Shown here in pieces: positions 1-64,000 of a stretch of DNA of 64,000 bases. The notes under the pieces are model-generated. The model was not told the origin of the DNA. It searched no databases and was given only the letters and a program-made list of their open reading frames with translations. Both the position numbers and the translations under genes were made by a program. Source of the DNA: Chitinophagales bacterium. Its GTDB lineage: Bacteria; Bacteroidota; Bacteroidia; Chitinophagales; Chitinophagaceae. The DNA lies in assembly GCA_026931905.1 (NCBI GenBank), contig JAIXLB010000008.1:1-64000 (forward strand), given 5' to 3'. Numbering within the stretch: the first letter of the stretch is position 1; every line of letters begins with the position of its first letter.

Positions 1-112
1 TATTGTAAACAACTTAAATGTTTGGAATGTGCAGTTGGCAATAAAATTTTAAAAACTGTTTAATTTTTGTCCTACCTCAAATAATATCAATATTCTTTAC
101 TTTATTTGCTTT

Positions 113-1015
113 ATGTCTGTTATTATTCATCATACCTCTTGCCCTTGTTGTAATAGTTTTGAAATAGAAGAAGCATTAGTTACTGAAGATTATTCTGTAA
201 GTAAAGAAATGTTTTCTATCTGGAAGTGTAATGCTTGTACACTTTTGTTTACACAAAATATTCCTGATGAAAATTCTATAGCTCCTTATTATAAATCTGA
301 TGCTTATGTTTCTCATTCAGATACCAAAGAAGGTTTTATTAATCAAGCATATCATTATGTTAGAAATATTACATTAAAAACTAAAAGAGATTTAATAAAA
401 CAACAAGCAAAAATTGATAAAGGATATTTATTAGATATTGGTGCAGGCACTGGTGCATTTGCCCATGAAATGCAACAAAATAATTGGCAAGTTACAGGTC
501 TTGAACCTGATGAAACTGCAAGAAACATTGCATTGCAAAAGTTTAATTTAAAATTATTTTTGCCAGATACTTTGTTTCAATTTTCTAAGGAACAATTTGA
601 TGTAATTACGCTGTGGCATGTATTAGAGCATGTACACAACTTGCATGGTTATATGCAACGCTTTCAGGAAATATTAAAACCCAATGGCAAATTATTTATA
701 GCTGTTCCTAATTACACAAGTGTAGATGCAGCATTTTATAAGAGGTATTGGGCTGCTTACGATGTGCCACGACATTTATATCATTTTTCTCCAAAAAGCA
801 TTGAAAAATTAGCAGCTTTACATGGGTTTATGGTTACTGCATATAAGCCAATGTGGTTTGATAGTTTTTATGTAAGTATGTTAAGCGAAAAGTATAAAAA
901 TGGTTCTCAAAATTATTTGATGGCTTTTGTAAATGGATTGTATTCAAATGTAAAAGCCTTATTTAATGTAAAGCAAAGCAGTTCTATAATTTATGTTTTA
1001 ACGAAAATTAATTAA
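113..1015 (+). CDS. Class I SAM-dependent methyltransferase with N-terminal zinc ribbon
   Basis: Probable SAM-dependent methyltransferase of 300 residues; the substrate cannot be told from sequence. The N-terminus has paired cysteines (C10, C12/C13 and C39, C42) that look like a small zinc ribbon. A Rossmann core follows, with SAM motif I (LLDIGAGTG) near residues 106-114, an acidic end of beta-2 (GLEPD), and the motif TLWHVLEH near 170-180. This layout matches the Methyltransf_23 type found near glycan and polyketide modification genes. The ATG at 113 follows an AT-rich stretch with no Shine-Dalgarno sequence. Its last 8 bases overlap the convergent glutaminyl cyclase gene, so there is no room for a separate terminator. 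Methyltransferase assignment is firm; specific role unknown. Confidence 0.85.
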   Translation: MSVIIHHTSCPCCNSFEIEEALVTEDYSVSKEMFSIWKCNACTLLFTQNIPDENSIAPYYKSDAYVSHSDTKEGFINQAYHYVRNITLKTKRDLIKQQAKIDKGYLLDIGAGTGAFAHEMQQNNWQVTGLEPDETARNIALQKFNLKLFLPDTLFQFSKEQFDVITLWHVLEHVHNLHGYMQRFQEILKPNGKLFIAVPNYTSVDAAFYKRYWAAYDVPRHLYHFSPKSIEKLAALHGFMVTAYKPMWFDSFYVSMLSEKYKNGSQNYLMAFVNGLYSNVKALFNVKQSSSIIYVLTKIN

Positions 1016-1814
1016 ACTGTATTTCAAAAACTTTAGACCAGTATTTTCCTGTTATAAAAAATCTTTTTCCCACACTATCATAAGCAATGCCATTCATTAC
1101 ATCAATTTTTCTGCTTAAATCTTCTTTGGCATATTTAGCTAAAATATCTTCTAAGTTAGCTTCAGCAACCACTTTGCCTGTATTCAAATCTATTTTTACA
1201 ATTTTAAAAGTAGTCCAAACATTTGCATACACAAAACCATCTACATACTCCAATTCATTAATACCTCCTAAGGGTCCATAATTATTGCTAACACTTATTG
1301 TTTTAGTAATTTCAAAAGTTTCAGGATTTCTAAAAATTAATTTATCGCTACCATTGCTCATAATAATTTCTTTACCATCATTTGTCATTCCCCAACCTTC
1401 GCCTTCATAAGAAAACTCTTTTAGTTTTTTAAAACTGGTTGCATCATATACAAAGCAGGTATGCTCTTTGTAGGTGAGTTGATAAATTTTATTATTTAAT
1501 ATAGTAATTCCTTCTCCAAAATATTTGGCATCTAAATTTATTTTTTGAACATCTTTACCTGTGGTTACATCAACTTTTGCTAATTTGCTATTACCAGCAT
1601 AATCTGTATCGCCTGTGCCTTCATATAAAAAGCCATTTCTAAACTCTAAGCCTTCTGTAAAAGCATTTTCATCGTGAGGGTAAATATTTTTTACTGTATA
1701 TTGTAATTGTTGAACATCGTAATTGTTGGTTGGTTTGTTTTTGGGTTCATTATTATTACAACTAACTAAAGCAAAAAACAATACAACAAAAAAAGTATAA
1801 AAGTGCTTAAACAT
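1008..1814 (-). CDS. Glutaminyl-peptide cyclotransferase (plant/bacterial type), lipoprotein
   Basis: Glutamine cyclotransferase family, which forms N-terminal pyroglutamate on peptides and proteins. The 268-residue product starts with a lipoprotein signal peptide with lipobox LVSC (Cys about 19), so it is probably anchored on the periplasmic side of a membrane. The rest reads as a beta-propeller, with family segments such as FTEGLEF, GEGITIL, EGWGMTNDG and INELEYVDG, and ends with NGIAYDSV and FITGKYW. It belongs to the propeller type, not the zinc-dependent animal type. It is the last gene of a minus-strand run; the EEP-family gene starts 28 bases upstream. Confidence 0.9.
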   Translation of the reverse strand: MFKHFYTFFVVLFFALVSCNNNEPKNKPTNNYDVQQLQYTVKNIYPHDENAFTEGLEFRNGFLYEGTGDTDYAGNSKLAKVDVTTGKDVQKINLDAKYFGEGITILNNKIYQLTYKEHTCFVYDATSFKKLKEFSYEGEGWGMTNDGKEIIMSNGSDKLIFRNPETFEITKTISVSNNYGPLGGINELEYVDGFVYANVWTTFKIVKIDLNTGKVVAEANLEDILAKYAKEDLSRKIDVMNGIAYDSVGKRFFITGKYWSKVFEIQFN

Positions 1815-1842
1815 TTTTGTTAAAATAAAACAGAATAAAAAA

Positions 1843-2901
1843 TTAGTTTGAAACTTTTTTTAGCATTACCAAATAAGTAGGGTAGTGGTCGCTGTAACCT
1901 CCTCTATAAGTTATTCCATCCCAAGTACGCATAGGATAACCTTTATATCTTCCTTTATTTTCAGTCATAAATTCCCTGTTGAAGATTACTTGTTTGTAAA
2001 AATAAAATCCTGATTGTTCTGTATCCAACCAAGGATAAGAAATAATAATTTGATCGAATAAGCCCCAAGCATCTTGATAGGCTAAAGTGCCAAATCCTTT
2101 TTTATACATATTTCCCCAAGGGTTAAATAAACCTCCTTTTCTTACATCTTTTATTTTTGCTTTTGCTTTTAAAACCTCTGCTACACTTGGGCTAATTGGG
2201 TCATCGTTTAAGTCGCCCATTATTACAACTTTTTGTTCACCATCTTCAGCATTAATACTATCTATATGGTTTTTACAAACCATTGCAGCAGCATTACGTG
2301 CTGGTGCACTTCTTTCTTCGCCACCATATCTGCTTGGCCAGTGATTTACATAAATATGAATTATTTCTCCATCCAATTTCCCTTTTACCCATAAAATATC
2401 TCTGGTAAAATAAGCATCTTTTGTACCACCAGGTAATTGTACAAACAAAGGTTTGCTTTCTATTACTTGAAAATATTTTGGGTTGTATAGCATTGCTACA
2501 TCTACACCTCTTGCATCTTTACTATCATAATGTACTATTTGATAGTTTCTTTTTTTGAGTAATGGATTATTTACTAAATCTTTTAAAACATTTTCGTTTT
2601 CAATTTCTGCAACTCCTAAGATTGCAGCACCATCAGGGCTTGCACTTTCTGGTTTTTCATCAGTACCTATTTTTGAAATTACAGTAGCTAATTTTTCTAC
2701 TTTGTCCAAATAAATTTGATTATTATAATTTCTTACACCAGCAGGTGTAAATTCCTCATCGTTTACATGTGGGTCGTTAATGGTGTCGTAAAAATTTTCT
2801 AAATTGTAAAAAGCAATGATGGATATTTTATAAGATTTTTGTTGTGCTTTTGCAAATAAGCCAAAACTTAATAATACTACTAATAAAAAATTTCTTTTCA
2901 T
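1843..2901 (-). CDS. Secreted endonuclease/exonuclease/phosphatase family protein
   Basis: EEP-superfamily hydrolase of 352 residues with a cleavable signal peptide (cut after AKAQ near residue 20), so it acts in the periplasm or outside. The metal and catalytic motifs are present in order: YNLENFYD (metal Asn), GVAEIEN (metal Glu), YVNHWPSRYGG (His), IMGDLNDDP (Asp/Asn) and YSDHYP (Asp-His). These establish a metal-dependent phosphoesterase, but family members cut DNA, RNA, nucleotides or phospholipids, and sequence alone does not choose among them. Secretion favours scavenging of nucleic acid or phosphate. It lies between the NamZ-like gene (86 bases upstream) and the glutaminyl cyclase gene. 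Confidence 0.85.
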   Translation of the reverse strand: MKRNFLLVVLLSFGLFAKAQQKSYKISIIAFYNLENFYDTINDPHVNDEEFTPAGVRNYNNQIYLDKVEKLATVISKIGTDEKPESASPDGAAILGVAEIENENVLKDLVNNPLLKKRNYQIVHYDSKDARGVDVAMLYNPKYFQVIESKPLFVQLPGGTKDAYFTRDILWVKGKLDGEIIHIYVNHWPSRYGGEERSAPARNAAAMVCKNHIDSINAEDGEQKVVIMGDLNDDPISPSVAEVLKAKAKIKDVRKGGLFNPWGNMYKKGFGTLAYQDAWGLFDQIIISYPWLDTEQSGFYFYKQVIFNREFMTENKGRYKGYPMRTWDGITYRGGYSDHYPTYLVMLKKVSN

Positions 2902-2987
2902 ATTTTATTTTTAGAGTGTACAAACATATACAAGTATATGGACTTTTTTATTAAAGAATTATTTTAAAATGTAAGTGTGTAAATAAT

Positions 2988-4154
2988 TTAATACAATAAA
3001 TAGTTCTCTGTTTCTTTTTGCCAGTTATATACTGTTGTAATTTTTTCTACCTGACTTAAAAAATGTTGCATGGGTAAATTAAATAAATCTTCACTGTTAG
3101 CAGTGCCTAATAATTTATCTAAATGCTTTACTCCACTTGGGTTTACAAGTGTTTTATAGTTACTCCATTTAAAATTTTTGGGGTAACAATCCTTTACTAT
3201 TTTTATAAATAATAAAGCTGTAAATACAGGGCGAAATGTTGTTTTATTTTTTATTTTAAATAAAATGCCATTGCAAAGTTCGTTGGCATATTTACTTTCT
3301 TTTGGTATAAAGTTTTTTGTTTCTAATTCAACCTCATCCTGAATAGTATTAAATATGTTGCATAACATTTTATTGTTAAAATAAGGAGTTCCTGCAATTT
3401 CAAAAGAATTTTCTGTACCTCTTCCTTCACTTATATTGGTAGCTTCTAATAATCCTAAACCGCAATATAATAACATAGAGTTGAAATTTTTTATTGCAGG
3501 CGATGTTGGTACAAAAGCAATATTCCAATCTGTTTGAAACATATTTCTATTCCAATTTTTGCAAGGTATTATTTCAATTTTTGCATGAATATTTTTTGCT
3601 TTGTTAAAGTATAAAGCCAATTCTCCTATGGTACAACTATGGCGTAAAGGAATACTCCAACGACCTATGAAAGAAGAGCAATAATTTTCATCTAATGATG
3701 CACCTTCTGTCAAGCTAAAATTGCCTGAAATAGGATTGGGTCTGTCTAAAATAATGAGAGGTTTATTATACTTTGCAGCAGCTTCCATCACATAAGTCAT
3801 AGTCCATAAATAAGTATAAAACCTACATCCTATATCAGGTATATCAAAAAGAATAACATCAATATTTGCAAGATCTTCTTGCGAGGGTTGTAATTTTTTA
3901 CTGTATAAACTTATAATAGGTAATTGGGTTAGTTCATCAATACTGTTATTAATAAAAGCACCATCAATACCTTTTGTATTTAAACCATGTTCAGGAGAAA
4001 AAAGTTGTACAATATTGAAGCTATTTTGTAACAAAGCCAACCGTGAGGGTTGTAAATAATTGGTTGTAGCTGCATTATTGGTTACTAATGCAATTCTTTT
4101 ATTTTTCCAAGATGGGTTTTGTTGTATTAGAATATCTACTCCAAAAAATAGCAT
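2988..4154 (-). CDS. NamZ-like exo-beta-N-acetylmuramidase (DUF1343)
   Basis: DUF1343/YbbC family, 388 residues. Characterised members (NamZ) are exo-acting N-acetylmuramidases that release MurNAc from peptidoglycan fragments. Family segments are visible: KRIALVTNNAA near the N-terminus, SPEHGLNTKG (about 52-61), FDIPDIGCRFYTYLWTM, ILDRPNPISG, SEGRGTENSFEIAG and VNPSGVKHLDKLLG. The ATG at 4154 leads straight into the domain, so no signal peptide is visible, which is unlike many secreted members. It lies 8 bases downstream of the hemerythrin gene and is probably cotranscribed. Family is certain; activity is by homology. Confidence 0.88.
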   Translation of the reverse strand: MLFFGVDILIQQNPSWKNKRIALVTNNAATTNYLQPSRLALLQNSFNIVQLFSPEHGLNTKGIDGAFINNSIDELTQLPIISLYSKKLQPSQEDLANIDVILFDIPDIGCRFYTYLWTMTYVMEAAAKYNKPLIILDRPNPISGNFSLTEGASLDENYCSSFIGRWSIPLRHSCTIGELALYFNKAKNIHAKIEIIPCKNWNRNMFQTDWNIAFVPTSPAIKNFNSMLLYCGLGLLEATNISEGRGTENSFEIAGTPYFNNKMLCNIFNTIQDEVELETKNFIPKESKYANELCNGILFKIKNKTTFRPVFTALLFIKIVKDCYPKNFKWSNYKTLVNPSGVKHLDKLLGTANSEDLFNLPMQHFLSQVEKITTVYNWQKETENYLLY

Positions 4155-4162
4155 TATTTATT

Positions 4163-4627
4163 TTAGTTTTTACTTACCCAAAATTCATCTTCCCAATCAT
4201 CTAATATTTTGTAGTTGTGGTGTTGTTCTATTTGTTGTAATTGTTCTTTGGTTGCTAGTATTTGAAGTACATTAAATAAAGTTCTTTCTTCAAATCTTAC
4301 ATGAGCATCTAATTCATATGCAATATTTTCTAAAATTTCTTTTGTTTTATTTTTTTCACTAAATAGTTTTCTTAAACTTTCGTGTTCATCAATAGCTTTT
4401 TTATACAATTCATTTTCTATTGGCAAAATAGTAAATAGCGAAGCTTCTTCTATTTCAAAATGGTGTATTAAATTATTTTCCCAAAACCAATCTATGTAGT
4501 CTTGAATTCTTTTTGCTTCAATATTTTTTTTTAATCCTTCACGAATTTTCCAACAAAGTAATAAAGCAAAATGGTGTTCTCTACTTATAATTTGTAAGGT
4601 TTCGTTTCTTTTAATGGGTGCTGTCAT
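4163..4627 (-). CDS. Hemerythrin HHE domain protein
   Basis: Single-domain hemerythrin-like protein of 154 residues, expected to bind a di-iron centre and sense or handle oxygen, NO or iron. The helix-bundle ligand pattern can be read: REHH near residues 16-19, IHHFEIEEASLF near 54-65, IDEHESL near 78-84 and HVRFEERTLF near 110-119. It is cytoplasmic (no signal peptide). It sits between the DUF808 gene (70 bases upstream) and the NamZ-like gene (8 bases downstream). The pairing with a muramidase has no obvious biochemical logic and may only reflect compact packing. Confidence 0.85.
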   Translation of the reverse strand: MTAPIKRNETLQIISREHHFALLLCWKIREGLKKNIEAKRIQDYIDWFWENNLIHHFEIEEASLFTILPIENELYKKAIDEHESLRKLFSEKNKTKEILENIAYELDAHVRFEERTLFNVLQILATKEQLQQIEQHHNYKILDDWEDEFWVSKN

Positions 4628-4697
4628 TGGAATAAAATTTTAGGTGTTATTTTATTAAATGGTGCTTATCTATAAACTCAAAACTACAAGTTTATCC

Positions 4698-5582
4698 TCA
4701 TTGGTGTGATTGTTTTTTTAAAATTTTTAAATACACTTTTTTTATGCCTTCAATTAAAATAACTGCTATTATTCCTATACTTAATCCAAAAATAATTTCT
4801 CTAATAATTGTGGGAGTTTTGGGTAAGATATTGTGAAATACATCTACATAATGAATAAATATTCCACCAGAAACTAAAATTAGTGCTATAGTGCCTAAAA
4901 TGCTTAATAATCTTACTATTAAGGGTAATGCTTTAACCAATGATTTACCTAATTTATATACCCAGTTTTTTTTGTTTGATGCTTGTATAATTTTAAAACC
5001 TACATCGTCCATTCTTACTAAAATAGCTACTAAACCATATACACCAACTGTGGCAATGAATGCAACGATTGATACAGTAATTATTTGTATAGATAAACTT
5101 TTATTTAATACAGTACTTAATGCAATAATTACAATTTCTAAAGAAAGAATAAAATCTGTTTTAATGGCAGCCCAAATTTTTTTATTTTCTTCTTCCTTAG
5201 AAGATTCATCAATACTGGCAGATTGATTTGATTCGGGTTGTTTCTTTTTATGAAAAATAAAAGATACAATTTTCTCTGCTCCTTCATAAGCAAGATAAAT
5301 ACCACCTACTACTAATAAAATTTTTATCATTAAAGGGGCAAAAGAATTTAAGATTAGAATCAGTGGAACAATAATCAGTTTATTAATAAAAGAACCTTTA
5401 CTTATTGACCATAAAACAGGCAATTCTCTTGAGGAAACATACCCAGTTGCTTTTTCTGCATTTACAGCCAAATCATCTCCAAGTATTGCTGCAGTTTTTT
5501 GTGTTGCAACTTTTGAAGCTACAGCTACATCATCCATTAAAGCTGCAATATCATCTAAAAAAGTAAAAATGCTTGCTGCCAT
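4698..5582 (-). CDS. DUF808 (YedI-type) inner-membrane protein
   Basis: Membrane protein of the DUF808/YedI family, 294 residues. The N-terminus carries the family signature FLDDIAALMDDVAVASK followed by TAAILGDDLAVNAEKA. Several hydrophobic helices follow (about 70-100, 140-185 and 210-285), with a charged loop rich in Lys, Glu and Ser in between. Function is not established in the family; it is usually predicted to be an inner-membrane transporter or structural protein. The ATG at 5582 gives the expected N-terminus. The DUF2490 gene ends 45 bases upstream. Confidence 0.85.
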   Translation of the reverse strand: MAASIFTFLDDIAALMDDVAVASKVATQKTAAILGDDLAVNAEKATGYVSSRELPVLWSISKGSFINKLIIVPLILILNSFAPLMIKILLVVGGIYLAYEGAEKIVSFIFHKKKQPESNQSASIDESSKEEENKKIWAAIKTDFILSLEIVIIALSTVLNKSLSIQIITVSIVAFIATVGVYGLVAILVRMDDVGFKIIQASNKKNWVYKLGKSLVKALPLIVRLLSILGTIALILVSGGIFIHYVDVFHNILPKTPTIIREIIFGLSIGIIAVILIEGIKKVYLKILKKQSHQ

Positions 5583-5627
5583 ATTTTTATTAAAATATTG
5601 TTTAAAATTGGTATGTGCAATTGTGTT

Positions 5628-6281
5628 TTAGTGTAAAATAAATATGTATCCCAGCATTAATCTTGCAGTATTTTTATTAGTGTACAAATGTTTTATATCA
5701 AACTTACATTCTATTGCACTTTTTGAATTGATTAAATATTCTGCTCCTAAACCATATTTTTGAGTATTAAACTGAAAACCTTGTTGAATGAGTTGATAGT
5801 TTTCAGTAAATATAAAAAGGGAAAATTTTTTTGTAAATTGATAAGTTAATTCTAATTCATTTCTGAAAAAATATACTGGTTGTTGTCCTTCACTAATTAT
5901 ATGTTGTAGTATGGGTGTGTATTCTATGTTTAATTTTTTTGAAACATCAAAACCTAAAGAAGTTGCATACCTTAGGTCATGTGCTGTTTGATTGTTATCA
6001 AATTCAAAACGATAATCTAATGTTGGTTTAAAATACCATTGTGAATTTGTCTTAATTTTATATTCTACTTCAACACCTGTAACTGATTTTTTATATTGAG
6101 AAAAATTCTTAAATAAACGATGTTCGTATTTAGCTTCAAAACTTAGCTTATCATTAGGTTTATATTTTGCATAAATAGTTGGTCGTGCTTCCCAATCACC
6201 AATAAATTGTGCAGCACTATAATTGCTATACAATAGTATAAATAAGATGTAAATTAACGTGTAATTACTTTTCTTAATCAT
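5628..6281 (-). CDS. DUF2490 outer-membrane beta-barrel protein
   Basis: Predicted DUF2490 protein of 217 residues. It has an N-terminal signal peptide (hydrophobic residues 8-24, cleavage near SAAQ), then alternating beta strands typical of a small outer-membrane barrel, for example KLSFEAKYEHRLF, WYFKPTLDYRFEF and KLNIEYTPILQHI, ending with LMLGYIFILH. Function unknown. Its first 8 bases overlap the end of the TerC gene, which suggests translational coupling and a shared transcript. No enzyme motifs are visible. Confidence 0.75.
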   Translation of the reverse strand: MIKKSNYTLIYILFILLYSNYSAAQFIGDWEARPTIYAKYKPNDKLSFEAKYEHRLFKNFSQYKKSVTGVEVEYKIKTNSQWYFKPTLDYRFEFDNNQTAHDLRYATSLGFDVSKKLNIEYTPILQHIISEGQQPVYFFRNELELTYQFTKKFSLFIFTENYQLIQQGFQFNTQKYGLGAEYLINSKSAIECKFDIKHLYTNKNTARLMLGYIFILH

Positions 6282-7242
6282 TTTTAATTGCAGTTGTGGA
6301 AGTTTCTACTTTTTCAGGGATAAATTTTGAAGCCAACATACCTCCAATTAAAGATAACACAATTACGCCAAGTGATAACCATTCTGGTATATCTACTTTA
6401 TGTGAAATAATCATTTTTACTCCAACAAAAGCTAATATTACAACTAAGCTGTAGTTGATGTATTTAAACTTATCCAACATGCCAACAACTAAAAAAAACA
6501 TAGAACGTAATCCCATGATGGCTAAAATGTTTGAACTAAAAACTATAAATGGATCTGCAGTAATAGCTAATATTGCTGGAATACTATCAATGGCAAAGAA
6601 TACATCTGTTAATTCAATAATGATAAGTGTTACAAATAAAGGAGTGGCATATTTTTTTTTGCTTCTTTTAATAAAAAAACGGTCATCATAAACTTTTCTG
6701 GTAACTGGATAAACTTTTCTTATCCATTTGTATATTTTAAATTCATGTGGGTCTTTTTGATTGTTATGACTGAACAACATTTTAAGTGCAGTTAATATTA
6801 AAAACACACCAAAAACATAAATCATCCAACTAAATTTAGTTATCAATGCTACTCCAAAAACTATCATTAATGCTCTAAAAACAATGGCTCCTAAAACGCC
6901 ATAAAAAAGTACTTCGTGTTGGTATTTTTTAGGAATAGCAAAAGAAGAAAAAATAAGGGCAATGATAAAAATATTATCTACACTTAATGAAAGCTCAATC
7001 AAATATCCTGTAATATATTTTAAAACTGCATTTGTAGGTGTTAAATGAGTAGGGTTTGCTATCCAATTATGCTTAAAAGAAAGATAAATTATTCCTGAAA
7101 ATAATATAGCACAAGTAACCCAAACACTTGTCCATATAGCTGCTTCTTTTGTTTTAATTTCGTGTGGTTTTCTATTAAATACACCTAAATCTAAAACTAA
7201 TGCAAATAATACAACTGCTATAAATATTATCCAAACTATCAT
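6274..7242 (-). CDS. TerC/Alx family membrane protein
   Basis: Integral membrane protein of the TerC/Alx family, 322 residues with about nine transmembrane segments. Related proteins export manganese or support metalation of exported proteins. The acidic membrane motifs are present: ELSLSVDNIFIIALIF near residues 82-97 and ELTDVFFAIDSIPAIL near 209-224, each with the conserved Glu/Asp residues thought to bind metal. The C-terminus is a short charged cytoplasmic tail. It is the first gene of a probable TerC-DUF2490-DUF808 unit. Metal specificity cannot be read from the sequence. Confidence 0.9.
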   Translation of the reverse strand: MIVWIIFIAVVLFALVLDLGVFNRKPHEIKTKEAAIWTSVWVTCAILFSGIIYLSFKHNWIANPTHLTPTNAVLKYITGYLIELSLSVDNIFIIALIFSSFAIPKKYQHEVLFYGVLGAIVFRALMIVFGVALITKFSWMIYVFGVFLILTALKMLFSHNNQKDPHEFKIYKWIRKVYPVTRKVYDDRFFIKRSKKKYATPLFVTLIIIELTDVFFAIDSIPAILAITADPFIVFSSNILAIMGLRSMFFLVVGMLDKFKYINYSLVVILAFVGVKMIISHKVDIPEWLSLGVIVLSLIGGMLASKFIPEKVETSTTAIKND

Positions 7243-7281
7243 AAAATATATACTTAAATATTTTTTTGTTACTAATCAGGT

Positions 7282-7530
7282 TTAAAAATCAAATAATTCA
7301 CCCAAAAAACCTTTATTTTTTTTGTACTTATATGATTTTTCATGATGATAATATTCTTTATCTTGATAGGTGTTTCTTGTTTGTGCAATAGGTTGCTGAA
7401 CAGACCGTTCAATAATTTTATCTAATTCACCTCTATCTAACCATATACCACGACAATCAGGGCAATAATCAATTTCAATTCCATTTCTATCTGCCATTAC
7501 TAAGGCAACATTACAATTTGGACATTTCAT
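7282..7530 (-). CDS. TFIIB-type zinc ribbon protein (zf-TFIIB)
   Basis: Small 82-residue protein with a zinc ribbon: CPNCNV at the start, then CPDCRGIWLDRGELDKI, which is the exact zf-TFIIB pattern. The tail is rich in Tyr, Lys and His. I chose the ATG at 7530, which gives MKCPNC directly. A longer start at 7566 would add 12 residues and run into the preceding gene. Members are common in bacteria and poorly characterised. Probably cotranscribed with the PepSY-like gene that ends at 7556. Confidence 0.8.
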   Translation of the reverse strand: MKCPNCNVALVMADRNGIEIDYCPDCRGIWLDRGELDKIIERSVQQPIAQTRNTYQDKEYYHHEKSYKYKKNKGFLGELFDF

Positions 7531-7555
7531 TTTTTTTGAGTTTTGTAAATTAATT

Positions 7556-7999
7556 TTAATTATCAATTCTTATAAAATTTCCTTTTAGTGTGAATTCAAG
7601 TTCAACCTTATTATCCAATTCAATAGATTGATAACTCCTTTTTAATTCCCATTCAATAATAAAATTGTTAGGGTAATTATTTTTCAAGTACTCTCTTATG
7701 CTTAATGGAATTACGCTTTCAGGAAGCTTAGATTTAGCTTCTATGCTTTTAATATTGTTTTTATCATCAAACTCCAATTTAATACTATCGTTTAAAGTAA
7801 TTTCATATTCCTTAGTCAAACCTTCATAATCAACTTTAGACTGAATTACCTTATAGCTGGGGAAGTGATTTTTTATATACCCTTGTATCTTTGCTGGAAC
7901 TTCTGAATATGGAATAATTCTATCTTGACCAAATCCTAAAAATGATATTGATAAAAACAATATCAGCATCAAACTTTTACTTAAACCCAATTTTTTCAT
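7556..7999 (-). CDS. Secreted PepSY-like domain protein
   Basis: 147-residue exported protein with a clear signal peptide (cleavage after FGFGQ, near residue 24). Two tandem PepSY-like repeats of the kind grouped in Bacteroidota as putative beta-lactamase-inhibitor-like proteins can be read: VPAKIQGYIKNHFPSYKV and then IPLSIREYLKNNYPNNFI, each followed by strands such as YEITLNDSIKLEFD and VELEFTLKG. Probably a small periplasmic binding or inhibitor protein; no target is evident. Gene order places it upstream of the zinc ribbon gene. Confidence 0.75.
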   Translation of the reverse strand: MKKLGLSKSLMLILFLSISFLGFGQDRIIPYSEVPAKIQGYIKNHFPSYKVIQSKVDYEGLTKEYEITLNDSIKLEFDDKNNIKSIEAKSKLPESVIPLSIREYLKNNYPNNFIIEWELKRSYQSIELDNKVELEFTLKGNFIRIDN

Positions 8000-8055
8000 T
8001 TCTTTTAATTTTAATTTTAATTTAATAAAACTTTTCTAACGGGTTTACTTACGCT

Positions 8056-8700
8056 CTAATTTTTTTTCTTTAAAAATAATTTAATAATTACTGGGGCGGT
8101 TACAATTATTACCAAGCCAATAATAATATATTCTAAATTACTTTTTACAAATGCATTATCTCCCAAAATATATCCTAAAGAGGTTAGGCTAACCACCCAA
8201 GCAATTGCACCAACAACATTGTAGAAAGCGAATTTCTTAAAACTCATTTCTACTGTACCTGCAATAATGGGGGCAAAAGTTCTTACAATAGGTAAAAAAC
8301 GAGCAATGGCTATGGCAAATCCTCCTCTTTTTTCATAAAAATCATGAGCTGTTTTTAAATGTCTGCGTTTTAAAAACCAAGTATCTTCAGTTCTATTTAC
8401 AATGTGTTTAAACTTATAGCCAAACCAATAGCCAAAAAAATTACCCAAAATTGTAGAAATAGTAAATAAAATAATCCAAAAAGGAAGGTTGAGTAATTGG
8501 TTATCAAATGGATAATGATTTTCATTTACAGATGCTATTACCATGCCTGAAATAAATAATAGAGGATCGCCTGGTAAAAAAAAGCCAATAATAATACCAG
8601 TTTCAATAAATAAAATCAGTAATACTAAATATAAGCCCCCATGACTCATAATCCAGTCAGGGTTTAAAAGATGTTTAAGCGATTCTATAATTACATCCAT
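8056..8700 (-). CDS. DedA family membrane protein
   Basis: DedA (SNARE-associated/VTT) family protein, 214 residues, with about five membrane segments. Family landmarks are FFLPGDPLLFISGMV near residues 40-54, a GYWFGYKFK turn, and the amphipathic re-entrant motif AIARFLPIVRTFAPIIAGTVEMSF near 131-154 with its conserved Arg residues. DedA proteins act as flippases or scramblases for lipid carriers such as undecaprenyl phosphate or phospholipids and support envelope homeostasis. The gene is divergent from the TetR-type regulator at 8833, with 132 bases between them. Confidence 0.9.
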   Translation of the reverse strand: MDVIIESLKHLLNPDWIMSHGGLYLVLLILFIETGIIIGFFLPGDPLLFISGMVIASVNENHYPFDNQLLNLPFWIILFTISTILGNFFGYWFGYKFKHIVNRTEDTWFLKRRHLKTAHDFYEKRGGFAIAIARFLPIVRTFAPIIAGTVEMSFKKFAFYNVVGAIAWVVSLTSLGYILGDNAFVKSNLEYIIIGLVIIVTAPVIIKLFLKKKN

Positions 8701-8729
8701 AAAGTGTATAATGATAATCTTAAGAGTTG

Positions 8730-8737
8730 CAAAATTA
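8730..8737 (-). promoter_or_regulatory. Candidate -7 box of dedA-like gene
   Basis: On the minus strand this reads TAATTTTG, a full match to the Bacteroidota -7 element TAnnTTTG, 29 bases before the ATG. No TTG is visible at the usual upstream spacing, so the call is tentative. Confidence 0.35.
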
Positions 8738-8755
8738 TAAAAAATATTTTAATTA

Positions 8756-8768
8756 ATAGTATTACTAT
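8756..8768. promoter_or_regulatory. Palindrome between dedA and tetR, candidate operator
   Basis: Perfect inverted repeat ATAGTA-T-TACTAT in the divergent intergenic region. TetR-type dimers bind palindromes and commonly regulate a divergent neighbour, so this is a reasonable operator candidate. The arms are short and AT-rich, so chance occurrence is possible. Confidence 0.35.
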
Positions 8769-8795
8769 CATAAATAATTGTAAAACTATTTCAAG

Positions 8796-8803
8796 TACTT
8801 TTG
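8796..8803 (+). promoter_or_regulatory. Candidate -7 box of tetR-type gene
   Basis: TACTTTTG matches the TAnnTTTG element, 29 bases before the ATG at 8833. The nearest TTG (8778-8780) is only 15 bases upstream, shorter than usual. Confidence 0.4.
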
Positions 8804-8832
8804 CATAAATTTTTATGTAAATAAGTTGCTAT

Positions 8833-9522
8833 ATGGTTTTTCAATTTAAAGTTCAAATAAATGAAGGTTTATTTATTCGTAACCCAGAAGATACTGAGTT
8901 AGGAAGAAAAATTTTGAAACACAGTGTTCAAATGATTCACCAATTGGGTTTTGAAGATTTTACATTTAAGAAATTGGCAGAAGAAATACATTCAACTGAA
9001 GCAGGTGTTTATCGTTATTTTGAAAATAAACATAAATTATTAATCTATTTAACTTCTTGGTATTTTAGTTGGTTAACCTTTCATATAAAGTTCATAACCA
9101 ATAATATAGAAAATAATAAAGATAGACTTAGTAAGGTAATATCCTTATTAGCCAAACCAATTGAAGATGATGAACAAACAAGCTATATTGATGAAAGTTT
9201 ATTACATTCTCTAATAGTAGCTGAAGCGTCAAAATCGTATTTAACAAAACAAGTTGTAGAGAACAATAAGCAACACTTTTTTAAACCCTACCAAGATATA
9301 TGTAATTTAATTGGAGATTTTATTTTAGCGTATAATCCTACATACAAATATCCCAAATCGTTAGCTTCAACAATAATAGAAGTAGCTCATTTTCAAAATT
9401 TCTTTATGCACAATATTTCTTCTTTAACTGATTTTAGCAAAAAGAAACAAGAAAGTCAATTAGTAGAATTTTTAAGTGATTTGGTATTTTCAAGTATAGA
9501 ACAAAGAAAGGATAAAGGTTAA
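8833..9522 (+). CDS. TetR/AcrR family transcriptional regulator
   Basis: 229-residue regulator. The N-terminal helix-turn-helix is readable: GRKILKHSVQMIHQLGFEDFTFKKLAEEIHSTEAGVYRYFENKHKLL (about residues 24-70) has the TetR pattern, including the FTxxKLAEEI...VYRYFENK core. The C-terminal ligand domain is helical and unspecific, so the effector is unknown. It is divergent from the DedA-family gene, with a palindrome in between, which makes DedA and the regulator itself the likeliest targets. Confidence 0.85.
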   Translation: MVFQFKVQINEGLFIRNPEDTELGRKILKHSVQMIHQLGFEDFTFKKLAEEIHSTEAGVYRYFENKHKLLIYLTSWYFSWLTFHIKFITNNIENNKDRLSKVISLLAKPIEDDEQTSYIDESLLHSLIVAEASKSYLTKQVVENNKQHFFKPYQDICNLIGDFILAYNPTYKYPKSLASTIIEVAHFQNFFMHNISSLTDFSKKKQESQLVEFLSDLVFSSIEQRKDKG

Positions 9523-9724
9523 TGTAACTTTATTTAATTTATCTTGTTTTAAATAGTAAATAAATAAACTTATATAATTGATAATAAATAAGATGTAATT
9601 GATTTGATGCTTAAAATACATTACTACTTTATTTTCTCACTAATTATACACACTGCATATTTAGTGTATTATCAAACAACTTAAATCAGTTATGTTCGCA
9701 GGTACTAAAATGGTGTAGTAAAGT

Positions 9725-12700
9725 ATGAAATTAAAATCTTTAGAAATTAAAGGCTTCAAAAGTTTTGCAGATAAAACTATTGTAAGTTTTGATGAAGGAA
9801 TTACAGGAATTGTTGGTCCTAATGGCTGTGGTAAAAGTAATATTATTGATAGCATAAGATGGGTTATTGGCGAACAAAAAATATCTGCATTAAGAAGTGA
9901 AAATTTAGAAGCCTTAGTTTTTAATGGCTCTAAAACAAGAAGTGCAAGTGGCTTAGCTGAAGTAAGCTTAACCTTTGAAAATACAAGAAATTTATTACCT
10001 ACCGAATTTTCTACAGTTACTGTTACAAGACGTTTTTATAAAAATGGTGATAGCGAATACAGGTTAAATGATGTACAGTGCAGGTTAAAAGACATTCATA
10101 ATTTATTTTTAGACACAGGTGTAAGCAACGATAGTTATGCAATTATTGAATTAGGAATGGTAGATGATATTATTAAAGACAAAGACAACAGCAGAAGAAA
10201 AATGTTGGAACAAGCTGCTGGTATTACCATTTATAAAACAAGAAAGAAGGAAGCCAAAAATAAATTAGATGCAACTGAACAAGATTTAGCTCGTATAGAT
10301 GATTTATTATTTGAAATAAATAATCAATTAAAAACCTTAGAAAGCCAAGCTAAAAAAGCCGAAAAATATTACGAAATAAAAAAAGAGTATAGAGAAATTG
10401 CTATAGAATTGGCTAAGGCTTCGTTAGAAGGCTTTAACCTTACTTACAAAGAATTAAACGAACAACAAGATACAGAAACCAATCGTAAAGCACAGTTTGA
10501 TGCTCAAATTGCAACACAAGAAGCAGCATTGGAACAAGAAAAGGTGGGCTTAATTGAAAAAGAAAAAGCTTTACAAAGTATGCAATACGAGTTTAATGAA
10601 TTATTGCAACAATTGCGTACAAAGGAAAACGATAAAAACCTTGCCTCACAAAAATTACATTATTTAAAAGAAAAAGAAACAGGGTTTAAAGATTTTTTAA
10701 GTAAAGCAGAAGGACAATTAAAAACCACAGGCGATAGCATAGAATTTACACAACTTCAACTAAGTGAAGAAGAAAATAAGTTGCAAGAATTAACAACAAG
10801 TGTAGAAGCTAAACGTACTGATGTAGAACTTAAAAGAAGCAGCTTTGATGAAAGAAGAGTAAGTGTAGATACTTTAAGAAATAAATACCAACAAATACAA
10901 CGCAATAGATTTGATGCTGAGAAAAAAGTTGCAGTTGCAGATACTTCTATTCAAAACTTACAAAGAGCAACAACTCAACTTGCAGATGAACAACAACAAC
11001 GTGAAACTCAAACTACACAACTATCTCAAGAGTTATTAGAAAAAGAAAGTTTATTAAACACTAAAAAAACAGATTTACAACAACTACAAGAACAACACGA
11101 AAAAACCAAAGAGCAAATTTTTGAAACTCAATCGCAGTTAGAAGGTTTAAGAAACGATTTAGCTGAAGAAAACAGAAAATTAGATAGCAAAAAAAATGAA
11201 CACGATTTATTGAAGAGTTTAATAGACTCTATGGAAGGTTATCCTGAAAGTGTTAAATTTTTGCACAACCATTCTATATGGAATTACAAAGTTCCTTTAT
11301 TGTCAGATATTATTTATGTAAAAGAAACTTATAGAGTAGCAGTAGAAAATGTTTTAGAGCCTTACTTAAATTATTATGTAGTAAATAATTTGCAAGAAGG
11401 ATTAAAAGCCATTCAATTATTAGATGAAAATAAAAAAGGAAAAGCCAATTTCTTTTTATTAAATGAAATGCAGGATAATGATAAAATTTATCCTCAACCC
11501 AATCATACCATTAAAGCCTTAGATGTAATTGAAGTTGATGAGCAATACAGCAAATTAGCACATCATTTGTTAGCCAATGTTTTTATTGCTGAAAATGATG
11601 AAGTAATTAATAACACAACAGCGGGTGTAATTGTTTTAGAAAAATCAGGAAAATATGTAAGAGGAAAATATACACTTACAGGAGGAAGCATTGGTTTATT
11701 TGAAGGGAATAAAATTGGACGAGCCAAAAAATTAGAAAAACTACAAGATGAAATTATTTTGCAACAAGCAGTTGTAAATGCTTTAAAAGCAGAAATTCAA
11801 TTACGCCACAATGCTGTTATTGGTTTTAATGAACAGTTGAAAGAAAGCACCATAAAACAAACAGAACAAGAAATTAATCAGCTTACTAATCAGGTTTTTG
11901 CCATTAAAAATAAATTAGAAAATTTACAAGCTGCACAACAAAATGCTCAGCAAAAAATTGCAGATATTGAAAAAAGATTAAATGAAGAAAACGAAGCAAT
12001 AGCAACCACAAGAGAAGAATTTAAAACTTTATCGCAAAGTTTAGAAACAATAAGTGAAGAGTTGAAAATTGTAGAACAAGACTATCAAACTGCTGAACAA
12101 TTATACAACAATGCCAATGCAGCATTCAATGAAAGCAATATTAATTTTACCAAACAACAAAGCAAAATTGCTACTGTTAAACAAGAATTATCTTTTAAAC
12201 AAAATCAATTAAACGATTTACATCATCAAATACAAACCAATACTAATCAACTTGTAGAAACCACAGAAGCAATTATAGAAAGCGAAGCAGCATTGGTTAA
12301 AATCGAAGAAGCATTATTGCAATTAATGCACACCAAAGAAACAGAAGCTAAAAAATTAAATGAAGCAGATCAGGCTTATCATAATTTACGCAACGCTTTA
12401 CAAGAAAAAGAAAGCGAATTAAGACATAAAATAAAAGAGAAAGAAAATGTTGAATACTTATTAAGTGCCATAAAAGACAAACTGAACGATTTGAAATTAA
12501 ATTTAGCAGGCATGAAAGAACGTATGCACGTTGAATTTAAAGTATCGCTTGATGAAATTTTAGAAGAAGATAGAATTACAGCCACAACTTTAGAAGAACT
12601 ACAAGCCACAAGCGATAAACTTAAAAAGCGTTTAGAAAATATGGGCGAAGTAAACCCTACTGCTGTTGAAGCTTTTACAGAAATGAAAAAACGTTACGAA

Positions 12701-13246
12701 TTTATTTTAGAACAAAAGAATGATTTAGTACAAGCAAAAGAAAGTTTATTGCAAACTATTCAAGAAGTAGAAGCAACAGCCAATCAACAATTTTTAGAAA
12801 CTTTTAATCAAGTAAGAGATAACTTTCAAAAAGTATTTAAGGCATTATTTACTGATGAAGACACTGCAGATATGGTTTTAGTAAATCCAGATAATTTAGC
12901 TGAAACCGGTGTAGATATTATAGCAAAACCAAAAGGTAAACGCCCATCTTCCATAACACAATTAAGTGGTGGTGAAAAAACTTTAACTGCAACTGCATTA
13001 TTGTTTGCCATTTATTTAATAAAGCCTGCACCATTCTGTATTTTAGATGAAGTTGATGCTCCATTAGATGATGCCAATGTTGGAAAATTCACCCAAATGA
13101 TTAAGAAATTTAGCGATAATTCTCAATTTATTATTGTTACACACAACAAACAAACCATGAGTGCTGTAGATGTAATTTATGGTGTAACTATGCAAGAGCC
13201 TGGTGTAAGTAAATTAGTTCCTGTAGATTTTAGAAGTTTAAATTAA
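9725..13246 (+). CDS. smc: Chromosome segregation protein SMC
   Basis: Full-length SMC ATPase, 1173 residues, the usual size. It loads on DNA with ScpA/ScpB and extrudes loops to separate sister chromosomes. Walker A (GPNGCGKSN) is at about residues 32-40 of the N-terminal head. Long coiled coils (about 170-500 and 680-1000), rich in Glu, Gln and Lys, flank a hinge near 510-660. The C-terminal head carries the signature LSGGEKTLTATALLFAIYL and Walker B FCILDEVDAPLDD. The frame is intact throughout. Its last four bases (TTAA) are shared with the convergent glycosyltransferase gene. Confidence 0.97.
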   Translation: MKLKSLEIKGFKSFADKTIVSFDEGITGIVGPNGCGKSNIIDSIRWVIGEQKISALRSENLEALVFNGSKTRSASGLAEVSLTFENTRNLLPTEFSTVTVTRRFYKNGDSEYRLNDVQCRLKDIHNLFLDTGVSNDSYAIIELGMVDDIIKDKDNSRRKMLEQAAGITIYKTRKKEAKNKLDATEQDLARIDDLLFEINNQLKTLESQAKKAEKYYEIKKEYREIAIELAKASLEGFNLTYKELNEQQDTETNRKAQFDAQIATQEAALEQEKVGLIEKEKALQSMQYEFNELLQQLRTKENDKNLASQKLHYLKEKETGFKDFLSKAEGQLKTTGDSIEFTQLQLSEEENKLQELTTSVEAKRTDVELKRSSFDERRVSVDTLRNKYQQIQRNRFDAEKKVAVADTSIQNLQRATTQLADEQQQRETQTTQLSQELLEKESLLNTKKTDLQQLQEQHEKTKEQIFETQSQLEGLRNDLAEENRKLDSKKNEHDLLKSLIDSMEGYPESVKFLHNHSIWNYKVPLLSDIIYVKETYRVAVENVLEPYLNYYVVNNLQEGLKAIQLLDENKKGKANFFLLNEMQDNDKIYPQPNHTIKALDVIEVDEQYSKLAHHLLANVFIAENDEVINNTTAGVIVLEKSGKYVRGKYTLTGGSIGLFEGNKIGRAKKLEKLQDEIILQQAVVNALKAEIQLRHNAVIGFNEQLKESTIKQTEQEINQLTNQVFAIKNKLENLQAAQQNAQQKIADIEKRLNEENEAIATTREEFKTLSQSLETISEELKIVEQDYQTAEQLYNNANAAFNESNINFTKQQSKIATVKQELSFKQNQLNDLHHQIQTNTNQLVETTEAIIESEAALVKIEEALLQLMHTKETEAKKLNEADQAYHNLRNALQEKESELRHKIKEKENVEYLLSAIKDKLNDLKLNLAGMKERMHVEFKVSLDEILEEDRITATTLEELQATSDKLKKRLENMGEVNPTAVEAFTEMKKRYEFILEQKNDLVQAKESLLQTIQEVEATANQQFLETFNQVRDNFQKVFKALFTDEDTADMVLVNPDNLAETGVDIIAKPKGKRPSSITQLSGGEKTLTATALLFAIYLIKPAPFCILDEVDAPLDDANVGKFTQMIKKFSDNSQFIIVTHNKQTMSAVDVIYGVTMQEPGVSKLVPVDFRSLN

Positions 13247-14160
13247 TACCACAATCTTGCTTTTGTTGCTTGCAAATATCTTAGAGCATCATTATTCAAT
13301 GGTGCTCTTTTTTCTTTAAATGGTATTTGTAATACTGCTTTCCAGCCTTGAAAAAATATTTTTAAATTAAAATTAGTTTCTTTTAAAAATTGAAAACTCC
13401 ACAGTATAGCAGTGGTAAAAAAATAACCTATTGGTAAGTATCTGTAAGCAACTTTAGCTTTATTTACCCACATCATTTTTAATTTTTCATGTTTAGGTTT
13501 ACGACCTTGTGGGCTTTCTTTATGCAACATTATAATTGATGAATCGTACTTTATACAATATCCTTTATTGATAACTCTATAACTCAAATCATATTCTTCC
13601 ATACCATAAAAAAACTCTTCAGGTAATTGACCAACTTCATCCAAAACTTTTCTTTTTATGGCATGAGCACCACCAGCAAAATAGTAAGTATAAAAATTGG
13701 GTAACGATTTGTAATATTCAAAATTTTTATGAGGCAAAGCATTTACCTGCATTTCAAGATTTTCGTAGTATAATACTTTGAATGATACAATAGCAACCTC
13801 TCTATTGTTGAAACCCTTATCTTCAAAGGATTGTATAACTTTTTCTAAAGCATCGTTATTTTGTAAAATAGCATCATCGTCTAAAAAAATACAAATACTT
13901 CCTTGTGCATATTGTAAAGCAAAATTTCTACCTTTTGTTACTCCTAAATTACTCGGAGCATCATAATATTTAAAAGGAAGTTGTGTGTTATTATTGATAT
14001 ATTCTTTTACTTCAGTATAGTTTTCTGTAGAAGCATTGTTTACAACAATTATATCCTCTAAAAGTTCATTGGCTTTATGTAAAGAATGTATGTTTTGCAA
14101 TAATTCTAAAGTATCTGCACAACGATTGTAAGTAATAATTATAAAACTTAATGGCTTCAT
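13243..14160 (-). CDS. Family 2 glycosyltransferase
   Basis: GT-A fold glycosyltransferase of 305 residues. The N-terminus reads FIIITYNRCADTLELLQNI, followed by IIVVNNAST, NLGVTKGRNFALQYA and the DxD-type metal site CIFLDDDA near residues 91-98, then GGAHAIKRKVLDEVG and the acceptor-side FYGMEEYDLSYRVINKGY. The closest named group is the GT2 rhamnosyl/glucosyl-transferase-like type; the sugar is unknown. I chose the ATG at 14160 over the TTG one codon earlier. It probably acts on surface glycan or lipopolysaccharide. Confidence 0.9.
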   Translation of the reverse strand: MKPLSFIIITYNRCADTLELLQNIHSLHKANELLEDIIVVNNASTENYTEVKEYINNNTQLPFKYYDAPSNLGVTKGRNFALQYAQGSICIFLDDDAILQNNDALEKVIQSFEDKGFNNREVAIVSFKVLYYENLEMQVNALPHKNFEYYKSLPNFYTYYFAGGAHAIKRKVLDEVGQLPEEFFYGMEEYDLSYRVINKGYCIKYDSSIIMLHKESPQGRKPKHEKLKMMWVNKAKVAYRYLPIGYFFTTAILWSFQFLKETNFNLKIFFQGWKAVLQIPFKEKRAPLNNDALRYLQATKARLWY

Positions 14161-14224
14161 CAAACAAATATAAAACTATACAGCTCTAAAAATATTTTTA
14201 TAATGTATCGCCTGTTTCATAAAC

Positions 14225-14258
14225 AAAAAAGCCTGCTAAAATTCATTAGCAAGCTTTT
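14225..14258 (-). terminator. Rho-independent terminator of Omp28-like gene
   Basis: On the minus strand a 9-bp stem (GCTTGCTAA pairing with TTAGCAGGC through one G-U pair), with a 6-base loop, is followed by a run of six T. It begins 22 bases past the stop codon of the lipoprotein gene. Confidence 0.75.
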
Positions 14259-14279
14259 CAATTTCATCTTAAATAATTT

Positions 14280-15383
14280 TTAAAACAAATCGTAATCTTT
14301 AACAGAATTTGCTGGTGCTACTTGAGCATTTAAAACGCCGTTATTATTTACAACAAATGCTACTATTCTTAACTTAGATGAGTTGTAACCAGTAATATCT
14401 ACAGATTTGGTTACAGTATATTCTTGATTTTTAACTTGGCTTGCAGTAGGAATATTTTCTCCTAAAATTCCTGTTGGCGATTTGCGATACACACCATTGT
14501 GTTCAAAATCAGGAATTGGATTACCTCTGTTAATATATGGGTTATTAGGATAACTATTATTATTTGCATAATAATTTGATTGAGATTTAATTAATCCATC
14601 TTCTAAAACCATAATAACAATTTTTAAATTCTCACTTATGTTTTCATCAAAACCCACCTTAGTTGTAATACTTAATGTGTTACCAGCAATAGAAGAGTTA
14701 ATGCCTATACCTAATAATGCACGTTGTTTTAAAAATGGAGATAAATATACGCTGTCTGCAACACTATTGATATTTCCATTTTCATTAAACTCACTATTTC
14801 TGTTAATAAAAACAGTGGGAAATCCGCTTACGCCAAATTTGCTTCTTAGTTGAGCTTCATCAGGACTTACAGCATAAGCATCACCATTATGAACACCTAT
14901 TGGAATAATTCTATTATTTACCTGTGTATAACGCTCAAATTTATAAGTCATTCTTGGGCACCAGCCACACCAAGTTCCTGTAAAATCTTCTGCAATTATT
15001 TTAGTTGCATATTTAGGAGGTGCTGGAGCTGTTACAACTGATAAATTTTCTTGGTTACTTACAATAGAGCCAACTTTAGCAACTACAGTATGGGTACCAA
15101 TTTCGTTTGGGCTAAAAGTTTTTGTAAAACCTGTAATAGCATTTCCATCTACATAAATAGTGGTTTGAGTAGTTACATTAACACCATTTTGGTCTTGAAC
15201 TGAAAAGCCTACTACATCTGTACCATTGGCATAAATAGAAGATGTTTTACTTGCAGATAAATTTAATGCAGTAATTGTTGTAGTGTTTCCTCCACCGCCA
15301 TTATCATTTTTTTTAGAGCAAGAACTAAAGAGAATTACAGAGCTAAATAAAGCAACTGCATAAAATAAAAGGTTTTTTTGCAT
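14280..15383 (-). CDS. Omp28-related lipoprotein with thioredoxin-like CGWC motif
   Basis: 367-residue exported lipoprotein (lipobox LFSSC, Cys about 22). A beta-sandwich-like segment occupies roughly residues 35-120. An Omp28-type thioredoxin-fold domain follows, with EDFTGTWCGWCPRM near 132-145 and the cis-Pro region VSGFPTVFINR near 190-200. The CGWC active-site pair suggests thiol-disulfide exchange in the periplasm or at the surface, but family function is not established. It is divergent from a TlpA-type thioredoxin (67 bases apart), which strengthens a redox role. Confidence 0.8.
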   Translation of the reverse strand: MQKNLLFYAVALFSSVILFSSCSKKNDNGGGGNTTTITALNLSASKTSSIYANGTDVVGFSVQDQNGVNVTTQTTIYVDGNAITGFTKTFSPNEIGTHTVVAKVGSIVSNQENLSVVTAPAPPKYATKIIAEDFTGTWCGWCPRMTYKFERYTQVNNRIIPIGVHNGDAYAVSPDEAQLRSKFGVSGFPTVFINRNSEFNENGNINSVADSVYLSPFLKQRALLGIGINSSIAGNTLSITTKVGFDENISENLKIVIMVLEDGLIKSQSNYYANNNSYPNNPYINRGNPIPDFEHNGVYRKSPTGILGENIPTASQVKNQEYTVTKSVDITGYNSSKLRIVAFVVNNNGVLNAQVAPANSVKDYDLF

Positions 15384-15450
15384 TGATTAACTATTTGGAT
15401 TTAATATTGCGTACAAAATAAATGAGATTTCTTTCATAATTTTTTTTAAA

Positions 15451-15933
15451 ATGAAACTTTTTTTTCTGTTTTTTACTTTTTTTATTGCATCAGCAAGTTT
15501 TTCACAGGAAAGTTTAACCCAATTAAAATTAAAAGATGCAAAAGGAAATGTTGTACAAATAGGGGAGGTTATCCAATCTCAAAAACCAGTAATTATTTCT
15601 TTTTGGGCTACTTGGTGTGCCCCTTGTATTCAAGAGTTAGAAGCTATTCATGAAGTATATGAAGATTGGCAAAAAGAAACCAAAGTTACTTTATATGCAG
15701 TTTGTATAGATGATGCTCGTTCTCAATTTAAAGCAATGTCTATTTATAAAAGCAAAGGCTGGAAATATGAAGTATTATACGATGCCAATCAAGATTTAAA
15801 ACGAGCATTAAATGTAGCTAATGTACCCAACCTTGTGGTATATTTTAATGGTAAAGAAATTTATAAACACAGTGGCTACTCACCAGGTAGTGAAGATGTG
15901 TTATATAAAAAAATAAAAGAAGCTATCAAATAA
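15451..15933 (+). CDS. TlpA-family thiol-disulfide oxidoreductase
   Basis: 160-residue exported thioredoxin-fold protein. A signal peptide (residues 1-18, cleavage after ASFS) is followed by the active site FWATWCAPCIQELEAI (WCAPC near 53-57) and the cis-Pro loop NVANVPNLVVYFNGKE. It should reduce or shuffle disulfides in the periplasm, as TlpA/ResA proteins do, for example for cytochrome c maturation or outer-membrane protein folding. The DUF6029 barrel gene starts 23 bases downstream and is probably cotranscribed. Confidence 0.9.
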   Translation: MKLFFLFFTFFIASASFSQESLTQLKLKDAKGNVVQIGEVIQSQKPVIISFWATWCAPCIQELEAIHEVYEDWQKETKVTLYAVCIDDARSQFKAMSIYKSKGWKYEVLYDANQDLKRALNVANVPNLVVYFNGKEIYKHSGYSPGSEDVLYKKIKEAIK

Positions 15934-15956
15934 CCATCAACCCCTTATTATAAAAA

Positions 15957-17639
15957 ATGAACAAATTTTCATTGCTTTTTGCAAGCCTTTTGCTAATGCT
16001 GTGTACTATTAATGCACAATCAGAAAAAAACAAAAAAGACAAAGGAAAACTTTCAGGTTCTATAGAATCAAACTCTCAATATTACAATGAAAAAGATGAT
16101 GACATTGGTTTTATAGCACCATACAACCGTTTTCGTTCTAATAATTATATCAAATTAGATTATACTATTAAGGGTGTTTCTGTAGGTGTGCAATACGAAG
16201 CTTATGAGCCAGATGTAATATTAGGTTATCCAGAAAATTTGAAAGGTAATGGAATAACTAATTATTATGCAGCCTATAATTCTAAAAAAATAAGTGCCAC
16301 TATTGGGCATTTTTATGAGCAATTTGGAAGTGGTTTATTACTACGTTCTTGGGAAGATAGACAGCTTGGAATTAACAATGCAATTTTTGGTACACGATTG
16401 ATTTTTTCACCAAACGATGCTATGACTTTTAAAGCTATTTATGGCAAAAAGAGAGATGCTTATTCTTTTGGCGAAGGTTTAATTTGGGGAGCTGATGCAG
16501 ACTTAAACCTGAGTAAATTATTAAAACAAGATGAACAAAAGAAAGGAACAATAACCACAGGTTTTAGTTATGTAGGTAAACACGAAGATTATGATGGTGT
16601 AGTTGCCAATTTACCCCAAACGGTTCATTTGTTTTCAGTAAAAACAGGTTATCAAAAAAGCAATTTTATATTAAATGCAGAATATGCTTTTCGTACCAAC
16701 GATTGTGCTATTAATGATTTAGGAAAAGTAATCAATACCAATAAATTTTTTAATGGAAATGTTTTACAATTAGGAGCTACAATTACTGGCAATAATTCAG
16801 CATGGAATTTTACTTTAAGGCAAGCGAAAAATTTTGGCATGTACACCGATAGAAGTGCCAAATTAAATCAGTTGTTATTAAACTATGTACCTGCCTTAAC
16901 CAAACAACAGCATTATTCTCTTGCAAATATTTATGTATATAATCCTCAAGTTCGTTTTTCTTTTTTACCAGGCAATTTATTAAACTCTACAGGAGAAATA
17001 GGAGGGCAGTTTGAATGGTTAAAAACATTTCCTAAAAACTCTAAACTGGGCGGAAAATATGGTATGCAATTAAACGTGCATTTTTCTTATTACGCAGCAC
17101 TTGCATTTGATGGAACAGATGTAAATACTGCGAAAATGTACAGCTTTAAACCTGCTAACACCAACTTCAGAGATTTTAATATAGAAGTAAAAAAGAGCTG
17201 GAATAAAAATTTTAAAACATATTTTACTTACATAAACTCTTTATATAATCAAAAGCAAGTAGAAGGTTTTGGCAGCGACAATGTTCAAAGTAATATTTTA
17301 ATTGCCGAAGGAATTGTAAAATTGAAAAAAGGACATTCCATAAAAGCAGATATACAACATCTTTGGGTAGAAAATGATTACAGAGGAAATTGGGCTGCTG
17401 CAACTATAGAATATGCTATTGCACCTATGTTCAATTTTTTTGTAACAGATATGTACAACTATGGCAATGATATTAAGAAAGCACATTACTACAATGTTGG
17501 AGCGTCTATAACAAAAGGCACTACAAGATTAATGATATCTTATGGCAGACAAAGAGAAGGATTGCTTTGTGTAGGAGGTGTGTGTAGGCTTGTACCAGCT
17601 TCTTCAGGTTTATCTATGTCGCTTAATTATAGCTTTTAG
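15957..17639 (+). CDS. DUF6029 outer-membrane beta-barrel protein
   Basis: 560-residue protein with a signal peptide (cleavage after INAQ, near residue 21) and alternating beta strands throughout, ending in LSMSLNYSF with a C-terminal Phe as usual for outer-membrane barrels. The ending LLCVGGVCRLVPASSG, with two cysteines five residues apart, matches what I remember of the DUF6029 family. Early segments such as IGHFYEQFGSGLLLRSWEDRQLGI are also typical. Function unknown. It lies directly behind the TlpA-type gene, so the cysteine pair may be a substrate of that protein (inference). Confidence 0.75.
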   Translation: MNKFSLLFASLLLMLCTINAQSEKNKKDKGKLSGSIESNSQYYNEKDDDIGFIAPYNRFRSNNYIKLDYTIKGVSVGVQYEAYEPDVILGYPENLKGNGITNYYAAYNSKKISATIGHFYEQFGSGLLLRSWEDRQLGINNAIFGTRLIFSPNDAMTFKAIYGKKRDAYSFGEGLIWGADADLNLSKLLKQDEQKKGTITTGFSYVGKHEDYDGVVANLPQTVHLFSVKTGYQKSNFILNAEYAFRTNDCAINDLGKVINTNKFFNGNVLQLGATITGNNSAWNFTLRQAKNFGMYTDRSAKLNQLLLNYVPALTKQQHYSLANIYVYNPQVRFSFLPGNLLNSTGEIGGQFEWLKTFPKNSKLGGKYGMQLNVHFSYYAALAFDGTDVNTAKMYSFKPANTNFRDFNIEVKKSWNKNFKTYFTYINSLYNQKQVEGFGSDNVQSNILIAEGIVKLKKGHSIKADIQHLWVENDYRGNWAAATIEYAIAPMFNFFVTDMYNYGNDIKKAHYYNVGASITKGTTRLMISYGRQREGLLCVGGVCRLVPASSGLSMSLNYSF

Positions 17640-17660
17640 TGCTTGAAAAAATTTTAAAAA

Positions 17661-17689
17661 ATTAAAGCCACCTGAAAGGTGGCTTTAAT
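17661..17689. terminator. Bidirectional terminator hairpin
   Basis: Perfect 13-bp stem (ATTAAAGCCACCT with AGGTGGCTTTAAT) and a GAA loop between two convergent genes. On the minus strand it is followed by TTTTTTAAAATTTTTT, so it clearly serves ndk. It may also stop plus-strand transcription from the DUF6029 gene. Confidence 0.8.
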
Positions 17690-17714
17690 GCAAAAAGGTT
17701 AAAAGCAAAATACA

Positions 17715-18131
17715 TTAAAATCTTTCTAAGTTAGAGAAAAAGAAATTGCCTTCAATCATAGCATTTTCATCGCTATCACTACCATGTACAGCATTTTCAC
17801 CAACAGAAGCAGCATATTTTTTTCTAATAGTTCCTTCATCTGCATTAGCAGGATTTGTAGCTCCAATTAAAGTTCTAAAATCAGCAACTGCATTGTCTTT
17901 TTCTAAAATAGCAGCTACTATTGGTCCACTACTCATAAATTCTACCAACTCACCATAAAAAGGTCTTTCTTTATGTATGGCATAAAATTCACCAGCTTGT
18001 TCTGCTGTTAGTTTTGTCCATTTCATTGCTTTAATACTAAAGCCAGCTTTTAAAATCATGTCTAAAATAGCACCTGTATAACTTTTAGAAGTTGCATCAG
18101 GTTTAATCATTGTAAAGGTTCTGTTATTCAT
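17715..18131 (-). CDS. ndk: Nucleoside-diphosphate kinase
   Basis: 138 residues, the standard length. It transfers the gamma phosphate of ATP to NDPs through a phospho-histidine. The start [10 protein letters not shown] is the family opening, and the active-site signature NAVHGSDS has the catalytic His at residue 116. Ligand residues of the Kpn loop region ([16 protein letters not shown]) are intact. A consensus promoter lies just upstream and a strong terminator just downstream, so it is probably a single-gene unit. Confidence 0.97.
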
Positions 18132-18152
18132 ATTTTAATTTTCAGATTGCGG

Positions 18153-18181
18153 CAAAAGTAGGGCTATATTTATCACTTCAA
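18153..18181 (-). promoter_or_regulatory. Promoter of ndk
   Basis: On the minus strand TTG (18179-18181), 18 bases, then TACTTTTG (18153-18160). This fits the Bacteroidota consensus TTG-N18-21-TAnnTTTG. The -7 box ends 21 bases before the start codon. Confidence 0.6.
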
Positions 18182-18283
18182 AATATATGTTGAAATGTTT
18201 AAGAATTTTTTAAAAAGAAATTAACTTCATGCTTAATCTTTTCAAATAAAAGAAATGAGCATTAATCGTTTAAAGTAAAAATT

Positions 18284-20014
18284 ATGAATGGAGGCGAAAT
18301 CATAGCAAAAGTTTTACAAAAGCAAGGCGTAAAATATTTATTTACATTATGCGGTGGGCATATTTCTCCCATATTTGTTGCAGCTCAAAATTGTGGTATT
18401 CGTGTTATTGATACAAGACACGAAGCTAATGCAGTTTTCGCTGCAGATGCTGTTGCAAGACTTACTGGGATACCAGGTGTAGCAACAGTTACAGCAGGTC
18501 CAGGTGTTACAAATACTATTACAGCTTTAAAAAATGCTTCATTGGCACAATCGCCTTTAGTATTATTAGGTGGTGCTGCTGCAACTATTTTAAAAGGAAG
18601 AGGAAGTTTGCAAGATATAGACCAAATGTCTATCATGAAATCTGTTTGTAAATGGAGTACCAGTATTTCTAAAGTAAAAGATATTGTACAAATAATTGAA
18701 GAGGCTTTTTATCGTGCAAAAGAAGGAGTTCCAGGTCCTGTATTTGTTGAATGTCCTATTGATACTTTGTATGATGAGGAATTGGTAAGAAGTTGGTATG
18801 GAGCAAAAAGTAAAGAATCGCCACCCAAAAATTTTCAAGAAAAAATAGTTCAATGGTATATTAATCGTCATGCTAAAAAAATATTTTCGGGCAAAGAAAA
18901 TATTGATTTTAATCAACCATTAAAAACAATTAATTATAGAAAACATACTGCACAACATATTCATAATGCAATAAAATTATTAAACAATGCAAAAAAGCCT
19001 TTACTGATTTTGGGTAGTGGTGCTATGATGCAAGCCAACAAAGCTATACAGTTAGCAACTGCAATTCATACACTAAATATTCCTGTTTATTTAAGTGGTA
19101 TGGCACGGGGATTATTAGGAAAAAACAGTGCATTGCAACTGCGTCATAAACGTAAGGAAGCCATTAAAGATGCAGACTTAATTATTTTAGCAGGCGTACC
19201 CAATGATTTTCGTTTAGATTATGGTAATCATATTGGCTCAAGAAAATTTATTGCAATTAACAGAAGTAAAGAAGATGTTTTCAAAAATAAAAAACCAACT
19301 TTATCCATTGTTGCAGACCCTCAAGATTTCCTAATTGAACTATCAACAAAATATAATGGCAATTTTAAAAACTGGTTAGAGCATTTAGCACAAAGAGATG
19401 CAGAAAGAGAAAAAAATATTACCCTACAAGCCAATGAGCAATTAAACAAAGGCATAAACCCTTTGCAATTATTTCAAGAGTTAGAAAAAAAATTAAGTGA
19501 TAATGCTATACTTATTGCAGATGGAGGTGATTTTGTAGCTACTGCTGCATATACTTTACAACCTCGTTCGCCATTATCTTGGTTGGATCCTGGAGTTTAT
19601 GGAACACTTGGTGTTGGAGCTGGTTTTGCATTAGGTGCTAAATTAGTTTATCCGGAAAAAGAAGTTTACATTATTTATGGAGATGGTAGTGCTGGTTATA
19701 GTTTAATGGAGTATGATACTTTTAAAAGATTGAACTTGCCTGTTACATCTATTATTGGCACTGATGCTTGTTGGGGGCAAATTTCAAGAGATCAAATGGA
19801 TATTTTAAAAAGCGATTGTGCTATGAATTTAGCATACAGCGATTACCAAATAATTGCGAATGCTTTTGGAGGCAATGGTGTTCGTGTAGAAAATATAAAT
19901 GATTTTATTCAAGCAATTAATGATGCCAAAGAAGCTAATAAAAATGGAGTTCCATTTATAATTAATGCCATTATTGGTAAATCAGATTTTAGAAAAGGAT
20001 CCATTAGTGTATAA
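18284..20014 (+). CDS. ILVBL/HACL2-like ThDP-dependent 2-hydroxyacyl-CoA lyase (acetolactate synthase-like)
   Basis: 576-residue ThDP enzyme. The PYR domain has the catalytic Glu in TRHEANAVFAADAVARLTG (about 44-62), then AGPGVTNTITALKNA. The TPP-binding domain has GDG at residues 466-468. Segments such as SPLVLLGGAA, GVPGPVFVECPIDTLY and DACWGQISRDQ look closer to remembered ILVBL/HACL2 sequences than to biosynthetic acetolactate synthase, and no ilvN/ilvC genes are near. HACL-type enzymes split 2-hydroxyacyl-CoA into an aldehyde and formyl-CoA. An acyl-CoA ligase gene follows 15 bases later. Residue 493, where the metal-binding Asn of GDG-x24-N is expected, is Thr. Superfamily certain; lyase activity inferred. 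Confidence 0.75.
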   Translation: MNGGEIIAKVLQKQGVKYLFTLCGGHISPIFVAAQNCGIRVIDTRHEANAVFAADAVARLTGIPGVATVTAGPGVTNTITALKNASLAQSPLVLLGGAAATILKGRGSLQDIDQMSIMKSVCKWSTSISKVKDIVQIIEEAFYRAKEGVPGPVFVECPIDTLYDEELVRSWYGAKSKESPPKNFQEKIVQWYINRHAKKIFSGKENIDFNQPLKTINYRKHTAQHIHNAIKLLNNAKKPLLILGSGAMMQANKAIQLATAIHTLNIPVYLSGMARGLLGKNSALQLRHKRKEAIKDADLIILAGVPNDFRLDYGNHIGSRKFIAINRSKEDVFKNKKPTLSIVADPQDFLIELSTKYNGNFKNWLEHLAQRDAEREKNITLQANEQLNKGINPLQLFQELEKKLSDNAILIADGGDFVATAAYTLQPRSPLSWLDPGVYGTLGVGAGFALGAKLVYPEKEVYIIYGDGSAGYSLMEYDTFKRLNLPVTSIIGTDACWGQISRDQMDILKSDCAMNLAYSDYQIIANAFGGNGVRVENINDFIQAINDAKEANKNGVPFIINAIIGKSDFRKGSISV

Positions 20015-20029
20015 TAAACCCAAACGATT

Positions 20030-21823
20030 ATGATGACTATTAAACGATTGTTTGATTATCTTACCAAACATGCAAAAGCTACTCCTGAAGTTAATTTTTT
20101 ATCTTCTAAAATTACATTAGGCGATAATAAAAAGCAATGGAAACATTATACATTTAAAGAAACAGAATGCGTGTGTAATAAAGTAAGTACACTATTACTA
20201 CAAGCAGGATTGCAAAAAAATGATACAATAGCTATTATTAGCAATAACAGACCAGAGTGGAATTTTGTTGATTTAGGCTCACAACAAATTGGAGTTATAA
20301 ATGTGCCAATGTATCCTACCATTTCAGAAGATGATTATGCTTATATTTTTAAAGAAGCAGAAATAAAATATGCTTTTGTGGGCGATGAAATTATTTACAA
20401 AAAAGTTTTTCCGCTTTTACAAAAAATTCCTTCTTTAAAAAAAATAATAAGCTTCGAAAAAATAGAGGGTGTACCCTATTTTGAAGATGAATTAAACAGC
20501 ATAAAAGAAATAAATGAAACACAGCTGAATGCAATAAAAGATACAGTAGATGAAAACGATACTGCAACAATAATTTATACATCTGGCACAACTGGTAATC
20601 CTAAAGGTGTAATGCTTACACACTTAAATATTGTTAGCGATTTAACTGGAGTAGCACAAGTACTTCCTTTTATAGAAGGAGAAAAGGCTTTAAGTTTTTT
20701 ACCACTTTGTCATAGTTTTGAACGAACTGTTTTCTTTGCTTATCTAATGTTTGGTATTCATATTTATTATGCTGAAAACCTTGATACCATTGGAGAAAAT
20801 TTAAAAGAAGTACAACCTTATTGTTTTACAACAGTACCACGTTTATTAGAAAAAGTGTATGAAAAAATTGTTGCAAAAGGCAATGAATTAACAGGTATAA
20901 AAAGAAAATTATTTTTTTGGAGTTTGAAATTGGGCGAAGCTTATGAATTAGGAAAGTCAAAATCGTTTTTATATACACTACAATTATTTATTGCACGCAA
21001 ATTAATTTTCTCAAAGTGGAAAGAAGCATTAGGCAATAGAATTGAATTTATTGTAACTGGTGCTGCTGCCATGCAACCAAGATTAATAAAAATATTTACT
21101 GCAGCAGGTATTCAAGTAATTGAAGGATATGGTTTAACTGAAACATCGCCTGTATTGAGTGTAAACAGAATCCCTGAAAAAGAAAGATGTGCAGGAACAA
21201 TAGGCTTGCCTATTCCAGGTGTAGAAATACGTTTAGCAGATGATGGAGAAATTATGGCAAGAGGAAAAAATATAATGAAAGGTTATTTTAAACAACCCAC
21301 TTTAACTGATGAAGTTATTGATAAAAATGGTTGGTTTTATACAGGAGATATTGGTACTTGGGTAGAACACAATGGCAATAATTTTTTAAAAATTACTGAC
21401 AGAAAAAAAGAACTTTTTAAAACAGCAGGAGGAAAATATATTGCTCCACAAGCCATAGAAAATAAAATGAAAGAAAGCCGTTTTATTGAGCAAATAATGG
21501 TAGTAGGAGGAGATGATAAAAAGTATATTGCAGCATTAATTGTTCCTTCTTTTATGCAATTAGAAACATGGGCAAAAGCAAAAAATGTTCAATACAATTC
21601 TATTAATGATTTGATTAATAATCCTGCTGTTACTGAATTATTTACTATTGAAATTAATAAGAGAAATAGTGCTTTTGGTAAATGGGAGCAAATCAAAAAG
21701 TTCAAACTTTTATTAGAAGAATGGACAATTCAAAATGGGCAATTAACACCTACCTTAAAACTTAAACGCAAAGCTATTACACAACAATACAAATCAGAAA
21801 TTGAAAGCTTGTTTATAGATTGA
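20030..21823 (+). CDS. Long-chain fatty acid-CoA ligase (AMP-forming)
   Basis: 597-residue adenylate-forming enzyme of the FadD/ACSL type. It activates fatty acids with ATP and CoA on the inner face of the membrane. The AMP-binding motif TIIYTSGTTGNPKGVM is near residues 180-195, GYGLTETSP near 368-376, and YTGDIG with ITDRKKELFKTAGGKYIAPQ near 441-480. Length and the FLPLCHSFER segment are typical of bacterial long-chain ligases. It starts 15 bases after the ThDP lyase-like gene and is probably cotranscribed, which points to CoA activation of the lyase substrate. Two ATG codons in tandem could start it. Confidence 0.92.
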   Translation: MMTIKRLFDYLTKHAKATPEVNFLSSKITLGDNKKQWKHYTFKETECVCNKVSTLLLQAGLQKNDTIAIISNNRPEWNFVDLGSQQIGVINVPMYPTISEDDYAYIFKEAEIKYAFVGDEIIYKKVFPLLQKIPSLKKIISFEKIEGVPYFEDELNSIKEINETQLNAIKDTVDENDTATIIYTSGTTGNPKGVMLTHLNIVSDLTGVAQVLPFIEGEKALSFLPLCHSFERTVFFAYLMFGIHIYYAENLDTIGENLKEVQPYCFTTVPRLLEKVYEKIVAKGNELTGIKRKLFFWSLKLGEAYELGKSKSFLYTLQLFIARKLIFSKWKEALGNRIEFIVTGAAAMQPRLIKIFTAAGIQVIEGYGLTETSPVLSVNRIPEKERCAGTIGLPIPGVEIRLADDGEIMARGKNIMKGYFKQPTLTDEVIDKNGWFYTGDIGTWVEHNGNNFLKITDRKKELFKTAGGKYIAPQAIENKMKESRFIEQIMVVGGDDKKYIAALIVPSFMQLETWAKAKNVQYNSINDLINNPAVTELFTIEINKRNSAFGKWEQIKKFKLLLEEWTIQNGQLTPTLKLKRKAITQQYKSEIESLFID

Positions 21824-21843
21824 TTTTTTTGTTACCCTGTTTT

Positions 21844-24264
21844 TTATTCTTTAGCGTCTCTCACAAATTTATTAAGCCATTCATTTTGTTCCCAAAGCAT
21901 GTGCAATAAATTTTCTTTACCTCTATAACTATGCCCCTCATAAGGTAATTGTACAAAACGAACTGTTCCGCCATTTCCTTTTATTGCATTAAATAATCTT
22001 TCGCTGTTAATAGGAAAAGTACCAGGATTTTCATCAATTTCTCCATGAATTAAAAGTAAAGGTGTTTTAATTTTATCAGCATAACTAAAAGGACTCATTT
22101 CATAATACAATTCTGGAGCCTGCCAATAAGTTCTATCTTCATTTTGAAAACCAAAAGGAGTAAGTGTTCTGTTGTAAGCTCCACTTCTTGCAATACCTGC
22201 TTTAAATAATTGTGTATGTGCCAATAAATTAGCAGTCATAAATGCACCATAACTATGACCTCCTATTGCTACTCTATTTCTATCTACAATACCCATATTT
22301 ACTAAGTTATCAATAGCAGCTTCAGCATTCATTTTTAATTGTTCAATGAAATTGTCATTAGGTTTTTTAGAAGCATCTGTACTTACAATAGGCATTTCTG
22401 CATTATCTAAAACTGCGTAACCTTGTGTTACATAAAACAAAGGACTTGCCCAACTAATTGTTGTAAACTTATCATTGCTACCTCGCATTTGACCTGCATC
22501 GGCAGCACTATTAAATTCTCGAGGATAAGCCCAAATTATTAAAGGCAATAATTCCCCTGAATTTTCTTTATAGTTTTTGGGTAAATACAAATTGCCTGTT
22601 AATTCAATACCATCTGCACGACTATATTTTATTTTTTCATTTTTAATTCCTTCTAAAGCCGTATAAGGATTTTTAAAGTTGGTTAATGCAATATCAGCAC
22701 CTCCTCCTTTAATGCTTTTTATAAAATAATTAGGCACTTCAGTTTTGCTTTCTTTTCTTGTAATGAAAGTGTATTTGTCTTTATCAATTACATCTAATAC
22801 ATATTCAAAACTACCTTCTTTACAACGCCATATAATATTGTTTTGTTTAGTTGTGTAATCATATAAAGAAATAAAAGGTAAATCGCCTTTTGGCGAAGCC
22901 CCTGTTGTGTTATTTAAAATAATTTGTCCATTTTTTATGTACAAAACATCTTTGTTATAAGCATTTTTAACAGTAATAGGAGTGCCAATATTACTGTAAG
23001 CATCTGTTGAGTTGCGTTGTAATAAACTATCTAAAGTTTTTTCTTTAAAAGCATATCTGTTTACTTTAGTTATTTGCTTACCACTTAAACCCTCTACAAC
23101 CCAAGCTATATCTTGATTTCCCCAAATAGTACCACGATAACGCATAGTTGTTCTAAACATTTCTCTTGTTTCTTCTCCAAAAGGGGCAGCTAAAGCATAC
23201 ACAGCATCATGATAGGGCGTTTTTGTTTTTATTAAACCACTATCCAATGGCATACACCATGTAATAATTGCTGGTTCATCATATCTCCATGCAAAATTTC
23301 TTGGTACATTTTGAACATTATCACTTCCTGTTGGAGCAGTTTCGGTAGAAGGTAATTCTGCCAAAACTTTTACAGTATTTCCTTTCATATCTGTAATACT
23401 AACTGTAGAAGGAAAACCATAAGCAGGAACTAAATAAGAATAAGGTTTATTAATAGTTTCTAATAATAAATAAACTCTATTGGGAGATGATTCAAAAGAT
23501 TTATAAATGGCAGGTTTGCCAATATTATTCTCTACACCATTTGTATTTAAAACCAATTGAGATTTTGTCATAAACTCAAATAACTGTTCATCATAAGCAG
23601 ATTTTATTAAGTCTTGATAAGTTCTCCCTGGTGCTACTTTACCTATATTTTCTTGAACAGTTGGTGCTTTGGGTTTTATAGGTTGTTTTGGCTTAGAAGA
23701 AGCAGGAGCAATAACTACTTTATACAACAATGCATCATCGCCATGCCAAACTATTGTGCCTCCAAAATTTGTGTTTAAAGAACGCTTATTAATTTTAGTA
23801 GCAGTTTGTGTATTTATATTTATTATGTAAGCATCAACACTATTAGCAGTTGTATTGGTAAATACTATTTTCTTTTCGTTGGGACTCCATTGCACATTAG
23901 CAGCTTTCATATTTACAGGCAAACCAATAATTTTATACTCTTTTTTTGTTTTGATATTCTTTAAAGAAAAATTATCAATATAGGCTTGTCTGCTATAAGC
24001 ATAGTTATTAGGATTTATTCTTAAACCAGCCACACGAATTTCAGGCTGCCCCAATTCTTCAACAGTAGGATAACTACTTCTTTCACTCATCAACATCCAT
24101 TCGCCTTTGCTATCAATACTTACAGATGGTGTAGGCTTTGCCAACAATAAATCTTGCATTTCTTTAGGTGGTAATTTATACTCAAAATTATCCTGAGCAA
24201 AACTGAAACTCCCAATCAATAATACAATAACAACAAACGCAATTTTTCTACATTCAAATCTCAT
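21844..24264 (-). CDS. S9 family (prolyl oligopeptidase-type) serine peptidase, glutamyl endopeptidase-like
   Basis: 806-residue secreted peptidase with a signal peptide (cleavage after FSFAQ, near residue 24), an N-terminal beta-propeller-like region, and a C-terminal alpha/beta-hydrolase domain. The catalytic triad is readable: Ser in GGHSYGAFM (about 669), Asp in IHGEIDENPG (about 741) and His in YEGHSYRG (about 777). The segments MRGSNDKFTTI, YEMSPFSYADKIKTP and FPINSERLFNAIKGNGG resemble the S9D glutamyl endopeptidase group known from chloroplasts and bacteria. Likely periplasmic peptide processing or nutrition. It converges on the acyl-CoA ligase gene with only 20 bases between. Confidence 0.88.
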   Translation of the reverse strand: MRFECRKIAFVVIVLLIGSFSFAQDNFEYKLPPKEMQDLLLAKPTPSVSIDSKGEWMLMSERSSYPTVEELGQPEIRVAGLRINPNNYAYSRQAYIDNFSLKNIKTKKEYKIIGLPVNMKAANVQWSPNEKKIVFTNTTANSVDAYIININTQTATKINKRSLNTNFGGTIVWHGDDALLYKVVIAPASSKPKQPIKPKAPTVQENIGKVAPGRTYQDLIKSAYDEQLFEFMTKSQLVLNTNGVENNIGKPAIYKSFESSPNRVYLLLETINKPYSYLVPAYGFPSTVSITDMKGNTVKVLAELPSTETAPTGSDNVQNVPRNFAWRYDEPAIITWCMPLDSGLIKTKTPYHDAVYALAAPFGEETREMFRTTMRYRGTIWGNQDIAWVVEGLSGKQITKVNRYAFKEKTLDSLLQRNSTDAYSNIGTPITVKNAYNKDVLYIKNGQIILNNTTGASPKGDLPFISLYDYTTKQNNIIWRCKEGSFEYVLDVIDKDKYTFITRKESKTEVPNYFIKSIKGGGADIALTNFKNPYTALEGIKNEKIKYSRADGIELTGNLYLPKNYKENSGELLPLIIWAYPREFNSAADAGQMRGSNDKFTTISWASPLFYVTQGYAVLDNAEMPIVSTDASKKPNDNFIEQLKMNAEAAIDNLVNMGIVDRNRVAIGGHSYGAFMTANLLAHTQLFKAGIARSGAYNRTLTPFGFQNEDRTYWQAPELYYEMSPFSYADKIKTPLLLIHGEIDENPGTFPINSERLFNAIKGNGGTVRFVQLPYEGHSYRGKENLLHMLWEQNEWLNKFVRDAKE

Positions 24265-24340
24265 AAAACAATATTTTAGGGCGTGAAGATAAGAATTGAA
24301 TATGCAAGAATAAAAATTAACACCCCACTCTATAATTTAT

Positions 24341-24374
24341 TTGAAGTGGCTATGCTATGTAACTGTTACCTTTG
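24341..24374 (+). promoter_or_regulatory. Candidate promoter of DEAD-box helicase gene
   Basis: TTG (24341-24343) and TACCTTTG (24367-24374) with a 23-base spacer, slightly longer than usual. The -7 box is an exact TAnnTTTG match and lies 19 bases before the ATG. Confidence 0.45.
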
Positions 24375-24393
24375 CGGCAAATTTTAAAAATTA

Positions 24394-26058
24394 ATGATAA
24401 CATTTAGTGAGTTAGGTTTGGATGAAAAGTTAGTAAAAGCAACTGAAGCATTAGGATTTGAAAATGCTACACCCATTCAAGAAAAAAGTATTCCAGTTTT
24501 ATTAAGTGGCACAAAAGATTTAATTGGTTTAGCACAAACAGGCACTGGCAAAACTGCTGCATTTGGTTTGCCATTATTACAATTAATTGAAGTAAAAGAA
24601 AGATACCCTCAGGCATTAATTGTGTGCCCCACAAGAGAATTATGTGTACAAATTGTAAATGAAATAGAACTGTTTAAAAAATTCATTCCAGGTATGCACG
24701 TTTTAGCTGTTTATGGTGGTTCAAGCATAGGAATGCAAATAAGAGAATTGAAACGAGGTGTACAAATTGTTGTAGCCACACCAGGAAGATTAATTGATTT
24801 AATAGAAAGAAAAGCCATCAATTTAGAACAAATAAAATATGTAACACTCGATGAAGCAGATGAAATGCTAAACATGGGTTTTCAGGAAGACATAGAATTT
24901 ATTTTACAAAATACACCACAACGTGAAAGCACTTGGTTGTTTAGTGCTACAATGCCTGCAGAAATTAAAAAAGTAACCAAGCGTTACATGAAAAATCCTG
25001 TTGAGGTAACTGTAGGAAAAGCTAATACAGCAAATAAAAATATAGACCATCAATTTTTTGTAACTCAAGCACAGCATAGATACGAAGTTTTAAAAAGATT
25101 AATTGATTTTAACCCAGGTATGTATGGAATAATTTTTACAAGAACTAAAGCCGATGCTCAGGAAATTGCAGAAAAGCTTACTAGAGAAGGGTATGATATT
25201 GATGCTTTGCATGGCGATTTATCGCAACAACAAAGAGATAAAGTAATGAATGCTTTTAGAGAAAAAACATTACAACTTTTAATTGCTACAGATGTTGCTG
25301 CTAGAGGCATTGATGTAAAAGATATAACACACGTTATTAATTACGAACTACCAGATGATACAGAAGTTTATACACACAGAAGTGGTAGAACAGGGCGTGC
25401 AGGAAGTACAGGTATTTGTATGAGTATTATACACTCCAGAGAAATGTATAAACTAAAAAGTATTGAAAGATTTGTACAAAGCAAATTCAACAAATTAGAA
25501 ATACCAAGTGGCAAAGATGTTTGTAGAAAACAATTTCATTCATTCATGGATAAATTATTACAAACAGATATTTCTCACGGAGAGTATGAAAGTTATTTAC
25601 CCATGTTGCAAGAAAAATTTGCTTCAATTACAAAAGAAGAAGTGCTACAACGTGTAGCTGCATTGGAGTTTGACAGGTTTTTGAAGTATTACGAAAATGC
25701 TGGCGATTTGAATGTAAGAGAACAAAGAAAAGAGGAAAGAAGAGAGTTTAAAGGAGATGGAAGAGATCAAGGAAGAAACAGAAGTAGAGATAACAAAGGA
25801 GTACAATTTACCAACAACGGTTTTGCAAGATTATTTGTAAATCTTGGCACCAAAGATGGTTTTTACAAAGCCAGCTTTTTACAATTTATTTTAGATATGA
25901 GCGATTTAAGAAAAGAAGTATTGGGGCGTATTGATATGAAGGAAATGAATAGCTGGATAGAAATTGACAAAAAAGCTGCCAAGCAAATGATACGTTCTAT
26001 TGATGGTAAAAGCTATCGTGGAAGAAAAATAAGAATGAATGATGCCAACTCTCGTTAA
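24394..26058 (+). CDS. DEAD-box RNA helicase with DbpA-type RNA-binding domain
   Basis: 554-residue ATP-dependent RNA helicase. In order: Q motif NATPIQEKSIP (about 24-34), motif I AQTGTGKTA, TPGRL, motif II LDEADEM, motif III SATM, then helicase C-terminal motifs TRTKADAQEIA, DVAARGIDV and HRSGRTGRAG. A charged Arg/Glu/Asp linker (about 450-475) leads to a C-terminal DbpA/CsdA-like RNA-binding fold (FARLFVNLGTKDGFYK to GRKIRMND). Such enzymes act in ribosome assembly and RNA decay, often in the cold. The C-terminal domain favours rRNA binding. Confidence 0.92.
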   Translation: MITFSELGLDEKLVKATEALGFENATPIQEKSIPVLLSGTKDLIGLAQTGTGKTAAFGLPLLQLIEVKERYPQALIVCPTRELCVQIVNEIELFKKFIPGMHVLAVYGGSSIGMQIRELKRGVQIVVATPGRLIDLIERKAINLEQIKYVTLDEADEMLNMGFQEDIEFILQNTPQRESTWLFSATMPAEIKKVTKRYMKNPVEVTVGKANTANKNIDHQFFVTQAQHRYEVLKRLIDFNPGMYGIIFTRTKADAQEIAEKLTREGYDIDALHGDLSQQQRDKVMNAFREKTLQLLIATDVAARGIDVKDITHVINYELPDDTEVYTHRSGRTGRAGSTGICMSIIHSREMYKLKSIERFVQSKFNKLEIPSGKDVCRKQFHSFMDKLLQTDISHGEYESYLPMLQEKFASITKEEVLQRVAALEFDRFLKYYENAGDLNVREQRKEERREFKGDGRDQGRNRSRDNKGVQFTNNGFARLFVNLGTKDGFYKASFLQFILDMSDLRKEVLGRIDMKEMNSWIEIDKKAAKQMIRSIDGKSYRGRKIRMNDANSR

Positions 26059-26089
26059 GAATTTTTTTAGAATTGTATAGTGCGTAAAA

Positions 26090-27136
26090 ATGCAATTTAA
26101 ACGTCCTTATATTATTTCAGGTCCATGTTCAGCAGAAACAGAAGAACAAGTAATACAAACTGCTCAAAGGCTTGCTGCTACTGGTAAAATAAATTTATTT
26201 CGTGCTGGAATTTGGAAACCTCGTTCAAGACCTGGACAATTTGAAGGCATAGGAATAAAAGGATTGCCTTGGCTGCAACAAGCAAAAAAAATTACAGGCT
26301 TACCCATTGCTGTTGAAGTTGCTACAGCTAATCAAGTAGAGCAAGCATTACAACATGATATTGATGTTTTATGGATAGGTGCAAGAACAACTGTAAACCC
26401 TTTTAGTGTACAAGAAGTGGCTAATGCCTTGCAAGGTGTATCAATTCCTGTGTTTATAAAAAACCCTATTAATCCCGATTTGGAATTATGGATTGGTGCT
26501 TTAGAACGTGTAACAAAAGCAGGTATAAAAAATATTGGATTAATTCATCGTGGGTTTAGTGCTTATGGAAATATTCAATACAGAAATGCACCTATGTGGC
26601 ATTTAGCTATTGAAATGAAAAGAAGAAACCCAGACTTGCTTTTTATTTGCGATCCATCTCACATTTGTGGAAGAAGAGATTTATTGCAAAGCGTAGCACA
26701 AAAAAGTATTGACCTTGATTATGATGGCTTGATGATTGAATCACATATTAATCCTGATAAGGCTTTGAGCGATGCTAAGCAACAAATTACACCAGAAAAA
26801 TTAAATGATTTACTCAACAATATTATTTGGCGTAATGAAAATATAGAAAGCGAATTTTATAAAACAAATCTCGAAAAATATAGACAACAAATCAATCATT
26901 TAGATGACGAATTAATAGATATTCTTGCTCAAAGAATGAAAGTAGCAGAACAAATTGGGCAATTCAAAAAAGATAACAACATAACTATTTTACAAACCAA
27001 TCGCTGGAATGAAATTTTAGAAAAAATATTTGAGAAAGGCGAACAATTGGGTTTAAGCAAAGAATTTTTATCTCAATATTTTGATGCTGTACACATGGAG
27101 AGCATCAATCATCAAAATAAAATAATGAACAAGTAA
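26090..27136 (+). CDS. Bifunctional 3-deoxy-7-phosphoheptulonate synthase / chorismate mutase
   Basis: 348-residue fusion. Residues 1-245 form the DAHP synthase (first step of the shikimate pathway, PEP plus erythrose 4-phosphate), with GPCSAET at 11-17, RAGIWKPRSRPGQFEG near 40-55, IGARTTVNPF, KNPINPD and DPSHICGRR. Residues about 260-348 form an AroQ-type chorismate mutase (YRQQINHLDDELIDILAQRMKVAEQIGQFK). The fusion is known from Bacteroidota, where the mutase domain allows feedback control by prephenate or aromatic amino acids. It heads a shikimate run with aroB and aroA and follows the helicase by 31 bases. Confidence 0.93.
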   Translation: MQFKRPYIISGPCSAETEEQVIQTAQRLAATGKINLFRAGIWKPRSRPGQFEGIGIKGLPWLQQAKKITGLPIAVEVATANQVEQALQHDIDVLWIGARTTVNPFSVQEVANALQGVSIPVFIKNPINPDLELWIGALERVTKAGIKNIGLIHRGFSAYGNIQYRNAPMWHLAIEMKRRNPDLLFICDPSHICGRRDLLQSVAQKSIDLDYDGLMIESHINPDKALSDAKQQITPEKLNDLLNNIIWRNENIESEFYKTNLEKYRQQINHLDDELIDILAQRMKVAEQIGQFKKDNNITILQTNRWNEILEKIFEKGEQLGLSKEFLSQYFDAVHMESINHQNKIMNK

Positions 27137-27204
27137 ACCACTTTATTTTATCTATCTTAGTTTTTTGTTGTTAATTTTAAATTCAACTTTTGAGAAAAGA
27201 ATTT

Positions 27205-28224
27205 ATGAATAAGCAAACTTTTAAATTTAGCAATAGTTCTACAGAAATTTTCTTCAATACTTCTTTCTCTCAACTAAAAAAAATAGTTGATGTAAAAAAC
27301 TCAGTTCTTCTTACTGATGAAAACATTTTTTTACTTCATCAAAACAAATTTAAAAACTACAATACCATTGTTTTAAAAGCAGGTGAGCAATATAAAATAC
27401 AAGCTACGGTTGATAACATCATTGAACAACTCATCAACTTTAAAGCAGATAGAGAAACATTGTTAATAGGTGTAGGTGGTGGAGTAATAACAGATATTAC
27501 AGGTTATGTGGCAAGTATTTATATGAGAGGTATTCCATTTGGTTTTATACCTACAACATTATTAGCAATGGTTGATGCAAGCATAGGCGGTAAAAATGGA
27601 ATTAATGTTGGAATTTATAAAAACACAGTAGGTAGTTTTAAGCAGCCCTCTTTTATTTTATACGATAATTCCTTTTTACATACTTTGCCTGAAATTCAAT
27701 GGCAACAAGGATTTGCAGAAATTATTAAACATGCCTGTATTAAAGATGCAAGTTTATTTAAAACATTACAAAAGCACCATGTACAGTTCTATATTTCACA
27801 TAAAAAAGAATTAAACTCATTAATAGAACACAATGTAAAATTGAAATGTAAAGTTGTACAAAAAGATGAGTTTGAAAAAGGAACAAGAAAATTTTTAAAC
27901 TTTGGACATACTTTAGCTCATGCGTTAGAAAATCAATACAAATTATCGCATGGCGAAGCTGTTGCTATTGGAATGACTTATGCTGTTGAGTTATCAGAAA
28001 AAATTGTACACTTCCAACAAAAAAATGCAGTTATAAATTTATTACAACAATACAACCTACCAACACAGGTAGTATTTGATAAAGAAAAAGCTATAACTGC
28101 TTTAAAAATGGATAAGAAAAAAGATAGAGAAATGATACATTTTATTTTATTAAAAAAAATTGGGCAAGCAGTTATACAACCTTTATCCATAAAAGAAATT
28201 GAAAAATTTATACCAACATTTTGA
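27205..28224 (+). CDS. aroB: 3-dehydroquinate synthase
   Basis: 339-residue NAD- and zinc-dependent enzyme that cyclises DAHP to 3-dehydroquinate. Motifs: LLIGVGGGVITDITGYVASIYMRG near residues 90-115 (NAD site), DASIGGKNGIN, the metal ligands in GFAEIIKHACI, LNFGHTLAHALE and LSHGEAVAIGM. I chose the ATG at 27205. A TTG 15 bases upstream would add five residues with no support. It follows the DAHP synthase gene by 68 bases and overlaps aroA by four bases (TTGA). Confidence 0.95.
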   Translation: MNKQTFKFSNSSTEIFFNTSFSQLKKIVDVKNSVLLTDENIFLLHQNKFKNYNTIVLKAGEQYKIQATVDNIIEQLINFKADRETLLIGVGGGVITDITGYVASIYMRGIPFGFIPTTLLAMVDASIGGKNGINVGIYKNTVGSFKQPSFILYDNSFLHTLPEIQWQQGFAEIIKHACIKDASLFKTLQKHHVQFYISHKKELNSLIEHNVKLKCKVVQKDEFEKGTRKFLNFGHTLAHALENQYKLSHGEAVAIGMTYAVELSEKIVHFQQKNAVINLLQQYNLPTQVVFDKEKAITALKMDKKKDREMIHFILLKKIGQAVIQPLSIKEIEKFIPTF

Positions 28225-29516
28225 AAGTAAAAATTACTCCTTCAAAAATAAATGGTGTAATAAATGCACCAGCCTCCAAAAGCTCTATGCAAAGGGCTTG
28301 TGCTGCTGCATTACTCAGAAAAGGCAAAACATTTATTTATAATTATGGATTAAGTAATGATGAAAAATCTGTAATTGAAATTATTAAAAATTTAGGTGCA
28401 AGAGTAAAGTTTGAAAAAGATTATTTGTTGATTGAAAGCAATGGAGTAAACCCTATTTCTAACAATATAAATTGCGAAGAAAGCGGTTTAGCTATAAGAA
28501 TGTTTACGCCTATAGCAGCATTAACTAACAACGAAATTAACATTGAAGGAACTGGTACTTTAACAACAAGACCATTGGATTTTTTTGATACAATTTTTCC
28601 TTTATTACAGGTAAAAATTACTTCTAACAATGGAAAAATTCCTTTAAAAATTAAAGGACCTTTGCAAGCCACCACTATTGAAATTGATGGAAGTATTAGT
28701 TCACAATTTCTTACGGGTTTATTGTTTTCATTTAGTAACTATTTTCAAAACAATACAATAGAAAATCCAATAACAATAAAAGTAAACAATTTAAAAAGCA
28801 AACCATACATAGATTTAACCTTAGCAATAATGCAAGATTTTGAAATGTTATTGCCTGAAAATATTAATTATAAAGAATTTGTTTTTCATACCGATACAAC
28901 AATGCACAACAAAATTGCTGAAAATATTATTTATACAGTTGAAGGCGATTGGAGCAATGGAGCATTTTTAATAGTAGCTGCAGCTATTGCAGGAAGCATT
29001 ACAATAAAGGGTTTAAATATTTATTCAACACAAGCAGACAAAAAAATAATTGAAGTTGTAAAAAATTGCGGAGCTACAATTTCCTTCTCAGAAAATGAAA
29101 TTTTCATAAAACAGGCTCCCTTACAAGCCTTTGAGTTTGATGCAACAGATTGTCCAGATTTATTTCCACCATTGGTTGCTTTAGCAGCTAATTGTAAAGG
29201 AACTTCATACATTAAGGGCGTTCATAGGCTTTTGCATAAAGAAAGTAACAGAGCTAATGCTTTACAAGAAGAGTTTTTGAAAATGGGTGTTGAAATTAAT
29301 ATTGAAAATGATTGTATGAAAATTACAGGAGCAAAAAAAATAATGGGAGCAACAATTTATTCTCATCAAGATCATAGAATAGCAATGGCTTGTGCTGTTG
29401 CAGCATTAAATGCAAACGAAGCGGTATGTATTGAAAACGCAGAAGCAGTAAATAAATCTTATCCAAATTTTTTCAAAGATTTTGAATTGTTAGGAGCATT
29501 TGTGAAAAATAACTAA
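28221..29516 (+). CDS. aroA: 3-phosphoshikimate 1-carboxyvinyltransferase (EPSP synthase)
   Basis: 431 residues; joins shikimate 3-phosphate with PEP. Visible motifs: PASKSSMQRACAAALL near residues 14-29, LTTRPLDFF, the substrate loop GSISSQFLTGLLFS, VEGDWSNGAFLIVAAAIAG, and CPDLFPPLVALAA with HRLLHKESNRA and SHQDHRIAMACAVAAL. The usual GNAGTxxR loop is replaced by EESGLAIRM, a form I associate with Bacteroidota. The start is TTG at 28221, which overlaps the aroB stop as TTGA, so translation is probably coupled. No ATG lies near enough to replace it. Confidence 0.93.
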   Translation: MKVKITPSKINGVINAPASKSSMQRACAAALLRKGKTFIYNYGLSNDEKSVIEIIKNLGARVKFEKDYLLIESNGVNPISNNINCEESGLAIRMFTPIAALTNNEINIEGTGTLTTRPLDFFDTIFPLLQVKITSNNGKIPLKIKGPLQATTIEIDGSISSQFLTGLLFSFSNYFQNNTIENPITIKVNNLKSKPYIDLTLAIMQDFEMLLPENINYKEFVFHTDTTMHNKIAENIIYTVEGDWSNGAFLIVAAAIAGSITIKGLNIYSTQADKKIIEVVKNCGATISFSENEIFIKQAPLQAFEFDATDCPDLFPPLVALAANCKGTSYIKGVHRLLHKESNRANALQEEFLKMGVEINIENDCMKITGAKKIMGATIYSHQDHRIAMACAVAALNANEAVCIENAEAVNKSYPNFFKDFELLGAFVKNN

Positions 29517-29654
29517 ACCCACTAAGTTCAAAAATTTCTCTTTACTTCCTGTTTTTATAAAATGGTTGGTAAATAAAATATATGCTTGTCTGAAATGTAA
29601 ACTACGCCACCTTTAGTATTAATAGTTAGTTCTGCCACCACTCAAAAAATCAAG

Positions 29655-29683
29655 TTGTAGCATATTATAAATTTATACTTTTG
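29655..29683 (+). promoter_or_regulatory. Promoter of ccmE-ccmF
   Basis: TTG (29655-29657), 18 bases, TACTTTTG (29676-29683): a full match to the phylum consensus. It lies within the 242-base gap after aroA and gives a leader of roughly 65-70 bases before ccmE. It also argues against an upstream in-frame TTG at 29681 as the ccmE start. Confidence 0.55.
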
Positions 29684-29758
29684 TTTTTTACATTCTTTTT
29701 TGCTTTTAAATTCCATATTCGTAAACTACATAACTTAACTTCGCCAAAATTTTTGAAA

Positions 29759-30175
29759 ATGAAAAAGATGCACGTTGTATTATTAGTGGGTATTGCTGCT
29801 GCAGTTGCAATTTTACTTGGCTTTATGGGCAATGTTACCACTTACGAAACTATTTCATCTGCTAAAAATAAACCAGGTAAAGTGGTTACTGTTATTGCAA
29901 AATTAGATACAGCAACTTTGTATTACGATCCTGTAAAAAATCCCAATTACTTAACCTTTGAAGCAGTAGATACTTTAGGCGATAGAATGAAAGTAGCTTA
30001 CTATTATGAAAAGCCTTATGATATGGAAAAAAGTGAACGTGTTGTATTGAAAGGAAAAATGGAAAACAACATTTTTGAAATAAAAAAGAAAGATGGCATT
30101 TTAGTAAAATGCCCCAGCAAGTATAAAGATGATATGAATGAGGCTAAGAAAAATTTAGATGTAACCTCCAACTAA
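29759..30175 (+). CDS. ccmE: Cytochrome c maturation protein CcmE, CxxxY variant
   Basis: Periplasmic heme chaperone of System I cytochrome c maturation, 138 residues. An N-terminal signal anchor (about 5-22, VVLLVGIAAAVAILLGF) is followed by an OB-fold beta barrel (GKVVTVIAKLD, YLTFEAVDTLGDRMKVAYYYEKP, ERVVLKGKM). The C-terminal heme motif reads CPSKY, that is CxxxY, in place of the HxxxY of proteobacterial CcmE. CxxxY forms are known from some archaea and sulfate reducers. I chose the ATG at 29759; an upstream TTG would add 26 unsupported residues. ccmF follows after 50 bases. Confidence 0.88.
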   Translation: MKKMHVVLLVGIAAAVAILLGFMGNVTTYETISSAKNKPGKVVTVIAKLDTATLYYDPVKNPNYLTFEAVDTLGDRMKVAYYYEKPYDMEKSERVVLKGKMENNIFEIKKKDGILVKCPSKYKDDMNEAKKNLDVTSN

Positions 30176-30225
30176 TTCTCTATTACATAAACATCTTTTT
30201 GAAAAATAACCACAACTTTTTTTAA

Positions 30226-32670
30226 ATGAAATATATAGGCGAACATTTATTACCAGGGCAATTAGGACATTTTTTTATTGTACTTTCTTTAGTAGCATCG
30301 TTAGTAGCCACCATTACTTTTTTTATTGCCAATAAGCAAACCAATGATTTAGATAAAAAGAGTTGGCTTCGTATGGCAAGGTTTGCCTTTTTATTAGAAA
30401 CTATTTCTGTTATTGCAATTTTTTTCATTCTTTATTATATTATTTCTAATCATTTATTTGAGTACAAATATGCTTGGCAGCACAGCGATAAACAATTACA
30501 ACCAGAATATTTATTAAGCTGTTTTTGGGAAGGTCAGGAAGGAAGTTTTTTATTGTGGAGTTTTTGGCATTGTGTTTTAGGCTGGATATTAATTTGGAAA
30601 TCTAAAGATTGGGAAGCAGGTGTAATGACGGTTGTAAGCTTTGCACAATTTTGTTTAGCAACCATGGTATTAGGCATTTATTTTTTCAATTTAAAAATAG
30701 GTAGCAACCCTTTTGCTTTATTAAGAAACGAAATGGATGCACCCATTTTTCAAAAAGCAGATTATATAAATTTTATAAAAGATGGCAATGGTTTAAACTC
30801 TTTACTTCAAAACTATTGGATGGTTATTCATCCACCTATTTTGTTTTTAGGTTTTGCATCTGTTATAGTTCCTTTTGCTTTTGCATTTGCAGGGTTAATG
30901 AATAAAAAACACGATTGGATAAAACCTGCTATTCCTTGGGCTACCTTTTCTGTAGCTGCTTTAGGCTTAGGAATTATGTTAGGTGCCATGTGGGCTTATG
31001 AAAGCTTAAACTTTGGTGGTTATTGGGCTTGGGACCCAGTAGAAAATGCTTCATTAGTGCCTTGGATTTTATTGGTTGCAGGCTTACACACTAATTTAAT
31101 TTACAAACACAGTGGTTATAGTTTAAGGGCAACTTATTTTTTCTATATAGCTGCTTTTATTTTTATTTTATACTCTACATTCTTAACAAGAAGTGGCATT
31201 TTAGGCGATGCTTCTGTTCATGCTTTTACAGATTTAGGTATGAATGGACAATTATTTGCTTTTATTGTAGTGTTTTTAATTCCAGCAATTTGGTTGTATA
31301 TAAAACGCTATAAAAATATTCCAACAACAAAAAAAGAAGAGAATACTTGGAGCAGAGAATTTTGGATGTTTATAGGATCGTTGGTTTTATGTTTATCGGG
31401 TTTTGTAATTATTTTCATTACCTCTTTACCTGCATTTAACAGAACAGTAGAGCATTTTTCTTTTCTAAAGAAAATTTTTAAAAATGCTTTTGCACAGCCC
31501 GAAGATGCAGAGTTTACACACAATCAAATTCAAATTTTTGTTGCAATAATTATAGGATTACTTACAGGGGCTGTTCAATATTTAAAATATAAAAATACTC
31601 CAAAAGCTTTTGTACAAAAGAAAATTTGGTTGCCTATCATAACAGCTTTTATAATTGGTGCTTTAATTGTTTTTGTAGGAAAAGTAAATTATACACACAA
31701 AGGCATTGGTTTTATGATAGCTATTCACATAGCTATATTCTCTTCTGTTTATGCTATTGTAGGCAATGCAAGTTATATATGGTTGGGCTTAAAAGGAAAA
31801 TTAAATGCAGCAGGTGCAAGTGTTGCACACATTGGCTTTGGTTTTATTTTATTAGGTATTTTAATTTCAAGTGGGAAAAAGAAAATTATAAGCTGGAATA
31901 AAACAGGTATTGCTGTTTTTCAAAAAACAGAACAAGAAGACCCTGCAGAAAATACAACTTTATTTAGAGGTATTAAAACCGATATGGATAAGTACATGGT
32001 TACTTACACCCATGACTCATTAAATAAGTACGATAGAAAAAGATATTATGAAATAGATTTTGCTCCTAAGGATGGCACAAAAGGATTTAAAGTATATCCT
32101 AATCTTATAAAAAATAATAAAGGCGATGGTTTTTCGCCAAATCCAGATGCAAAACATTCTCTTACAAAAGATATTTTTATTTACATCACTTCGTTTAAAG
32201 ATGATGATAGAGATAACGACACAACAACATTTCGTAATGTAGAAATTAAAAAAGGAGATACAGTTTATTACAGTAATGGTTTTATTGTTTTAAATAATTC
32301 CATGATAAACCCACAGGATAAAAAAGATAAATTAAATGCAGATGAAATTGGGTTGTTTTTAGAGGTAGAAGTTGTAAGTAAAGAGGGTAGTAAATATGCT
32401 GCAACACCTGGTATTGCTATAAAAAATAACCAATCTATAAGATTATTACCTGATACAGTTTTGGCTCAAAATTTAATTTTAAACTTTAATAAAGTTATAG
32501 ACTCTAAAAATGGAAAATTAGAAGTTGGTGTTAAGGAAAATAAATCGCTTACTTCTTTGATTACTTTAAAAGTTTTAGAATTTCCAATGATTAAATTATT
32601 GTGGATGGGTGTAATAATTATGGTAATAGGTTCAATAATGAGTATTGTTCATAGAGTAAAAATGAAGTAA
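30226..32670 (+). CDS. ccmF: Cytochrome c heme lyase subunit CcmF (CcmF/CcsA family)
   Basis: 814-residue polytopic membrane protein that takes heme from CcmE and attaches it to apocytochrome c. The N-terminal half has about a dozen helices, with family His-containing loops (WMVIHPPILFLGF near 200-212) and the WWD-type heme motif GGYWAWDPVENASLVPW near 263-279. After about residue 530 comes a large, mostly periplasmic domain and a final helix (LWMGVIIMVIGSIMSIVHR), as in CcmF. ccmE is immediately upstream. No ccmA, ccmB, ccmC or ccmH lies in the window. Confidence 0.9.
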   Translation: MKYIGEHLLPGQLGHFFIVLSLVASLVATITFFIANKQTNDLDKKSWLRMARFAFLLETISVIAIFFILYYIISNHLFEYKYAWQHSDKQLQPEYLLSCFWEGQEGSFLLWSFWHCVLGWILIWKSKDWEAGVMTVVSFAQFCLATMVLGIYFFNLKIGSNPFALLRNEMDAPIFQKADYINFIKDGNGLNSLLQNYWMVIHPPILFLGFASVIVPFAFAFAGLMNKKHDWIKPAIPWATFSVAALGLGIMLGAMWAYESLNFGGYWAWDPVENASLVPWILLVAGLHTNLIYKHSGYSLRATYFFYIAAFIFILYSTFLTRSGILGDASVHAFTDLGMNGQLFAFIVVFLIPAIWLYIKRYKNIPTTKKEENTWSREFWMFIGSLVLCLSGFVIIFITSLPAFNRTVEHFSFLKKIFKNAFAQPEDAEFTHNQIQIFVAIIIGLLTGAVQYLKYKNTPKAFVQKKIWLPIITAFIIGALIVFVGKVNYTHKGIGFMIAIHIAIFSSVYAIVGNASYIWLGLKGKLNAAGASVAHIGFGFILLGILISSGKKKIISWNKTGIAVFQKTEQEDPAENTTLFRGIKTDMDKYMVTYTHDSLNKYDRKRYYEIDFAPKDGTKGFKVYPNLIKNNKGDGFSPNPDAKHSLTKDIFIYITSFKDDDRDNDTTTFRNVEIKKGDTVYYSNGFIVLNNSMINPQDKKDKLNADEIGLFLEVEVVSKEGSKYAATPGIAIKNNQSIRLLPDTVLAQNLILNFNKVIDSKNGKLEVGVKENKSLTSLITLKVLEFPMIKLLWMGVIIMVIGSIMSIVHRVKMK

Positions 32671-32685
32671 ACATTGATTTATTTT

Positions 32686-34485
32686 TTATTGAAGTATTTC
32701 ATTTTTTCTTTCACCAATTTGTTGCCTCCACATGGCATAGTACAATCCTTTTTCTTCTATTAATTGTTGATGTGTACCTGTTTCTACAATAGAACCTTTT
32801 TCCAAAACAAAAATTCTATCTGCGTACATAATGGTACTTAACCTATGAGCAATCATTATAGTTACTTGGTTTTTATTGCTACTTATTTCTTGTATAGTGT
32901 TGGTAATTTCTTCTTCAGTAATACTATCCAATGCACTTGTAGCTTCATCAAAAATAAGTAAATGTGGTTTGCGTAATAATGCTCTTGCTATTGAAACTCT
33001 TTGCTTTTCGCCACCACTTAGTTTCAAACCTCCTTCGCCAATTACAGTATCAATACCTTTTTCTGCACGGGCTAATAAATTTTTGCAACTTGCTTTATTA
33101 AGTGCTTCTTGTAATTCAGTTGCTGTTGCTTTTGGATTTACAAACAACAAATTTTCTTTTATAGTTCCTGCAAATAAATTTGTATCCTGCGTTACAAAAC
33201 CAATTTGCATTCTTAGCTCGTCATAATCTATTTCATGAGCATTAATATCGTTGTAAATAATATTTCCTTGCAATGGTTTGTATAATCCTACTAACAATTT
33301 TACTAAGGTGCTTTTACCACTACCACTTGGTCCAACAAATGCAATAGTTTCGCCTTCATTTACTGTAAAAGAAATATTTTCTAAAGCATTGTATTTTGCT
33401 GTTGTGTGTTTAAAAGTAATATTATCAAAACATACTGTTTTAATTTTTCCTAATGTCAATGGTTTTAGTGGTTTTTGTTCAGGAGTTTTTTGCATTAATT
33501 CATCAAAGTTGGCTAATGATGCCTGAGCTTCTCTGTAACTTAAAATAATATTGCCTATTTCTTGCATTGGACCAAAAATAAAAAAGCTATAAAACTGCAA
33601 CGAAATAAACTGCCCTGTTGTAAGTACATCTCTAAAAATTAACCATAATAAAGTAAAAGTAATTATTTGTCGTAAAAAATTAATGAGTGTTCCTTGTATA
33701 AAATTTAAGGTTCTAAAACTTTTTACTTTTCTTAATTCAAGACCTAATATTTTATAAGTGTTGTTGTTTAAACGTTTTATTTCTTCATTGGTTAGTCCAA
33801 GACTTTTTACTAATTCAATATTTCTTAAACTTTCTGTTGTAGAGCCTGCTAAAACTGTGGTTTCTTTTACAATATTTTTTTGAATAGTTTTAATTTTTTT
33901 GCTTAATAAACTTGTTGTAAAGCCTATTAATATTGAGCCCCCCATATAAATAGGAACAATAGACCAGTGTAATTTATAAGCATATACAGAAACAAAAACA
34001 ACACTAATAATAATACTTAAAAATACGTTGATAAAATAAGCTATGAATTTTTCAGTATCGGTTCTTACTTTGGTTAAAATAGATAAAGTTTCGCCACTTC
34101 TTTGATCTTCAAAATCCTGAAAAGGAAGCTGCATACTGTGTTGTAATCCTGTTGTAAAAATACTTGCTCCAAATTTTTGAATAATAACATTTACTGTATA
34201 ATCTTGAAAAGCTTTAGCAATTCTGCTCATCATTGCAGTGCCTATAAGCAATACAATAAAAAATAGTAAACCATGATAAGCAGTACTACCAAAAATAAAT
34301 TCATTTTCGGTTCTTGCTAAAGTTTTATTTACATCAAAATGCTTTGGATGATTGGCGAATAAATCAATAATTTTTCCAACCAACATAGGGTCGAACAAAG
34401 AAAAAATTTGATTAATAATTGCTAATAAAAATGCTAATGCTACTAGCCATTTGTAAGGCTTTATATACTTGATTAATGTTTTCAT
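32686..34485 (-). CDS. ABC exporter, fused permease and ATPase
   Basis: 599-residue half-transporter of the MsbA/multidrug type. Six membrane helices span about residues 15-310. The nucleotide-binding domain has Walker A GPSGSGKSTLV near 380-390, Q-loop IGFVTQDTNLF, signature LSGGEKQRVSIARALL, Walker B HLLIFDEATSALD and the H-loop IAHRLSTI. It would work as a homodimer exporting a lipid or drug; the substrate cannot be read. It converges on ccmF with a 15-base gap. Confidence 0.92.
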   Translation of the reverse strand: MKTLIKYIKPYKWLVALAFLLAIINQIFSLFDPMLVGKIIDLFANHPKHFDVNKTLARTENEFIFGSTAYHGLLFFIVLLIGTAMMSRIAKAFQDYTVNVIIQKFGASIFTTGLQHSMQLPFQDFEDQRSGETLSILTKVRTDTEKFIAYFINVFLSIIISVVFVSVYAYKLHWSIVPIYMGGSILIGFTTSLLSKKIKTIQKNIVKETTVLAGSTTESLRNIELVKSLGLTNEEIKRLNNNTYKILGLELRKVKSFRTLNFIQGTLINFLRQIITFTLLWLIFRDVLTTGQFISLQFYSFFIFGPMQEIGNIILSYREAQASLANFDELMQKTPEQKPLKPLTLGKIKTVCFDNITFKHTTAKYNALENISFTVNEGETIAFVGPSGSGKSTLVKLLVGLYKPLQGNIIYNDINAHEIDYDELRMQIGFVTQDTNLFAGTIKENLLFVNPKATATELQEALNKASCKNLLARAEKGIDTVIGEGGLKLSGGEKQRVSIARALLRKPHLLIFDEATSALDSITEEEITNTIQEISSNKNQVTIMIAHRLSTIMYADRIFVLEKGSIVETGTHQQLIEEKGLYYAMWRQQIGERKNEILQ

Positions 34486-34529
34486 TCAGCAATTAAAATT
34501 TTAAAATATTTTTTTGAAATCATAAAAAA

Positions 34530-35036
34530 TTAATGTTCAGGATTTATGCCTAACCATATTTGAAAATAATCTCTTACATTACACTTTACTCTAACATTAT
34601 TTTGTAAAGCAGGCCTCCAGTTAGGCATTTTTTTTATCATTGTTTTTACAGCATCATTAAAATTACTTTTTAAATCATTGAAGTATTTTAATTTTTTATC
34701 GCTCGTTGATGAGGCTTTATTTGAGCTTGCTATATAGCTAAATTCAGGACTGTAAGGAATGCCATTTTCATCAATAATAAAATCAAAATATACACGAATG
34801 TATTTGGCTGTATCGCCTTTGTTAATACATCTTTCAACCAAAGAGTCAAAGGCATTAAAATGGCTTATATAAAACCTTTTTAAAGAATCTGTACCTGCAA
34901 CAAATACAGGTTTTCTTTCTACATAATCGTACTCAAAAGTTCTATTGTAAAATTGTGTATTATTATTAGGAGATTCTCTTTGTGCAAAAGATATTATTGA
35001 AGAGCAAGTAAGCAGTAAACATAATATAGTTTTCAT
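34530..35036 (-). CDS. Secreted TonB C-terminal-like domain protein
   Basis: 168-residue exported protein. The signal peptide (MKTILCLLLTCSSIISFAQ) supports the ATG at 35036; a longer upstream frame adds 37 residues with no signal-like character. The C-terminal half (VYFDFIIDENGIPYSPEFSY, then AVKTMIKKMPNWRPALQNN and VRVKCNVRDYFQIWLG) has the spacing of a TonB C-terminal domain. It has no membrane anchor or Pro-rich linker, so it is not a TonB itself. Probably a periplasmic protein using this fold for peptide or partner binding. Function unknown. Confidence 0.6.
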   Translation of the reverse strand: MKTILCLLLTCSSIISFAQRESPNNNTQFYNRTFEYDYVERKPVFVAGTDSLKRFYISHFNAFDSLVERCINKGDTAKYIRVYFDFIIDENGIPYSPEFSYIASSNKASSTSDKKLKYFNDLKSNFNDAVKTMIKKMPNWRPALQNNVRVKCNVRDYFQIWLGINPEH

Positions 35037-35153
35037 TATTAAAAATTTTGAACACCAAAGTTGAGTATTTACTTGCAATAACAACAAAAAATTATTGTGT
35101 AATATTTTGTAAAAAATCATTGTATAATGTATAAAATTTCTTTTCACTACGCT

Positions 35154-35161
35154 TATTTTTG
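35154..35161 (+). promoter_or_regulatory. Candidate -7 box of mtgA
   Basis: TATTTTTG fits TAnnTTTG and lies 30 bases before the ATG. No TTG is seen at the proper distance upstream, so confidence is low. Confidence 0.3.
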
Positions 35162-35191
35162 TTTTAATAATTTCAACTCTAAATATTTTTT

Positions 35192-35887
35192 ATGATTATC
35201 TGGAAATGGACAAAAAGAATTGTAATTGGTTTGTTCATTTCTTCTTTGCTTTATATTATTATTTGCAAATGGATAATGCCTCCTATTACTATTACTCAAA
35301 TAAGTAATTCTTTTAGTTATGGTTTAAAACGAGATTATGTGAATTGGAATGAAATGGGCTACAATATAAAACTTGCAGCTATTGCCAGCGAAGACCAATT
35401 ATTTCCTGACCATAATGGTTTTGATTGGGATGCAATTCAAAAAAGTTTTAAGCCTAAAGCAGGTAAAAAAAAGAAATCAAAAATTCCTTTAGGTGGTGGT
35501 GCAAGCACTATTTCTCAACAAACAGCAAAGAATGTTTTTTTGTGGCAGGGTGGTGGTTACATAAGAAAAATTCCAGAGTTTTATTTTACTCAAATGATAG
35601 AATGGATTTGGGGTAAAAAAAGAATTTTAGAAGTGTATTTGAATGTAATAGAAATGGGCAAAGGAGTTTTTGGTGTAGAAGCAGCAGCACAATATTATTT
35701 TCATAAGCCAGCTATTCAACTTTCTCGTTCAGAAGCAGCAATGATTATTGCTTGTTTACCCAATCCAAAAAAGTTTTCTGTTGTACCCATGAGTAGTAGA
35801 GTAGCATGGCGTTATCCTCAAATTTTACAACAAATGTCTTTGATAGAAGATGATGAAGATTTGTTGGCTATTATTAAATCTAAATAA
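35192..35887 (+). CDS. mtgA: Monofunctional peptidoglycan glycosyltransferase
   Basis: 231-residue GT51 enzyme that polymerises lipid II into glycan strands at the inner membrane. An N-terminal anchor helix (about 9-26) precedes the catalytic domain, with the catalytic Glu in AAIASEDQLFPDHNGFDW near residue 71, GGASTISQQTAKNVFLW near 107-123, and KRILEVYLNVIEMGKGVFGVEAAAQYYF near 146-173. A Lys-rich loop (about 88-98) precedes the GGGASTISQQ motif. There is no transpeptidase domain, matching MtgA. The stop lies 4 bases from the convergent NDH-2 gene. Confidence 0.93.
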   Translation: MIIWKWTKRIVIGLFISSLLYIIICKWIMPPITITQISNSFSYGLKRDYVNWNEMGYNIKLAAIASEDQLFPDHNGFDWDAIQKSFKPKAGKKKKSKIPLGGGASTISQQTAKNVFLWQGGGYIRKIPEFYFTQMIEWIWGKKRILEVYLNVIEMGKGVFGVEAAAQYYFHKPAIQLSRSEAAMIIACLPNPKKFSVVPMSSRVAWRYPQILQQMSLIEDDEDLLAIIKSK

Positions 35888-35891
35888 AAAA

Positions 35892-37205
35892 TTATGCACT
35901 TATTCTTTTTTCATTCTCTGTAAAAAAGTTTTTTTTAGACATAATTTTTGGCTTTTTAAATTCTTTAAATATCAATCTTAAATTTTGGTCATAAGTAAAA
36001 TAGTTGTACATCCAATTTACAAAAACCTGAACTCTGTTTTTTACACCCACTAATAAAAACAAGTGTAAACCCATCCAAATATACCAAGCAAACCAACCTT
36101 TGAAATGCAATTTAGGTTTAGGAAAATCAACAACAGCAAGGTTTCTACCAACTGTTGCCATACTTCCTTTATCATGGTATTCAAATTCTAAAAGGTTTTG
36201 ATTTCCTGCTTGTATATTAATGAAATTTTTTGCTAAAACAACAGCTTGATTGATGGCAACATTGGCAACCTGAGGATGTCCATTTGGATATTTTGGTGTT
36301 TCCATATAAGCCACATCACCTAAAGCATAAATATTTTTTTGCTGTAAAATTTTATTTTGCCTATCAACTTTTATTCTATTACCACGAACAATTAAATCTT
36401 TATTAATTCCATCTGGAACATTGCCTTTAATACCAGCAGCCCAAATAACAGTTTTAGAATAAATTTCTGTACCATCTTTTAATTGCACTGTATTGCCATC
36501 ATACGTTTGCAATAATGAATTTAATTTTACCTCTACTCCTAATTTTTCTAAATATTCAAAAGAATGTTTGCTGCTTTTTTCACTCATAGAAACCAATGTT
36601 CTGTTGGTTCCTTCCAACAAATAAATTTTCATTAACGAAAAATCTATTTCAGGATAATCTTTTGGCAAAACATATTTTTTCATTTCTGCCAATGCACCAC
36701 TTACTTCTACACCTGTTGGTCCTCCACCAACTACAACAACAGAAAGTAATTTTTCTATTTCTTTTTTATCAGTTAATGTTAGTGTATCTTCAATATTTTG
36801 TAAAAGCCTATACCTTATTTGCAAAGCTTCTACAGTGCTTTTCATTGGAAAAGCATTTTGTTGTAAAGCAGTATTACCAAAGAAATTGGTATCTGCACCT
36901 GTTGCAATTACAAGATAATCGTACTTAAAATTTCCAATACTTGTTATTACAGTATTTTCTTCTGCAACAATTTGTTTAACTTCTGCTAAACGTACTCTAA
37001 TGTTTTTACTTTTTTGAAAAACTTTTCTTAGCGGAAAGGAAATATTACTTGCATCTAAACCTGCTGTAGCTACCTGATAAAATAAAGGCTGAAACTGATG
37101 AAAATTGAATTTATCAATTAGTGTTACATCTATGCCAGCTTTATTATTAAGGCTTCGGGCAAGTTTTAATCCTGCAAATCCACCTCCAATAATTATGATG
37201 TTCAT
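35892..37205 (-). CDS. Type II NADH:quinone oxidoreductase (NDH-2)
   Basis: 437-residue flavoprotein that passes electrons from NADH to quinone without pumping protons. The FAD site IIIGGGFAGLKLA is at the N-terminus. The NADH site VVVVGGGPTGVEVSGALAEM is near residues 160-180. ALGDVAYM and the quinone-side segment NVAINQAVVLAKNF follow. A C-terminal amphipathic/hydrophobic stretch (about 365-410) should anchor it to the membrane. I chose the ATG at 37205; the TTG seven codons upstream lies inside the apparent promoter. Confidence 0.9.
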   Translation of the reverse strand: MNIIIIGGGFAGLKLARSLNNKAGIDVTLIDKFNFHQFQPLFYQVATAGLDASNISFPLRKVFQKSKNIRVRLAEVKQIVAEENTVITSIGNFKYDYLVIATGADTNFFGNTALQQNAFPMKSTVEALQIRYRLLQNIEDTLTLTDKKEIEKLLSVVVVGGGPTGVEVSGALAEMKKYVLPKDYPEIDFSLMKIYLLEGTNRTLVSMSEKSSKHSFEYLEKLGVEVKLNSLLQTYDGNTVQLKDGTEIYSKTVIWAAGIKGNVPDGINKDLIVRGNRIKVDRQNKILQQKNIYALGDVAYMETPKYPNGHPQVANVAINQAVVLAKNFINIQAGNQNLLEFEYHDKGSMATVGRNLAVVDFPKPKLHFKGWFAWYIWMGLHLFLLVGVKNRVQVFVNWMYNYFTYDQNLRLIFKEFKKPKIMSKKNFFTENEKRISA

Positions 37206-37223
37206 AGCCTGATTTTTATAATA

Positions 37224-37231
37224 CAAAAGTA
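37224..37231 (-). promoter_or_regulatory. Candidate -7 box of NDH-2 gene
   Basis: On the minus strand TACTTTTG, an exact TAnnTTTG match ending 18 bases before the ATG at 37205. The -33 element is not obvious. Confidence 0.4.
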
Positions 37232-37284
37232 CACTTGTTGTATAGTAAAAACTAAGATTATAAGTTAAAGAAAGTTGTTTTAGA

Positions 37285-38787
37285 TTATTTTATCCAAATT
37301 CGTAATAGAGGAAAATTTTTCCATTCTTTTTTTTCTTGTATAAAAATTATAAAAGCGAATATGAGTATTAAAAATGTTGCAGAAAGCAAATTAAACCAAT
37401 AGGTATTGTACCAATGTGATAAAAAAGTATGTACAAAAAATAATGCAACAACAATAATTATATAAGCACTCAATTTTTTCCATTCGTAGGGTATAGGATA
37501 TTCTTTTTGCCCCCAGAAATAGCTTATGAGCATCATAATTCCGTAACAAGAAAAAGTAGCCCAAGCACAAGCCATATAACTAAAGTAAGGAATGAAAAAA
37601 TAATTTATTGTTAGTGTTACAACTGCACCTATTACTGTAATATAAGCACCTGCAATAGTTTTATTTCCCAGCTTATACCAAATACTTAAATTGTAATAAA
37701 TGCCTAAGAACATATTTGCCAAAAGCAGTATTGGCACTACTTTCAAGCCTTGCCACATTTTAGGATTACGAATAAAATGCTTCCAAATATCTAAATACAA
37801 AACCACTAATAAAAACATGAAACATAAAGTAATTACAAAAAACTTCATTACACGGGCATAGGTTTTTTGTGCATCGCTATCAGTGGCTTTTTTAAAAAAG
37901 AAAGGCTCTGCACCCATACGAAAAGCTTGTACAGATAATGTAATTAAAATAGAAAGTTTGTAACAGGCTGCATAAATGCCTACTTCTGCTTTTGCTGCAA
38001 TTTCATTGGCTGCTGGTGCCCACCAACTCAACATAATTCTATCGAAAGTTTCATTTATCATACCTCCAAAACCTGCAATAATTAGAGGCATACTGTACAG
38101 CATTATTGTTTTCCAAAGAGGAAAATCAAACTCCCATTTAAAACTAAAAAACTCCTTTGTTAAAAGTAAAAATGTAATTACCGATTGAATAATATTAGCC
38201 ACTAAAACATATCCTACTGCAAAATCAGGATTGTATAATTTACTACACCAGTGATTAGGATTTTCTTTTAACCATGCAGGGCAAATACTTAAAAAGAAAT
38301 AAATAGAAGCTATGTTTATTAAAATACTACTAATGCGTATAACAGCATATTTTATAGGTCTGTTATCTTGCCTTAGTTTTGCAAAAGGAATGGCAGTTAA
38401 AGCATCAAAAGCAATAACTATTAAAGTATAAAATAAATAATTAGGATGTTCATTGATAGTAAGTAAAGAGGCTAAGGGTTGGTGTAATACAAGAATTAAA
38501 AGAGAAAAAAGGAGGGTAGAAATTAAAACAGAAATTGAAATTGTGCTATATACTTTTGTGCTCTTTTCAGTATTTATAAATCTAAAATAAGCAGTTTCCA
38601 TTCCATAGGTAAATACAATATTCATAAAAGGAATGAAAGCATAAATAATGCTCATTTCGCCATATTGAGCATTGGTAAATTTAAAGGTTAGGTAAGGGGT
38701 TAAGAGGTAATTAATAAATCTTGCAGCAATAGAACTTAATCCATACCACATGGTTTGCCCTGCTAATTTTTTTATGCTATTGCTCAA
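37285..38787 (-). CDS. Oligosaccharide flippase family membrane protein (Wzx-like)
   Basis: 500-residue polytopic membrane protein of the MOP superfamily with about 14 helices. It opens with the family-style amphipathic start LAGQTMWYGLSSIAARFINYLLTPYLT. Such proteins flip undecaprenyl-linked oligosaccharides across the inner membrane. No glycosyltransferase cluster surrounds it, so the glycan is unknown. The start is a TTG at 38787; the next in-frame ATG lies inside the first helix. A TAnnTTTG box precedes it. Confidence 0.85.
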   Translation of the reverse strand: MSNSIKKLAGQTMWYGLSSIAARFINYLLTPYLTFKFTNAQYGEMSIIYAFIPFMNIVFTYGMETAYFRFINTEKSTKVYSTISISVLISTLLFSLLILVLHQPLASLLTINEHPNYLFYTLIVIAFDALTAIPFAKLRQDNRPIKYAVIRISSILINIASIYFFLSICPAWLKENPNHWCSKLYNPDFAVGYVLVANIIQSVITFLLLTKEFFSFKWEFDFPLWKTIMLYSMPLIIAGFGGMINETFDRIMLSWWAPAANEIAAKAEVGIYAACYKLSILITLSVQAFRMGAEPFFFKKATDSDAQKTYARVMKFFVITLCFMFLLVVLYLDIWKHFIRNPKMWQGLKVVPILLLANMFLGIYYNLSIWYKLGNKTIAGAYITVIGAVVTLTINYFFIPYFSYMACAWATFSCYGIMMLISYFWGQKEYPIPYEWKKLSAYIIIVVALFFVHTFLSHWYNTYWFNLLSATFLILIFAFIIFIQEKKEWKNFPLLRIWIK

Positions 38788-38805
38788 TACAAATTATTTA
38801 GTGTT

Positions 38806-38813
38806 CAAAAATA
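38806..38813 (-). promoter_or_regulatory. Candidate -7 box of flippase gene
   Basis: On the minus strand TATTTTTG, 18 bases before the TTG start. It fits TAnnTTTG; the -33 element is unclear. Confidence 0.35.
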
Positions 38814-38844
38814 ACATAGATTTTTTTTAAATGAATATTGATAT

Positions 38845-38852
38845 TAATTTTG
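38845..38852 (+). promoter_or_regulatory. Candidate -7 box of coiled-coil protein gene
   Basis: TAATTTTG fits TAnnTTTG, 29 bases before the ATG at 38882. It lies in the 94-base divergent region opposite the flippase promoter candidate. Confidence 0.35.
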
Positions 38853-38881
38853 CAAGTTAATATTTTAAAAAAGTAAATAAA

Positions 38882-39460
38882 ATGAAAAAAGTATTGAGCT
38901 TTTTAGGTTTAGTGTTATTGACAAATATTGCACTGGCACAGCAAGCAATTACAGAAACTACTATTAATATTAAAGGCGAAGACAAGCCTGCTGTAAGTAA
39001 AGATTTTAATGAAACAGCAAGAGATATTGCAGATGCTTTAACTGATTATTTTAAAACAAGTGAAAACAAAAAACTAAGAAAAAGAAGTGGATTGTATGTT
39101 GTTCAAGAAGTGAAGTTAGATAAAGTTACAGGCGATGATCTTGATTTATATTTTAACATAGAAGTTAAAGGAAGAAAAAAAGATAAAACAACAACTGTTG
39201 CATTGGCAGCTCACACTTCATCGCCACAATTTGTAGGCGAAAGTACTCATGTAAAAATTAAACAAAACATTGTTGCCTTTATAGAAAGAATACAAGATAT
39301 TACTACAACGTATCAAAAAAAGGTAGAAGCAGAGAGGTTACAAAAAGAAGCTGAAGAAGCAAAAAGAGAAAAAGAAAGATTAGAAAAAAAGGCAGCCAAA
39401 CAAGCAGCAAAAGCAGCAAAAATGGAAAAAGCAGCTAACGAAGCAAAAGCTAATCTTTAA
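38882..39460 (+). CDS. Secreted protein with C-terminal Lys/Glu/Ala coiled coil
   Basis: I do not recognise this 192-residue protein. It has a signal peptide (cleavage after IALAQ, near residue 20), a compact middle part with mixed strands and helices (about 25-140), and a long charged helix from about 145 to the end (KKVEAERLQKEAEEAKREKE then Lys/Ala repeats). The tail looks like a periplasmic coiled coil or rod. No enzyme motif is visible. It lies 25 bases upstream of ruvC and may share its transcript, although a functional link is not evident. Confidence 0.7.
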   Translation: MKKVLSFLGLVLLTNIALAQQAITETTINIKGEDKPAVSKDFNETARDIADALTDYFKTSENKKLRKRSGLYVVQEVKLDKVTGDDLDLYFNIEVKGRKKDKTTTVALAAHTSSPQFVGESTHVKIKQNIVAFIERIQDITTTYQKKVEAERLQKEAEEAKREKERLEKKAAKQAAKAAKMEKAANEAKANL

Positions 39461-39485
39461 TACATACAGATACTTTTATAGCTTG

Positions 39486-40049
39486 ATGAATAGAGCACAT
39501 ATTATACTTGGCATAGATCCTGGTACACAGCTATTGGGCTATGCTTTGTTAAAAGTAGCAGGCAATCAACAGCAAGTTTTACTGATGGATGTTTTAAAAC
39601 TTTCTTCTCATAAAGATATTTATGAACGCTTAGAAAAAATTCATACAAAAGTTTCTGAGTTAATTGCTTTATACAAACCTCAAACATTTGCTATAGAAGC
39701 TCCATTTTTTGGCAAAAATGTTCAAAGTATGTTGAAACTTGGAAGGGCTCAAGGAGTAGCTATTGCTGCTGCAATTCATGCAGGTTTAGACGTTACAGAA
39801 TATTCGCCAAAGAAAGTAAAACAATCTATTACAGGCAATGGAAATGCAGATAAAGATCAGGTTTGGAAAATGTTGCAACGTGTTTTAAATATTGAAGAAA
39901 AACCGCAATATTATGATGCTACAGATGCTTTGGCTGTTGCTCTTTGTCATTGTTATCAAATTGCTAACCCACATCCTATTAAATCTAAAGGGTTTAAAGG
40001 TTGGGACGATTTTATTAAAAAGAACCCAGAAAAAATTTCTAAAAAATAA
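39486..40049 (+). CDS. ruvC: Holliday junction endonuclease RuvC
   Basis: 187-residue resolvase that cuts Holliday junctions together with RuvAB. The acidic active site of the RNase H fold is intact: Asp in LGIDPGTQLLGYAL (about residue 11), Glu in FAIEAPFFGKNVQSMLKLGRAQG (about 70), and the paired Asp in YDATDALAVALCH (about 143 and 146). The segment YSPKKVKQSITGNGNADKDQV is diagnostic. I chose the ATG at 39486 over the adjacent TTG. Followed by a strong terminator. Confidence 0.96.
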   Translation: MNRAHIILGIDPGTQLLGYALLKVAGNQQQVLLMDVLKLSSHKDIYERLEKIHTKVSELIALYKPQTFAIEAPFFGKNVQSMLKLGRAQGVAIAAAIHAGLDVTEYSPKKVKQSITGNGNADKDQVWKMLQRVLNIEEKPQYYDATDALAVALCHCYQIANPHPIKSKGFKGWDDFIKKNPEKISKK

Positions 40050-40175
40050 TTTTTAAAACTTTACCCATAAAATTTAGCAGTTTACCTATTGTTAATCATT
40101 TTTTGTTATTAAAGCAAGTGTATTAGCAATAATTATAGTAGTATTACAACAGTTTTTTAAGGGTTTAGGGTTGAA

Positions 40176-40213
40176 AAGGAGGCTTTGATTCTTCAAAGCC
40201 TCCTTGTTTTTTG
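40176..40213 (+). terminator. Rho-independent terminator after ruvC
   Basis: Perfect 12-bp stem (AAGGAGGCTTTG with CAAAGCCTCCTT), 6-base loop, then GTTTTTT. It is much more GC-rich than its surroundings and lies 126 bases after the ruvC stop. Confidence 0.85.
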
Positions 40214-40247
40214 AGTATTTGAGTTAAATGAAATGAGCAAATAATTC

Positions 40248-40282
40248 AAAAAAAAAAGAGGTTGCTTTTAGAAACAACCTCT
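40248..40282 (-). terminator. Rho-independent terminator of orphan ECF sigma gene
   Basis: On the minus strand an 8-bp stem (AGAGGTTG with CAACCTCT), which can be extended by an AAA/TTT step past a bulge, is followed by nine or more T. It lies 28 bases after the sigma factor stop codon. Confidence 0.8.
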
Positions 40283-40310
40283 GGTATGAAAAAAAATATT
40301 CTCTGAAAAA

Positions 40311-40895
40311 TTATAATGCAATTTGTTTTTCTTCCATTAATCTACGAAGGTTAATTAAACCATAACGCATACGACCTAAAGCTGTATTAATACTACATTT
40401 TGTAATATCAGCAATTTCTTTAAAACTTAAATCTGCAAAATGACGCAATACTATAACTTCTCTTTGATCCTCAGGAAGCATATCCAACATTTTACGAACA
40501 CGTGAATGACTTTGCTCTGCCATTATTTTATTTTCAGCACTTTCTTCAACTATATTAATAGTTTCAAAAATGTCTCTTTCATCACTTGTTTGAATAGTAG
40601 GTGTTCTTTTTACTTTTCTAAAATGATCTACACATAAGTTATGGCTAATGCGTAAAGCCCAAGGCAAAAACTTTCCTTCTTCAGAATATTTATTATTTTT
40701 AAGTGTATCTATTATTTTAATAAACACATCTTGAAATAAATCTTCTGCTAAGTACTTGTCTTTAACTAAGAAAAGAATGGAAGAAAAAATTTTGTCCTTG
40801 TAGCGATTAATTAATACTTCAAGGGCATCATTTGCATTTCCTTCTTGAAATGCATGGATTAGTTGCGTGTCTGACGCATGAAATAAAGTTTTCAT
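40311..40895 (-). CDS. ECF sigma factor without adjacent anti-sigma factor
   Basis: 194-residue extracytoplasmic-function sigma factor. Region 2 has DLFQDVFIKIIDTLKN and LPWALRISHNLCVDHFRKVKR (about 55-95). Region 4 has LPEDQREVIVLRHFADLSFKEIADITK with the helix-turn-helix SINTALGRMRYGLINLRRLM (about 140-185). The ATG at 40895 is preferred over a TTG two codons upstream. It is flanked by a terminator downstream and a 313-base gap upstream, with no membrane anti-sigma gene beside it. This type of solitary ECF factor is common in Bacteroidota. Confidence 0.9.
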   Translation of the reverse strand: MKTLFHASDTQLIHAFQEGNANDALEVLINRYKDKIFSSILFLVKDKYLAEDLFQDVFIKIIDTLKNNKYSEEGKFLPWALRISHNLCVDHFRKVKRTPTIQTSDERDIFETINIVEESAENKIMAEQSHSRVRKMLDMLPEDQREVIVLRHFADLSFKEIADITKCSINTALGRMRYGLINLRRLMEEKQIAL

Positions 40896-41208
40896 AGACA
40901 ATAAGGTTTTTGTTTTAACTTAAAAAATTAGGATATATAGATTACTAAAATTAAGTACAATCTTTTTGTCTTTTTTGAGTGTATTTAATTTTCTGATGTG
41001 AAGATAGGAATGATTTTTATATTTCCAAATTTTGGAACAATTTTTTTTTATTTTTTTTTATAAAAGGCTTATCTGTATTGATTTTCAAGTGATTTTACTA
41101 TCGCCAGATAGTGTTTTTACTATGTTTTATTTGTCTGTTCTATTACTAAGAAAACAATTCTTAAAATGAGAAATAAAACTGAAACTAAAGTAGCTTAAAA
41201 AATACCTT
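40896..41208. other. 313-base intergenic region upstream of ECF sigma gene
   Basis: No coding potential was found. The region is very AT-rich with long T tracts (41041-41060). It holds one clear palindrome at 41023-41037 and probably the sigma gene promoter on the minus strand. A TTG inside the palindrome is followed after 19 bases by TATCTTCA, a partial -7 box. Otherwise nothing recognisable. Confidence 0.6.
41023..41037. promoter_or_regulatory. Palindrome upstream of orphan ECF sigma gene
   Basis: Inverted repeat TTCCAAA-T-TTTGGAA with perfect 7-bp arms, about 130 bases upstream of the sigma start codon. On the minus strand it overlaps a TTG that could act as a -33 element, so it could be an operator. 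Binding factor unknown. Confidence 0.35.
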
Positions 41209-43011
41209 TTAGGGGTGTAAATACTCATAAATAATATTAGCTTTTTTAGCACCAATTACTTTACTTAACTCCGCTATATTTTTATTACGAACATTATTTA
41301 CTGATTTAAAAGTTTTCAATAATTCTGTGATTGTTTGTTTGCCTATACCTTTTATATTTTCTAATTCGTTTTTAAAAGTTCCTTTAGAACGTTTATTTCT
41401 ATGAAAACTAATTCCAAATCTGTGGACTTCATCTCGTATAAATCGAATTAGTTTTAAACTATCACTATTCCATGGTAAAATAGTTGGCTCAGTATCGCCA
41501 GAAAAAAATAGTTGTTCTTCGTTTTTTGCTAAGCCTACAACAGTAGTTTTATTTTCTATTTTTAATAGATGAATACTTTTCAAGGCAGCACTTAATTGTC
41601 CTTTGCCTCCATCAATAATTATTAATTGTGGTAAAGGTTTTTTCTCTTCTATTAATCTTTTGTAACGTCTAAAAACTACTTCTTGCATGGTAGCAAAATC
41701 ATTAATGCCTTGTACGTTTTTTACATTAAATTTTCTATAATCGTTTTTACTGGGTTCACCATTTTTAAAACATACCATTGCACTTACAGGAAAACTTCCC
41801 TGAAAATTAGAGTTGTCAAAACACTCTATATGTAATGGTAATTCTTTAAGTGATAAAAATTGCTGCAACTCTTCTAAAACTTTATTTTTTTCTTGTTTGT
41901 TATTTTCTGTAAGGCGTAAAATTTTTTTCTTGTACAATTCTTCTTTAAAATAATTTACATTTTTGTTAGATAGCTCAAGTAGCTTTTTTTTATCGCCCAA
42001 CTTTGGAGTGGTTATTAAAATATTTGTATCTGGGTAGTTTATTTTAAAAGGAATAATAATTTCGTTTGCTATACTATTAAAGTCTTCTCTTAATTTCCTG
42101 ATTGCAAAAATTAAAACTTCTTCATCATTTTGTTCTAAAGGAATGGTAAGTTGTATGGTGTGTGTTTGAACAATAGTGCCATTTTGCACCATTAAATAAG
42201 TTACAAATGCAGTTTCACTTTCTCTTAAAATTGAAAACACATCTACATGAGTTAAATGCTTACTTACAATAACCGATTTTTCTTGGTAACTTTCTAAACT
42301 TTCTATTTTCTTTTTTATTACAGCAGCTTTTTCAAATTGCAAATTATCTGCCTTTTCTTTCATTTCTTTTTTCAAATGCTGAATTACAGGGCTTAAATTT
42401 CCTTTCAAAATATTTCGCACTTGTTGTAAACCTTCATTATAATCTTCCAAAGTTTGTAAGCCTTCGCATGGTCCTTTACAATTTCCTAAATGATATTCTA
42501 AGCAAATTTTAAACTTTTTTCGTTGAATGTTTAATGGTGTAAGATTTAATTTACAAGTACGAAGCGGTATGTACAGCTTTATAAAATCCAATAGCTCTCT
42601 TACTTTTTTTACAGAAGTAAATGGACCCAAATATTCGCTGCCATCGTTCATTTTTTTTCTTGTAAAAAATACTCTTGGGAAGGGTTCGTTTTTTATAACT
42701 ATGTAAGGAAAAGTTTTATCGTCTTTTGCAAGAATATTATACTTGGGTTTAAAATTTTTGATTAAAGAATTTTCTAAAAGAAAAGCATCTTGTTCGCTAT
42801 CTACAATCGTAAATTCTATGTGATGAATATTTTCTACTAACTTATGTGTTTTATAATTTGTAAGTGTTTTTGAAAAATAGCTTGTAACTCTTTTTTTTAA
42901 ATTTTTTGCTTTGCCTACATACAATAATTCATTGTTGGCATCGTAATATTTATATATGCCAGGCTGCTGAGGAATGGTGTTGGCTATTTTTTGAAATGCA
43001 GCAGAGGTCAT
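41209..43011 (-). CDS. uvrC: Excinuclease ABC subunit C
   Basis: 600-residue nucleotide-excision repair nuclease that makes both cuts around a lesion in the UvrB-DNA complex. The N-terminal GIY-YIG domain (PGIYKYYDANNELLYVGKAKNLKKR, about 18-42) is followed by a Cys segment CLEYHLGNCKGPC, a UVR motif (LKKEMKEKADNLQFEKAAVIKKK, about 205-230), the RNase H-like domain (ECFDNSNFQGSFPVSAMV, IIIDGGKGQL, DEVHRFGISFHRNKR) and C-terminal helix-hairpin-helix repeats (LENIKGIGKQTITELLKTF). Complete and of normal length. The gene for a small lipoprotein ends 13 bases upstream. Confidence 0.96.
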   Translation of the reverse strand: MTSAAFQKIANTIPQQPGIYKYYDANNELLYVGKAKNLKKRVTSYFSKTLTNYKTHKLVENIHHIEFTIVDSEQDAFLLENSLIKNFKPKYNILAKDDKTFPYIVIKNEPFPRVFFTRKKMNDGSEYLGPFTSVKKVRELLDFIKLYIPLRTCKLNLTPLNIQRKKFKICLEYHLGNCKGPCEGLQTLEDYNEGLQQVRNILKGNLSPVIQHLKKEMKEKADNLQFEKAAVIKKKIESLESYQEKSVIVSKHLTHVDVFSILRESETAFVTYLMVQNGTIVQTHTIQLTIPLEQNDEEVLIFAIRKLREDFNSIANEIIIPFKINYPDTNILITTPKLGDKKKLLELSNKNVNYFKEELYKKKILRLTENNKQEKNKVLEELQQFLSLKELPLHIECFDNSNFQGSFPVSAMVCFKNGEPSKNDYRKFNVKNVQGINDFATMQEVVFRRYKRLIEEKKPLPQLIIIDGGKGQLSAALKSIHLLKIENKTTVVGLAKNEEQLFFSGDTEPTILPWNSDSLKLIRFIRDEVHRFGISFHRNKRSKGTFKNELENIKGIGKQTITELLKTFKSVNNVRNKNIAELSKVIGAKKANIIYEYLHP

Positions 43012-43024
43012 AGTTTTAAGAGAA

Positions 43025-43612
43025 TTATTTTTTCCAGCTAATATTTATTTTTGTTGAAACGCCTTTGCCTGTAGGGTCTTCTGCATAACGAATTATATAA
43101 AATTCTTTTCCAAATACCCAAGCATAATTTTCTGTTATTGTAGAATCGGCAGAAGTGAAAATTGTTTTTATATCTATTCGTTTTATAACGTTTGTATTTT
43201 TTGCATCTAACATTACACTAATATTTTTTACAGGCAAGCTATCTTTTTGTGTTGTGTAATTAAGTATTGTACTTTTTGTAGTTAAGTCTGTAAATACTTG
43301 TTCGTTGTAAAAACTCTTGAGTGGTGGTTGTGTTATATTTTGTTCTGTTATTTTATTTACTATACTTTTAAAATCGTTATTGTTTATTATGCTTATTATT
43401 TCTTTACCAGTTTCGTTGGTAAAGGTTTGCATCAGTTTAGTTTTATTTTTTTCTAAACTATCTGCTTCATTTTTTATAGCTGAAATGTAAGGATAAAAAG
43501 GCAGTGTATCTGTATTTACTTGCTGGGTAGCAACAACAGGAGTTTGTTTGTTTTTTTCTTTACAGCCAAATACAGCAACAAGCATGATAAAAATAATTAT
43601 TGTACTTTTCAT
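43025..43612 (-). CDS. Hypothetical lipoprotein upstream of uvrC
   Basis: 195-residue protein with a lipoprotein signal (IIIFIMLVAVFGC, lipid Cys about 17). The rest has a helical stretch (about 40-100) followed by beta strands (LNYTTQKDSLPVKNISVMLD, NVIKRIDIKTIF, WVFGKEFYIIRYAED). I do not recognise a family. It is 13 bases upstream of uvrC on the same strand and so probably cotranscribed, but a repair role is not suggested by its location outside the cytoplasm. Confidence 0.7.
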   Translation of the reverse strand: MKSTIIIFIMLVAVFGCKEKNKQTPVVATQQVNTDTLPFYPYISAIKNEADSLEKNKTKLMQTFTNETGKEIISIINNNDFKSIVNKITEQNITQPPLKSFYNEQVFTDLTTKSTILNYTTQKDSLPVKNISVMLDAKNTNVIKRIDIKTIFTSADSTITENYAWVFGKEFYIIRYAEDPTGKGVSTKINISWKK

Positions 43613-43727
43613 ATTTATAACTTAATTGCACGAAAGTATTTTAAATAATTTTAAGAAAAAATATTATACCAGCAGGGTTACTATTTTTCTTTTATAGAAA
43701 TTAATATCTAATTAAAACTTATTGGCT

Positions 43728-44816
43728 ATGTGTAAAAATATTTTTTTATTAACTATTGCTTTATGTTTTTCTGTATTGGCTTTTGCAAATATGGCTTCTC
43801 CCATAAATCCAGGAACAATATCAAGTTCAGCAATATCCAGTAAAAACATAAATATTACTTCGGAAAATATTTTTATAAAAATTAATAAAGATTTTACAAC
43901 AGCAAAATATATTGTAGAGTACAACATTCAAAGCAATGTAGCTGGTAAGCAAATGCCTTTGTTGTTTTATGCAAAAGATTATAAAGATAATTTTATGGTT
44001 TGGGTTGATAACAAACCGGTATCTGTTAAAAGTTTGTCTGAATTAAATATTGATCAATCTTCTTTTTTAAAGTTGTATGAAAATGGCAACGATTCAACTA
44101 AAGTTGCAATAAGTTTTGATAGAAATGAAAGAGCATCTTACGAAATAAATGACTTGAAATATTTTGAAATAGATGTTGAAAAAGGGAATCATGTAATAAG
44201 AGTTGAGTATGTTGCAAAAGCATGGATTGATAAATCGGATTGGGTTAAAAAATATTCTTTTCATTATTCGCTTTCGCCTGCAAAGTATTGGCAATCTTTC
44301 TCGAACCTTACCATAAAAATTGAACAAGAGGGTAGTGTAAATGATTATACTACTAATTTAGGTTTGCCTAACGAAAATAAAATATCAAACCTCCATACTT
44401 GGAATTTTAAAAACTTACCATCAGATTTTATTACTATAAATTTTCAGCCCAAACCTAATACATTAGCAGCTTTTTTGATTTCATTAGAACCTTTTGGTAT
44501 TGCTGTAATTCTTTCTATTATTTTAATGTTACTGCATTTGTATTGGGTAATTTGGTATAGAAGAAAAAATATTTCCAAAAAGTTTTCTGCACCAGTAATT
44601 ATTGGTAGTTTTCTTGTTCCTTTTCTTTATTTATTCATCTATATCAATTCCTATTCTGTAATAGATAATATTATTGGTAAAGATGCAAGTAACTGGCATG
44701 GGTATTATGTTTTAATTATTATTTTTTATCCATTTATACTAATAGCTTATTGGGTAGTATTTTGGTTGATAGATAAACTGTATAAAAGAAAATTATTGAG
44801 TAAACAAGTAGATTAA
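43728..44816 (+). CDS. Unknown membrane protein with exported domain
   Basis: 362-residue protein that I cannot assign. It has an N-terminal signal peptide (cleavage after LAFA, about residue 21) and an exported beta-rich domain (about 30-250) with many strands such as AKYIVEYNIQSNVAGKQMPLLFY and NHVIRVEYVAKAW. Three C-terminal membrane helices follow (about 255-280, 293-315 and 328-352), with a short Lys-rich cytoplasmic end. The exported domain reads like an immunoglobulin-like or peptidase-associated sandwich; no catalytic motif is visible. The ATG at 43728 is preferred over a TTG two codons earlier. It shares its stop (TTAA) with the convergent gene at 44813. Confidence 0.7.
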   Translation: MCKNIFLLTIALCFSVLAFANMASPINPGTISSSAISSKNINITSENIFIKINKDFTTAKYIVEYNIQSNVAGKQMPLLFYAKDYKDNFMVWVDNKPVSVKSLSELNIDQSSFLKLYENGNDSTKVAISFDRNERASYEINDLKYFEIDVEKGNHVIRVEYVAKAWIDKSDWVKKYSFHYSLSPAKYWQSFSNLTIKIEQEGSVNDYTTNLGLPNENKISNLHTWNFKNLPSDFITINFQPKPNTLAAFLISLEPFGIAVILSIILMLLHLYWVIWYRRKNISKKFSAPVIIGSFLVPFLYLFIYINSYSVIDNIIGKDASNWHGYYVLIIIFYPFILIAYWVVFWLIDKLYKRKLLSKQVD

Positions 44817-46231
44817 AAAATTTCTTTTGTAAAACCAATTCTTAAACCATCGTCTAACCTGTATTCTTTAATAGGATATTTATCTGTGTAGGTAGGTAAA
44901 TGTTGGTAACGAACTTGTGGGCTAACAAATATATTGTAGCTGCCAACCTTGTAGGTAAAATTGATTTCTAAACTTGTATTAAAGTTCCATTTTCTGAAGA
45001 AAGAATTTCCATCAGTATAATATTTATAATCTGTAGAAATTAAATAAACATTTTTATTAAGCGTTAATGTAGGTTGAATACTTGCACCTAAACTTATTCC
45101 AAATTTTTTGCCATCGAGTAATTGCCATTGTAAACCTAAAGGAATAGAAATTTGGTATAAACTATTTTTTAAAATACTTGATAAACTACTACCTGTTGTG
45201 CTTTGTGTAGAAATTTGATTTATGGTATCTAAGCCATTGTTAGAGATAATGGCAATTTGTGCAATACTTGTTCCGCTTTTATAACTATCAATATAATACT
45301 TACGAATATTGAATTGTAAGCCTGTTCTAAATTTTAATTTGTTATTCAATTTATAAAGCATACCAACACCAGCTTCTAAACCTAATGCTGGTTTATGACG
45401 TACTACATCATTAATATTTGTATAGTATTGAGTAGGAAGTGAAGTTGTATTAGCATCTTTTGATGTTATTAGAATACGAGATTTATCATCAACTAATCTT
45501 CTGAAACTTATACTTGGAGTAGCATACACTTGCAATTCAAATTTAGAAGATTTACGTTTTACTGTAATAGGGGTTGTTGTATAATTATTGTAACTATTTA
45601 TTAAAAGTTGGTTACTGAAAATTTTATTACTTAATTTTTGTGTACCAACTAACTGAATATTTTTTTTAGTTTCTTGTGGTAGGTTATTTTCAGTTGTAAA
45701 GGGTTCTGTAATATTTTCAATAAAATTACTTTCACTTTCATTGGTATTTAAAGCATGTAGATTATTGAAATTATTGATACTATTGGCAGCAATTAAATAA
45801 GATGATGGTAGATTATTTAATTGTTGTGTTGTAGTTGTTAAATTCGTAAGTTGCTTAACATTGCTCTTAACATGAACTATAGAGGAACTTGATAAATTAT
45901 TTAATTGCTTTTTAGTGTAATTAGAAGGAAAAATATTGGTTGCAAATACATTATTTTGAGTAGAGGTAGTAGAGCTTGTGTTTTTTTGTTGATTAAAACC
46001 AATTAAAGCAGCAGTATAATTGGGTTTTACAGGGTTATCATAAATGTAAGTAGATATACACAGTGCAATAATAATTAATAAAGATACAATAGTAAGGGCA
46101 CGCCAACTTTCTGTTGCATGCAGTTCATTGAAAATATTATTCCAAACTTTAGAATCAGGGAAAGAGTTAAAATTATCGGATTCGGTTTGTAAAAAATCTT
46201 CAAAATTATCCTTATCGTATCTGTTGTTCAT
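44813..46231 (-). CDS. Putative dual-membrane-spanning anti-sigma factor (head-TM-linker-barrel)
   Basis: 472-residue protein with unusual architecture. Residues 1-44 are a charged cytoplasmic head (DNFEDFLQTESDNFNSFPDS, then VWNNIFNELH). Residues about 45-64 are one membrane helix (ALTIVSLLIIIALCISTYIY). Residues about 65-230 are a Asn/Thr/Ser/Gln-rich, probably disordered linker. Residues about 235-472 are alternating strands of an outer-membrane barrel with aromatic girdle residues, ending in Phe. The ECF sigma gene ends only 18 bases upstream. Dual membrane-spanning anti-sigma factors (Dma) have been reported in Bacteroides thetaiotaomicron; the layout here matches. An alternative is an ordinary PorT-like barrel with an uncleaved anchor. 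Start ATG 46231, not the GTG before it. Confidence 0.65.
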   Translation of the reverse strand: MNNRYDKDNFEDFLQTESDNFNSFPDSKVWNNIFNELHATESWRALTIVSLLIIIALCISTYIYDNPVKPNYTAALIGFNQQKNTSSTTSTQNNVFATNIFPSNYTKKQLNNLSSSSIVHVKSNVKQLTNLTTTTQQLNNLPSSYLIAANSINNFNNLHALNTNESESNFIENITEPFTTENNLPQETKKNIQLVGTQKLSNKIFSNQLLINSYNNYTTTPITVKRKSSKFELQVYATPSISFRRLVDDKSRILITSKDANTTSLPTQYYTNINDVVRHKPALGLEAGVGMLYKLNNKLKFRTGLQFNIRKYYIDSYKSGTSIAQIAIISNNGLDTINQISTQSTTGSSLSSILKNSLYQISIPLGLQWQLLDGKKFGISLGASIQPTLTLNKNVYLISTDYKYYTDGNSFFRKWNFNTSLEINFTYKVGSYNIFVSPQVRYQHLPTYTDKYPIKEYRLDDGLRIGFTKEIF

Positions 46232-46249
46232 CACTTATTTTAAAAGTGT

Positions 46250-46825
46250 TTATTTTAAATTTGCAATCCAGTTCAATTCGTCTTTGCTACTACTAATAAT
46301 TCCTTTCTTAATTAAAATAGATTCTAAAATACCTTTTGCTCTTGTATATTGACTTCTGCTTGTGCTTTCTTGTATTTCTAACATTTCAGCAATTTCTTTA
46401 TGACTATACCCCTCAATTGCATACAAGTTAAGTACAGTTCTAAATCCTATTGGCAATAATCTTATACATTCTACAACTTGTTTGGCTAATAAAATAGTAG
46501 ATAAACTATCTTGTTTTGCATGAATATTAGCTGCATAAGCTAAATCCAAATTATCGGAATGTTTTTTATTTTTTTTAATATAATTAATACAACTGTTTAC
46601 AATAATTCTTCTAACCCAACCTTCAAAAGAACCCTTGTTTTGAAATGTATGAATTTGAGAAAATATTTTTATAAAACCTTCTTGCAAAATATCCTGTGCA
46701 TCATTTTTATTATAAGCAAATCTGTAACAGATGCCCAACATCTTTGAACTGTATTTATTATACAACTCTCTTTGAGACAATGCATCATTTTTTATACATC
46801 CTTCTATTAAGATTTGCTCAGTCAT
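46250..46825 (-). CDS. ECF sigma factor paired with dual-membrane protein
   Basis: 191-residue ECF sigma factor. Region 2: MLGICYRFAYNKNDAQDILQEGFIKIF and GSFEGWVRRIIVNSCINYIKK (about 30-90). Region 4: LPIGFRTVLNLYAIEGYSHKEIAEMLEIQ and ESTSRSQYTRAKGILESIL (about 125-180). The next gene, 18 bases downstream, encodes the head-TM-linker-barrel protein, so the pair is almost certainly cotranscribed and the neighbour is the likely anti-sigma factor. The start codon abuts an 8-bp inverted repeat. It differs in sequence from the orphan ECF factor at 40311. Confidence 0.92.
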   Translation of the reverse strand: MTEQILIEGCIKNDALSQRELYNKYSSKMLGICYRFAYNKNDAQDILQEGFIKIFSQIHTFQNKGSFEGWVRRIIVNSCINYIKKNKKHSDNLDLAYAANIHAKQDSLSTILLAKQVVECIRLLPIGFRTVLNLYAIEGYSHKEIAEMLEIQESTSRSQYTRAKGILESILIKKGIISSSKDELNWIANLK

Positions 46826-46859
46826 AGGGAGTTCAAATTATTATCACTCCCTAAAAGTA
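46825..46859 (-). promoter_or_regulatory. Inverted repeat and -7-like box at ECF sigma start
   Basis: TAGGGAGT (46825-46832) and ACTCCCTA (46846-46853) are perfect 8-bp arms around a 13-base AT-rich centre. The start-proximal arm ends at the A of the ATG. On the minus strand TACTTTTA (46852-46859) resembles the -7 element and touches the distal arm. The repeat could be an operator or a hairpin hiding the start codon. Confidence 0.5.
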
Positions 46860-46957
46860 AGACAATTTTTCTTAACAAATGCTGCAATTTTTATGAATAG
46901 TTTTTGGTAATAAAAATGGCTCAAAAAATTAGAGAAGAGGTGTTGTTTTAAAATCAA

Positions 46958-48736
46958 TTATCTGTTATTTTTAATTTGCCATTTTTTCTTAGGATTGTAT
47001 AATTTCTCAGCTGTTTGGAGTAGTCTTATAAATTCTTGCTTGGCATAATCATTAGCACTAATGGCAGAGGATGCTATTTTGTAAATATCTATAAAGTCAT
47101 AATCATTTGCATATTTTGATTGTTTGAGCAATGAACCAAACATGGCTACAGATGTTGCAAATTTTATGGAAGGCAAAGCGTTATTGAAAAGCGTTATAGT
47201 ATTTTGAATGGCTAAATTTTGATTTAAAATTATATGGTTATTATCTACTAATTTATATTGTAATTCAATGTTTCCAATATTGATGCTACTATCCATATTA
47301 TTTTCTAATCCTTTTAATTCAAAAATGGCAATCATACTATGAGCACTGCCCACTTCTCCTCCTTCTAATTCGCTATTTTTATCTACAATAGCAGCAACCC
47401 TGTTATCAAAACCAATTAAGCGATACTCTTTAATATTATTTGCATTAAAAGAAATATTTAAAGTTGCATCATTGGCTACAGCATACATTGTTTTTGTAAA
47501 CTCAGTTACTAATACTTTTTCTGCTTCATATAAATTATCGATGTAAGCAAAATTTCCTTTGCCGCTTTTAGATAAAATTTCTAATTTACTATCCTTATAA
47601 TTTCCCATTCCTACACCTAAACAAGTAAGATAAATGCCACTTTGTGTATATCGTGTAATAAGTTCCTGTAAAGCTTTTTCAGATGTTACGCCAACATTAA
47701 AATCTCCATCAGTAGCCAAAATAACTCTGTTGTTACCACCAGGTATAAATGTTTTTGCAGCAGCAGCATAAGCAGTTTGTATAGCAGCTTCGCCAGGAGT
47801 ATCTCCAGAAGCCGATAAAGAATCTATAACATTTTTAATAACCTCTTTTTCCGAGCCATTTGTAGCATCTAAAACTTTTGCAACTCCGCCACCATAAATT
47901 ACAATTGTTACATAGTCAATATCTCTTAAATTATCTACCAATTTTTTAAAGGATGCTTGTAAAAGTGGCAATCTATTGGGTTTATCCATTGAGCCAGAAA
48001 CATCAATTAAAAAAACAAGGTTACTGGGTGGTAATGTATCTAAATTTAATTTGGGGGCTTTAATGTGTAGAAACAATAAATTGCTTTTATTATTCCAAGG
48101 ACAAGTGGTTAAATAATGATGAATAGCAAATTTATTTTTAGCATCTTGTGCATTATTATTATCAAATTTATAGTCAAAATAATTGAGCATTTCTTCTATT
48201 CGTACAGCATTGGTAGGTGCCTTAATTCCATTGTTTAAAAATCGTCTGATATTGCTGTAAGAAGCTCGGTCAATATTTAAAGTAAAACCTGTTTCAGGAT
48301 ATTTTGAAGTATTAAAAAAATCATTTTCAACCAAACTACTATAACTTTCTCCATTGCTTGATAACAAATTATATTGTTCAGAAAAAAATTGCTTTGTTTT
48401 AGAGCATAACCCATTTTTAATTTTGTTTGGATTAGTTGATAACATTTTTAAAACAAAACTTTGATATTGTCTTACATTCACTGCTTTTTTTAAAGGCTCA
48501 TAACCTAATAATGATAATATTATAGTATCAACTTCTAAATTAGTAGGAATTCCAAAAGTGCCTGCACTACCACTTTTATAAGAAAAAGAATAAGCATTTT
48601 TTGAGTATAAATTTATTTTTACATTTGGCAATACATTACCTTTTTCATCTTTTATTTCGCCTCTTAAATAAAATTGTGCAGATACAGGTTTTGCCAAAAC
48701 ACTTAAAAATAGTATGCTTAATAAAACAAGTTTCAT
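46958..48736 (-). CDS. Exported vWA (YfbK-type) protein with CarboxypepD_reg-like domain
   Basis: 592-residue exported protein. After a signal peptide (cleavage after VSAQ, near 21) comes a CarboxypepD_reg-like beta domain (about 22-95: GEIKDEKGNVLPNVKI, SLLGYEPLKKAV), then the YfbK N-terminal segment (NTSKYPETGFTLNIDRASYSNIRRFL cut by APTNAVRIEEMLNYFDY). A vWA domain with intact MIDAS motif DVSGSM (about 245-250), DTPGE and ATDGDFN follows, then the DUF3520-type C-terminus. vWA domains bind metal and partner proteins. It lies 132 bases upstream of the ECF sigma gene on the same strand. Start ATG 48736, not the preceding TTG. Confidence 0.85.
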   Translation of the reverse strand: MKLVLLSILFLSVLAKPVSAQFYLRGEIKDEKGNVLPNVKINLYSKNAYSFSYKSGSAGTFGIPTNLEVDTIILSLLGYEPLKKAVNVRQYQSFVLKMLSTNPNKIKNGLCSKTKQFFSEQYNLLSSNGESYSSLVENDFFNTSKYPETGFTLNIDRASYSNIRRFLNNGIKAPTNAVRIEEMLNYFDYKFDNNNAQDAKNKFAIHHYLTTCPWNNKSNLLFLHIKAPKLNLDTLPPSNLVFLIDVSGSMDKPNRLPLLQASFKKLVDNLRDIDYVTIVIYGGGVAKVLDATNGSEKEVIKNVIDSLSASGDTPGEAAIQTAYAAAAKTFIPGGNNRVILATDGDFNVGVTSEKALQELITRYTQSGIYLTCLGVGMGNYKDSKLEILSKSGKGNFAYIDNLYEAEKVLVTEFTKTMYAVANDATLNISFNANNIKEYRLIGFDNRVAAIVDKNSELEGGEVGSAHSMIAIFELKGLENNMDSSINIGNIELQYKLVDNNHIILNQNLAIQNTITLFNNALPSIKFATSVAMFGSLLKQSKYANDYDFIDIYKIASSAISANDYAKQEFIRLLQTAEKLYNPKKKWQIKNNR

Positions 48737-49013
48737 CAATACTTTAACTTCGTGAAAAATAATAACGCATTTTATTAAAAAAACTTATAAAAATGTCTCT
48801 TTATTTTTTATGGACTTAAATATACAAAGTTGTATTGCATTGAAGCTATTTATTTTATCACATTTCAACTCTAAAATATACGTTTTTTAACAGCTTTTAA
48901 GCATAATTTTTAAATTAATACAAATAGTAAAATATAAAACTTTATTTTGCTGCCCTAATTGTGTTGAATATCATTTTTGAATAACACATTTTTTAAAACT
49001 TAAAATAAAATAA

Positions 49014-49466
49014 ATGCAACAAGCAAAAAAAGGTGATACAGTAAAAATCCATTATCATGGAAAATTAACAGATGGAACAACATTTGATAGTAGTAAAGGC
49101 AGAGAACCTTTAGAATTTGAAATAGGAAGCGGTATGGTAATTCCTGGATTTGATAATGGTGTAATGGGTATGTCTGTTGGTGAAAAGAAAACAATTAATA
49201 TTCCTGCTGTAGATGCTTATGGAGAAAAAAATCCTGATATGATTATGGATTTTCCAAAAGCACAATTTCCGCCAGATTTAATTCCTGAAGTTGGCTTACA
49301 ATTAACCATGAGTAATAATACTGGACAACAATTTCCTGTAACTATTGTAGAAGTTAAGGAAGATTCTGTAACCTTAGATGCTAATCATCAACTTGCAGGG
49401 AAAGAATTAATTTTTGATTTGGAGTTGGTAGAAATTAAGCCCAAATCTTTAATTATTACTGAATAG
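49014..49466 (+). CDS. FKBP-type peptidyl-prolyl isomerase, SlyD-like
   Basis: 150-residue cis-trans prolyl isomerase and chaperone. FKBP core segments [42 protein letters not shown] and [20 protein letters not shown] fill residues 5-70. The insert-in-flap domain typical of SlyD follows (about 75-125, [14 protein letters not shown] to [21 protein letters not shown]). The His/Cys-rich metal tail of enterobacterial SlyD is absent, so only the folding function is expected. No signal peptide, so cytoplasmic. Confidence 0.93.
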
Positions 49467-49581
49467 TATGTGTACTTGAAAATTGCATTACAATGCTGGG
49501 CAAATTCAAGTGATAATTGTAAAAATTATACTTAGATTTATGTTGTAATTCGCATTTTCATTACACTAAAAAATTAATAAA

Positions 49582-49848
49582 ATGAAACCAGTACTATTTA
49601 TTATTGCATTAGCGATAACTATAAGTTTTACTGCTTGCTCATCTCATGAAAACAAAGCCAGCACATCATCTGGTGGCGATACAGTTATTAATCAAAACCC
49701 TACAATTGTGCAGCAAGACTCTGCAAAATTAAGCGACGATTCAGCTACTGTTGAAACTGCCAAAGGTGTTAAACGTGAAGAAAAAAGTGCTCAAGAACAA
49801 GAAAAGGCAGACGCTGAAAAGTTAAAAAAAGACGAAAAGAAAAAATAG
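49582..49848 (+). CDS. Small lipoprotein with charged C-terminal tail
   Basis: 88 residues: a lipoprotein signal (LFIIALAITISFTAC, Cys 19), a Ser/Thr/Asp-rich middle, and a Lys/Glu-rich helix (SAQEQEKADAEKLKKDE) at the end. No family recognised. Codon use and the clean ATG after AATAAA support a real gene, and a terminator follows 42 bases after its stop. It could be a periplasmic spacer or envelope lipoprotein. Confidence 0.7.
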   Translation: MKPVLFIIALAITISFTACSSHENKASTSSGGDTVINQNPTIVQQDSAKLSDDSATVETAKGVKREEKSAQEQEKADAEKLKKDEKKK

Positions 49849-49890
49849 AAAATATTTTTTTCTTATTGTACGGAATTTTAAAGTGATAAC

Positions 49891-49923
49891 AAAAAATGCA
49901 GGCGTTTTTGCCCTGCATTTTTT
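49891..49923 (+). terminator. Rho-independent terminator after small lipoprotein
   Basis: Perfect 12-bp stem AAAAAATGCAGG with CCTGCATTTTTT and a 9-base loop. The stem's own T run provides the U tract. A-rich on the other side, so it may work in both directions. Confidence 0.8.
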
Positions 49924-49972
49924 ATTTACAATTTCTCTATTACTCCTCTTATCAACACTTGGGTATTTACTC

Positions 49973-50002
49973 TTGTCTTGAAGTTTTGGTTACTTACCTT
50001 TG
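49973..50002 (+). promoter_or_regulatory. Promoter of purL
   Basis: TTG (49973-49975), 19 bases, TACCTTTG (49995-50002): full consensus. It gives a leader of about 90 bases before the ATG at 50099. It also shows that the upstream in-frame TTG at 50000 is promoter, not start codon. Confidence 0.6.
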
Positions 50003-50098
50003 CAGCATAAAAAGTTGAATAGTGTACTAAACGTACAAGTGTGCGACGCAATAGGTGTAAAATATTTGTTCATAGGCTTATTTCATAAAAAAAATATA

Positions 50099-52318
50099 AT
50101 GGAAATTACTGCAACAACTGCTCAACAACTTAGGCTTACAGAAGAGGAGTTTGAGTTGATTAAACAAAAATTAGGTCGTACCCCAAATTTTACAGAGTTA
50201 TGTGCATTTAGTGGTATGTGGAGTGAGCATTGTAGTTATAAAAACTCTATTAAATGGCTGAAAACTTTGCCAAGAGATGGAGGTAGAATGTTGGTAGCAG
50301 CAGGTGAAGAAAATGCAGGGTTAATGGATATTGGAAATGGTTATGGCGTTGTGTTTAAAATAGAAAGTCATAATCATCCCAGTGCTTTAGAACCTTTTCA
50401 AGGAGCAGCAACAGGAGTTGGTGGTATTCAAAGAGATATTTTTACGATGGGTGCAAGACCAATTGCTTCTTTAAACAGTTTGCGTTTTGGAAGTTTAGCA
50501 GATAAAAAAACACAACATTTATTGAGAGGTGTTGTGCATGGTATTGGTCATTATGGAAATTGTTTTGGTGTGCCAACAGTTGCAGGAGAAGTTTATTTTG
50601 AAGATTGTTATCACACCAATCCTTTAGTAAATGCAATGAGTGTAGGCATTATGCAAGCTAACAAAATGATTAGTGCTACTGCATTTGGTGAGGGTAATCC
50701 TGTTTTTTTTGTAGGAAGTGCAACAGGCAAAGATGGAATTGGGGGTGCAAGTTTTGCAAGTGCAGAAATTACTCATGAAAGTGTACAAGAATTACCTGCA
50801 GTGCAAGTGGGTGATCCTTTTCAGGAAAAAAAGTTATTAGAAGCTTGTTTGGAATTAATTGATACCAATGCTATTGTTGGTATGCAAGATATGGGTGCTG
50901 CTGGAATTATTTGTAGTACAGCAGAAATGAGTGCAAAAGGTGGTGTAGGTATGAGAATTGATTTAGATAAAGTTCCTACACGTCAAAAAGATATGAAAGC
51001 TTGGGAGTTGTTATTGAGTGAAAGTCAGGAAAGAATGTTGATTGTTGTGAAAAAAGGCATGGAGCAAGTGGTATTAAATGTTTTTGAAAAATGGGATTTA
51101 AGTGCAAGCGAAATAGGAGAAGTTACAAACGATGGTTTGCTAAAATTTTATATGCACGGAAATTTGGAAGCTGAAATTCCTGCTTATGAATTGGTGTTGG
51201 GTGGTGGTGCTCCTCAATACACAAGAGAATATAAAGAACCTACCTATTTTGAGCAAATAAATGCATTTAATATTGATGCAATAGAAGATGTAACAAATTT
51301 AAAAACCATAACAGAACAACTCATTCAAAATCCAAATATTGCCTCTAAGCGTTGGATTTATACACAATACGACAGTATGGTTGGTACAGCAAATACTTCA
51401 ACCAATATGCCAAGCGATGCAGCTATTGTTTTAGTAAAAGAAAGCAACAAAGCATTGGCTGTAACTGTAGATTGTAATAGTCGTTATGTATTTGCCAATC
51501 CATACATTGGTGCAATGATTGCTGTTGCAGAAGCAGCAAGAAATATTGTTTGTAGTGGTGGAGAGCCTATAGGTGTAACAAATTGTTTAAATTTTGGTAA
51601 TCCTTATGACCCTGAAGTTTATTATCAATTTGTAAAAGCAGTAACAGGAATGGGAGAAGCGTGTAAAAAATTCAATACTCCTGTTACAGGTGGTAATGTT
51701 AGTTTTTATAATCAAAATCCTAATGGTGCTGTTTATCCTACACCAACAATAGGCATGGTTGGTATTGTAGATGATATTGATAATAAAATGACTATGTATT
51801 TTAAAAATGCAGGCGATAAAATTGTGTTGATTGGGGAACAAAAAAATGATATTGCTTCCAGTGAATATTTGCATAAAATAAAAGGAATAGAATTTTCTCC
51901 AGCACCTGCTTTTGACTTAGAAGAAGAATTTAATGTACAACAATTTATTGCTACTCTAATAAAAGAAAAAATTATTAATTCTGCACATGATATTAGTGAA
52001 GGTGGATTGATGATAACCTTGATGGAGAAAGGCTTTTGTAATAATTTAGGTTTTGAAATAAATACTAACAAGGTAAGTAATTATAATAGTATAAGACAAG
52101 ATGCTTTTTGGTTTGGAGAAGCACAAAGTAGAGTAGTGGTAACCGTTTCTGAAAATAATTTTCAGCAATTACAAGCAAAAGCTACGCAAGCAAATATTGC
52201 TTTTACTGAATTAGGAGTTGTTACAACAAGTGCAATAAAAATAAATAATGAAAACTTTGAAAACAGTATTGCTTGGAAAGAAAAATATGATACTGCAATA
52301 GAAAAATATTTAGCTTAA
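50099..52318 (+). CDS. purL: Phosphoribosylformylglycinamidine synthase subunit PurL
   Basis: 739-residue small-type PurL, which makes FGAM from FGAR, ATP and ammonia delivered by PurQ with PurS. Opening motifs GRTPNFTELCAFSGMWSEHCSYKNS (about 27-51) with the catalytic His, the ATP/Mg loop SHNHPSALEPFQGAATGVGGI, FGVPTVAGEVYF, DMGAAGI and the second-half CLNFGNPYDPEV, PVTGGNVSFYNQ and AHDISEGGL are all present. Length is normal for the PurLQS arrangement; neither purQ nor purS is in the window. ATG 50099 chosen because the longer frame covers the promoter. Confidence 0.96.
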   Translation: MEITATTAQQLRLTEEEFELIKQKLGRTPNFTELCAFSGMWSEHCSYKNSIKWLKTLPRDGGRMLVAAGEENAGLMDIGNGYGVVFKIESHNHPSALEPFQGAATGVGGIQRDIFTMGARPIASLNSLRFGSLADKKTQHLLRGVVHGIGHYGNCFGVPTVAGEVYFEDCYHTNPLVNAMSVGIMQANKMISATAFGEGNPVFFVGSATGKDGIGGASFASAEITHESVQELPAVQVGDPFQEKKLLEACLELIDTNAIVGMQDMGAAGIICSTAEMSAKGGVGMRIDLDKVPTRQKDMKAWELLLSESQERMLIVVKKGMEQVVLNVFEKWDLSASEIGEVTNDGLLKFYMHGNLEAEIPAYELVLGGGAPQYTREYKEPTYFEQINAFNIDAIEDVTNLKTITEQLIQNPNIASKRWIYTQYDSMVGTANTSTNMPSDAAIVLVKESNKALAVTVDCNSRYVFANPYIGAMIAVAEAARNIVCSGGEPIGVTNCLNFGNPYDPEVYYQFVKAVTGMGEACKKFNTPVTGGNVSFYNQNPNGAVYPTPTIGMVGIVDDIDNKMTMYFKNAGDKIVLIGEQKNDIASSEYLHKIKGIEFSPAPAFDLEEEFNVQQFIATLIKEKIINSAHDISEGGLMITLMEKGFCNNLGFEINTNKVSNYNSIRQDAFWFGEAQSRVVVTVSENNFQQLQAKATQANIAFTELGVVTTSAIKINNENFENSIAWKEKYDTAIEKYLA

Positions 52319-52331
52319 AAATTTATATTAC

Positions 52332-53342
52332 ATGAATAGTTCTAATAATTCAGCAAACATTTTAGTTACAGGAGCAGCAGGATTTATAGGTAGTTGCATG
52401 GTGCAATATTTGAATGAACAAGGCTACGAAAATTTATTTTTAGTAGATGATTTTGGCGTAGAAACCAAAAGAAAAAATTGGGAAAATAAAAAGTTTGTAA
52501 AAACTATAGAGCGTTATAATTTATTTAATTGGTTAGATAAAAATGAAGTTACTATAAACTTTGTAATTCATTTAGGAGCAAGAACAGATACTACAGAATT
52601 TAATTATGAAATACATAGAGAGTTGAATTATAATTATTCTGTTTTACTTTGGAAATATTGTGTTGCAAAAAATATTCCTTTTGTTTATGCTTCTTCTGCT
52701 GCAACTTATGGAGATGGTGCATTGGGCTACAATGATAGCCATGAAATTATTGAAAAATTACAACCACTAAACCCTTATGGTGTTAGTAAAAATGAGTTTG
52801 ATAAATGGGCTGTAAAGCAATCCTATCAACCTTTGCATTGGGCTGGCTTAAAATTTTTTAATGTGTATGGACCCAATGAATATCACAAAGCAAGAATGGC
52901 AAGTGTTATATGGCATTCATTCAATCAAATTAAAAAAGAAGGAGTTGTAAAATTGTTTAAAAGTCATAGACCAGATTTTGAAGATGGTAAACAACTGAGA
53001 GATTTTATTTATGTAAAAGATGTAGTAAAAGTTATTTTTTGGATAATGCAAACCATGCAAAATAATGTATGGCAAACCTATAAAAATGGTTTGTACAATT
53101 TGGGTACAGGTAAGGCAAGAACTTTTGAAGATTTGGTAAAAGCTACTTTTGCAGGATTGCATTTAGCTCCCAAAATTAATTATATTGATATGCCTGAAGA
53201 TATAAGAAACAAGTATCAATATTTTACAGAAGCCAATATGGATAAGCTTTTCAATGCAGGTTATACCAATTCTTTTTATACTTTAGAACAAGGCGTAAAT
53301 GATTATGTAAAAAATTATTTGCAGGAGTTGAAAGTGTATTAA
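52332..53342 (+). CDS. hldD: ADP-glyceromanno-heptose 6-epimerase
   Basis: 336-residue NAD(P)-dependent epimerase of the short-chain dehydrogenase fold, converting ADP-D-glycero- to ADP-L-glycero-manno-heptose for lipopolysaccharide core. Rossmann start ILVTGAAGFIGSCMVQYLNEQGY, FVIHLGARTDTTE, FVYASSAATYGDG, catalytic YGVSKNEFDKW (Tyr-x3-Lys) near 155 and FFNVYGPNEYHKARMASVIWH are diagnostic for HldD/RfaD. It follows purL by 13 bases and probably shares its transcript despite the unrelated pathway. Confidence 0.93.
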   Translation: MNSSNNSANILVTGAAGFIGSCMVQYLNEQGYENLFLVDDFGVETKRKNWENKKFVKTIERYNLFNWLDKNEVTINFVIHLGARTDTTEFNYEIHRELNYNYSVLLWKYCVAKNIPFVYASSAATYGDGALGYNDSHEIIEKLQPLNPYGVSKNEFDKWAVKQSYQPLHWAGLKFFNVYGPNEYHKARMASVIWHSFNQIKKEGVVKLFKSHRPDFEDGKQLRDFIYVKDVVKVIFWIMQTMQNNVWQTYKNGLYNLGTGKARTFEDLVKATFAGLHLAPKINYIDMPEDIRNKYQYFTEANMDKLFNAGYTNSFYTLEQGVNDYVKNYLQELKVY

Positions 53343-53427
53343 TTGTTTTTTTTTAATTTTAGCCCAATACATTAAGGTAGGTTTAACATTTTTTTTCTTT
53401 AATTTGTAATACAGCGACATTACACAA

Positions 53428-53456
53428 TTGCTTAAGCATTTCTTTTATTAGTCTTG
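53428..53456 (+). promoter_or_regulatory. Candidate promoter of KamA-like gene
   Basis: TTG (53428-53430), 18 bases, TAGTCTTG (53449-53456), one mismatch to TAnnTTTG. It lies 57 bases before the ATG. Confidence 0.35.
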
Positions 53457-53513
53457 TTTTTAATTTTTACAATTTCAGTCGTTTAACCATTTTTTTATCT
53501 TAAAATTTACACT

Positions 53514-54881
53514 ATGTTAAAAGAAACAATAGGTAGTAATGCTGTTAATTATATTGCTTATTCGCAACATAATTTTAAACAAATTCCTCAAATTGACAAA
53601 TTGAGTGAAGAGCAGCAAAACGAAATTTTTATTGTAAGTCATGTATTGCCATTTAAAACCAATAATTATGTAGTAAATGAGCTTATAAATTGGGATAATG
53701 TTCCTGAAGACCCCATTTTTACACTTACATTTCCTAGAAAAGAAATGTTGTTGCCAGAACATTACAATAAAATGAAAAATGCTTTAGAAAATAATCTTAC
53801 AAAAGACGAAATCAAAAAAATAGCTAATGAAATAAGAACTGAATTAAATCCACATCCTGCAGGACAATTAGAGCATAATGTTCCAATGATAGAAGGTCAA
53901 AAACTTACAGGAATGCAGCATAAATATAGAGAAACTGTACTTTTCTTTCCAAGTCAAGGACAGACTTGTCATGCATATTGTACATTTTGTTTTAGGTGGC
54001 CCCAATTTGTGGGTATGGATGAATGGAAATTTGGTATGAGAGAAACTGAGCTTTTAATAAAATATTTACAAAAACATACTGAAGTAACTGATTTACTTTT
54101 TACTGGCGGAGATCCTATGGTTATGAAAAATAAAATATTTTCAAACTATATAAATGCAATTATAGAAGCAGATATTACACATTTACAAACTATAAGAATT
54201 GGTACAAAAGCTTTAGGCTATTGGCCCTACAAGTTTTTAACTGATGAAGATTCTGAGGATACTTTGAAAACATTTAAAAAGATTATTGATAGTGGCAGAA
54301 ATCTTTCTATCATGGCACACTTTAATCATCCTGTGGAATTAGATACAAAGGCTGTAAAAGATGCTATTGAACGAATTACTTCAATTGGTGCACAAATAAG
54401 AACTCAATCTCCAGTTATGCAAAACATAAATGCAGATCCAAATGTTTGGGCAGAAATGTGGCGTAAACAAGTAAATCTTAATTGTGTACCTTATTATATG
54501 TTTATTGCAAGAGATACTGGAGCACAGCACTATTTTAAAGTTACTCTTTTAGAAGCATGGGATATTTTTAGACAGGCTTATCAGCAAGTAAGTGGAATTT
54601 GTAGAACTGTTAGAGGTCCAAGTATGAGTGCAATGCCAGGCAAAATTCAAATGCTGGGCGTAAATGAAACTGGCGAAAAAAAGTTTTTAGTTTTTAGATT
54701 TTTGCAAGGCAGAAACCCAAACTGGGCTGCAAGGCCATTTTTTGCTGAATACAATAAAGACGCTGTTTGGTTGGATGATTTAAAACCTGCATTTGGTAAT
54801 AGTAAATTCTTTTTTGAAGATGAACTAAATGAAATATTTGAATCTGAACATTCCTCAACTCAAGAATCTGTTACTTTTTAA
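53514..54881 (+). CDS. KamA-like radical SAM protein (lysine 2,3-aminomutase family)
   Basis: 455-residue radical SAM enzyme. The [4Fe-4S] motif CHAYCTFC is at residues 152-159, preceded by ELNPHPAGQ (about 110-118), a segment shared with lysine 2,3-aminomutases, and followed by the SAM-binding FTGGDPM. The usual aminomutase context CxxxCRHCTRRR is replaced by CTFCFRWPQFVG. A Lys in SAMPGKIQMLG is the only near equivalent of the PLP lysine. So it is a divergent subgroup and I would not call the substrate lysine. No lysine-fermentation genes are nearby. An 18-bp hairpin terminates it. Confidence 0.75.
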   Translation: MLKETIGSNAVNYIAYSQHNFKQIPQIDKLSEEQQNEIFIVSHVLPFKTNNYVVNELINWDNVPEDPIFTLTFPRKEMLLPEHYNKMKNALENNLTKDEIKKIANEIRTELNPHPAGQLEHNVPMIEGQKLTGMQHKYRETVLFFPSQGQTCHAYCTFCFRWPQFVGMDEWKFGMRETELLIKYLQKHTEVTDLLFTGGDPMVMKNKIFSNYINAIIEADITHLQTIRIGTKALGYWPYKFLTDEDSEDTLKTFKKIIDSGRNLSIMAHFNHPVELDTKAVKDAIERITSIGAQIRTQSPVMQNINADPNVWAEMWRKQVNLNCVPYYMFIARDTGAQHYFKVTLLEAWDIFRQAYQQVSGICRTVRGPSMSAMPGKIQMLGVNETGEKKFLVFRFLQGRNPNWAARPFFAEYNKDAVWLDDLKPAFGNSKFFFEDELNEIFESEHSSTQESVTF

Positions 54882-54912
54882 AATTTTCTTTGAAGTAATA
54901 AGCAATATTATT

Positions 54913-54956
54913 CAATTATAAATGCTTTTTTAACCCTTAAAAAGCATTTATAATTG
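54913..54956. terminator. Bidirectional terminator hairpin, 18-bp stem
   Basis: 54913-54930 pairs perfectly with 54939-54956 around the 8-base loop TAACCCTT. It lies between the convergent KamA-like and response-regulator genes. Stem ends in AT-rich arms, with T-runs on the plus side (54960-54966). Confidence 0.8.
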
Positions 54957-54967
54957 TAGATTTTTTA

Positions 54968-55621
54968 CTATTCTACTAATTCGTTTTTAACAGCAAAAAA
55001 TACTAATCCAGCAGTATTTTTAGTTCCAAAACGTTCCATTAATCTTTCTTTAATTGTTTCAACAGTACGAGAACTTATGTTCATTTTTTCGCCAATTTGC
55101 TGACTGGTAAATTCTAAGCAGATATATCTTAGTACATTTTTTTCTTTTTCATTAATTTTTATTTCAGTAGAGAGAGAAGGAGCATTTTTTACATTTGTTT
55201 GCGTTCTTTTTAAAAGAATTCTATTTACAAAATTGGTTAAATAATATCCTTTAGTAACTACTTCTATAATAGCTTTTTTAATTTCAGAAGGATCAGCATT
55301 TTTTAGTAAATATCCATTAGCTCCATTCTCCATTAAGTGTGTTATAAACTTTTCTTCTTCGTGCATAGTAAGCACTAATACTGCAATTTCAGGAAAGTTT
55401 TTACTAATATGTTTTGTGGCTTCAATACCATCTTTTATTGGCATTCTTAAATCCATCAATACAATATCTGGTTTTGTTTGTTCTAAATTATTAATTAATT
55501 CTTCTCCATTATCTGCTTCTAAAACAAATTTTATGTTGGGGTATTGGCGTAAACAAGTTATTACACCTTTTCTAAAAATTTTATGATCATCTGCAATAGC
55601 AACTTTTATTTCTGATAACAT
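54968..55621 (-). CDS. NarL/FixJ-type response regulator
   Basis: 217-residue two-component regulator. The receiver domain has the acidic pair IADDHKIFRKG, the phospho-acceptor Asp in DIVLMDLRMPIKDG (about residue 56), Thr in VLTMHEEE, and Lys in GYLLKNADPSEI. A LuxR-type helix-turn-helix follows at about 150-205 (EKNVLRYICLEFTSQQIGEKMNISSRTVETIKERLMERFG). No histidine kinase is adjacent, so the partner is elsewhere. In Bacteroidota such regulators often pair with a remote PAS or 7TMR kinase. Confidence 0.92.
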   Translation of the reverse strand: MLSEIKVAIADDHKIFRKGVITCLRQYPNIKFVLEADNGEELINNLEQTKPDIVLMDLRMPIKDGIEATKHISKNFPEIAVLVLTMHEEEKFITHLMENGANGYLLKNADPSEIKKAIIEVVTKGYYLTNFVNRILLKRTQTNVKNAPSLSTEIKINEKEKNVLRYICLEFTSQQIGEKMNISSRTVETIKERLMERFGTKNTAGLVFFAVKNELVE

Positions 55622-55712
55622 ATTGTTGCTAAGATAAAAAAAATGAGCTAAATTTTTTAAAAAAATGATGAATAAATTATTCTATCTATAAAATACAGCA
55701 TATAGCAATAAG

Positions 55713-56234
55713 TTATTTTTTATCGTATTCATTATTCCATTTTTTAGAAGTTAGCTTTACTTTTTTCAGCACCTCATTTTGCATAGATGTTTTATAATTT
55801 TCTAAGGCTTTTGACACTTTTTTATTTTGTAAAGCAATAATTTGTGCAGCTAAAATTCCAGCATTTTTTGCAGCATTTAAAGCAACAGTTGCAACTGGTA
55901 CACCATTAGGCATTTGTAAAATTGAAAGAATGGAATCCCAGCCATCAATAGAGTTTGAACTTTTTATGGGTACTCCAATAATAGGCAAGGTTGTAATACT
56001 TGCCAGCATACCTGGTAAATGAGCAGCACCTCCAGCACCCGCAATAATTACTTGTAAGCCTCTTTGTTTTGAAGTAGAGGCATAATGCAACATTCTTTCA
56101 GGAGTTCTATGTGCCGAAACTATGGTAAGCTCAAAAGGAATTTCTAATTGTTGCAAAAACTCAGCAGCAGCTTGCATTACAGGTAAATCACTATCGCTAC
56201 CCATTACAATTCCTACAGTTGCTTTAGTACTCAT
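55713..56234 (-). CDS. purE: 5-(carboxyamino)imidazole ribonucleotide mutase
   Basis: 173-residue class I PurE, converting N5-CAIR to CAIR in purine synthesis. Characteristic segments: GIVMGSDSDLPVMQAAAEFL (about 8-27), VSAHRTPERMLHYA (active-site His), VIIAGAGGAAHLPGMLAS and VIGVPIKSSNSIDGWDSILSILQMPNGVPVATVALNAAKNAGILAAQI. purL lies about 3.4 kb away on the other strand; no purK is seen here. The gene is monocistronic as far as can be seen. Confidence 0.95.
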   Translation of the reverse strand: MSTKATVGIVMGSDSDLPVMQAAAEFLQQLEIPFELTIVSAHRTPERMLHYASTSKQRGLQVIIAGAGGAAHLPGMLASITTLPIIGVPIKSSNSIDGWDSILSILQMPNGVPVATVALNAAKNAGILAAQIIALQNKKVSKALENYKTSMQNEVLKKVKLTSKKWNNEYDKK

Positions 56235-56320
56235 ATTGGTATTTTTATTGCGTTGAAAATACGTTTTTTAAGAAATAAGTGATGTGATTTTTTAATTAAT
56301 ATTTGTTCTAAACAAAAAAA

Positions 56321-56941
56321 TTAAACTATAAAAGCCATTGCAACACACAATACAATAGCTGTTGATATAGCAAATAGTACAGCATATTTTTCCCAAAACA
56401 TTGTTCGCTTTTTTTGAGTAATTAATGCTTGATAGTAAGCATTATTTAAAGGGAAAACAGCATGTATGGTTTCTTGTACACTTAATAATTGTTGATAAGG
56501 TAATGCTTGGCAAATAAGTAAAATATTGGTTTCTATTTGTCTAAGTTTTTGAGTGTCATTACTGCTTTGTATAATTTTTATATTATCTGTTTGTAATAGT
56601 TGTTGAAGATAAATTGTTATTAATTCATATTCAGTTGTAAAACTGTTACAATTATTAATGTACCTTAAAAGTTGTGTACTGTGTAATAGAATGCTATCAA
56701 TAGTTTCAGGTTGTTCTTTTGTGTAAGCTAAATTATTTTCTTGATGATATTTTTTTCTTAATTCTTCATTACTTAATACTTCATAAGCTTCTTTTATATC
56801 ACTAAAAATGGTAGAATTTCCCTTGTATAAATCAGGGTGAAAACGTAAAGCTAATTGTCTATAAGTTTTTTTTATATCGGCTATGGTGCAACTTGGAGGC
56901 AAACGTAAAATACTATAATAATCTTTTTCTGTCATCTTCAT
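56321..56941 (-). CDS. Tail-anchored J-domain protein
   Basis: About 206 residues. The N-terminal J domain (about 5-65: DYYSILRLPPSCTIADIKKTYRQLALRFHPDL) contains the HPD motif needed to stimulate a DnaK/Hsp70 ATPase. A helical middle part (about 70-180) and a C-terminal membrane helix (AVLFAISTAIVLCVAMAFIV) follow. There is no Gly/Phe linker, zinc finger or DnaJ C-terminal domain, so it is a class C J protein that would recruit DnaK to the inner membrane. Start at 56941 or the Met two codons later (56935). It lies downstream of another tail-anchored protein gene. Confidence 0.8.
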   Translation of the reverse strand: MKMTEKDYYSILRLPPSCTIADIKKTYRQLALRFHPDLYKGNSTIFSDIKEAYEVLSNEELRKKYHQENNLAYTKEQPETIDSILLHSTQLLRYINNCNSFTTEYELITIYLQQLLQTDNIKIIQSSNDTQKLRQIETNILLICQALPYQQLLSVQETIHAVFPLNNAYYQALITQKKRTMFWEKYAVLFAISTAIVLCVAMAFIV

Positions 56942-57010
56942 TTGTTCTAAAAATATCAATGAAATGGAGAGTGTAAAATTATAAATTAATGTTGTATGCT
57001 TTTCTTTTAA

Positions 57011-57607
57011 TTAATTACCTGAATAAAGTTTATATGCAATAGCAGCAATGCCCACTACAGCCAAAACAATAGCAAAAATCCACCAATAATCTTTAGCAGA
57101 TTTTTCCTCTAATGCTTCATTGGTAAGGGTTTCATCTTGTAATGAGTTTTCATTATCTGGCAATGTATATGTTGTTTGGTGAGAGGTAATTTTTTCTTTA
57201 TTAAAACCAGCATTTTTTACATCAATAACAATAGCAGGCGAATATTTTTTTGCATAATTTTCTTCTTCAAAAAAATAACCTCCAGTGGGTTGCTTTTTTA
57301 ATATTCCCATTCCTGGTAAAATAATTCCTTCTGTTCTTGCAATACCATTTTGTAATTGATAAGCGAAATCGTGAAAATGTTTTATGGCATCTACTTCGTT
57401 TATATGCAAGTCATTTGAAAGAAATTTGAAAAAAGATTTATCTGCTAAAGCTGTTTCAGTATTAAAAGATATTGCAGCAATTGGTGGTTGTATAACACTG
57501 TTGTTTTCGTTGAAAGTTGCAGTTGTATTTTTTATAACAAAACAACCAATTCCTGGAATATTCAACTTCTTGTGCAATAAAAAATATTTGTAAATACTTG
57601 GGTACAT
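57011..57607 (-). CDS. HU-CCDC81 domain protein with C-terminal membrane helix
   Basis: 198 residues. The first part (YPSIYKYFLLHKKLNIPGIGCFVI) and the next (AADKSFF-like segment then HLHDFAYQL-like helix, LPGMGILKK) match the two tandem bacterial HU-CCDC81 domains, an HU-derived fold frequent in Bacteroidota. Family members usually end in a SPOR domain; here a charged linker leads to a single helix WWIFAIVLAVVGIAAIAYKLY and stops, so the C-terminus is membrane-anchored. The role of the HU part (DNA or peptidoglycan-linked assembly) is unknown. ATG 57607 is preferred to the TTG three codons before. The barrel gene ends 9 bases upstream. Confidence 0.75.
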   Translation of the reverse strand: MYPSIYKYFLLHKKLNIPGIGCFVIKNTTATFNENNSVIQPPIAAISFNTETALADKSFFKFLSNDLHINEVDAIKHFHDFAYQLQNGIARTEGIILPGMGILKKQPTGGYFFEEENYAKKYSPAIVIDVKNAGFNKEKITSHQTTYTLPDNENSLQDETLTNEALEEKSAKDYWWIFAIVLAVVGIAAIAYKLYSGN

Positions 57608-57616
57608 TTCATTCAA

Positions 57617-59416
57617 TTATCTGAACGAATATACAACACCTCCTACAACATTCAAACCTAAAACTTCGTATTGATTCCAGCGTTGGTATTTATTGCCTAA
57701 TAAATTATTGAATTGAAGCCATAAATTCAATTTTGGCATTATAGTATATTCTGCACCTAAGTTCAAATCAAATGCTCCACTTAATTTTTCTGTAGTATTT
57801 GTTTTAGATAAATATTTTACACCATCCCAAATAAATACATCGCTTTTAATATGCAAATCTTTTAAAACTTTCCAAATTAAACTTCCAGAAATTTCTACAG
57901 GCATTATGCCATAAGGTTTTTCATTAGTGCTTTTTGTAAATTGATAAATGGTTGCCCCTGCTAAAATGGATAATTTTTCTTGAATGTTATAGCCAAATTC
58001 GCCTCTTAGTTTTATGCCTTGTAATGTAGGTTCATTAAGCATTAAAAAAGATTTACCTGTAACAGCATCATTTACAAATAAGGGCATATTTTTCATAGTT
58101 ATAAAACCAACGGTTGCATTATAAGTTAAATGACTACCTGCTGCTCCTTTAAATCCTGCATATATTTCTGTAACTTTTGTGTTTACTAAATAAGCTGGCT
58201 GTGCCATGTAAGGATTGAAAGCTGCTAAGTTTAAATAATTATATTTTACAAAATGTCCTGTAAATCCAGCATGAAATAAAAATTTATCGTTTATCAATTT
58301 TGCTTCAGCAGTAATGTTGGGTAATAAATTTACTTCACTGTTATCAAAAGCAGGTTGTAAACCTATGTTTAGTTTTACTTTATTTATTTGATATTGTGCT
58401 GCAACATCTAAATAAAAAAGGTTGTTATTAATGGTTTTTAAAGAGTCTTTATAAGCAGTAATATCGGCAGTTAAAGCAACATTTAATTTTAAATTTTCAT
58501 TGAAAGTTTTATCAATAGGCACTTTGGCAATAACATTAAATTCGCCTGCTTTTTTTGCATCAAAAAAATAATTGAGGTGTAATGAAGGATTATAAGTTAA
58601 GCCATAAGTGTTGGGTATTTTTCTTCTATAACCCATTTGTAGCCCAATGCTATTGAATTGTTGTTTTAAATCATTTTTATCAAATATTAAAGTGCTTGGT
58701 TGATACCCATATTGGTATTGTGTGTTGTTGTCGTAATACAATTTGCCATACAATTCATGTGCAGCATTTACAGCATAATTTCCAGCAATATTTAATTTGG
58801 TTTTTCCAAATTGTTGAAAAGGTAAATTGCCTTTTGAAGAGGTGTGCATAGCATAAATACTGGTTAGTTTTTCCTTTCCATTGCCAAAGCTCAAACCTGT
58901 TTCAATATATGGAGTACTGTAACCACCATAGCCCAGTTTTACAAACATGTTGTTATTCCATTTGTAAGAAGAATCTACAAATAAGGCTAATGGTTTTAAG
59001 GGCACAGGTTGATAAGAGAATAATAAATTTTGTGCAGGAACAACGTATTTTAAACTAATTTTTGTAGTATCTACAACAGGCGATGCAGCAGTAAAATTTA
59101 GTTTTGCAGCATTACGCAAAGAAGGTTTAAAAGCAGCATAAATAATTACTACATCGGGTTGTGTAGTATCTTTTTTATTTAAAGTGGTTGTTTCTTTTGT
59201 TGTAGTTGGGTTAGAAGTTTCAACAGTTGTTGTTGTGCTTTTATTGTTTTTCTTAGTTACTGTTTTTTTAGCTACTGTCTTTTTAGCTGTTGCTTTTTTT
59301 GTAACAGTTTTTTTAGTATTCTTTTTTTGATTTGCTTTTTTTTGTGCATGGAGCGATACGCTAAAAAACATAGTGAATACTGTAAAAAGGAAAAATATTT
59401 TTGTTTGCTTTTGCAT
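57617..59416 (-). CDS. Outer-membrane beta-barrel protein with K/T-rich N-terminal repeat
   Basis: 599-residue predicted outer-membrane barrel. The signal peptide ends after SLHAQ (about 25). A Lys/Thr-rich repeat (35-56) and a Thr/Asn-rich linker (to about 85) come next. From about 145 to the end there are alternating strands with aromatic residues, such as NNMFVKLGYGGYSTPYIETGLSF and LNLWLQFNNLLGNKYQRW, ending ...VVYSFR. The NLLGNKYQRW ending resembles TonB-dependent receptor barrels, but no plug domain or TonB box is obvious. I chose ATG 59416, which starts the signal peptide and avoids overlap with the TPR gene. Confidence 0.75.
   Translation of the reverse strand: MQKQTKIFFLFTVFTMFFSVSLHAQKKANQKKNTKKTVTKKATAKKTVAKKTVTKKNNKSTTTTVETSNPTTTKETTTLNKKDTTQPDVVIIYAAFKPSLRNAAKLNFTAASPVVDTTKISLKYVVPAQNLLFSYQPVPLKPLALFVDSSYKWNNNMFVKLGYGGYSTPYIETGLSFGNGKEKLTSIYAMHTSSKGNLPFQQFGKTKLNIAGNYAVNAAHELYGKLYYDNNTQYQYGYQPSTLIFDKNDLKQQFNSIGLQMGYRRKIPNTYGLTYNPSLHLNYFFDAKKAGEFNVIAKVPIDKTFNENLKLNVALTADITAYKDSLKTINNNLFYLDVAAQYQINKVKLNIGLQPAFDNSEVNLLPNITAEAKLINDKFLFHAGFTGHFVKYNYLNLAAFNPYMAQPAYLVNTKVTEIYAGFKGAAGSHLTYNATVGFITMKNMPLFVNDAVTGKSFLMLNEPTLQGIKLRGEFGYNIQEKLSILAGATIYQFTKSTNEKPYGIMPVEISGSLIWKVLKDLHIKSDVFIWDGVKYLSKTNTTEKLSGAFDLNLGAEYTIMPKLNLWLQFNNLLGNKYQRWNQYEVLGLNVVGGVVYSFR
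59249..59314 (-). repeat. 15-bp tandem repeat encoding KKTVx units
   Basis: Imperfect tandem repeat encoding KKTVT, KKATA, KKTVA, KKTVT and a final KK in the exported linker of the barrel protein. About four 15-bp units. Confidence 0.7.
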
Positions 59417-59423
59417 AATAATA

Positions 59424-62400
59424 TTATTGATGTTCAACTTTATTTGTTTTATTTTTTGCTTCAATAGTTGCAGCCAATTTTGTTTCAGCTTCTTGTTTTA
59501 ACTCAGGTATATTGGCATTTTCTATTACACTTTTATAAGTTGCTTCTGCATTAAAATAATCTTTTTGAGCAAAATATACATCGCCCAAAAGAATATAACT
59601 TTTAGTAACCCAATATTCGTAAGAGCCATATTTTTTAATAACTTCAAAGCCTGCTTTTTCTGCCTGAGTTAAATTATTTTGTGCTAATAAAATTTCTGCC
59701 ACTCTGTATTGAGCTTCTGCACTAAACTCAGATTTTGCAATAGCAATTACAGATTTATAGGCTGTAATGGCTTCTGTAAGATTATTGTTTAAGTGATAAT
59801 TTTTTGCAATAATCATAGTTGCCATCATTTTATCTTCTGCTGCAATTCCTTTTTCTTTTAATAAATCTTGTGCATTAGGAACAGCTTCAGTCCATTTTTG
59901 TTGTTTGTATTGACAGCGTAATAAACCACGCATGGCTTCTAATTTATTTTCTTGCTGTGTGGTTAATTCTTTTACTTGCTTAAAATATTTTTCTGCATTT
60001 ACAAAATCGCTTTTATCAAAATAATAAATTCTTGCACTTTGCAAAGCACTTCGTTCAGCATAAATGTTTGGAGCTTTTGCTGCTACTGCATTGTAATAAG
60101 GTAAAGCTGCTTCATATTTTTTTTCTGAAATGAAAATTTCGGCAGAAAAATAATTTGCTTCAATAGCATAACGCCCATCAGGAAATTTTGATAAATATTC
60201 TGAAAACCCTTTTTTAGCATTTACAAAGTCTCTTGCTTCGTAACGTAAAATAGCAGATTTAAAAGTTAATGAATCAGCCTCAACATAAGAAACAGGTTTT
60301 CCGTTTTCTTGCATAAATGTTACAAACTCTCCTGGCTTTTGATCTTCAACAAATATTTTTCTAATGTACTCTACTGCATCATCACTTTCTGGTGAGTTAG
60401 GATATTTTACAACCAATGTTTTCATCAATTCCAATGCCTCTTTATTTTTATCCATATTAAAATAAGCAATGCCAGATTTTAAATAAGCCTGTGGATGAAA
60501 AGCTGTTGCTTTTTTGTCTTTTAAAACTTTATCCAAATAAGGAATAGCATCTGCCCATTTTTCTTGAGATAAATAAGTATTGGCAACTTCTAAATAGGCT
60601 TCAGTTATTAAAGAAGAATTTGGATAACGAACTGCTATGCTTTGTAGTAAAGTAATTTTTTCAGACAACTTGTTATTTGCTCCTGCAATAATTGCTTTTT
60701 GATACATTGCATAATCTGCCTGACTTAAATTTTGATTGATAACTTCATCATACATCTTTAAGGCTTGTGTAAAATTTTTCAACATAAAAAAACAATCTGC
60801 ACTGCGTATATAAGCATCTTGAATGAGTAGTGTTGATGATGATGAAGCATCAATTACTACTTGCTGAAAAAGGTCTAATGCTGTTTTGTAATTTTCTTTT
60901 TTCAAATAACAATATGCAGCATTGTAACGTGCATTAGAAACATTTATTTCTTCATTGGTGCGTGGGCTTTTTAAATAATTAATGAAAAAATCTAAAGCTT
61001 CATCTATTTTACCATTTCTATAGGCAATTTCTCCTTTCCAGAAATATACAAACTGTATGTACTGTGTATTATAGGGCACTTGCAGCACTTTTGAAAATAA
61101 ATCATCGGCAACATTTAACTGTTGGTCATTAAAAAATTCTACACCTCTGCCATACAAAATTTTAGGATATATTTTTTTGATATTATCACTTTGTTGAGGT
61201 AAAGAATCAAATAATGCTAATGCTTCTTTATAATTACTTGTATTGGCTAACACAGCTACTTGTAATTCTTTTGCTTCGTTTATAAAAGAAGATTTTGGAT
61301 AAGTTTTAATGAATGATTTTAATTCTTTATGAGCAATATCTAAATAGCCTAACTCGTAACTCAACTTTGCATAATTAAACAAAGAAATTTCTTTTTGTTT
61401 TTCATTGTTACTGTTTGATGCACAAAAAAGAAATGCATTTCTTGCACCTACTTTATCGTCCACTTTTAAATAAGAGTCTGCTAATAAATACATACTATTT
61501 TGTGCCAAAGAATCTTCTTTACCACCTAATTGTTTAAAACCTTCAATTGCTTTATTGTATTTTTCTGATTCGTAATAACAGTAAGCCAATTCGTACATGT
61601 CTTCTCTTCTTACTTTGGTAGATTTTGTTACATAATCTTCTAAATAAGGAAGTGCTTGTTTGTATTCTCTTTTTTCAAATAAAGCATGACCAACTAATTG
61701 TTTTAACTGCAACTCGTAAAACTGATTTCCTTTCTGTAAGGCTGCTTTTGCATAATCTATTGCTTTATCTCGTTCTCCTCCAAAGTAGTAAATTTCTGCA
61801 ATGTAAAATGGTACAATATTTTTATAAGACTCATTGTTTTCTACTATGGTAAAACTTGCCAATGCCTCTTTATATTTTTTTTCATAAAACATAATAAAAC
61901 CGTAGTAGTAATTAGCATCAATGTAATTGGGATTATCTTTTATTTGCCTAATTGCATTGAATAAAGGTTTTGCTTTTGTAAATTCTTGGTTAGAAAAATA
62001 TCCATAAGCCTGATGAAATTTCATTTGTGCAATTTCATGGTTGTTTAAATTATCTATGGAAGCATTTTCAAAATATTTATTGGCTGTGGCAAAATCTTTT
62101 TTTCTGTAAAAATATTCTCCTAAATAATAATTTAAACTTCCTGCATGAATAGCGTTGTTTGTAGTTAAAACGTATTCTTTTGCCATTGATTCTATGCTTG
62201 CATCATTGAGCATTAAACCACAAACAAGCACATAATATTTACAATCTTCTTGTGCATGCAAAGGAAAATTGCTTGCATAATTTCCACTATTATAAAGCTG
62301 TTTAAAAATAGGGTAGGCAAGACTGTATTGCTCTTTTTGCCAAAACTCTTTTGCTGCTTTGTAAGCAGCGTCAGGGTCATTATTTATTTTTGAATATTGA

Positions 62401-62465
62401 GCATAACTACTACTTAAAAGTAGAGTTGCAATAATAAAAAAAACTTTCTTTTTTAGTTGGTACAT
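59424..62465 (-). CDS. Large tetratricopeptide-repeat protein, exported
   Basis: 1013-residue protein built almost wholly of TPR-like helical pairs (for example NYYLGEYFYRKKDFATANKYF, ELAYCYYESEKYNKAIEGF and AYCYLKKENYKTALDLF), after an N-terminal signal peptide (KVFFIIATLLLSSSYAQ). It is likely a periplasmic scaffold. The outer-membrane barrel gene starts 7 bases downstream, and the HU-CCDC81 and J-domain genes follow, so these four probably form one transcript working on envelope protein assembly or secretion (inference). Confidence 0.85.
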   Translation of the reverse strand: MYQLKKKVFFIIATLLLSSSYAQYSKINNDPDAAYKAAKEFWQKEQYSLAYPIFKQLYNSGNYASNFPLHAQEDCKYYVLVCGLMLNDASIESMAKEYVLTTNNAIHAGSLNYYLGEYFYRKKDFATANKYFENASIDNLNNHEIAQMKFHQAYGYFSNQEFTKAKPLFNAIRQIKDNPNYIDANYYYGFIMFYEKKYKEALASFTIVENNESYKNIVPFYIAEIYYFGGERDKAIDYAKAALQKGNQFYELQLKQLVGHALFEKREYKQALPYLEDYVTKSTKVRREDMYELAYCYYESEKYNKAIEGFKQLGGKEDSLAQNSMYLLADSYLKVDDKVGARNAFLFCASNSNNEKQKEISLFNYAKLSYELGYLDIAHKELKSFIKTYPKSSFINEAKELQVAVLANTSNYKEALALFDSLPQQSDNIKKIYPKILYGRGVEFFNDQQLNVADDLFSKVLQVPYNTQYIQFVYFWKGEIAYRNGKIDEALDFFINYLKSPRTNEEINVSNARYNAAYCYLKKENYKTALDLFQQVVIDASSSSTLLIQDAYIRSADCFFMLKNFTQALKMYDEVINQNLSQADYAMYQKAIIAGANNKLSEKITLLQSIAVRYPNSSLITEAYLEVANTYLSQEKWADAIPYLDKVLKDKKATAFHPQAYLKSGIAYFNMDKNKEALELMKTLVVKYPNSPESDDAVEYIRKIFVEDQKPGEFVTFMQENGKPVSYVEADSLTFKSAILRYEARDFVNAKKGFSEYLSKFPDGRYAIEANYFSAEIFISEKKYEAALPYYNAVAAKAPNIYAERSALQSARIYYFDKSDFVNAEKYFKQVKELTTQQENKLEAMRGLLRCQYKQQKWTEAVPNAQDLLKEKGIAAEDKMMATMIIAKNYHLNNNLTEAITAYKSVIAIAKSEFSAEAQYRVAEILLAQNNLTQAEKAGFEVIKKYGSYEYWVTKSYILLGDVYFAQKDYFNAEATYKSVIENANIPELKQEAETKLAATIEAKNKTNKVEHQ

Positions 62466-62721
62466 AGAATATACAGCTTAGTGAGAACAAATATTATTTT
62501 TTCTTTCTTAATGAAGTGCAAAATCGTGTGTTTATATTAAGTTGGCAAACGTGTTTTGTACCCATTATTTAATTTTTGTGGATAAACTGAAAATGAAATA
62601 AAAATTATAAACCATTTACAAATTATCAATAAGATTAAATTTGTTTTAAGTTTGAAAAAATTTATACCTGTAAAAAATAACTGCAACTAAAATATTTTAC
62701 CCAAGATTTTAATTTTATTCT

Positions 62722-63219
62722 GTGAATACTCAGTTCAATAATTTTCAAAAATTAGTAAACAGTAAGTTTAAGTTTAGATTGTATTTATTGGCAAAATTGC
62801 CAATGGCTTTTTTTAGTGGGTTACAAGTAAAAAAGTTAAATGAACACTCTGCAACCGTAATTGTAAAACATAAATGGATTAATCAAAACCCATTTCGTTC
62901 TATGTATTTTGCTGTAATGAGTATGGCTGCTGAATTAAGTACAGGAATTTTAGCCAATGGTAATGTATATAAACGAAATCCTACAGTGAGTATGCTTATT
63001 GTTAATTTAAAAGCATCGTTTTATAAAAAAGCTGTTGGTGTAATTTCTTTTGAATGTTATGATGGTAAGAAAATTACTGAAGCTGTAGAAACTGCTATAC
63101 AAACCAATGAACCTACTACTGTAATTTGTACTTCTGTAGGTTTTAATGAACAGGGAGAAAAAGTAGCAGAATTTTTATTTGAATGGAGTTTTAAACAAAG
63201 CACCACACAGAGAAAATAA
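62722..63219 (+). CDS. DUF4442 hotdog-fold protein
   Basis: 165-residue protein of the DUF4442 family, related to hotdog acyl-CoA thioesterases. The readable features are KLPMAFFSGLQVKKLNEHSATVIVKHKWINQNPFRSMYFAVMSMAAELSTGIL split into a strand and the central hotdog helix, then strands such as VSMLIVNLKASFYKKA. Catalytic residues of thioesterases are not obvious, so activity is uncertain. The start is GTG at 62722; no in-frame ATG lies close enough. It ends 3 bases from the convergent recN gene. Confidence 0.75.
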   Translation: MNTQFNNFQKLVNSKFKFRLYLLAKLPMAFFSGLQVKKLNEHSATVIVKHKWINQNPFRSMYFAVMSMAAELSTGILANGNVYKRNPTVSMLIVNLKASFYKKAVGVISFECYDGKKITEAVETAIQTNEPTTVICTSVGFNEQGEKVAEFLFEWSFKQSTTQRK

Positions 63220-63222
63220 AAT

Positions 63223-64000
63223 TTAATTCATCATTTCTTTAGCACTTTCCAAAGCTGCCACACTTGGCTTTTCGCCACTAAGCATTTTTGCAATAGTTAC
63301 AATTCTCTCATCATTGTTTAACAAACGAATATTGGTTTTTACAGCATCGTTTATTATTTCTTTATACACAAAAAAGTGAGCATTGGCTTTTCCTGCAATT
63401 TGTGGCTGATGTGTAATACAAATTATTTGACGTTTACTTGCTAATTGTTGCATAATAATACCTACTTGTTTTGCAGCTTCGCCACTAATTCCTGTATCAA
63501 TTTCATCAAAAATCATGGTTGGTAAATCTATACTTTGAGCTACTAAACTTTTTATGCAAAGCATTAACCTGCTTAACTCTCCACCACTTGCTACTTTATT
63601 AATTGCTTCAAAACGATTGCTTTTATTAGCATCAAATAAAAATTCAATTTGGTCTTTACCAAAATTGTTTAATGCAATATTTTCTAAAGTAATTTTTAAT
63701 TTTGCATTGGGCATTCCTACTTGTGTAAGTAGTGTATTTACTTTTTCTTCTATAACACTTATTTGCTTTTTTCGCTCCTGTGATAGTGTAGAAGCTAATT
63801 TTTCTGCTTTGTTTAATAATTCAGTGGCTTCTTTTTCTTTGGCTAAAATGTTATCATCTATTTCTAAAACTGCTTGAAGTTTTGTACCTATTTTTTTTTG
63901 AATTTCTAAAAGTTCAGCAGTTGTTTTTACGCCATGTTTTTTTAAAAGTTTATAACCAATAGAAAGTTTTTCATTTATGATTTCTATTCTTTTTTCATCA
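63223..64000 (-). CDS. recN: DNA repair protein RecN (3' part, truncated by window edge)
   Basis: C-terminal 259 or so residues of RecN, an SMC-like ATPase for double-strand-break repair. The reading frame stays open to the window edge, so the start lies beyond 64000. Coiled-coil residues rich in Lys, Glu and Leu come first, then GMPNAKLKITLENI, and the C-terminal head with signature KVASGGELSRLMLCIKSLV, Walker B TMIFDEIDTGISGEAA and ICITHQPQIAGKANAHFFVYK. These are diagnostic for RecN rather than SMC or SbcC. The internal ATG at 63714 is not the start. Confidence 0.95.
   Translation of the reverse strand, partial: DEKRIEIINEKLSIGYKLLKKHGVKTTAELLEIQKKIGTKLQAVLEIDDNILAKEKEATELLNKAEKLASTLSQERKKQISVIEEKVNTLLTQVGMPNAKLKITLENIALNNFGKDQIEFLFDANKSNRFEAINKVASGGELSRLMLCIKSLVAQSIDLPTMIFDEIDTGISGEAAKQVGIIMQQLASKRQIICITHQPQIAGKANAHFFVYKEIINDAVKTNIRLLNNDERIVTIAKMLSGEKPSVAALESAKEMMN

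Follow-up and report, generated by a model that had tools for sequence, protein, structure and literature searches.

We analyzed a 64,000-nt stretch of DNA, here called the window, from contig JAIXLB010000008.1 of the Chitinophagales bacterium assembly GCA_026931905.1. On its minus strand, an ECF sigma factor gene is followed by the gene for a 472-residue partner that is a putative anti-sigma factor. The features of the locus are listed below.

46858 to 46885, minus strand: predicted operon promoter, GCAGCATTTGTTAAGAAAAATTGTCTTA, with a -35-like GCAGCA, 15 nt, and a -10-like TGTC
46250 to 46825, minus strand: ECF sigma factor gene (191 aa; Pfam regions 2 and 4)
44813 to 46231, minus strand: gene for the 472-aa partner, a putative anti-sigma factor (open reading frame from ATG)
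46103 to 46231, minus strand: predicted cytoplasmic sigma-binding head, residues 1 to 43 (two helices with an invariant Trp30)
46040 to 46102, minus strand: predicted inner-membrane helix, residues 44 to 64 (AlphaFold helix and flanking charge)
45542 to 46039, minus strand: predicted disordered Asn/Thr/Ser-rich periplasmic tether, residues 65 to 230 (low pLDDT)
44816 to 45541, minus strand: predicted C-terminal outer-membrane barrel, residues 231 to 472 (PF13568, pLDDT, and PDB matches)
43722 to 44816, opposite strand: gene inserted between the anti-sigma and lipoprotein genes, also present in locus L005
43025 to 43612, minus strand: putative lipoprotein, 195 aa, the syntenic third gene (Cys17 invariant in 15 homologs)

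The sigma gene product matches Sigma70_r2 (2.7e-17) and Sigma70_r4_2 (1.4e-11) in Pfam. Exactly 18 bases (46249 to 46232) separate its stop codon from the ATG of the partner gene, which reproduces the order, open reading frames, and gap described in the original prediction; the partner frame extends to an alternative GTG at 46234. We found that the pair is kept in 25 family loci with a spacing of -4 to 75 nt, counting the stop codon. Because this tight spacing is maintained, the pairing is not due to chance. The window sigma factor is 57 to 75% identical to its family relatives, except for L027, the most distant of them, with which it shares 34%.

We built an AlphaFold model of the 472-residue protein with 25 aligned sequences. 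The charged cytoplasmic head that had been noticed from the sequence alone appears in this model as two helices, at residues 7 to 20 and 27 to 37, and its VWNNIFNELH motif occupies residues 29 to 38, with Trp30 invariant across the 25 aligned sequences. The membrane helix, placed earlier at about residues 45 to 64, is predicted at residues 44 to 64. Across the family, the mean net charge is +2.0 just ahead of this helix and +0.4 just behind it, which fits an N terminus that is inside. The tether, estimated before at roughly 165 residues, is 166 residues long in the window, and 43% of these are Asn, Thr, or Ser. Its pLDDT is about 30 to 43 over most of its length and below 50 throughout residues 66 to 219. 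Tether length in the 25 sequences ranges from 137 to 223 residues (mean, 172 ± 19). Mean identity within the family is 68% for the sigma factor, 39% for the head, 39% for the barrel, and 12% (mean pairwise) for the tether.

The strands of the barrel (residues 231 to 470) are modeled with a pLDDT of mostly 82 to 98, and OMP_b-brl_2 (PF13568) matches residues 271 to 436 in Pfam (1e-8). The last residue is Phe, so the proposed C-terminal barrel ending in Phe agrees with both the model and the sequence. When residues 227 to 472 were compared with the PDB, they matched OprF (Z 17.7; rmsd 2.2 over 131), NspA (Z 17.6), OmpA (Z 16.5), and OmpW (Z 16.3). An NCBIfam scan of the anti-sigma protein returned no curated family. 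The original prediction depended on a barrel and on an anchor that is not a cleavable signal peptide. The model of 44813 to 46231 contains the barrel, and a signal peptide at the N terminus is ruled out, as the length and conservation of the 43-residue head ahead of the 21-residue helix exceed those of a signal peptide.

It had also been proposed that the head be modeled together with the sigma factor. We joined the two in one chain by an artificial read-through of two in-frame TAA codons (TAA read as Q). The head helices, which have a pLDDT of 62 to 67 without the sigma factor, reached 95 to 97 in the joined model (pTM 0.83), and thus AlphaFold predicts a contact between head and sigma factor. 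The sigma part of this model resembles SigW bound to RsiW (Z 14.4; rmsd 4.7 over 153), with both domains superposed, and other anti-sigma-bound sigma factors (CnrH/CnrY, Z 12.5; SigK, Z 12.4; RpoE/NepR, Z 11.7). Polymerase-bound SigH aligned with it only at an rmsd of 26 to 27. These comparisons support, but do not prove, the interpretation of the joined model as an inhibited sigma/anti-sigma complex. Among the fetched loci, there were no natural fusions of sigma factor and head. The partner is very likely an anti-sigma factor.

We searched 61 genomes, the window's own and 60 relatives. There was a match in 26 of them, all members of the same genus or family as the window. The window genome gave one more whole-protein match (L002), a weak match to the linker (E 9e-4) in an unrelated frame, which was taken as chance. 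In most relatives, the genes recur in the order sigma factor, anti-sigma factor, lipoprotein of about 195 aa, and uvrC. The lipoprotein encoded at 43025 to 43612 belongs to no Pfam family; as a conserved neighbor, it could be a partner of the pair. In different lineages, the pair again has a small lipoprotein-like gene next to it (L183, L185, L189, L191, L211, L046-L049, L055, and the window). The products belong to unrelated families: NigD, DUF4943, or no Pfam family.

Upstream of the sigma gene, GCAGC-N15/16-TGTC was present in 22 of 26 relatives, 27 to 38 nt ahead of the start codon and rarely with N16; of the 26 loci compared, L019, L023, L025, and L027 lacked it. Only 0.01 such sites are expected per set of shuffled upstream sequences. 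From its position only, we infer that GCAGCA-N15-TGTC is the promoter read by the window sigma factor, and the motif predicts feedback on its own operon. In the whole genome, we found four motif sites and none for a reversed control pattern. One of the four precedes a gene for a SusC/RagA-type TonB-linked receptor. The motif also stands ahead of the orthologs of this gene, 87% and 64% identical to it, in another two genomes of the genus, and ahead of SusC-like genes in three further genomes. A SusC-like outer-membrane receptor is probably a target of the sigma factor, judging from these sites. The larger genomes give several matches to the control pattern, and single motif sites there therefore mean little. 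We left out of the targets a PorV gene and an aldehyde dehydrogenase gene that follow a motif in relatives. The conserved promoter of the sigma/anti-sigma operon and the motif that it shares with SusC-like receptor genes are new here. In two genomes of the genus (L294 and L299), an open reading frame of 493 aa has the GCAGC-TGTC motif 20 nt ahead of it. The two copies are 83% identical, and the one scanned, L294, matches nothing in Pfam or NCBIfam.

With a profile restricted to the head, we found matches in 244 of 295 sampled genomes of the class. In all 109 loci read (107 distinct), the gene immediately upstream of the head gene encodes an ECF sigma factor; the two genes overlap by at most 71 nt or lie at most about 112 nt apart. 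Most of the loci used to build the profile have a sigma neighbor, but adjacency played no part in the search. The window genome has about ten ECF sigma genes, and the chance of adjacency in such a genome is well under 1%. Conservation of sigma adjacency among homologs, which the original prediction had named as a check, thus holds for the 25 family loci and for the 107 distinct loci across the class. We then placed the sigma factors in a FastTree phylogeny, in which many forks are weak or open. The sigma factors that partner a head group together on one side, apart from the FecI types and from seven other ECF sigma factors of the window genome. One further sigma factor of that genome, L278, lies inside the head-partner side and has no head gene beside it. 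The head profile also finds members in Bacteroidaceae (E 8.8e-8 to 1.5e-3 per genome). The window sigma factor and the Bacteroides partner sigma factors share one large set, within which the Bacteroides sigma factors are a separate clade (98% local support) and those of the window family, leaving aside L027, form their own (99%). On contig C9 of the window genome, a second Dma-type head stands behind another ECF sigma gene and is cut by the contig end (L283).

The class-wide survey suggests that the same head can be joined to a fused barrel, to a type IX secretion system (T9SS) sorting domain, or to a short tail, in which case the barrel has its own gene. When 106 head proteins were scanned, 46 matched PF13568 and 22 matched PF13505, counts that may overlap. 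About 20 have only a short tail; in 19 of the 21 examined, a separate open reading frame follows directly, mostly with a signal-peptide-like start, and 13 of 17 of these frames match PF13568. Short anti-sigma proteins of this split version, about 220 to 290 aa, were seen at L074-L078, L082, L084, L086, L090, L091, L102, L105, L111, L112, L116, L125, L130, and L147. Many of the split-version sigma factors adjoin the window's fused family in the tree and are the loci nearest to it. Comparison of split and fused forms could address whether a covalent link is needed for a signal to cross two membranes. Another 11 of the 106 proteins match CHU_C, mostly together with PKD domains, and all three CHU_C members scanned pass the NCBIfam cutoff for the T9SS type B sorting domain. 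These heads also stand behind an ECF sigma gene (L127, L132, L137, L145, L150, L156, L166, L168, L172, L174, and L175). By their domains, they are apparently anti-sigma factors addressed to the T9SS. Our literature search found no fitting report of an anti-sigma factor that carries a T9SS sorting domain, although this does not prove that the arrangement is new.

Dma proteins begin with an anti-sigma domain at the N terminus, continue through a membrane helix and a long disordered tether, and end in a barrel. Their genes adjoin those of ECF21 sigma factors, and they are said to occur only in Bacteroidota (PMC13088901). The original prediction named Bacteroides thetaiotaomicron as the precedent, which is correct (PMC13088901) but incomplete, as the design is also found in B. 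fragilis and Phocaeicola. There, Reo with EcfO (P. vulgatus and B. fragilis) has the same layout and is induced by envelope-targeting toxins and by a BamA-inhibiting peptide (PMC9308784, PMC13114119). When an anti-sigma factor of this type is lost in Bacteroides and Phocaeicola, the sigma factor is freed and its regulon is induced (PMC13088901, PMC9308784). By sequence and model, the window protein has the Dma layout, and it does so in another family of the same class, in line with the proposal of a related system in another branch of the phylum.

The window pair differs from each of these systems. It shares with Dma1/Dma2 and Das1/Das2 of B. thetaiotaomicron the head, the single membrane helix, the disordered tether, the barrel, and the adjacent ECF sigma gene (PMC13088901); however, it lies in another branch of the class beside a lipoprotein gene and uvrC, and the likeness is to the described layout. 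The Reo head also has the Trp motif; similarity to the Reo barrel is partial (hhalign probability of 92.6% over 73 columns). The neighbor of EcfO-Reo is NigD, whereas that of the window pair is the unrelated lipoprotein and uvrC. We rejected orthology with EcfO-Reo, as the window sigma factor falls in its own clade and the window's genome has no NigD gene. The Bacteroides loci used here are themselves presumed to be EcfO-Reo from layout, the NigD neighbor, and distribution. In Dma3 of B. thetaiotaomicron, a sigma domain is fused to the N terminus; its sigma factor is likewise linked with head, membrane helix, and barrel, but the window has two genes. FecR/FecI-type surface signalling, with sigma factor, anti-sigma factor, and SusC/TonB receptor, also connects an outer-membrane receptor to an ECF sigma factor. 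In the window, by contrast, receptor and anti-sigma factor are one chain, and the sigma factor is far from the FecI type in the tree.

To our knowledge, the design is known experimentally only from Bacteroides and Phocaeicola, and it now appears in another family, in a conserved operon for which a promoter and target genes are predicted. We propose that the pair is of the Dma/Reo kind, with a probability of about 0.8 for sequestration, tether, barrel, outer-membrane signal, and promoter use taken jointly. The pairing, architecture, head-sigma contact, and conserved promoter are drawn from sequence or prediction, and we infer the sequestration of the sigma factor, its regulon, and the signal. 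In the proposed mechanism, the head (residues 1 to 43) would hold the ECF sigma factor in the cytoplasm, away from RNA polymerase. Residues 44 to 64 would span the inner membrane, the disordered tether of conserved length would cross the periplasm, and the C terminus would form a small, OmpA-like barrel embedded in the outer membrane. Stress, a ligand, failed assembly, or altered spacing could change the state of the barrel or of the outer membrane; this change would travel along the tether, and the head would let go or be lost. The freed sigma factor would then transcribe from GCAGCA-N15-TGTC promoters, its own operon first, in a feedback loop, and probably that of a SusC-like receptor.

How the sigma factor is released could be explained in more than one way. 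One candidate is the direct release by an outer-membrane event that the original prediction put forward, with neither proteases nor a separate receptor. It is a real possibility, short of even odds, that the same pair works instead by regulated proteolysis, the usual route for membrane-bound anti-sigma factors (PMC4183432, PMC8844934). An envelope signal would then open the tether or the membrane helix to cleavage by site-1 and site-2 proteases, as for RseA or RsiW, and the barrel would be a gate shielding the tether. Proteases could readily attack a periplasmic tether that is long and disordered. Moreover, the split loci, with a short anti-sigma factor and a separate barrel gene, are nearest to the window family in the sigma tree, and therefore the covalent cable is not indispensable. 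However, the tether, at 12% identity, has no conserved cleavage motif, and the Dma-type literature searched does not report anti-sigma proteolysis as a mechanism. The opposite idea is that the tether is a ruler selected for length and not sequence. The chain would carry position or tension, and movement or blebbing of the outer membrane, or its failure to seat the barrel, would release the sigma factor mechanically with no proteolysis; we regard this as unlikely.

Another alternative, which we consider doubtful, is that the function of the protein resides in the barrel, as in any small outer-membrane protein, and that the head and membrane helix only tune the sigma factor to how much barrel is made or assembled, as an assembly checkpoint and not a sensor of outside events. 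The barrel is as conserved in sequence as the head, failed assembly would strand the protein in the inner membrane, and the BamA-inhibiting peptide is among the reported Reo inducers (PMC9308784, PMC13114119). In other members, however, the barrel gives way to a short tail or to a sorting domain of the T9SS type, and the function that all members share therefore cannot be that of the barrel. That the protein is no anti-sigma factor at all, only an outer-membrane protein with an uncleaved anchor beside a sigma gene by accident, is highly improbable: sigma adjacency was seen in every distinct locus read, the head is modeled with confidence only with the sigma factor, and a separate set of sigma factors accompanies the head in the tree.

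Two further variants of the head were observed. Seven loci (L107, L109, L128, L129, L163, L164, and L166) have two head-like motifs in tandem ahead of the membrane helix. One scanned member, most likely the 697-aa head-membrane helix protein at L159, has vWF_A/VWA/YfbK domains; in the window, the gene at 46958 to 48739, upstream of the sigma gene, also carries vWF_A/VWA/YfbK domains.
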